Shown: one piece after another, positions 1-31,405 of the stretch
Layout: each line of letters starts with the position of its first letter
Position numbering within the stretch: the stretch's first letter is position 1
Source: a virus
IMG/VR virus record: IMGVR_UViG_3300010151_000080
Span: 1-31,405 of that record
Reading direction: 5' to 3' (one strand)
Length of the DNA stretch: 31,405 bases
Made by a program: the position numbers and the translations under genes
Notes under the pieces: generated by a model
What the model saw: the letters and a program-made list of their open reading frames with translations, nothing else
Database searches by the model: none
Told to the model about the DNA's origin: nothing

Positions 1-123
1 CCAGAAAATGACTGGTGGGTATCAATTAAATACACAATGGTAGATGAAAATACTGTTAAATGTGAATTTAGTGGTGATAGTGAGAATGTTTCAATTTATA
101 AACGACAATATATAACAAATTAA
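1..123 (+). CDS. 3' end of an unidentified gene (partial)
   Basis: The frame is open from the first base of the window and codes for 40 residues before a TAA stop at 121-123. The visible tail is rich in aromatic and polar residues (it begins PENDWWVSIKYTMVDENT) and looks like the end of a small beta-rich protein. The next gene starts 11 bases later on the same strand, so it probably belongs to the same transcript. I do not recognise the family and the start lies outside the window. That it is coding is inferred from the open frame, the tight spacing and the shared strand. Confidence 0.55.
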   Translation, partial: PENDWWVSIKYTMVDENTVKCEFSGDSENVSIYKRQYITN

Positions 124-134
124 AATCAAATCAA

Positions 135-398
135 ATGGCAGAAAAAGTAAACAAAATTACGGAAGAAGAATTAAAAACTATTAAAGGACAACAACAACAA
201 ATCCAAAATGTGGTTTTTGATTTAGGCTCAGTAGAAGCAAGAAAAATCGAACTTAGTGATGTATTAAAGCAAGTTAATGCAGCTTTAACTAACACTAAAA
301 AAGAATTAGAAGAAAAGTACGGTCAAGTAAATATTGACCTAAAAGACGGATCTTTTAAAGAAATAGTAGAAGAAGTAGCGACAGAAGAAGTAAAATAG
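135..398 (+). CDS. small helical (coiled-coil-like) phage protein
   Basis: This 87-residue protein is very rich in Lys, Glu and Gln and is predicted by eye to be mostly helical. It has a run of glutamines near residue 20 and a heptad-like stretch around residues 35-65 (SDVLKQVNAALTNTKKELEE). It ends in an acidic tail. No catalytic motif, signal peptide or membrane segment is visible. Short proteins of this type are common next to morphogenesis genes in marine phages, but I cannot name its function. The leader is A-rich with no Shine-Dalgarno sequence, and the next gene starts after a 2-base gap, so the two are probably translated from one message. Confidence 0.75.
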   Translation: MAEKVNKITEEELKTIKGQQQQIQNVVFDLGSVEARKIELSDVLKQVNAALTNTKKELEEKYGQVNIDLKDGSFKEIVEEVATEEVK

Positions 399-400
399 CT

Positions 401-628
401 ATGAACTCTATTATAAGAAAGATAAGTATAGGTGCAGACTATAAAAATGAAGCTATGCATTATTCTCTAGGCCAACAAGTCTATGGGGGTCATGAGATTT
501 CTCACATATTGTTTGATAGCCAAGATCATTCTTATAATGTTCATATAAAAAAAGGAAATGAGGTATTGCCTTGGAAGAAATTTAATTCTAACATGGCAAT
601 ATCCATTGAATATGATCTGGAATATTAA
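401..628 (+). CDS. conserved small phage protein of unknown function
   Basis: This is a 75-residue soluble protein. Its layout resembles short hypothetical proteins found in many marine phages: an N-terminal strand, a YSLGQQVYGGHEI segment (residues 21-33), then a beta-rich half ending in KFNSNMAISIEYDLEY. No catalytic residues or membrane segment are visible. Its stop codon shares one base with the next start (TAATG), which indicates translational coupling with the GroES-like gene downstream. The resemblance is remembered rather than searched, so the function remains unknown. The tight packing and compact fold-like composition make a real gene likely. Confidence 0.75.
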   Translation: MNSIIRKISIGADYKNEAMHYSLGQQVYGGHEISHILFDSQDHSYNVHIKKGNEVLPWKKFNSNMAISIEYDLEY

Positions 629-1254
629 TGAAAGCTTTATATGATTTTATTATAAAACCTTTAGGGGGAACTTATGATAATAAAATTAAAATTAGTGGGA
701 AAGAACTAATATTAAATACCAAAATAGAGAGTTTTAAATTTGTCAATAATTTAGCTGTAGTCGTTGAAATACCTTTAGAGATTGAAACTCCAATTAAAAA
801 AGGTGATATTATTTTAATACATCATAATGTATTTAGAACTTTTTATGATATGAAAGGTATTAAAAAGAAATCTAGATCTTTTTTTAAAGATGATTTATAT
901 TTTTGTGCACTTGATCAAGTGTATTTATATAAAAGTAAAAAGAAATGGGAGTCTATTAATGAAAGATGTTTTATTCAACCTTTAAAAAATAATGACACAT
1001 TAACAACCGAAAAAGAACAAAGACTTATTGGAGTATTAAAAATAGGTAATAGTTCATTAGAAGCGTTAGGAATACACGAAGGGGATATAGTAGGGTATAC
1101 TCCATATGGAGAATATGACTTTATAGTAAATGAAAAGCGTTTATATTGTATGAAATCAAATGATATTGTTATAAAGTATGGAAACAAAGAAAACCAAACT
1201 GAATATAATCCAAGCTGGGCAAATAGCAGTCAAAGAGTTAATCAAAGTTGCTAA
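628..1254 (+). CDS. putative tandem GroES-like (cpn10) phage protein
   Basis: This 208-residue protein appears to hold two copies of a GroES-like layout. Copy 1 spans roughly residues 14-110, with a KKGDIILIHHNVF core near residue 60 and a closing strand DQVYLYK. Copy 2 spans roughly 111-192, with an IHEGDIVGYTPYGEYDF core and a closing segment RLYCMKSNDIVIKYG. GroES subunits have the same order: an early beta strand, a central G-D-hydrophobic-V strand, then a C-terminal strand ending in a 'D-I-hydrophobic' pattern. If correct, it could replace or assist the host co-chaperonin during folding of capsid or tail proteins, as T4 gp31 does; that role is inference. The last 25 codons overlap the next ORF in another frame. 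The assignment rests on pattern, not on strong identity; an unrelated small beta-barrel protein is the main alternative. Confidence 0.6.
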   Translation: MKALYDFIIKPLGGTYDNKIKISGKELILNTKIESFKFVNNLAVVVEIPLEIETPIKKGDIILIHHNVFRTFYDMKGIKKKSRSFFKDDLYFCALDQVYLYKSKKKWESINERCFIQPLKNNDTLTTEKEQRLIGVLKIGNSSLEALGIHEGDIVGYTPYGEYDFIVNEKRLYCMKSNDIVIKYGNKENQTEYNPSWANSSQRVNQSC

Positions 1255-1456
1255 AGAACCAATTGTAGATTCTGATAGTGATATATCTGCGGATAGATTA
1301 AAGAATGCGGCAGCTACTAAAAAACTAGCTATATTTGATGCTTTTGAAATTTTAAATAGAATCGAAGAAGAAAAGAATGTATTAGACGAAAAACCTAAAG
1401 TTAATGAAAAAAAACCAAGTAAATTTAGAGGTTTTGCAGAAGGGAGGTCTAAATAA
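1178..1456 (+). CDS. small helical protein upstream of terL; candidate terminase small subunit
   Basis: This 92-residue protein is mostly helical, with a central acidic SDSDISADRLKNAAATKK stretch, an amphipathic helix (IFDAFEILNRIEEE) and a basic tail ending in KFRGFAEGRSK. Related proteins with the same C-terminal FAEGR signature sit just ahead of the large terminase in other marine and Bacteroidota phages, as far as I recall. Position suggests a terminase small subunit or DNA-recognition partner, but no helix-turn-helix is clearly visible, so this is inference. The start at 1178 is the only ATG that covers the conserved N-terminal half; it makes a 77-base out-of-frame overlap with the preceding gene. 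The stop overlaps the terL start by one base. Confidence 0.7.
   Translation: METKKTKLNIIQAGQIAVKELIKVAKEPIVDSDSDISADRLKNAAATKKLAIFDAFEILNRIEEEKNVLDEKPKVNEKKPSKFRGFAEGRSK
1442..1447 (+). promoter_or_regulatory. Shine-Dalgarno-like GGGAGG ahead of terL
   Basis: The hexamer GGGAGG lies 8 bases before the terL ATG at 1456, the usual ribosome-binding distance. It is the only purine-rich sequence of this strength ahead of any start in the window; the other leaders are A/T only. It lies inside the last codons of the previous gene (Glu-Gly-Arg), so it could be a by-product of the conserved GR tail rather than a selected site. Confidence 0.4.
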
Positions 1457-3672
1457 TGTATATACAAACTTTATATAAAATATTACCTAATTATGTTAAG
1501 CCTAAAATTCTTAAACAAAAAAATAGGTATAAAAAATGGGAGTATGGGTACAATGAAGACCATGATTTTATAGTTATTAGTAAGACTGGTGAAATTGGTG
1601 AAGTATATGAAATACAAAATCTTAAGATAGCTTTACCTAAACCTGTTAAAGACATAACGAAGTTTAGTAATAATACCTGGGAAAAGACTTCTATACCTAA
1701 AGTCTTAAATAGAATAAAAACTATATTTGATTGGGAGCAATATCCAGATGATTTTAAAGAAAAATGGTATGATTATATTGATGAAGAATTCAATAGAAGA
1801 GAATTAGGTTTTTGGTTTTATAATAAAGATAAACCAACTTATTTAACAGGCACACATTATATGTACTTGCAGTGGAGTAAGATTGATGTTGGTCCACCAG
1901 ATTTTAGAGAAGCGAATAGATTATTTTTTATATTCTGGGAAGCATGTAAAGCAGATACAAGATGCTACGGGATTTGTTACCTTAAAAATCGTAGGTCAGG
2001 ATTCTCTTTTATGGGATCTGGAGAAGTAATTAATTTAGCCACTATATCAAGTGATTCCAGGTACGGAATATTATCTAAAACTGGGGCGGATGCTAAAACA
2101 ATGTTTACTGATAAAGTTGTACCAATTTCAGTTAACTATCCTTTCTTTTTTAAACCGATTCAAGATGGTATGGATCGACCTAAAACAGAATTAGCATATA
2201 GAGTACCAGCTTCTAAATTTACTAGAAGAAAGATAGAAATGGGTACTGTTAATGCGGAATTACAAGGATTAGATACGACAATTGATTGGAAAAATACTGG
2301 GGATAATAGTTATGATGGGGAAAAATTAAAACTATTAGTACATGATGAATCAGGAAAGTGGGAGAGACCTAACAATATATTAAATAACTGGAGAGTTACA
2401 AAAACAACACTAAGATTAGGAAGTAGAATTATTGGAAAATGTATGATGGGTAGTACTTCTAATGCATTAGATAAAGGAGGAGATAATTTTAAAAAATTAT
2501 ATTATGATTCAGACGTTACAAAAAGAAATGCCAATGGACAGACTCGCTCAGGACTCTATAATCTGTTCATTCCTATGGAATGGAATTACGAGGGATACAT
2601 TGATTCTTATGGATTACCTGTATTCGATACACCGAAAACCAAAACTACTGATGTCCACGGGACAGAAATAAAAATAGGTGTTGTAAATTATTGGCAAAAT
2701 GAAGTAGATGGTTTAAAAGGAGATCATGATGCTTTAAATGAATTTTATAGACAATTCCCACGCACAGAAGAACACGCGTTTAGGGATGAAGCCCAAAATA
2801 GTTTATTTAATTTAGTTAAAATATATGAGCAAATTGATTGGAATTCTGATACTAAAAATAGTGGATTAATAACTCAGGGGAATTTTCATTGGGTTGATGG
2901 TGTAAAAGATAGTAAAGTTGTCTTTGCCCCCAATAATAAAGGAAGATTTTTTACTTCTTGGGTGCCACCATATCATTTACAAAATAAAATAGTAAGTAAA
3001 AATGGATTTAAATATCCTGGTAATGAACATATAGGGGCTTTTGGGTGTGATCCTTACGATATTTCAGGAACAGTAGACAAAAGAGGCTCAAATGGGTCAT
3101 TACATGGTTTAACTAAATTTAGTATGGAGAACCATCCTATTAATCATTTTTTCTTAGAATATATAGCCAGACCGCAAACAGCTGAAATATTTTTTGAAGA
3201 TGTATTAATGGCATGTATATTTTATGGGATGCCTATATTAGCAGAAAATAATAAACCAAGACTTTTATATTATTTTAAAAGAAGAGGATATAGAGGTTAC
3301 TCTATAAATAGGCCAGATAAAAAATATACTAAATTATCAGTAACAGAAAGAGAAATAGGTGGTATACCTAACTCATCTGAAGATATAAAGCAGGCACATG
3401 CAGCGGCGATAGAATCATATATAGAAGACTATATAGGATTAAGGCAAGACGGTACATATGGAGATTTGTACTTTCTAAGAACATTACAAGATTGGGCTAG
3501 ATTTGATATAAATAATAGAACTTCACATGATGCTTCTATAAGTTCTGGACTTGCTATAATGGCCTGTAATAAACATAAATATAGACCTAACCCTATAATT
3601 GATAGAAAAATTTATGATTTAGGGATTAAAAAATACACAAACACCGGAGTAGTTTCAAAAATAATTGAATAA
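1456..3672 (+). CDS. terL: terminase large subunit (ATPase and nuclease)
   Basis: This 738-residue protein is the DNA-packaging motor. It drives genome translocation through the portal and cuts concatemeric DNA. The ATPase half shows a P-loop-like LKNRRSGFSFM at residues 176-186 and a Walker B-type LLVHDES with Asp297-Glu298. The RNase H-like nuclease half shows acidic residues at Asp532 and Asp535 (GCDPYD) and a late Asp692 (HDAS), in the usual order for TerL. The segment YLTGTHYMYLQWSKIDVG near residue 130 resembles crAss-like and Cellulophaga-type terminases. The P-loop lacks the classical GKS/T lysine; a Lys-x-x-Arg-x-Gly pattern replaces it, as in phage lambda gpA. The portal gene follows with no gap, in standard terL-portal order. 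Confidence 0.93.
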   Translation: MYIQTLYKILPNYVKPKILKQKNRYKKWEYGYNEDHDFIVISKTGEIGEVYEIQNLKIALPKPVKDITKFSNNTWEKTSIPKVLNRIKTIFDWEQYPDDFKEKWYDYIDEEFNRRELGFWFYNKDKPTYLTGTHYMYLQWSKIDVGPPDFREANRLFFIFWEACKADTRCYGICYLKNRRSGFSFMGSGEVINLATISSDSRYGILSKTGADAKTMFTDKVVPISVNYPFFFKPIQDGMDRPKTELAYRVPASKFTRRKIEMGTVNAELQGLDTTIDWKNTGDNSYDGEKLKLLVHDESGKWERPNNILNNWRVTKTTLRLGSRIIGKCMMGSTSNALDKGGDNFKKLYYDSDVTKRNANGQTRSGLYNLFIPMEWNYEGYIDSYGLPVFDTPKTKTTDVHGTEIKIGVVNYWQNEVDGLKGDHDALNEFYRQFPRTEEHAFRDEAQNSLFNLVKIYEQIDWNSDTKNSGLITQGNFHWVDGVKDSKVVFAPNNKGRFFTSWVPPYHLQNKIVSKNGFKYPGNEHIGAFGCDPYDISGTVDKRGSNGSLHGLTKFSMENHPINHFFLEYIARPQTAEIFFEDVLMACIFYGMPILAENNKPRLLYYFKRRGYRGYSINRPDKKYTKLSVTEREIGGIPNSSEDIKQAHAAAIESYIEDYIGLRQDGTYGDLYFLRTLQDWARFDINNRTSHDASISSGLAIMACNKHKYRPNPIIDRKIYDLGIKKYTNTGVVSKIIE

Positions 3673-6099
3673 ATGAAAATATACACTAATTCTAATAGCG
3701 CTTTTCCAAGTCAGGTAGTACCAGATGCCGAAAAAGCTTCAATTGAATATGGTTCCCAAGTAGCATCTGCTATTGAGACAGAGTGGTTTAATCAAGGCAG
3801 AACTAATGGTAATAGATATTTAACAAATTGGAATAACTATCATTATTTAAGATTATATGCAAGAGGAGAACAACCTGTACAAAAATATAAAGACGAATTA
3901 GCAATTAATGGAGATTTATCATATTTAAATTTAGATTGGAAACCAGTACCAGTTATTTCTAAGTTTGTAGATATAGTTGTAAATGGTATATCTAATAAAG
4001 AATATGATATTAAAGCTTATTCTCAAGACCCCCAATCAGTAAAACAAAGAACAGATTATGCTACTGCTATTGCTCAAGATATATATGCTGCAGATCTTAT
4101 TCAACAAGCTAGAGAAAACTTAGGGGTTGATGTCCAACAGTCCAATTTATCGGCATTAGAATTGCCTCAAACAAAAGAGGAGTTAGAGCTTCATATGCAA
4201 TTATCTTATAAGCAAGCTATCGAAATTGCCGAAGAAGAGGCTATAACACAAACTTTAGCTCAAAATAAATGGGAGTTAACAAAACGTAGAATAAACCAAG
4301 ATTTAGTAGTATGTGGAATTGCTTCTTGTAAAACAAATTTTAATAAATCAAATGGAATAACTGTAGACTATGTAGATCCGGCTTATATGATATATTCTTA
4401 TACAGAAGATCCAAATTTTGAAGATATATATTACGTAGGGGAAGTTAAATCTATTACAATACCTGAACTTAAAAAACAGTTTCCTGGTATTTCTAATGAA
4501 GAATTACAAAGAATTCAAGAAATGCCCGGGAATAGGCAATATATAACAGGCTGGGGTAATTATGATAATAATACGGTTCAAATATTATATTTTGAATATA
4601 AAACTTACATGAATCAAGTATTTAAATTAAAGCATACAGAAAATGGATTAGATAAAATAATTCAAAAAACTGATGAGTTTAATCCTCCACCAAGTGATAA
4701 TTATAATAGAGTTTCTAGAAGTATAGAGGTATTATATGAGGGAGTTAAAGTTTTAGGAACAAATACAATGCTTAAATGGGAACTTGCTGAAAATATGACA
4801 AGACCCTTAGCTGATACTACGAAGGTAGAAATGAATTATGGTATATGTGCACCTAGAATGTATAAAGGTAAAATTGAATCTTTAGTAGGTAAGATAACTG
4901 GGTTTGCTGATATGATCCAATTAACGCATTTAAAAATGCAACAAGTATTAGCTAGGATGGTTCCAGATGGGGTTTTCTTAGATATGGATGGTTTAGCGGA
5001 AGTTGATCTTGGTAATGGTACAAATTATAATCCAGCTGAAGCATTAAATATGTATTTTCAGACTGGTAGTATAGTTGGTAGATCTTTAACCCAAGATGGG
5101 GAATTAAATAGAGGCAAAGTCCCTATTCAAGAACTTAAGTCTTCATCAGGAGGTCAAAAATTAGCAGCATTAGTACAAACTTATCAATACTATTTGCAGT
5201 TAATAAGAGATGTCACCGGACTTAATGAAGCTAGGGATGGTAGCATGCCAGATAAAGATGCCTTAGTAGGTTTACAAAAAATGGCAGCCAACGCATCTAA
5301 TATTGCAACTAAGCATATTAATCAAGCTAGCCAATATATTGCTTTAAGAATTTGTGAAAATATTTCTAAAAAATTAGTAGATGTATTAAGTTTCCCTTTA
5401 ACTCATAATGCATTAATAGAAAGTATATCTTTATTTAATGCACAGACATTAGCTGAAATATCTAATTTAAGTACACATGATTTTGGTATTTATTTAGAAT
5501 TAGAGCCTGAAGAAGAAGCACAAGCATTATTAGAACAAAATATTCAAGTAGCTTTACAACAACAGGGTATTGATTTAGAAGACGCTATAGATATAAGGCA
5601 AATAAAAAATCTTAAATTAGCTAATCAATTATTAAAGCAAAAACGTAGGCAAAAAATTGAAAGAGATCAAGCCCAACAACAACAATTAATACAGGTCCAA
5701 GCAGAGGCTAATACTCGATCACAGCAAGAATTAGCAATGGCTGAGGTTCAAAAACAACAAGCTTTAACTGAACAAAAGGTAAGTATAGAGCAAGCGAAAT
5801 CTCAATTTGAAATACAACGCATGCAAACAGAACTTGAGGTAAAACAACAATTATTAGCTCAGGAATTTGAATACAATAAACAATTAGCTCAAATTAAAGC
5901 TAATGTAGAATTGTCTAAAGAAAAAGATATAGAAGATAGAAAAGACAAAAGAGTAAGAATACAAGGAACTCAACAAAGTGAATTGATTACACAAAGACAA
6001 AATGCTGGTCTTCCACAAGATTTTGAGCAAGGTGGAGGGTTAGACATAAATTTAGGTGAATACCAAGAAGATATAAATCAAGGAATTCCATCTAATTAA
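3673..6099 (+). CDS. portal protein
   Basis: This 808-residue protein is the expected dodecameric portal through which DNA enters and leaves the head. It sits directly after terL (ATG immediately follows the TAA). The N-terminal half has the clip/wing pattern of crAss-like portals, with segments such as NYHYLRLYARGEQPVQKY near residues 56-73 and an ISKFVDIVVNGI helix near residue 100. A DVTGLNEARDGSMPDKDAL stretch around residues 515-533 resembles the crown/barrel entry region of podoviral portals. From about residue 637 the chain becomes a long, extremely Gln- and Lys-rich coiled coil that runs to about residue 760, which fits a barrel projecting into the capsid. It ends in a flexible acidic tail. 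No protease or nuclease motif is visible. Confidence 0.85.
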   Translation: MKIYTNSNSAFPSQVVPDAEKASIEYGSQVASAIETEWFNQGRTNGNRYLTNWNNYHYLRLYARGEQPVQKYKDELAINGDLSYLNLDWKPVPVISKFVDIVVNGISNKEYDIKAYSQDPQSVKQRTDYATAIAQDIYAADLIQQARENLGVDVQQSNLSALELPQTKEELELHMQLSYKQAIEIAEEEAITQTLAQNKWELTKRRINQDLVVCGIASCKTNFNKSNGITVDYVDPAYMIYSYTEDPNFEDIYYVGEVKSITIPELKKQFPGISNEELQRIQEMPGNRQYITGWGNYDNNTVQILYFEYKTYMNQVFKLKHTENGLDKIIQKTDEFNPPPSDNYNRVSRSIEVLYEGVKVLGTNTMLKWELAENMTRPLADTTKVEMNYGICAPRMYKGKIESLVGKITGFADMIQLTHLKMQQVLARMVPDGVFLDMDGLAEVDLGNGTNYNPAEALNMYFQTGSIVGRSLTQDGELNRGKVPIQELKSSSGGQKLAALVQTYQYYLQLIRDVTGLNEARDGSMPDKDALVGLQKMAANASNIATKHINQASQYIALRICENISKKLVDVLSFPLTHNALIESISLFNAQTLAEISNLSTHDFGIYLELEPEEEAQALLEQNIQVALQQQGIDLEDAIDIRQIKNLKLANQLLKQKRRQKIERDQAQQQQLIQVQAEANTRSQQELAMAEVQKQQALTEQKVSIEQAKSQFEIQRMQTELEVKQQLLAQEFEYNKQLAQIKANVELSKEKDIEDRKDKRVRIQGTQQSELITQRQNAGLPQDFEQGGGLDINLGEYQEDINQGIPSN

Positions 6100-6123
6100 T
6101 TATTAATTTTATAATATTATATT

Positions 6124-7371
6124 ATGCCAACAGAAGTAAAACAAGAGGGCGACTTTAAGTTAAAGTCGAAACCCCGAAAACCTAAAAATTTAGGTGAAGA
6201 AAAAGAACCTTACAAAGTAAATCTTAATGATCCTGATGCGCAGGGTAAAGTTGTACCAGATGAGGTTAAAATAAAAGTAAAAACAGAAGATTTAAATAAA
6301 TTAGGAGATGCCGTTCCAAAGCGAAAAACAACAGGAGTATCTGAGGATACACGAACCGGAAATATACAAGAGGTGGATGAGCCTATACGGTCCAGCGAAG
6401 ACGTGGAAGTTCAAGAATCCAAAGAGGATGTTAAATCTGAAGAAAACCCCATTCAAGAAATAATTGAAGAGGTTAAGGAAGAAAAGGTAGAAAAACCTGA
6501 AGAAAAAATAGTAGAACAACCCATACCGGAACCTGTTCCAGAAGTTGTTTTACCTGAAAATATAGAAAAATTAGTTTCTTTTATGAAAGAAACAGGGGGT
6601 AGCGTAGAAGACTATGTAGCATTAAATAAAGATTATTCTAAATTGAATGATACAAGTGTTTTATATGAATATTACTCCAACACAAAACCCCATCTTGATA
6701 AAGATGAAATTGCTTTTTTAATAGAAGATAATTTTAATTTTGATGAAGATGTGGATGAAGCAAGAACGATCAAAAAGAAAAAGCTTGCTTTTAAAGAAGA
6801 GGTTGCAAAAGCCAAAGGCTATTTAGAAAGTTCTAAAGCAAAATATTACGACGAAATCAAGTTGAGACCCGGCGTAACTCAAGAACAACAAAAAGCCCTA
6901 GACTTTTTTGACCGCTACAACGCGCAGCAAGAAATAGCTACTAAACAGCATGAGGATTTTAGATCTAATACTAAAAATCTTTTTTCTAATGAATTCAAAG
7001 GTTTTGATTTCAATGTAGGGGAAAAGAAATTTAGATATAAGATTAATGATCCTGGTAAGGTAAGTGATGCTCAAATCGATGTTAACAACTTTGTTTCTAA
7101 ATTTTTAGATAAAGATGGTAATATGGTCGATGCAAATGGTTATCACAAGGCTATGTATGCTGCAATGAATACTGATAAAATTGCTCATCATTTTTATGAA
7201 CAAGGGAAGGCCGATGGCATTAAAAATGTTATTGAAACTTCCAAAAACCCATCAACTGACGAACCGAGGCAGGTTGCCGATGGAAACGTTTTTATAGGCG
7301 GATTGAAAGTAAAATCGATTAGTGGATTAGATTCAACTAAATTAAAAATAAAAACAAGAAAATTTAACTAA
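6124..7371 (+). CDS. putative capsid scaffolding protein
   Basis: This 415-residue protein lies between portal and major capsid protein, the standard scaffold position. Residues 1-140 are low-complexity and highly charged, starting with a basic KLKSKPRKPKNLG patch followed by Glu/Val/Pro-rich sequence. Residues 140-300 are helical (KETGGSVEDYVALNKDYSKL and later Lys/Glu-rich helices). The C-terminus is again basic (STKLKIKTRKFN), resembling the N-terminal patch. Charged ends of this kind typically bind capsid protein during procapsid assembly. No serine-protease triad or other protease motif is seen, so I do not call a protease-scaffold fusion. The role rests on composition and position. The gene follows the portal after 24 bases of pure A/T leader. 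Confidence 0.7.
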   Translation: MPTEVKQEGDFKLKSKPRKPKNLGEEKEPYKVNLNDPDAQGKVVPDEVKIKVKTEDLNKLGDAVPKRKTTGVSEDTRTGNIQEVDEPIRSSEDVEVQESKEDVKSEENPIQEIIEEVKEEKVEKPEEKIVEQPIPEPVPEVVLPENIEKLVSFMKETGGSVEDYVALNKDYSKLNDTSVLYEYYSNTKPHLDKDEIAFLIEDNFNFDEDVDEARTIKKKKLAFKEEVAKAKGYLESSKAKYYDEIKLRPGVTQEQQKALDFFDRYNAQQEIATKQHEDFRSNTKNLFSNEFKGFDFNVGEKKFRYKINDPGKVSDAQIDVNNFVSKFLDKDGNMVDANGYHKAMYAAMNTDKIAHHFYEQGKADGIKNVIETSKNPSTDEPRQVADGNVFIGGLKVKSISGLDSTKLKIKTRKFN

Positions 7372-7387
7372 TTAAAAATTTTAAATT

Positions 7388-8836
7388 ATGGCTTTAAGTC
7401 CTCAATTTGGCTCGATCGTACCGAGTCAATCACAATTGGCGCTTCAAACCAACTATCTTAACTTTGCTGGTGCAGCAGGGGTAAATTTTTCTCAACAATA
7501 TTTACCTGAGTTATACGAGCAAGAAGTTGAAAGATATGGTAATAGAACTTTATCTGGATTCTTAAGAATGGTTGGCGCAGAAATGCCTATGACAAGTGAC
7601 CAAGTAGTCTGGTCAGAACAAAATAGACTACATATATCTTACAATAACTGTACATCCGCTTCAGCGGCAGGGACAATTACAATTCCTGTTGCAGCTGGAC
7701 CTCCGGCTATTGTAAACGTAGTTTCTCCATCTTCAACAATTGTTGTTATGGATGATCTAGGGAATGAATGTAAATGTTTAGTAACTGATAGTAATACTAC
7801 TACTGGTGTACTTGCAGTACAGCCTTATACTGCTGCTAGTTTAGTTGCTGCAGGTATTGCTGACGGTGCTAGTAACAAAATATTTGTTTACGGTTCTGAA
7901 TTCAGAAAAGGAACAGGTACTACTGGCGCAGCAGTTGGTGCAAATGCATTGTCTCAAAGTGCTAACCCAATGGTTAGTGTTGATCCTGCATTCACTACAT
8001 TTACTAATTCACCAATTATCATTAGAAGTAATTATACTGTTAACGGTTCTGACACAGCTCAGATCGGTTGGGTAGAAGTTGCTACTGAAGATGGTACAGG
8101 TGGATATTTATGGTTCTTAAAAGCTGAGTCTGAAACAAGACTTAGGTTTGAAGATTACCTAGAAATGTCTGTAGTAGAAGGAGAATTAAACTCCGGTGGT
8201 GTTATAGCTAATACCTATAATGGTACTGAAGGTTTATTTGCTGCTATTAATAATGGTGGTAATGTAGAAGTTGGATTCACAGCTGCTGCTGGAATCGATG
8301 CTTTTGATGCTATTCTTAAAAACCTTGATACTCAAGGGGCTATTGAAGAAAACATGTTATTCTTGAACAGAAATACTGCTCTTGATTTTGATGATATGTT
8401 AGCTTCTATATCTTCGGGTGTAGCAGGTGGAGTAGCTTATGGGTTATTTGAAAATTCAGAAGAAATGGCTTTAAACTTAGGTTTTAGTGGTTTCAGAAGA
8501 GGTTCATATGACTTCTATAAAACAGATTGGAAATACTTAAATGACGCTTCTACAAGAGGCGCTATGACAGGTCCTGCTTCTATTGAAGGAGTTATGGTTC
8601 CTGCCGGTACTTCTACTGTTTATGACCAAATTCTTGGTACAAACATTAGACGCCCTTTCTTACATGTAAGATACAGAGCTTCTCAAGCTGATGATAGGAG
8701 AATGAAATCATGGTTAACAGGTTCTGTTGGCGGTGCATTCACTTCTTCTCTTGATGCAATGGAGGTTAACTTCTTATCAGAAAGATGTTTAGTAACTCAA
8801 GCTAGAAACAACTTTGTATTATTCAAAGGTATCTAG
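7388..8836 (+). CDS. major capsid protein (HK97-type)
   Basis: This 482-residue protein is the expected shell subunit. The N-terminal part (QQYLPELYEQEVERYGNRTL near residues 37-56, then GFLRMVGAEMPMTSDQVVW) matches the crAss-like capsid pattern as I remember it, and the size is right. A Thr/Ala/Ser-rich beta region at about residues 85-200 would form the E-loop or an inserted domain. A helical A-domain segment with GSYDFYKTDWKYLNDASTRG around residues 375-395 follows. The C-terminus ends in strands typical of the P-domain and A-domain. No delta domain or protease precedes it, so maturation cleavage is not evident from sequence. It is followed by a strong hairpin at 8847-8879, suggesting separate control of transcript level. 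Confidence 0.88.
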   Translation: MALSPQFGSIVPSQSQLALQTNYLNFAGAAGVNFSQQYLPELYEQEVERYGNRTLSGFLRMVGAEMPMTSDQVVWSEQNRLHISYNNCTSASAAGTITIPVAAGPPAIVNVVSPSSTIVVMDDLGNECKCLVTDSNTTTGVLAVQPYTAASLVAAGIADGASNKIFVYGSEFRKGTGTTGAAVGANALSQSANPMVSVDPAFTTFTNSPIIIRSNYTVNGSDTAQIGWVEVATEDGTGGYLWFLKAESETRLRFEDYLEMSVVEGELNSGGVIANTYNGTEGLFAAINNGGNVEVGFTAAAGIDAFDAILKNLDTQGAIEENMLFLNRNTALDFDDMLASISSGVAGGVAYGLFENSEEMALNLGFSGFRRGSYDFYKTDWKYLNDASTRGAMTGPASIEGVMVPAGTSTVYDQILGTNIRRPFLHVRYRASQADDRRMKSWLTGSVGGAFTSSLDAMEVNFLSERCLVTQARNNFVLFKGI

Positions 8837-8846
8837 TAATATTTTA

Positions 8847-8879
8847 TAAAGGATAGGCGCTCCGGCGCCTAGGCCTTTA
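8847..8879 (+). terminator. GC-rich hairpin after the capsid gene
   Basis: A stem TAGGCGC/GCGCCTA closes a TCCG loop. An outer TAAAGG/CCTTTA stem extends it after a small internal loop (A opposite GG). It starts 10 bases after the capsid stop codon. The T-run after the stem is short and mixed (CTTTATATT), so it may be a weak terminator or an mRNA 3'-end stabiliser for the abundant capsid message. The pairing is directly visible; the activity is inferred. Confidence 0.75.
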
Positions 8880-8905
8880 TATTAACTATTTAATTATATT
8901 ATATT

Positions 8906-9682
8906 ATGGTAAAAACAAAAAAAGAAAATTTTCCTTCTGCAGAAAAACAGTGGGAAATAAAAGATAGACATTATTACTTAACAGGTAATTTAAAACCTTT
9001 AACACTAACTATTCCCTCTAGACATACTAGAAAACATCCTTTATTATGGTTTGATGAAGAGTTAGGATCACAAAGAGAATTAAGATATGCTACAAATCAA
9101 CCTTCAGTATTAGTAGATGAACAAAAAGGTGAGGCAACTATGGGACATATTACTTTTCATAATGGCGTAATGTACGTCCCAAAACAAGAACAAGCTTTAC
9201 AAAAAATGCTTTCTTTATATCATCCTTTAAAAGGAATTAAATATAAGGAACATGATGCTGTTGAAGTTGCTAAAGATGAATTAGTAGATTTAGAGCTAGA
9301 GATTATGGCTTTAAATGCCGCAAAAGCTATGGAAATAGATCATGCTGAAGCTATTCTAAGAGTTGAAAGGGGTACAGTAGTAAATGAAATGACTTCTAAA
9401 GAAATAAGAAGAGATATTTTATTATTCGCTAAAAAGAATCCTAAACTATTTATTGAATTAGCACAAGATGAAAATGTTCAATTAAGGAACTTTGGCATTA
9501 AAGCAACAGAAGCAAGTATCATATATTTATCTCAAGATCAACGTAGTTTTCATTGGAGAACTAATGATAAAAAACTGATGACAGTTCCTTTTGATGAAAA
9601 TCCATATGCTGCTTTTGCTGCATATTTAAAAACTGATGAAGGAGTAGAGGTTTATAAGTCTATTCAAAAGAAAATGAAATAA
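8906..9682 (+). CDS. conserved head-module protein of unknown function
   Basis: This 258-residue soluble protein follows the capsid gene. A beta-rich N-terminal half contains HPLLWFDEELGSQRELRYA (about residues 44-62) and a DEQKGEATMGHITFHNG segment. The C-terminal half is helical, with VAKDELVDLELEIMALNAA near residue 121 and a KKNPKLFIELAQDE helix near residue 176. Proteins with the same 'PLLWFD...RELRYA.NQ' signature occupy this position in crAss-like and marine relatives, as far as I recall. A capsid-associated or head-completion role is likely from position, but no biochemical function can be read from the sequence. It is flanked by hairpins at 8847-8879 and 9691-9727, so it may form its own transcription unit. 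Confidence 0.8.
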   Translation: MVKTKKENFPSAEKQWEIKDRHYYLTGNLKPLTLTIPSRHTRKHPLLWFDEELGSQRELRYATNQPSVLVDEQKGEATMGHITFHNGVMYVPKQEQALQKMLSLYHPLKGIKYKEHDAVEVAKDELVDLELEIMALNAAKAMEIDHAEAILRVERGTVVNEMTSKEIRRDILLFAKKNPKLFIELAQDENVQLRNFGIKATEASIIYLSQDQRSFHWRTNDKKLMTVPFDENPYAAFAAYLKTDEGVEVYKSIQKKMK

Positions 9683-9690
9683 TAAATACT

Positions 9691-9727
9691 AATAATAAGT
9701 AGTCACTTTGGTGGCTACTTTATTATT
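9691..9727 (+). terminator. hairpin terminator between head and tail genes
   Basis: A stem GTAGTCAC/GTGGCTAC (one T-G wobble) closes a TTTG loop. The stem is extended by AATAATAA/TTATTATT with one bulged T. The 3' arm is T-rich and starts right after the GC part of the stem, so this is a reasonable intrinsic terminator. It lies 8 bases after the stop of the 258-residue gene and 17 bases before the ring-protein start. The near-symmetric A/T extension means it could also act on the opposite strand. Confidence 0.75.
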
Positions 9728-9744
9728 AACATAATATAAATAAC

Positions 9745-10683
9745 ATGGCGATAAACGTAGATAAGGTTTATAAAACAGTCTTATTGATATTTAATAAAGA
9801 ACAACGAGGTTATTTAACTCCTTATGAGTTTAATAAAATAGCAACTCAAGTTCAATTAGAAATATTTGAAACCTATTTTGAGACATTAAATCAACAATTA
9901 CGTGTACCTCAAAACGAAAGTGAATATGGAGATCGTTATAAAACTGTAGAAGAAAAATTAGATATTTTTAAAACTACAGGAACTGCTACCTATGTCAATC
10001 CCGCAACGGGAGAAGACTATTTTGATGTCCCATCTACTTCGGGCGCTGTAACACTAACTCAATTATTTTCTAGTGTTAACCTTCAATTAGTATATCCATT
10101 AACAACAATAACGCAAGCACAAGTTAATTCAGGTGTTGTAGAAGTTACGAATGCCGGTATTGCTTTAACACCCGCTGTAGATTATACTATTACAGGAGGG
10201 AGTTTGAATTTAGTTACAGCTATTGCTACAGGGGCGGCAAATAATATTCAAATTAATGTCACACCACAAGATTTTTACAAACTAGGTACAGTATTTTATA
10301 AAACTGATAAAGAAATTCAAGCAGTTCAAAGGAATGAATTAGCCCAAATGAATATGTCTACTATTACTAAACCTAGTGAATATTTTCCAGTATATGTATA
10401 TGAAAATAAAAGAATAATAATATATCCACAGACTATAGTATCAGGGGTAACTTTGTCTTATTTAAGACAACCAGTTGATGTAATATGGGATTTTACTTCT
10501 GGAGGCGCTGGTCAATATGTATATGATGGCACCACTTCTGTAGATTTTGAATTAGATATATCTGAAACAACTACAGTAATATTAGAAATATTAAAATACG
10601 CAGGAGTAACTATTAAAGACCCTTCAGTAGTGCAAGCAGCTGGGCAAGAATTAGCTGCTAACGAAATAAACGAAAAACAATAA
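9745..10683 (+). CDS. tail ring/adaptor protein (crAss-like)
   Basis: This 312-residue protein opens the tail module. The helical N-terminus (VDKVYKTVLLIFNKEQRGYL, then TPYEFNKIATQVQLEIFETY, residues 5-44) is a strong signature of the portal-proximal ring or adaptor protein of crAss-like and marine podoviruses. Its role is to join portal to tail. A beta-rich insert of about residues 100-173, rich in Thr and Val, interrupts the helical core (VEVTNAGIALTPAVDYTITG). After it the conserved core resumes with KPSEYFPVYVYENKRIIIYP. The C-terminus is helical (ILEILKYAGVTIKDPSVVQ). No signal peptide is present. The next gene starts 6 bases later. Confidence 0.78.
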   Translation: MAINVDKVYKTVLLIFNKEQRGYLTPYEFNKIATQVQLEIFETYFETLNQQLRVPQNESEYGDRYKTVEEKLDIFKTTGTATYVNPATGEDYFDVPSTSGAVTLTQLFSSVNLQLVYPLTTITQAQVNSGVVEVTNAGIALTPAVDYTITGGSLNLVTAIATGAANNIQINVTPQDFYKLGTVFYKTDKEIQAVQRNELAQMNMSTITKPSEYFPVYVYENKRIIIYPQTIVSGVTLSYLRQPVDVIWDFTSGGAGQYVYDGTTSVDFELDISETTTVILEILKYAGVTIKDPSVVQAAGQELAANEINEKQ

Positions 10684-10689
10684 TAAATT

Positions 10690-11952
10690 ATGGCTAGTGT
10701 AGTACAACCACCAAACAATGGATTAATAACTGAGACTGCTCAACAATATTACGCAGGTGCTCAAGGATTTAGAGGCGATGGTGTTGAAACAGCCTTCACA
10801 ACTACATTTAATACAGATTTATATTTAGGTAGTTGGGACCCTACTAATGCAGACTATTCTTTAAATAACTTTAAAATTTACACTAGTACCAGTGGGACTC
10901 AGGGGTCTTATGTTGAATATTTAACTACATTTACTTTAGCAGATAATGTTATAACATTCCCAGCAAATGCTATACCAGCTAATGGACTATATATAGTAGT
11001 TCAGTTGACTATTTTAAGTGGTGGAAAATACGGGGCAACAGAAGCAGAAAAAGCCTATGGTGAAACAGTAGAAGACAATTATGGTGGATATCAATATATT
11101 AAATTAAATGATGTAGTCAATAATTTTTTAGTAGGATATGTTGGCCAAAACAAATTATTACCCAATGCAAAAAGAACTGATGTTATATTTTTTGCTAAAA
11201 GAGCAATGCAAGAGTTTAGTTATGATACTTTAAAATCAATTAAATCCTCAGAGTTAACTATTCCTGAAAGTTTGACTTTAGTTTTACCCCAAGATTTTGT
11301 AAATTATGTTAGATGCTCATGGATAGATCTTTTAGGGGTTCAACACATTATTTACCCTACTAATAATTTAACTACCAGCCCTTATTATACTCCAGCTCAA
11401 GATTCAGCAGGGATACCTACTCAAGATAATTTTGGGAATGAAGTTGAAGGAACCTCTATTACTCAAGAAAGATGGCATACTGGTAATGATAAAATGATTA
11501 ATGGTGCATTTGTATTAAACGATTTTACAAATGATTTATGGGCATACAACTGGGATTATACGGGGAATTGGCTAGGTGCTAGCTGGGGACAATTATATGG
11601 TCAAAATGCTCAAGATGCTCAAGCTAATGGTTGGTTTAACTTAAACGAAAGAGATGGGTTATTATCTTTTTCTAGCAACTTAGTAAATAAATTAATAGTA
11701 TTTGAATATTTATCTGATGGCTTAGCTTATGATTTAGATAGTAGGGTACCAAAATTAGCTGAAGAGGCAATGTATGCTTATATACTACATGCTCTTATTT
11801 CTACTAGAATAAACCAGCCAGAATATGTTGTAAGAAGATTAAGACAAGAAAAAAGCGCTAAATTAAGAAACGCAAAAATAAGATTATCTAATATAAAACT
11901 TGATGAAATAGTACAAGTTATGAGAGGTAAATCTAAATGGATTAAACATTAA
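10690..11952 (+). CDS. tail stabilisation/ring protein (P22 gp4-like position)
   Basis: This 420-residue structural protein follows the first ring protein. It begins with the characteristic TETAQQYYAGAQGF, and residues 26-108 then form a beta-sandwich that looks like the 'GDGVxTxFT' domains found on many tail proteins. The conserved core follows: YQYIKLNDVVNNFLVGYVG (about 135-153), KRTDVIFFAKRAMQEFSYD, and LPQDFVNYVRCSWIDLLGVQ (about 199-218). The C-terminus is helical and basic (RVPKLAEEAMYAYILHALIS, then RRLRQEKSAKLRNAKIRLSN). Similar proteins are annotated as tail tubular or stabilisation proteins in crAss-like phages. The role in plugging the portal-tail junction follows from family and position. 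It ends 6 bases before the muzzle gene. Confidence 0.78.
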   Translation: MASVVQPPNNGLITETAQQYYAGAQGFRGDGVETAFTTTFNTDLYLGSWDPTNADYSLNNFKIYTSTSGTQGSYVEYLTTFTLADNVITFPANAIPANGLYIVVQLTILSGGKYGATEAEKAYGETVEDNYGGYQYIKLNDVVNNFLVGYVGQNKLLPNAKRTDVIFFAKRAMQEFSYDTLKSIKSSELTIPESLTLVLPQDFVNYVRCSWIDLLGVQHIIYPTNNLTTSPYYTPAQDSAGIPTQDNFGNEVEGTSITQERWHTGNDKMINGAFVLNDFTNDLWAYNWDYTGNWLGASWGQLYGQNAQDAQANGWFNLNERDGLLSFSSNLVNKLIVFEYLSDGLAYDLDSRVPKLAEEAMYAYILHALISTRINQPEYVVRRLRQEKSAKLRNAKIRLSNIKLDEIVQVMRGKSKWIKH

Positions 11953-11958
11953 AATTAA

Positions 11959-14900
11959 ATGGCAGAATCTAAAAATAGTTTTATAAGATCCAAAATGAAT
12001 AAGGATCTTGATGAAAGATTAATCCCTAATAATGAATATAGAGATGCACATAATATTGCTATATCTAGGTCAGAAGGTAGTGATGTAGGAGCGTTAGAGG
12101 CTATTTTAGGTAATGAAAGAATATATCAAAATGCCATGGGGTTAGAAGCTATAGGATTTTATGTAGACGAAACTAATGGATATGTTTATTATATGCTTAC
12201 AAATTGGGATGGAACTGGAGAAATTCCATCTACAGCTATATGCCAAATATGTAGGTATAGTCCTAGTAGTAATTCTCATCTTATATTAGTAGGTGGGCCT
12301 GCCGCGGGTGATGGAAGATTTTTAAATTTTTCTACTGCTTCTCATATATATGGTATAAATTTAATTGAAGAATTATTATTCTGGACAGACAACTTAAATC
12401 AACCTAGAAAAATAAATGTTAGAACAGCCTCAAGTAGCCCAGGGGCTAGTGGATATTATCAAACTGAACAAAGTATATCAGTATGTAAATATTCTCCATT
12501 TTTAGCACCAGCTGTTATTGATTTAAGAGTTCAGGCGGTACAGTATGATTTACCTAGCACTGTAATTAGCCCTTCTACAATGAGCGATGGAGCGGATCAA
12601 CCTTATATAAGAATTGATTTAATTGATTGGACTACAGAAAACTTAAGTGTATCACGTTACAGAAATGGTGATGAAATATCACAAGCTCTTACTCCGGCTC
12701 AATGGGAAGATTTTAATACGGCGGGAACAGGGGCTTTTTGTTATTATGATTTTGAATTAGCAAATGATGTAGTATATGGGAAATTATATAATAAATATGC
12801 AGTTGAAGACGCAAGGAATTTAGCTCCTTATGGATATACTCTAGCTACTGATTCAGATTATGCGGCTCTTCTTTTAGGAAATGGTGGTAGTGGGGATGAA
12901 GATTCAGCTTTAGCATTAAAATCAATTAATTTATGGACTAATCCAGGGAATAATACAAGTGGTTTTGATGGACTACCCGCAGGAGAAATAAGTACTCTAG
13001 GTGATTTTAGTAATATAGCACCCCCTGCAGATCCTGCAGACTCTGAGAGTGCTACTTTTTGGACTAGCGACGCTACTGATGATTATTTAACTTTACCTCA
13101 AGTTAACGCTACTGGGGCGGTATTAACAGCTGGCGGAGCTACTGCAGTAGTTGATGGAACTCAATCAGCAGTTCCAATTGGTACAAATATAGATATAACT
13201 ACAGTAACAGGGGCACTAGCCGCGGGCAGCAAGTGTTATTTAGCAACTGTTTTTCAAGGGAACGTTACAGAAACTAACGGATCAACTACTATGAAATTAG
13301 ACGCTATAGTTAGTTTTACTAATCTTGATGCATTAACTTTTACTAACAAAGGAGTAGGTAGATCAATAAGATTAACGCGAGATACTACTTTTAAAGGGTG
13401 GCAAGGTGATCCAGAATTATTAAAAGATAAATTTGTAAGATTTAGTTATAGATTTAAATATGATGATGATGAATATTCATTAATAGCTCCTTTTACACAA
13501 GAATGTTTTATACCACAGCAAAAGGGACATTTTGTCAATAAAGACGAAGAAGCTGCCTTTAGAACGACTATTATAGAGTTTATGCAAAATAATATAAATA
13601 ATATTATATTAAACATTGAACTTCCTTCATTAGATATTATAACTGATTATAAAGTAAAAGAAATAGATATAGTATTTAAAGAATCTGATGCTTTAGATTA
13701 TAAAATATTACAAAATGTTCCAGTAAATGCTAATTTTATAGCTAATCTTAATAATACCCCTATATATCAATATACTTATCAATCAACACTTCCCTATAAA
13801 ACCTTACCAGTGGATGAAACCACTAGAGTATATGATAAAGTGCCAGTTAAGGCATTAGCTCAAGAAATTGTAGCTAACCGGGTTATGTATGCTAATTTTA
13901 CACAAAGCTACGATGAACCAATTGGTCTAGATTATTATGTAGAAAAATCTGATAAAGATGTTCAAATTCACGAAGAATATCCTAATCATTCTGTAAAACA
14001 AAATAGAAATTATCAGGTAGGTATTGTATTAGCAGATAAATGGGGGAGACAAAGTGATGTAATTTTATCTTCAAAAGATAATGTATTAGTAGCTGGGGGT
14101 GAGCCTGTAGAGGGTTCTAATTATTTTACTACATATAAACCTATTTCGTTTGCAGGGGATATAGAGAGTTGGAATGGGCAAGAATTAAACTTAATATTTG
14201 ATAGTATTATCACCGCCCCTTCAAGCGATGGATTATATGCTAATCCTAATAATTATATAGTAGAAGAACCTTATTCATCACCTTGGCCTGGGTTTTTAAA
14301 TTGGAGTACACAAGAAATTGCTACTGTAGCGGATCAAACAGCTTATACTTTTACAAATCTTTCACAACAAGATTTAAGTGCTACTATATTATTTACACTT
14401 TGGTTAAACACAGGATCAGGATGGAGTTTAGTAGATGCCGCCACATATGGAGTAACTGATAGTGGTGATGATGAAATAGTTGTAACTTTTACTTCTGGAG
14501 AGCCTGCTACTACAGGCTATAAATTAAGGGGTAGGGTATTATATGATACGCAGTATAGATATGAAATAGATTATATTCCAGCAGCCTCTGGCCCTACTGC
14601 TACTATAGCGTCTACAAATTTAGTACATTCTATAACTACAAATACTGTGGATGGGACTGATGGTACTTACAATGCTGCGGCATGGACAACTAGTGGCGAT
14701 GGAGTAGACTTGGTAATTAATGTAACTGTATTAAGTCATAAAGTAACCGCAATAGCCGTAGCCACTACAGGAAATAAATTTAATGTAGGCGATACTATAA
14801 CTATAGGAACTACAGTTATTGGGGGGAGTACTCCTGTAGTAGTAACTTTAGTTGAATCAGACATGGTACCTGGTGCATCTGGAATATTTAATGCAGGAAA

Positions 14901-17253
14901 ATTTTTAAGAGGGAAATATACTGACTATGTAAAAATACAATCATTATCTCAAATTGCAAGTAATAATAGGTATTTATTTTATACTAATAAAGAAATTGCG
15001 GATAACTATATGTGGCAAGGGGACACTACTGTTTCTTCAAATACATCTACAAGAACCGAACCTTTCACAGATGAAAATGTAAATAATTCTACCTATAATT
15101 TAAATCAATTAGGATGGTATTCTTATAGAGTAGTAATAAAGCAACAAGAGCAAGAATATTATAATGTATATTTACCAGGTATAATAAATGGATACCCTTA
15201 TCAACAACCCACTTCCAACCCGCAGCCCCTTGAATTAGATGAAGTAGCTTTTTGTGTTTTAGTTCATGACAATATTAATAAAGTACCCCGAGATTTATCA
15301 GACGTCGCTCCACAAGATGTTCAGTATAATAGCGGGGTTACTTGGTTCGGAAGAGTAGAAAATAATGATCAAGCAGATTCATATAACACTCAATATGTTC
15401 CTACTTCTAATCCAGATAGTGTGTCATTACTTGGGACTTCTACTAATTTATTCCCTGGAATGGCTTATGCTGGTGGAGCTGGAGAAGTAAATCCAGACGC
15501 TGTATTTGATGTAGATCAAAGACCTATTATGGCTAAAATTTCTACTCAAAATACAATAGGGTTGACAGAAGGCACTTTTGTGGCCCCGGTTACGGGCAGC
15601 GAATATCCAAGAGCTATGGGATTATCAGTATATGAAACTAGCCCTACAGTAAGTCAATTGGAATTATTCTGGGAATCGTCTACTTCAGGATTAATATCAG
15701 ATTTAAATACTGCTGTTGTAACTGAAGGTACTAAAATAAATGGAATAACTGATACAGATGTTTCGATAGAAGAAAATGATTGTGCAGGCACACAAATATC
15801 AAGTGTATTTTTCCCAACAACTCCAGCTGGTAATGATCTGACTACTACTGCAACTTTAGCAGTAAAAGAATATAATGAAAATGGATCTATAAATACAGGC
15901 TCAGATAGAACTGCAGATTTTAGTTTAGTGCAGGTTACTGTTGGGGCAAATCAGGGTGGATATTATTTAAGATTAGTTAATCCTCAATCTTGTACACCTA
16001 ATACTTATCCTTGGACAGAACATTATTGGTTTGAAATAACATTTACACAGGCTGATGGTACAGTAGCTATTCATAGTATTGGGAATAGCTCAACTGCATT
16101 AATAAATAAACCTCCTTTAGTAGAACTAGGGTTATCTCCTAATGTAAAGGTTACTGAGGAAGTAATTTTAAGACCTCATTCAACTTATAACTTCAGCGGC
16201 ACTAATGCAGGGTTTGTTAAAGGATGGAATGGAAGTTGTAATACTTGTGAATCTACAAGTAATTTAAAATGGGTTATTTTTTCTATTAATATTGCAGATG
16301 TAAATAATAATGCTACAATAAGTGGCGGAGCGACAGGTGAGGCTGCAACGGCAGATGATATTGATTATTATTTTCGTACGGTTAATGACGGAATGATTCC
16401 AGGAGGAATGGATTGTGAGAATGTTCCTGCAGATAATTATTGGGGAGTAGAATTACGAAGGAGAAGTAGTTATAATTGGAATCCAGTTCAACATACTTTA
16501 AATTTAAGGTTATATGATACCAATGGTTCTGAAGCTTTTACGGATTTAGAAGTATTATTTACCCCGCAAGATGTAAGATATGACGACTTAGTTGTTTATT
16601 CTTATTATAATACTTGGGACCCACCTACTGCTGCTTATGCTCAAACAACAAGTTTAACAGGCATGGGCCCTGGATGTCAAAACCCAGGCACCCCGGTATT
16701 ACCTGCTTTTGTAGGGGAAATACAAAATTGGAAAAGTACAGACCAACATATATGGATTGATACTCAATCGACTGCCACTACAGGTACTACAGTAATGTCA
16801 TGGTCAGCGGGTGGTATTGTACCGACTTCAGATTTAATCCCTCCAGCAAATGGAGCAGGAGACGATTCAGGGAGTGTTTCTCCTTGGGAGTCTGGAACTT
16901 TTCCTAATACTAATGTTTATGATGTTCCAAATCCCTGGGCAGGAGCCTTGGTGCCGCTTGTTAAGCTAAAAGGATTTAATCCTTCTCAAGCCCAAATAAA
17001 TGCTGGAGTAACACCTGGCGATAAAGGGAGTCTTGATGGGGTAGATTATGATTGGAGTAAATGTGTAGTTGTTAATTTTAACTTACTTGTAAGTGATATG
17101 GAATGTGGAGAAGGACAAACTCTTACATTAAAATATTCTCCAAACGATACTCCTCCATATGTTGGAATTACTAATGTACAACAAATATCCCCTACTACGC
17201 CACCAGTAATTGGAACCGATTATCCATTTGATGGACCTTGGCCTGGGGCGTAA
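11959..17253 (+). CDS. muzzle/tail-hub protein with an inserted FISUMP domain
   Basis: This 1764-residue protein is the largest tail component. The N-terminus (KNSFIRSKMNKDLDERLIPN, then EYRDAHNIAISRSEGSDVG) is the hallmark of the crAss-like stabilisation/muzzle protein. The core continues at about residue 492 (FVRFSYRFKYDDDEYSLIAP) and residues 600-660 (KVPVKALAQEIVANRVMYAN). Between these lies a FISUMP domain at about residues 270-372: YGKLYNKYAV, LAPYGYTLATDSDY, TSGFDGLPAGE, ATFWTSD. A beta-sandwich insert lies at about 782-862 and a DGTY/GDTITI domain at about 895-966. The last 490 residues are Thr/Ser/Asn-rich, with eight cysteines including a C-x-x-C pair at 1427/1430. There is no signal peptide or membrane segment. 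It probably forms the tail tip and may touch the host surface. Homology is from memory. Confidence 0.8.
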   Translation: MAESKNSFIRSKMNKDLDERLIPNNEYRDAHNIAISRSEGSDVGALEAILGNERIYQNAMGLEAIGFYVDETNGYVYYMLTNWDGTGEIPSTAICQICRYSPSSNSHLILVGGPAAGDGRFLNFSTASHIYGINLIEELLFWTDNLNQPRKINVRTASSSPGASGYYQTEQSISVCKYSPFLAPAVIDLRVQAVQYDLPSTVISPSTMSDGADQPYIRIDLIDWTTENLSVSRYRNGDEISQALTPAQWEDFNTAGTGAFCYYDFELANDVVYGKLYNKYAVEDARNLAPYGYTLATDSDYAALLLGNGGSGDEDSALALKSINLWTNPGNNTSGFDGLPAGEISTLGDFSNIAPPADPADSESATFWTSDATDDYLTLPQVNATGAVLTAGGATAVVDGTQSAVPIGTNIDITTVTGALAAGSKCYLATVFQGNVTETNGSTTMKLDAIVSFTNLDALTFTNKGVGRSIRLTRDTTFKGWQGDPELLKDKFVRFSYRFKYDDDEYSLIAPFTQECFIPQQKGHFVNKDEEAAFRTTIIEFMQNNINNIILNIELPSLDIITDYKVKEIDIVFKESDALDYKILQNVPVNANFIANLNNTPIYQYTYQSTLPYKTLPVDETTRVYDKVPVKALAQEIVANRVMYANFTQSYDEPIGLDYYVEKSDKDVQIHEEYPNHSVKQNRNYQVGIVLADKWGRQSDVILSSKDNVLVAGGEPVEGSNYFTTYKPISFAGDIESWNGQELNLIFDSIITAPSSDGLYANPNNYIVEEPYSSPWPGFLNWSTQEIATVADQTAYTFTNLSQQDLSATILFTLWLNTGSGWSLVDAATYGVTDSGDDEIVVTFTSGEPATTGYKLRGRVLYDTQYRYEIDYIPAASGPTATIASTNLVHSITTNTVDGTDGTYNAAAWTTSGDGVDLVINVTVLSHKVTAIAVATTGNKFNVGDTITIGTTVIGGSTPVVVTLVESDMVPGASGIFNAGKFLRGKYTDYVKIQSLSQIASNNRYLFYTNKEIADNYMWQGDTTVSSNTSTRTEPFTDENVNNSTYNLNQLGWYSYRVVIKQQEQEYYNVYLPGIINGYPYQQPTSNPQPLELDEVAFCVLVHDNINKVPRDLSDVAPQDVQYNSGVTWFGRVENNDQADSYNTQYVPTSNPDSVSLLGTSTNLFPGMAYAGGAGEVNPDAVFDVDQRPIMAKISTQNTIGLTEGTFVAPVTGSEYPRAMGLSVYETSPTVSQLELFWESSTSGLISDLNTAVVTEGTKINGITDTDVSIEENDCAGTQISSVFFPTTPAGNDLTTTATLAVKEYNENGSINTGSDRTADFSLVQVTVGANQGGYYLRLVNPQSCTPNTYPWTEHYWFEITFTQADGTVAIHSIGNSSTALINKPPLVELGLSPNVKVTEEVILRPHSTYNFSGTNAGFVKGWNGSCNTCESTSNLKWVIFSINIADVNNNATISGGATGEAATADDIDYYFRTVNDGMIPGGMDCENVPADNYWGVELRRRSSYNWNPVQHTLNLRLYDTNGSEAFTDLEVLFTPQDVRYDDLVVYSYYNTWDPPTAAYAQTTSLTGMGPGCQNPGTPVLPAFVGEIQNWKSTDQHIWIDTQSTATTGTTVMSWSAGGIVPTSDLIPPANGAGDDSGSVSPWESGTFPNTNVYDVPNPWAGALVPLVKLKGFNPSQAQINAGVTPGDKGSLDGVDYDWSKCVVVNFNLLVSDMECGEGQTLTLKYSPNDTPPYVGITNVQQISPTTPPVIGTDYPFDGPWPGA

Positions 17254-17281
17254 TTAATTAAAAAACACGTAATTATAAATT

Positions 17282-18562
17282 ATGGCAGCGACTATACAAA
17301 TACAATATTTTAATACATACATTCTAAAGAAAATCAATTTAGTATCGGCTCAGGCTACTGCTTATAATTGGTATGTAGAAGAATCTCGTATAAAAGGGGA
17401 TTTTAATAAACCTTTTGCAGGTATTGCTCCGCGTGCTTATATAGTTGCAGATTTGCCTGGCCAACAATATTTAGGTAATAGTATAATTTATTCTGGTATA
17501 TTTAATTCTAGAACTGGTGTTAATGAAACTAATCAATTTTCTATAGCTAATGATATAACTAGAACCGTAGATCCTGCTAAAGGCAGTATACAAAAACTTT
17601 ATGCTGAAGATACAAATTTAGTTATATTCCAAGAACGAAAAGTTAATAGAGCTCTTATAGATAAAGATGCTATTTATACAGCTGAAGGAAATCCTATTAC
17701 TACTAGTACCAATTTAGTTATAGGGCAAGTTCAACCTTATGCTGGGGAGTTTGGCATTGGTACTCATCCAGAATCTTTTGCTGTGTATGGATATAGAAAA
17801 TATTTTGCCGATGCAACCAAGGGATCTATAATGCGATTATCTCAAGACGGTCTTACTGAAATATCTAACTATGGTATGTATGATTATTTTAGAGATTCCT
17901 TATCTTCATTGAATGGAGGTAGAATTGCTGGTGGATGGGATATTCATAATAAAGTTTATACACTTTCTACCCAACCAGGGGTTAATACAGCAGCAGATTC
18001 ACGAACATTAACATTTGATGAAAGTGTACTTGGGTGGCCTAGCTTTTTTAGTTATACTCCTGATTTTATATTTAGCTTAGCTAATTCTTTTTATAGTATA
18101 TTTAATGGAGATATATACCGACATTATTCTAACAATGTTAATAGAGCTTATTTTTATAATGATGATAATGCCTCTCGTGTAACTACTATTTTCAATACTA
18201 ATCCTTCACTAGTTAAATCTTTTAAAACTATAAATTATGAAGGAGGGAATAACTGGAGTTTAGCCTCTTTAACTACAAACCAAGATACTGCTAACCCTGT
18301 TGATGTATTTACATTACCAGCTAGCTTAGCTGATTTTGAAAATAATTATTTAAAAAATACCTTTAAACCAAAAGAAGATAAATATTTTGCTAATATTATA
18401 AACACTACTCCAATTGCTGGAGGTGAGGTTATATATGGCAATTCAATATCTGGAGTTAAAGGATTTTTTGCAACAGCAACTTTTAGTGCTACAAATACAG
18501 CAACCTCAGGAACAAATGAATTATTTGCGGTTTCTACAGAATTTGTAGAATCATCTTATTAA
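17282..18562 (+). CDS. second muzzle component (C-terminal muzzle-like protein)
   Basis: This 426-residue beta-rich protein looks like the C-terminal part of crAss-like muzzle/stabilisation proteins, which I recall as one longer chain in many relatives. Diagnostic segments are KGSIQKLYAEDTNLVIFQER (about residues 100-119), VQPYAGEFGIGTHPESFAVY (about 156-175), and GYRKYFADATKGSIMRLSQD followed by GLTEISNYGMYDYFRDSL (about 176-213). The repeating strand pattern suggests a beta-propeller or stacked-sheet fold. It starts 28 bases after the large muzzle gene, with a normal A/T leader and its own ATG, so a functional split is likelier than a frameshifted remnant. It probably assembles with the 1764-residue protein at the tail tip. 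No enzymatic motif is seen. Confidence 0.75.
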   Translation: MAATIQIQYFNTYILKKINLVSAQATAYNWYVEESRIKGDFNKPFAGIAPRAYIVADLPGQQYLGNSIIYSGIFNSRTGVNETNQFSIANDITRTVDPAKGSIQKLYAEDTNLVIFQERKVNRALIDKDAIYTAEGNPITTSTNLVIGQVQPYAGEFGIGTHPESFAVYGYRKYFADATKGSIMRLSQDGLTEISNYGMYDYFRDSLSSLNGGRIAGGWDIHNKVYTLSTQPGVNTAADSRTLTFDESVLGWPSFFSYTPDFIFSLANSFYSIFNGDIYRHYSNNVNRAYFYNDDNASRVTTIFNTNPSLVKSFKTINYEGGNNWSLASLTTNQDTANPVDVFTLPASLADFENNYLKNTFKPKEDKYFANIINTTPIAGGEVIYGNSISGVKGFFATATFSATNTATSGTNELFAVSTEFVESSY

Positions 18563-18572
18563 ATAAAATTAT

Positions 18573-18983
18573 ATGGAATTAAATATTAGAAAACTAACCG
18601 AATCCGATTGGGATTTGTTAGTAAAATGGTGGGGAATGTATCCAGAATGGAAACAACATCCTACAAAAGATATGTTGCCTGATAATGGCACAGGGGGTTT
18701 TATTGTTGAAAAACACGGGACTCCAATAGTAGCGGGATTTTTATATACTACTAACTCCAAGGTGGGGTGGATGGAATGGATTGTCTCTGATAAAAACTAT
18801 AAAAATAAAGATAAAAAAGATGCTATAGAATTATTAATAACCGGCATGGAGCATGTTGCTCGGGAGAGCGGTTGCAAAATAATATTAAGCATTGGTAGAA
18901 ATAATAACTTAATTAATTCTCATAAACAATTGGGATATACGGTGGATTCAAAACCATCATATGAAATAGCAAAACAAATATAA
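18573..18983 (+). CDS. GNAT-family N-acetyltransferase-like protein
   Basis: This 136-residue protein has the GNAT order: a first strand and helix (IRKLTESDWDLLVKWWGMYP, residues 5-24), a central beta meander (GGFIVEKHGTPIVAGFLY), the strand GWMEWIVSD, a helix (KDAIELLITGMEHVARESG) and the last strands with N-x-x-x-x-x-H-x-x-L-G-Y (NLINSHKQLGY, about residues 111-121). GNAT enzymes transfer acetyl groups from acetyl-CoA to amines or protein N-termini. The usual acetyl-CoA pyrophosphate loop (Q/R-x-x-G-x-G/A) is replaced by YKNKDKKD, which lacks glycines, so activity is uncertain. It sits between tail and internal-virion genes, as similar phage GNATs do, and might modify a virion or host protein. 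The substrate cannot be read from sequence. Confidence 0.75.
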   Translation: MELNIRKLTESDWDLLVKWWGMYPEWKQHPTKDMLPDNGTGGFIVEKHGTPIVAGFLYTTNSKVGWMEWIVSDKNYKNKDKKDAIELLITGMEHVARESGCKIILSIGRNNNLINSHKQLGYTVDSKPSYEIAKQI

Positions 18984-18985
18984 AC

Positions 18986-19699
18986 ATGGGAGCAGTAACA
19001 GCAATGGCGGTAGTAGCCGTAACGGCAGGCGCAATATCCGCGAGTAAAGCTAAAAAAGCAGAACGTAAAGCTGATAGAGCTAAAGCGGCAGCTAACGCCA
19101 GTATGGCTAGAATTAAATCACAAAGGGTACCTATTATAAACCCTTATGCTAATAATCAGGATTTGTCGGGTATGATTAATAACTTAACTGATATGGCAAC
19201 TAATCCGTTTGCTAATTTAGGTGTTGCTACTATGGCAGCAGAAATGCAGGCGCAACAAGCAGATATTGCTTTAGCTAATGCTTTAGATAATTTAGCAGCA
19301 ACAGGGGCTAGCGCCGGTGGCGCAACAGCTTTAGCGCAAGCAGCCTTACAAAGTAAAAAAGGAGTTTCTGCTAATATAGAACAACAAGAAGCTAAGAATG
19401 CACAATTAAGAGCGCAAGGAGAACAAAATGCTCAAAAAATGAAAATAAGTACCCAACAAATGTATGATCAAATGATGGTACAAGAGGGGCAAAGACTACA
19501 AACACAAGAAGCCGCAGGACAACAATTTGTTATGCAAATGAAAGATCAAAGGAGTATGGCAGATTTAAATCATGCAGCGGGTCAACAACAACAAGCTATG
19601 GCTAATCAAGCATCAGCGGCACAAGCACAAGCAGCTGCTTGGGGACAAGCGGCCTCTGGAGTTACTAGTGCTATGGGTGGCATGGGTGGCGGAGGTTAA
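18986..19699 (+). CDS. internal virion protein, Ala/Gln-rich (T7 gp14-like role)
   Basis: This 237-residue protein begins with a hydrophobic Ala/Val stretch (residues 2-18) followed by a very basic Lys/Arg/Ala segment (residues 20-45), consistent with a membrane-inserting helix. The rest is helical and rich in Ala and Gln, with a SGMINNLTDMATNPFANLG segment and the conserved TGASAGGATALAQAALQSKK (residues 106-125), and it ends in a Gly-rich tail. Similar proteins precede the large ejected proteins in marine podoviruses and resemble T7 gp14, which forms a channel in the outer membrane during ejection. The role is inferred from composition, position and remembered family pattern. It starts 2 bases after the acetyltransferase gene. 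Confidence 0.75.
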   Translation: MGAVTAMAVVAVTAGAISASKAKKAERKADRAKAAANASMARIKSQRVPIINPYANNQDLSGMINNLTDMATNPFANLGVATMAAEMQAQQADIALANALDNLAATGASAGGATALAQAALQSKKGVSANIEQQEAKNAQLRAQGEQNAQKMKISTQQMYDQMMVQEGQRLQTQEAAGQQFVMQMKDQRSMADLNHAAGQQQQAMANQASAAQAQAAAWGQAASGVTSAMGGMGGGG

Positions 19700-19724
19700 T
19701 GATAAAAATTTAAATAAATATAAA

Positions 19725-21434
19725 ATGGGAGCATACGATAATCCAACAATAATACAAGATTTATACGGGGCAAAAGCATGGGCGGAAGCTGCAGCTGGGG
19801 TAACTCAAACAGTTGTTCAACAAATGGCTGAAAGAAGAAAGAGGTTCGATAAATTACAAGAAGAAGCAGAAAAAGCAGCTAATCTTAGAGCTTTAGCATG
19901 GAATGAAACCGCATTGACTGAAAATGAAGATCTCAACACAGCTTTAGATACATATGCCTCAAAAAATCTAGGTAAAAATCAAACTATAATTGAGCAAGCT
20001 AGACTTATTGGTGAAGGATTATTAAATGGTAGTGAAGCATTTGGGATGGGAGCAATTGAAGCAAAAACATTATTGCGTACTGAGACTGGCTTAACTAGAA
20101 AAGAAAGGGAAAAATACCAAGATATTGTAAATATTTCAGATAATTTTCAATCAAGAATGAAAAACGCAGCAGGTGTTATTGGGGCAGATGTAGAAGTTAT
20201 TAAGGGAATGAATCCTGCTGAAATAGAAAACTATTTTTGGCAAGGAGAGACTATGGCAGATAAAACAGGTTCTCAGTTTGCTGGGATTGCGCTAGCAGAA
20301 AAACGTATAGAAGGAGTAACAAGTACAAAAACATTAAACCATAGAAAAGGTGCTGATGGGCGTTATCAAAATATTTTAACTGTAGATACTAAAATAAAGA
20401 GAAGTCATGATTTGATTAAAGATATAGCTGCTTTTCAAAATTCAGATGACTATAAAGAAGATGAAAATGGATATATTACAATACACTGGGAAAGAGATTT
20501 AAATAGATGGGAAGGTGGAGTATTAGAAGAATTAATTGCAGGAACCAATTATGATGAAATAAATGAGCAAACTAAAATTACAAAACCAAATGGGAAATTA
20601 AGTAACGATGTTGAAGTAAATTTGGGAATGTATAGTGAACCTACTCCAGATGGTATAAAACTACAATACAAAAATAAAATTTGGATAGATAAAGATAAAA
20701 TAGAAAATACTTTTGTGAATAGTGCGGCTTTTCAAGGGCGCTTGGCTGCATTAAGAACAATGCAACCTGGTGAGCTGCAGGCGTATATAGAGCAAAGGCT
20801 AGAAATAGGTGCTGAATTTAAAATTAATGAATTTTTAAAATTATCACCGAAAGAACAAGAAGCTGCACTTGCAGAATTTGAATTAAATGCTTATTCTAAT
20901 GACATGGGTATTAAACTAGGGAAAAATGAATATGCTGGCCAGCCTGGTTTTAATTTAGAATATAATAAATTAACTGCTGCAGATATAGCAGCTTTAGACG
21001 AAAAAGGTGTAGATGTTACAAAAATGGAGGAATGGCAAAAAGGAATGACAGAAGATAAAAACCCAAATGCTTATGCATATTTCTCTATTGAAAATATAGG
21101 AAACTTAACGTCGAATCCAAATTATGTACCAAAAGACTCAGCACAATATCGTCTTAATACTATTTATAATAATTTCTTAAATACAAAAGAAATTAAAGGA
21201 GGAGGTTATAAAGCAGGAACTGTATTAATAGGTGGTAGGAATAATGAGAATCAGAAAAGAAGAATTTTTTGGAATAATCAAACAAATCAATTTGAACCTC
21301 AAGTATTTATCAACCTTCAAAGTGGTGTGACTACTTGGAGTAGTGATGCTAGTTTGACCGGTGGCATGCAACCTAATAGCAACAAAAATTTATTTCAGTT
21401 ATGGCTTTTCCCGGAAAGAAAATTTAAAAAATAA
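19725..21434 (+). CDS. putative internal virion/cargo protein
   Basis: This is a 569-residue protein. I start it at the ATG at 19725 (MGAYDNPTIIQDLYGAKAWA), 25 bases after the previous stop and preceded by a typical A/T leader. The same frame is open upstream to an ATG at 19572, but those 51 codons overlap the preceding gene and encode an unlikely His/Lys/Trp-rich peptide. The N-terminal 100 residues are helical and charged (VVQQMAERRKRFDKLQEEAE), the middle is mixed alpha/beta, and the C-terminus is beta-rich and basic. No enzymatic motif is visible. Its place between the gp14-like protein and the giant protein suggests a second ejected or cargo protein. The specific function is unknown. Confidence 0.78.
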   Translation: MGAYDNPTIIQDLYGAKAWAEAAAGVTQTVVQQMAERRKRFDKLQEEAEKAANLRALAWNETALTENEDLNTALDTYASKNLGKNQTIIEQARLIGEGLLNGSEAFGMGAIEAKTLLRTETGLTRKEREKYQDIVNISDNFQSRMKNAAGVIGADVEVIKGMNPAEIENYFWQGETMADKTGSQFAGIALAEKRIEGVTSTKTLNHRKGADGRYQNILTVDTKIKRSHDLIKDIAAFQNSDDYKEDENGYITIHWERDLNRWEGGVLEELIAGTNYDEINEQTKITKPNGKLSNDVEVNLGMYSEPTPDGIKLQYKNKIWIDKDKIENTFVNSAAFQGRLAALRTMQPGELQAYIEQRLEIGAEFKINEFLKLSPKEQEAALAEFELNAYSNDMGIKLGKNEYAGQPGFNLEYNKLTAADIAALDEKGVDVTKMEEWQKGMTEDKNPNAYAYFSIENIGNLTSNPNYVPKDSAQYRLNTIYNNFLNTKEIKGGGYKAGTVLIGGRNNENQKRRIFWNNQTNQFEPQVFINLQSGVTTWSSDASLTGGMQPNSNKNLFQLWLFPERKFKK

Positions 21435-21439
21435 TATTT

Positions 21440-24400
21440 ATGTTATATAAAAATGTTGAAACAGACGAAGTCTTTGATCAAATAGGATTAGAAGAAGCCG
21501 CGGCTAGTGAAAACATTGGTACCGATGAATATATTGCTAAATATAATTTGCAAATGATTCCTGATTCACGCGGGCCAAATGAAATACCAGAGCTTAAAAT
21601 AGATCCTGTAAAGAGTATTGATACTGATGTTGATGAAAGTATTGTAGATTTTAATTTAGATACTGGTACTTTAGAAGACTTAACAACAGATGTAGAAAGT
21701 CCTTTATATCAACCTCTAAGAGATGCTGAAAAGGAATTAGAAAGAATTAGTAACCCTAAGAATTTACCGTCTTCAATATTTGCATTAGCCGGAAAAATTA
21801 AAGCAGCTAAAGATAGAGTCGCTATAGAAAAAAATAAACTATATAGTGCCGATTCCGAAATGAATCTTGAAGTCCCTGAGACTATTATATATAAAGGGGA
21901 GGGGAGTGTGGTAGATTTTTTGTCAAAAAAATATAAAAGTATTAATATTGAAAAAGCAGAAGTAGGTGATGCTGTTCGTATTCATTTAGGAAAAGAAGTT
22001 GTAATACTAGATTTACAACCTAATACTGCTGCAGGCGAAGCAGAGGCTAAAGAAGTGTTGGAAAAATTAAAAAACTATGATGCCCAATTAAATGGCCAAG
22101 AACGGTTAAGTGGAATCAGCATGGCATTGTATAGGGACTTCGAAAATAAAAGAATAGGTCTTGATTATGTAAACCAACAGTTAAATAAAATGGGTATGAA
22201 TATTACCTATACAGAAGATGGTCAAATATTAACTGATACAGAAACAGGTGATGTTTTAGCCACAGACCAGGGTTATAGTGAAGGTGATACAAAAGACAAA
22301 AGAACTCTTGCTTTTAAAGATCAAAATTTAGAAAGCAATATACAAAGTTATTTAAGAAAGAGGTTAAAACCAGAAGAAGAGGATATTTTAATGAAAGATG
22401 CTTTTGATGTATATAGCCAAGTAAGGCAGAATAAAGAAAGAACTTTAAAGGAACAAACGACTATTATAAAAAACAATCCTACAAAAACCTATGCAGCTTA
22501 TCTAAATGAAGATTTTAATATTCAAATTCCTATTGCTGCTGGATTACAAAAAGATCCCATTACAAAAGAACCTTTATTTACTAATGAAGAAATAGAACTT
22601 CTTAAAGCTAATCTCTCTGAATTAAAAGAGTATTTATTAAATACTAAAATAGAAGGCGTTGCAAAAGGAGGAGGAAAAGCGTTAAATGCTATAAGTGAAA
22701 CTCAATATAAAAATATATTTGAAGCTTATTTAAACGGGGAATCCCCAGAGGCTGGTTTAAATATACACAAAACCATAGATAATATTTCATGGAATCTTGG
22801 ATTGGCAAAAAGCGAGACTATACCCGCTCTTCCACCGGAATTAGTAAAAAAATTATTAACAGGAGATTGGTTATCAAAATTTATAAACTCAGGTTTAAAG
22901 AATACTGAAGAAAAATTAATAAAAGAAGCTACAGATCCTTTATTCGATAATATTATAGCAGATTTAGGTGATGATAAAACATTATTTGATATGGCAGCGC
23001 GCTGGGAGGGAATACCTGCGGATTTATTAGAAAATAGTATAGATAAAAAAATGAAGACTATTAGACAGGCTACTAATAATATTTCAAATTTGATAGATTA
23101 TCAATTAAATAAAATATATAATGAATTACCAAAAGGATCTACTTTAAGCTATATAGATACTAATGGACAAATTACAGCAGAATTAATTAGGCCTAAAGAT
23201 AGAAAATTAACATCTTCAGAGGAAGAAAATTTTATTACTCAAAATGCGGAGTTTTATAAACTTCAAACGCTTACATCAACATTACAAGAAGAAAAACAAA
23301 GTTATATACGACAAGTATTAGAAGAAGTAAAAGCATTAAAAGACTATAGTAAAGATAAAGATCATTCGTTAATTGATTTGTCTTTTAAAGAATATGATTT
23401 AGGAGCATTATTTGTTAAAGACTTTTATGATGCAACTAAAAGTATTGCACTTAGTGTACCAACATTGCTAGGTTCAGACTGGGCTCAAAATGAGCAAAAG
23501 TTAATGAACCAAGAAAATGAATATTATAAGACGATGGTTGCACCTGAGTTAAGTGGTGAATATGTTCTAAGAACACTAGGCCAACAAGGGCCTAATGTAA
23601 TTATGGCTATCGGAACAGGTGCTTTAGGTAAAGGATTAAAATTGGCTGATGCCGCCACCAAGTGGGCAATTGCTGGCACCTTTGCGGTTACTTCAGGAAC
23701 AGAAAAATATAGACAATTAAATATTCAACAAGAGCTTTATAAAATGGCTGAAGACCAAGGGCGTTTATTGACACAGGCTTTTGAGAATGGACAAATAAAT
23801 GAATTTGATTATGCTAATGCTATGGCGGATATAAATAAAACTATGGCATTTTCTGATATAAGTGATCTTCAAATACTAGGGTCTTCTGTAGCAAATGGTA
23901 TAGTAGAGGGAACTGTCACAAGATTTGTAGCAGGTGCTCCAAATACTATGAGAATATTAAAAGATTTTAAAGGTTCTCCAGATATTACTAAGCTTTGGGG
24001 TAGAAGTTTTGGAGGACAATTAGGGGTATATTTTAAAGATTATACCGGAAGACTTGCTTTAGAAACAATAGAAGAACAAATTATATATTTAGGACAACAA
24101 GGTATAGGCGAATATGCTATATTAGATCGAAAATTTGATCTTAGTCATGCTGATGAGGTTTTTTGGGCAACACTTGTAACAGCTGGAACGACTCAGGGAC
24201 CAGGTATTGGGTATTCTGCATATACAAATATGGCAGCTACAGCTGATTGGAAGAAAAATATAAATAAAAAACTGCAAGCCCAAGGAAAATTAGATGCTTT
24301 ATTGCTGGGGAATATGAATGAAAAAGATAAAAAAATACTTCTAGCAAGTTATAGTGATATTTTAAGGGAAATGGCTGCTAAACAAGATGCATTAGGCGTA

Positions 24401-27400
24401 GATATATTAGCATTGGGCCCTAAAAAAATGGAAGAATTAGCAGGATGGGTTTTATTACAACAAGCCGAATGGAAAAAAGCAGGTATTACTGCTGATATGA
24501 GTGAAACAGAGCAAGATGAAGCTTTAAAAAATTATGAATTAACTTTAACAAAAGATCAGAAAAAAGTTTTTAAAGATAGATTGGGTAGTATAGAAGAAAA
24601 AATTCATGACATACGAAATGGCCCTAGAGATTATAATAAAGTAAAAAATATAATTGGGGAAGATCTTATGAATACTTTCTTAAAGAAACTTAATGAAGAA
24701 AAACCTAAAGGATGGAGTGAAAAATTACCTGAGAATGAAAGATTAGGTTTTATTATAAACGAAATAAGAAAACAAGCTCTAGCTGATCAAGTTACTGTAG
24801 CCAAAAATGATCCAGATTGGCAGGCATGGGTTGATACCCAAGTTAATGACATATTGACAAGTAGAAGCAGAGCAGGCCTTAAAGCAGTTTCTTTAACCCA
24901 AAAAGAAATGGATAAGCTATGGGAAATGGCAGGACATCAAAATCTTGAAGTCGAGTCTGGAGTTATTACATTTAGTTCAAATGTACATAATAATGCGCGC
25001 CAAATAATAAAAGATAATAGATTAAAAAATTTACAGATTATACAGCTTACTAGCAATAAAGTTGCTTGGAGTGAATTAATGAAGCTAGTGGATGCAAAAG
25101 AGATTACAATGGCTGATGCAAAAATGATTCATGATATACTTGAAAAGAAGCCAGATGTTAATGGATTTATTGCGGGTGGCAAATATGTAGTTGAAGGAAA
25201 TTTAGAAAAAAATCAAGAATTATTCAATAAAGGCGATATAAGAGCTGGAGTAGTTATTTTACATGAACTTGACCACTTTATGGACGATGCTTATTTTGGT
25301 AACAAAATGGTTGAGAATAAAGATGGGGTTATGATTACTACTTTGTCCCCAGCTGGAAATGAATATGTTTTAAATTTATATGAAGCAATGAGCACTCATA
25401 AAAATAAGGATTTTCAAACATTACATGGAAAAATAGAAATGGCTTTATTAGGAAATGAAATTTATTTCAATGAGGCCACTGATGATAACGGCAATATTTT
25501 ACCATTTGCGGAGCGTACTGATAGATATAAAGATGAATATAGTAAAGAAATAAAATCTCTTCTTTATGCGGCTGAAGGATTTGGATTAGAAAAAGGAGAA
25601 AGTATAGTTGATAAAATGCTGGCTGGGTTTACAATGAAAATTAATACTCCTCAAAAAGCTTTAGATTATGTTTTAACTAGTAATGCCGCATTTAGAATGG
25701 GTAAAACTACAACTAAATTCAAACGAAAAGTTGGTAAAAAACCAATCAAACCAACAGAGGGGGTAAAGGAATCTAAACAATTAGTAACTCAGATTAACCA
25801 AAAAAATAAAGGGGTTGAGAATTTTAAACCTGTTACTGAAGATCAATTAACAACAATGGTTAATAAAGTAGCTAATAGGTCTTGGACTAGATTTGGTAAA
25901 CCGATTCCTTTAAATATAAGACAAAAGTTTCTTTCAAAAGATGTTGATAAAGATCCTGGGGGCAGACAAGCATGGTTAGATAATGCTAAACCTATACTAC
26001 AAACTATAGCTTTAGATTATGATGCAAGTAAAGCTACTTTCGAAAGCTTTATGGCTAATAGGGGTATGGAACGAGCTAATGCTTGGGCTAAGGATTTAAG
26101 TATTCCTGATGCTTCTAAAGGACAGCGTATTAGTTTAGAAAGTAAACAAATTCAAGCCAAGCCTACTGCTACAGAAGGGGATTTAAAAACTAGAGCTGAA
26201 AAAGAAGCCAAGGAAGTAACCCCATCTTTAAAAAGTAAAATAAAAGGTAAGAAAAAACCTACTTTACTAGGAGAAACAAAACAAGCTGTTGCTAAAGAAA
26301 TTAAATATAAGCTTCCTAAATATAATGAAGATTCCACGGTTAAACAGCAAACTAACTTAGTTAAAGAATTAAGTAAAGGATTACCAAATACTGAAGTAAA
26401 AGTAACCCGAGATGGTAAAACTAAAAAGCAAAAACTATTCCATTCAGTTATTGATTTTATGGGTGCAAAAAATAAAACTGTAGGGGAATATGATGCTTGG
26501 TTAGCAGAAAATTATACAACTCTTCTAGGCCCAAATGGTTTAACCACTACTTATTTATCTAAAGCATTTCCTCATGCAGTAGAAAAATATGTAATAGGGG
26601 AAGGATGGGTTAGGTATCCTAAATGGAAAGGTAAAAAAACTGGTACTAAACCCGGTAGTATTGCTACTTGGAGATCTGCTGAAGAAGGTCCATATCAAGG
26701 ATCTGTAGCTAATCTTCAAAAAATGCGTAGAGTAAAAGATATTAAAAATACTATTCCTTTAGCCGCATTTAAAGGTAAGTATATTAAATATAAAGATGGT
26801 AAGCTCCATATACCTCAAATGCCTACACAGGGTTTAGCAAAACAAATAGCTAAAGAACTTGGATTAAAAACTTTTGCTGAAGAACTTCAAAAAGATAAAA
26901 GTGAAATCAAAGAAGATTTTAAAGCCAGACAAGATTTATTAGGGGCTATAATACTAGAAAATTTTGTAGAACAAATAAGTTTAGATTTACAAAGAGAGGG
27001 AGTAAAATATTCAGTATCTAATTTAGATATAAGTAATTTAAATTATTGGTTAAACAATAGATTTGCTTTTTATGCTAAAGTTCAAGAAGCTTTCCCTGGA
27101 TTACGAAGTAAAGCAAATAAAGCAAATACTATAAAAACTTTAACTAATCTTCATATAGCTACCTATGGAAATAGAATAGCAGAAGAAGATCATAGAGGCA
27201 TTGCTGAACAATTTGCTAATTTATTACATATTCCTTTAAAAGCAACAGAAGGTTATTATAAAACTGTAGATTTTATAAATTATATGGATGATATTGCTTT
27301 TGCTAGTGATACAAATGAGGCTATTACTAAATTTACAGGGGCTGATACTTCTACAGCTGAGATATTAGATGATATAGGATATATAATGGAAGGAAGAAGA

Positions 27401-30400
27401 GTAGTAGAAGATATATTTGCACCTTCTTTAATAAAAAAATATGGTAAAGACAAAGCATTAATTTTATTAGCTACTTTTGCTCCTGGAACTTTTAGTAATG
27501 GATCTAAATATGTTGGCCCTTTTGATGCTGAAAATATGTTTAAGAGGCATAGTAAAGATAAAGCTCGTGTTACATTATTTGGTAGAAAAGATATTGATGT
27601 ATTAGAAAATATTATAAAAAAGCATTTTCCAGATGTAACAAGTATAGCTAGAAACAAAATAACTTTTACAAAAGAGAGTGGTAAAGAATCTATACCATTA
27701 AATATTAATACTAAAGCTGATGTCTTAGAAAAATATCTAAAAGATCAATTAACTGAGGAAGATTTAGATAAAATAGATGCTGATGCTCATGCGGCTTGGG
27801 AGTTCACTGTTGATTTAATGGAAAGCTTAGATGTAAAATCTATTGATAATAATACCAGGGCTTTAATTTTAGCAGTAAGTAATGGTGGAATGCATACGTC
27901 TTTAAGGTTGAGCGCAAGAGTGTGGGGGAGATCTACTGTAATGCAACATGATTTAAAAATACCTAAACTTGCTACAGCTAAAAATGTTAAAGATGGGAAG
28001 GCTAAGAAAGTTGGTGATAAAATGTATAATAAAGAAGGGGAGCTTATAATGGAAAATGCTTATAGATATGAGCACTCCCTGCCAGCAAGAGTAGTATTAT
28101 GGTATTTATATGATTCTCTTATAAATAAAAATAAGTCTATAGATTTAGAGCTATTAGAAGATGATTATAGGGTTAATATTATTCCTAGAAAAGAAATGGA
28201 TGATGTCGTAACTGAAGTTGGGTTAGGACAAACTATGTTAGCCAGTTATAAGCCTGGAGATCAGACTTGGTGGGAAAGATATTATAATATATTTACTTTT
28301 GGAAGAATGCCTTATGCAATAGAATCCTTAAGAAATCCTGAAAATAAAATTGGAGAAGCTTGGCAAGAAAACTTCAAAGATTCTAAAAATCCATTAATAA
28401 AGCTAAATGCACAACAAACGGTTAAGTTTAATAACAAAGCTGATATTGCAATGGCTAAAGCTAGAAATAGTATTAAATGGTCTGAAAATATCAAGGGCAT
28501 AAGTGTATTTGATTTTGATGACACTTTAGCTGAAACAAAAGAAAAGGTTATAGTTAATATGCCTTATTATGCCCCTGGAAGTATGACTGAAGCAACTATG
28601 GAATTAACACCAGCTGAATTTGCACTTGAAGCAGAAAGATTAGAAAGGCAAGGAGCTGCATTTGATTTTTCTCAATTTGAAAACGTAATTGGTGCTAAAA
28701 AAGGGCCATTAGCTGACCTTGCTTTAAAACGCCAAAATAAATTTGGCAGTGGAGATATATTTATTTTAACTGCTAGACCCCAAGCAGCGGCTCTTGGTAT
28801 TAAAACATTTTTAGATGGAATAGGATTAAATATACCATTAAAAAATATAGTAGGTTTAGAAGAGGGTACACCTAAATCTAAAGCAGATTGGATAGTTACT
28901 AAGGCGGCTGAAGGATATAATAATTTCTATTTTGCCGATGATGTTCTTAAGAATGTTAAAGCTGTTAAAAATGTATTAGATGTATTAGATGTTAAATCTA
29001 AGGTACAGCAAGCTAGAGTCAAATTTTCTGAAAATCTTAATTATAGATTAAATACTATGATTGAAAGAACCAAAGGAGTTAAGGCTGAATATACATATTC
29101 TAAAGTTGTTGCCCAAAGAAAAGGTAGAAGCAAAGGTAAATGGACTGTATTTATTCCATCCTCTGCTGATGATTTTAGAGGATTAACTCAATACACATTT
29201 GCAGGTAAAGGAAAACAAGGAGAAGCAGACCAAAAGTTTTTTGATGAAGCTTTAATTTTACCTTATACTCGAGGAATTGGGGAAATGGAAATAGCTAGAC
29301 AACGAGTAAGCAATGACTATAAAACCCTAAAAAGAGCAATGCCTTTAAAGAAATATAAAAATGCTTTTGGAAATTTAAAGAAAATTGAAGGTACAGAATA
29401 CACATATGACGAGGCCATAAGAGTTCATCTTTGGACTAGATCAGGAATTGATATGAGAAATTATGGAATGTCTGGGCGAGATCAGCGTATGTTAGACAAA
29501 TTAGTTAGGGAAACCCCAGAATTATTAGCATTTGCAGAAGGAGTTCTATTAATTACAAATAAAGATACATATGTGCCGCCTAAAGAAAATTGGATGGTTG
29601 GTACTATTTTAGGTGACTTAAATACTTTAACTGAAAGTGTAAATAGGAAAGAATATTTACAAGAATTTATAACCAATGTAGATATTATGTTTGATGAAAA
29701 AACATTAAATAAAATAGAAGCTATATATGGTACTAGATATGTTGATGCTTTACAAGATTCGATTGTAAGAATGAAAACCGGGTCTAATAGAACTAGCGGT
29801 GTTAAAGATAAAATCGTAAATAAGTGGAATAATTGGGTTAATCGATCTATTGGTGCTATTATGTTTTTAAATAGAAAATCTGCAGTATTACAGCTAATAT
29901 CTACAGTTAACTTTTTAAATTGGGGTGATAATAATCCATTAAAAGCAGGGATGGCTTTTGCTAACCAAGGGCAATTCTGGAGCGATGTAGTTTATTTATT
30001 TAATTCGCCTAAATTAAAAGGACGTAGAAAAGGATTAAAAGGTGATGTAAATGAGGCAGAAATAGCAGCAGCAGTAAAGGGCGCAACAAATAAAATGGAG
30101 GCTTTTATGAGCGTATTATTAAAATATGGATTTACTTTTACTCAAATAGCAGATAGTATAGCTATTTCTACAGGTGGTGCGTCATTTTATAGAAATAGAA
30201 TTAATACTTATAAAAATCAAGTTAATCCAAAAACTGAAGTATTATATACTCAGGCAGAAGCTGAAGCAAAAGCGTTTAAAGATTTTTCATTAATTTCAGA
30301 TGAAACTCAACAATCTGCAGATCCAATGTTAATATCTCAGGAACAAGCTGGTACTATGGGAAGATTAATACTCGCTTTCCAAAATACACCAATGCAGTAT

Positions 30401-31276
30401 ACTCGTTTAATTAAAAAGGCGGTAATGGATTTAGCAGCTGGAAGAGGAGATACAAAAACCCATATAAGTAAAATAATTTATTATGGAATGGTTCAAAATA
30501 TTATATTCATTGGCTTACAGCAAGCTTTATTTGGGGATTTAATGGATTGGGATGAAGAGCCAGAAGATAAAAAAGCAGCATTAATTAAAAAACAAAAACA
30601 AGATTTAAAAATAGTAAAATCTCTTAATGGCATGATAGATACTTTATTAAGGGGATCTGGTATACAGGGAGCGGCTATAGCTGCAATAAAAAATACTATT
30701 TTACAATATTTTATACAAGAACAGAAAGGGTTTCTAGCAGATCATACTTATACCGTTATAGAGGCTATTAATTTATCACCTCCAATTGGAAGTAAAGTTA
30801 GAAAAGTATACGCAGCTATACAAACCAAAAAATTCAATAGGGACGCTATAAGTGAAAGAGGATTTGATGTTACTATTGATGGTAAATTTAACTTAAGTCC
30901 AACATATTCAGTAATTGGTAGTTTAATGTCAGGTGTACTTAATATACCATTAGACAGAGTAGTCGCAGAAACTGATGCTATTACTGAAGCTTTAGATGAA
31001 AGAAACGAAGCATGGCAAAGGTTAGCATTAGCTATAGGGTGGAGATCTTGGGAAGTGAATGCTAAAAATGAAGAGCATGACCTTATTAAAGCCGCTGGGA
31101 AAGAAAGAAGAAAAAAAGAAGGAATTGAAAAAGCTAAAAAAACAAGAGCAGAAAATAAAAGAATAAAAGATTCTATATATGATGCTTTACCAACTGATGT
31201 AAAAGTACAATTACTATTAGAGAAAAAAATGAAAGCATTTGAGAAAAAATTAGAAAAATTAAAAAACATACAATGA
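21440..31276 (+). CDS. giant polyvalent virion protein with zincin-like and HAD phosphatase domains
   Basis: This 3278-residue protein is probably injected with the DNA. The N-terminus is acidic (about 1-110), followed by Lys/Glu-rich helices. Residues 717-756 and about 795-925 contain Gly/Ala-rich hydrophobic stretches able to enter a membrane. About 1171-1430 looks like a zincin peptidase, with HELDH at 1275-1279. About 1530-1570 holds the marine-phage signature MANRGMERANAWAKDL. A conserved domain with YRYEHSLPARVVLWYLYDSL precedes a HAD domain at about 2353-2515. HAD motifs are DFDDT (Asp2358, Asp2360), ILTARP (Thr2444), Lys2479/Lys2481 and FADD (Asp2500, Asp2501). From 2528 a long conserved region follows, with hydrophobic helices near 3010-3035. 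Similar large proteins occur in marine podoviruses, from memory. The stop overlaps the next ATG by 4 bases. Virion location is inferred. Confidence 0.85.
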   Translation: MLYKNVETDEVFDQIGLEEAAASENIGTDEYIAKYNLQMIPDSRGPNEIPELKIDPVKSIDTDVDESIVDFNLDTGTLEDLTTDVESPLYQPLRDAEKELERISNPKNLPSSIFALAGKIKAAKDRVAIEKNKLYSADSEMNLEVPETIIYKGEGSVVDFLSKKYKSINIEKAEVGDAVRIHLGKEVVILDLQPNTAAGEAEAKEVLEKLKNYDAQLNGQERLSGISMALYRDFENKRIGLDYVNQQLNKMGMNITYTEDGQILTDTETGDVLATDQGYSEGDTKDKRTLAFKDQNLESNIQSYLRKRLKPEEEDILMKDAFDVYSQVRQNKERTLKEQTTIIKNNPTKTYAAYLNEDFNIQIPIAAGLQKDPITKEPLFTNEEIELLKANLSELKEYLLNTKIEGVAKGGGKALNAISETQYKNIFEAYLNGESPEAGLNIHKTIDNISWNLGLAKSETIPALPPELVKKLLTGDWLSKFINSGLKNTEEKLIKEATDPLFDNIIADLGDDKTLFDMAARWEGIPADLLENSIDKKMKTIRQATNNISNLIDYQLNKIYNELPKGSTLSYIDTNGQITAELIRPKDRKLTSSEEENFITQNAEFYKLQTLTSTLQEEKQSYIRQVLEEVKALKDYSKDKDHSLIDLSFKEYDLGALFVKDFYDATKSIALSVPTLLGSDWAQNEQKLMNQENEYYKTMVAPELSGEYVLRTLGQQGPNVIMAIGTGALGKGLKLADAATKWAIAGTFAVTSGTEKYRQLNIQQELYKMAEDQGRLLTQAFENGQINEFDYANAMADINKTMAFSDISDLQILGSSVANGIVEGTVTRFVAGAPNTMRILKDFKGSPDITKLWGRSFGGQLGVYFKDYTGRLALETIEEQIIYLGQQGIGEYAILDRKFDLSHADEVFWATLVTAGTTQGPGIGYSAYTNMAATADWKKNINKKLQAQGKLDALLLGNMNEKDKKILLASYSDILREMAAKQDALGVDILALGPKKMEELAGWVLLQQAEWKKAGITADMSETEQDEALKNYELTLTKDQKKVFKDRLGSIEEKIHDIRNGPRDYNKVKNIIGEDLMNTFLKKLNEEKPKGWSEKLPENERLGFIINEIRKQALADQVTVAKNDPDWQAWVDTQVNDILTSRSRAGLKAVSLTQKEMDKLWEMAGHQNLEVESGVITFSSNVHNNARQIIKDNRLKNLQIIQLTSNKVAWSELMKLVDAKEITMADAKMIHDILEKKPDVNGFIAGGKYVVEGNLEKNQELFNKGDIRAGVVILHELDHFMDDAYFGNKMVENKDGVMITTLSPAGNEYVLNLYEAMSTHKNKDFQTLHGKIEMALLGNEIYFNEATDDNGNILPFAERTDRYKDEYSKEIKSLLYAAEGFGLEKGESIVDKMLAGFTMKINTPQKALDYVLTSNAAFRMGKTTTKFKRKVGKKPIKPTEGVKESKQLVTQINQKNKGVENFKPVTEDQLTTMVNKVANRSWTRFGKPIPLNIRQKFLSKDVDKDPGGRQAWLDNAKPILQTIALDYDASKATFESFMANRGMERANAWAKDLSIPDASKGQRISLESKQIQAKPTATEGDLKTRAEKEAKEVTPSLKSKIKGKKKPTLLGETKQAVAKEIKYKLPKYNEDSTVKQQTNLVKELSKGLPNTEVKVTRDGKTKKQKLFHSVIDFMGAKNKTVGEYDAWLAENYTTLLGPNGLTTTYLSKAFPHAVEKYVIGEGWVRYPKWKGKKTGTKPGSIATWRSAEEGPYQGSVANLQKMRRVKDIKNTIPLAAFKGKYIKYKDGKLHIPQMPTQGLAKQIAKELGLKTFAEELQKDKSEIKEDFKARQDLLGAIILENFVEQISLDLQREGVKYSVSNLDISNLNYWLNNRFAFYAKVQEAFPGLRSKANKANTIKTLTNLHIATYGNRIAEEDHRGIAEQFANLLHIPLKATEGYYKTVDFINYMDDIAFASDTNEAITKFTGADTSTAEILDDIGYIMEGRRVVEDIFAPSLIKKYGKDKALILLATFAPGTFSNGSKYVGPFDAENMFKRHSKDKARVTLFGRKDIDVLENIIKKHFPDVTSIARNKITFTKESGKESIPLNINTKADVLEKYLKDQLTEEDLDKIDADAHAAWEFTVDLMESLDVKSIDNNTRALILAVSNGGMHTSLRLSARVWGRSTVMQHDLKIPKLATAKNVKDGKAKKVGDKMYNKEGELIMENAYRYEHSLPARVVLWYLYDSLINKNKSIDLELLEDDYRVNIIPRKEMDDVVTEVGLGQTMLASYKPGDQTWWERYYNIFTFGRMPYAIESLRNPENKIGEAWQENFKDSKNPLIKLNAQQTVKFNNKADIAMAKARNSIKWSENIKGISVFDFDDTLAETKEKVIVNMPYYAPGSMTEATMELTPAEFALEAERLERQGAAFDFSQFENVIGAKKGPLADLALKRQNKFGSGDIFILTARPQAAALGIKTFLDGIGLNIPLKNIVGLEEGTPKSKADWIVTKAAEGYNNFYFADDVLKNVKAVKNVLDVLDVKSKVQQARVKFSENLNYRLNTMIERTKGVKAEYTYSKVVAQRKGRSKGKWTVFIPSSADDFRGLTQYTFAGKGKQGEADQKFFDEALILPYTRGIGEMEIARQRVSNDYKTLKRAMPLKKYKNAFGNLKKIEGTEYTYDEAIRVHLWTRSGIDMRNYGMSGRDQRMLDKLVRETPELLAFAEGVLLITNKDTYVPPKENWMVGTILGDLNTLTESVNRKEYLQEFITNVDIMFDEKTLNKIEAIYGTRYVDALQDSIVRMKTGSNRTSGVKDKIVNKWNNWVNRSIGAIMFLNRKSAVLQLISTVNFLNWGDNNPLKAGMAFANQGQFWSDVVYLFNSPKLKGRRKGLKGDVNEAEIAAAVKGATNKMEAFMSVLLKYGFTFTQIADSIAISTGGASFYRNRINTYKNQVNPKTEVLYTQAEAEAKAFKDFSLISDETQQSADPMLISQEQAGTMGRLILAFQNTPMQYTRLIKKAVMDLAAGRGDTKTHISKIIYYGMVQNIIFIGLQQALFGDLMDWDEEPEDKKAALIKKQKQDLKIVKSLNGMIDTLLRGSGIQGAAIAAIKNTILQYFIQEQKGFLADHTYTVIEAINLSPPIGSKVRKVYAAIQTKKFNRDAISERGFDVTIDGKFNLSPTYSVIGSLMSGVLNIPLDRVVAETDAITEALDERNEAWQRLALAIGWRSWEVNAKNEEHDLIKAAGKERRKKEGIEKAKKTRAENKRIKDSIYDALPTDVKVQLLLEKKMKAFEKKLEKLKNIQ

Positions 31277-31362
31277 AAAAACTAATAACAAAATGTATTG
31301 ATAAAATACAAGAAGCATGGAATAAATTAATGTATAAATTAATGTTTAAAAAATATAAGTAA
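31273..31362 (+). CDS. tiny basic amphipathic peptide ORF
   Basis: A 29-codon ORF overlaps the giant gene stop by 4 bases (ATGA), and its TAA shares one base with the next ATG (TAATG). The peptide is basic, with alternating hydrophobic residues (CIDKIQEAWNKLMYKLMF), and would form an amphipathic helix. Coupling at both ends supports real translation, but the length is too short to exclude chance. It could be a small membrane-active peptide or only a translational relay. No family is recognised. Confidence 0.4.
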   Translation: MKKLITKCIDKIQEAWNKLMYKLMFKKYK

Positions 31363-31405
31363 TGAAGAAGCTGTGGTTAATTTTATTAATTATATCACAT
31401 TTTAG
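31362..31405 (+). CDS. 5' start of a gene with a signal-peptide-like N-terminus (partial)
   Basis: An ATG at 31362 overlaps the preceding TAA and opens a frame that runs off the window after 14 complete codons. The visible residues are MKKLWLILLIISHF: a basic start followed by a hydrophobic core, the pattern of a signal peptide or membrane anchor. A lysis protein such as a spanin, a holin or an exported lipoprotein is possible from position, but too little is visible to decide. Confidence 0.5.
   Translation, partial: MKKLWLILLIISHF

Follow-up and report, generated by a model that had tools for sequence, protein, structure and literature searches.

What is a domain of cellular surface-type proteins, fused in one such case to a fimbrillin-like domain, doing in the middle of a phage tail-tip protein, and how did it come to be there? 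The question is raised by a fragment of phage DNA – a whole IMG/VR record of 31,405 bases, hereafter the window – whose terminase, portal and tail genes are of crAss-like type, and whose nearest named relatives are MW202828 (Manatee Spring), the Flavobacterium elemo phages and Cellulophaga phages such as phi38:1. A large open reading frame on the plus strand (11959–17253, 1764 amino acids), matched by phrog_14478 (virion structural protein), encodes the muzzle: its model found its best VIA-align match in chains 7qok/7qol of the crAss001 muzzle. The frame holds an N-terminal core, an accessory-domain slot, and the IG and crass-domain region; it is the slot that concerns us here.

The identity of the domain in the slot is clear. 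Pfam-A gave a single match for the whole protein, Fib_succ_major (PF09603), at residues 219–375 (E 6.7e-21; 75.8 bits against a cut-off of 33.9), the family anticipated in a preliminary description from FISUMP motifs at residues 270–372 (12766–13074), which are present as described. NCBIfam TIGR02145, 'FISUMP domain-containing protein', passed as well (42.2 bits, cut-off 41.65), and 18 of 18 slot proteins, that of the window included, matched PF09603 and no other family in earnest. The motif-bearing segment is, however, only the middle of the domain. Its N-terminal part, WTTENLSVSRYRNGD, lies upstream, placing the start at about residue 213, ahead of WTTENLSVSRYRNGD; at the other end, the Pfam match in the window stops early because an insert of 65 amino acids (residues 397–461; 13147–13341, plus strand) precedes the last strand. 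Many relatives without the insert cover the PF09603 profile to its last position, 187, and the window motif GRSIRLTRD, which starts at residue 467 after the insert, aligns with SVRVIKD of these relatives, so that the C-terminal S-[VI]-R motif is present and the domain is full length. It therefore extends from about residue 213 to about 478 (12595–13392, plus strand).

The 65-residue insert is private to the window phage and the identical contig L006; it is absent from the close sister L005, had no other match among the 5,292 open reading frames searched, and falls in the most variable stretch of the FISUMP domain. Insertions are thus nested, the insert within FISUMP and FISUMP within the muzzle. 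The FISUMPs of L008 and L022 carry a different, glycine-rich insert of about 75 residues (TPGTGYTAGTQATT...GYVDGDVITISGGTGG) at another place. Searches of PDB sequences with the muzzle and the FISUMP profile gave nothing useful, with no PDB match for the profile, and PHROGs held no FISUMP family matching these domains. As to a C-type-lectin-like fold, the Foldseek matches of the weak window model were filled by beta-propellers, none at E < 0.001, a result that has no bearing on the fold of FISUMP. Base composition does not clearly point to a recent foreign origin: GC is 0.377 in FISUMP, 0.366 in the C-terminal part of the same gene and 0.294–0.328 in the core.

Two anchors that are kept in nearly all muzzles, ISVxKxxP and KFxRFSYRxK, define the slot. 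In the window the conserved N-terminal core (residues 1–180; 11959–12498) runs up to the anchor ISVCKYSP, and the core restarts with KFVRFSYRFK at F492 (residues 492–751; 13432–14211), the part that entered the trees and the model, close to where the preliminary description had it resume; between them lies a slot of 311 residues (181–491; 12499–13431), all on the plus strand. Across relatives the distance between the anchors ranges from 21 to 311 residues. It is 21–41 in phi38:1, elemo, MW202828 and eleven other loci, 228–311 in FISUMP carriers, 142–168 or 207–210 in further groups, and 131–148 in L082–L084. FISUMP was found in 35 of the 80 nearest viral muzzles, the remainder that reach the slot being without it; as these are the first 80 loci ranked by likeness to the window, the proportion is not a population frequency. 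Because occupancy varies in this way, the FISUMP segment is not part of a universal muzzle core but interrupts it, as the preliminary description had it. The slot is a permissive site, with different domains in different muzzle lineages.

The other occupants tested match no Pfam family. Unrelated stretches of 148–210 residues fill the same slot in sister groups (L050 9902–10351, L053 10547–11176 and L041 10580–11023) and are candidate host-contact domains; in the AlphaFold model of L050 (mean pLDDT 71.8) the slot is a stretch of mixed strand and helix. Among viral contigs, 74 of 80 FISUMPs recovered lay in muzzles, a figure biased towards muzzles and not a rate, the scan having used a single peptide pattern derived from muzzle FISUMPs. 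FISUMP also occurs in viral proteins other than the muzzle (L156, L157, L160–L162, L164 and Microcystis phage Mel-JY01, L086 4992–5633).

Where the slot lies in the muzzle fold can be narrowed by reference to crAss001 gp44. Homology to the N-terminal ring-joining and propeller part of gp44, the mark of a crAss-like muzzle, was found: the N-terminal core aligns with gp44 1–237 (hhalign E 3.5e-8), and its profile scores 31.6 bits in HMMER over gp44 24–155, just ahead of IG1, which spans 163–292 and interrupts the propeller between blades 2 and 3 (PMC10172136). Chains 7qok/7qol also headed structural comparisons with the window model, which is of low confidence (mean pLDDT 59, weak in the C-terminal part of FISUMP; Z 10.2, 213 residues, rmsd 8.9), and with the FISUMP-free L050 model (Z 10.8, 237 residues, rmsd 4.7, gp44 65–385). 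Taken together, the gp44 mapping and the structural matches suggest that the slot sits at the border of blade 2 and IG1 or in the first loop of IG1. A direct hmmsearch with the post-slot core found nothing significant in gp44; we therefore infer the exact loop from the border of the N-terminal core and the structural match, not from a residue-level alignment. An accessory slot at IG1 would stand earlier in the chain than the length variation known from crAss001, which the structure paper puts in the crass and IG2 regions (PMC10172136).

The remainder of the muzzle is encoded separately. An open reading frame of 426 amino acids (17282–18562, plus strand) begins 28 bp past the large one, matches phrog_14478 positions 953–1239 and aligns to gp44 1037–1290 (hhalign E 1.2e-5), the propeller after the crass domain; the C-terminal beta-propeller part is thus present in the window phage as a gene of its own. 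Within the first set, each of the 21 FISUMP loci long enough to include this region shows the same separation, as do several sister groups, while the muzzle is fused in phi38:1, elemo, L065, L067, L072 and L084, and is one chain in crAss001 too. On these alignments the muzzle chain appears to be divided in a large part of the phage group, and the propeller would therefore need to be assembled from two polypeptides. In MW202828 (L002 16665–17216) the muzzle is split elsewhere, and an open reading frame annotated 'putative glycosidase' lies between the two parts.

By analogy with the domain's known relatives – Bacteroides phages and gut bacteria have FISUMP proteins that are putative adhesins diversified by DGRs (PMC8143477, PMC4159848) – we favour, with some reserve, the view that FISUMP is a lectin-like domain repeated on the muzzle, where it would contact the host envelope. 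The domain would lie in a loop at the start of the region matching crAss001 IG1, the Ig-like level below the propeller. Six copies, by analogy with the hexameric crAss001 muzzle, would ring the tail tip, with the variable stretch as binding face, and the ring would make a close-range contact with the envelope that precedes or triggers opening of the muzzle. FISUMP probably helps the phage to touch its Bacteroidota host. The exact IG1 loop, outward exposure, a hexamer, ligand binding and gating are what we infer for the FISUMP muzzle. Counting against host contact by FISUMP is the assignment of cell contact mainly to the crass domain (PMC10172136). Our literature search found no paper linking FISUMP to crAss-like muzzles.

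The origin of the domain can be read from trees. In a tree of the core, built without the slot, FISUMP carriers fall on one side of a branch with support of 95 and the domain needs a single change; the four slot states together need four changes, against a mean of 27 after shuffling. That change, along with the share of nearest muzzles that carry FISUMP, makes the domain an inherited feature of a clade and no peculiarity of the window phage. Muzzle FISUMPs are placed among those of Bacteroidota, for example Flavobacteriaceae and Chitinophagaceae, and the data do not reject a single muzzle clade (p-AU 0.78); no muzzle FISUMP was found to sit, with strong support, within a group of bacterial ones. 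For 59 muzzles, 34 splits are common to the FISUMP tree and the core tree, where shuffling leads one to expect 0.23, and no splits with support of at least 90 conflict; FISUMP has evolved faster (mean identity 45%, against 62% and 68% in two core parts). That single phages have captured host FISUMP modules recently and repeatedly, a reading to which the presence of Flavobacteriaceae and Chitinophagaceae among the nearest non-muzzle FISUMPs would lend itself, is on the evidence of the single change, the unrejected clade and the shared splits very unlikely. The exchange with a Bacteroidota host that had been proposed survives, then, as at most one old acquisition, the agreement of the two trees leaving no sign of recent or repeated transfer. 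These patterns fit one old gain, the source being an adhesin pool of Bacteroidota type and the likeliest route recombination with DNA of a host or prophage; FISUMP has since been inherited with the muzzle. A Flavobacteriaceae MAG contig, L166, carries the same muzzle with a FISUMP identical to that of L011, a hint of Flavobacteriaceae as the host group, bearing in mind that viral contigs can be misbinned. That the whole arrangement might reflect chance similarity or an assembly chimera, a reading with nothing in its favour, has a negligible probability: it is refuted by scores above two curated cut-offs, PF09603 and TIGR02145, and by the recurrence of the architecture across tens of contigs that come from different metagenomes.

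As to what the domain does, dN/dS between the window and L005 is 0.07 in the N-terminal core, 0.17 in the core after the slot and 0.30 in FISUMP (0.49 in its C-terminal part); this purifying selection on FISUMP argues for a working domain. Column entropy peaks at residues 375–464 (2.6–2.9 bits, against core means of 0.9–1.1), within a variable stretch from W368 to R471 that measures 24 to 95 residues across muzzles. The main rival to host contact is a structural or docking module without a host ligand, which would give the muzzle stiffness or keep tail fibres or adjoining subunits in place. Strict vertical inheritance with the core, congruent instead of swapped, would suit such a role, as would purifying selection, the single copy in a fixed place (of 50 phage records searched, 31 were positive, and each of these had one FISUMP), the filling of the slot in sister clades by unrelated stretches of similar size, and a FISUMP whose variability does not exceed that of the C-terminal crass region (dN/dS 0.33). 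We nonetheless consider a purely structural role unlikely, given that variation is strongest near the domain end, the stretch diversified in DGR-borne relatives, and that related phages have no domain there at all (the slots of 21–41 residues). The peak towards the domain end falls where the DGR variable repeat is put in the diversified FISUMP/DUF1566 proteins of Bacteroides phages, namely the C-terminal 35 residues (PMC8143477); FISUMP is similar to DUF1566 (PMC4159848). Might the muzzle FISUMP itself be a DGR target, with a reverse transcriptase encoded elsewhere in the genome hypermutating its C-terminal part? Fib_succ_major is among the domains known to be targeted by DGRs (PMC4159848, PMC8143477), and a DGR of a crAss-like phage is known, though aimed at a tail-collar fibre (PMC7290462). 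Yet no RVT_1 match was found when the clade and its neighbours were searched (50 records, several longer than 50 kb, all being fragments or of unknown completeness and the window itself a fragment); the FISUMPs of the separate contigs L011, L043 and L166 are identical; and the variable stretch is internal to the gene instead of at its 3′ end. With the required DGR-type reverse transcriptase not found we rejected this candidate, to which we give even less credence than to repeated capture. The entropy pattern fits a putative binding face that varies without a DGR.

Returning to FISUMP as a domain of host contact, a broader reading suggests itself, one that we put forward tentatively, at somewhat less than even chances: in environmental crAss-like phages the loop at the start of IG1 may serve generally as the place where host-contact domains specific to a lineage are docked, the muzzle being itself a receptor-binding protein and its accessory domain, here FISUMP, sensing the host and opening the tail gate. 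Little is known of the receptor-binding parts of crAss-like phages. The slot keeps its place in a well-conserved protein of the tail tip, with a recognisable host adhesion domain as occupant in one clade and some other stretch in the sister clades; its occupants make up a short list of candidate receptor-binding modules, each of which can be produced on its own and assayed.

With crAss001 gp44 (1371 amino acids; PDB 7QOK/7QOL), its best structural match, the window muzzle shares a homologous N-terminal core and recognisable propeller parts, but gp44 is without FISUMP and is one chain, whereas in the window two genes encode the propeller. The muzzles of Cellulophaga phi38:1, Flavobacterium elemo and MW202828 have gene order and muzzle core in common with the window; they differ in a slot of 21–23 residues without FISUMP and, in phi38:1 and elemo, in being fused. 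To FISUMP/Fib_succ_major domains (PF09603, TIGR02145) the window copy corresponds in profile, in motifs (NL..Y.NGD, CYY, YG.LYN.YAV, LAP.G, W, G, SVR..KD) and, in its relatives, in length; unlike them it is internal to a phage tail-tip protein, not at the end of a protein of cell-surface type, and holds the 65-residue insert. The DGR-diversified FISUMP/DUF1566 proteins of Bacuni phages (PMC8143477) and the tentaclins (PMC10743442) resemble it as phage-borne domains of the C-type-lectin-like group with a putative role in receptor binding, but the window FISUMP lies inside the muzzle and not in a separate target gene, and no reverse transcriptase was found in the records searched.
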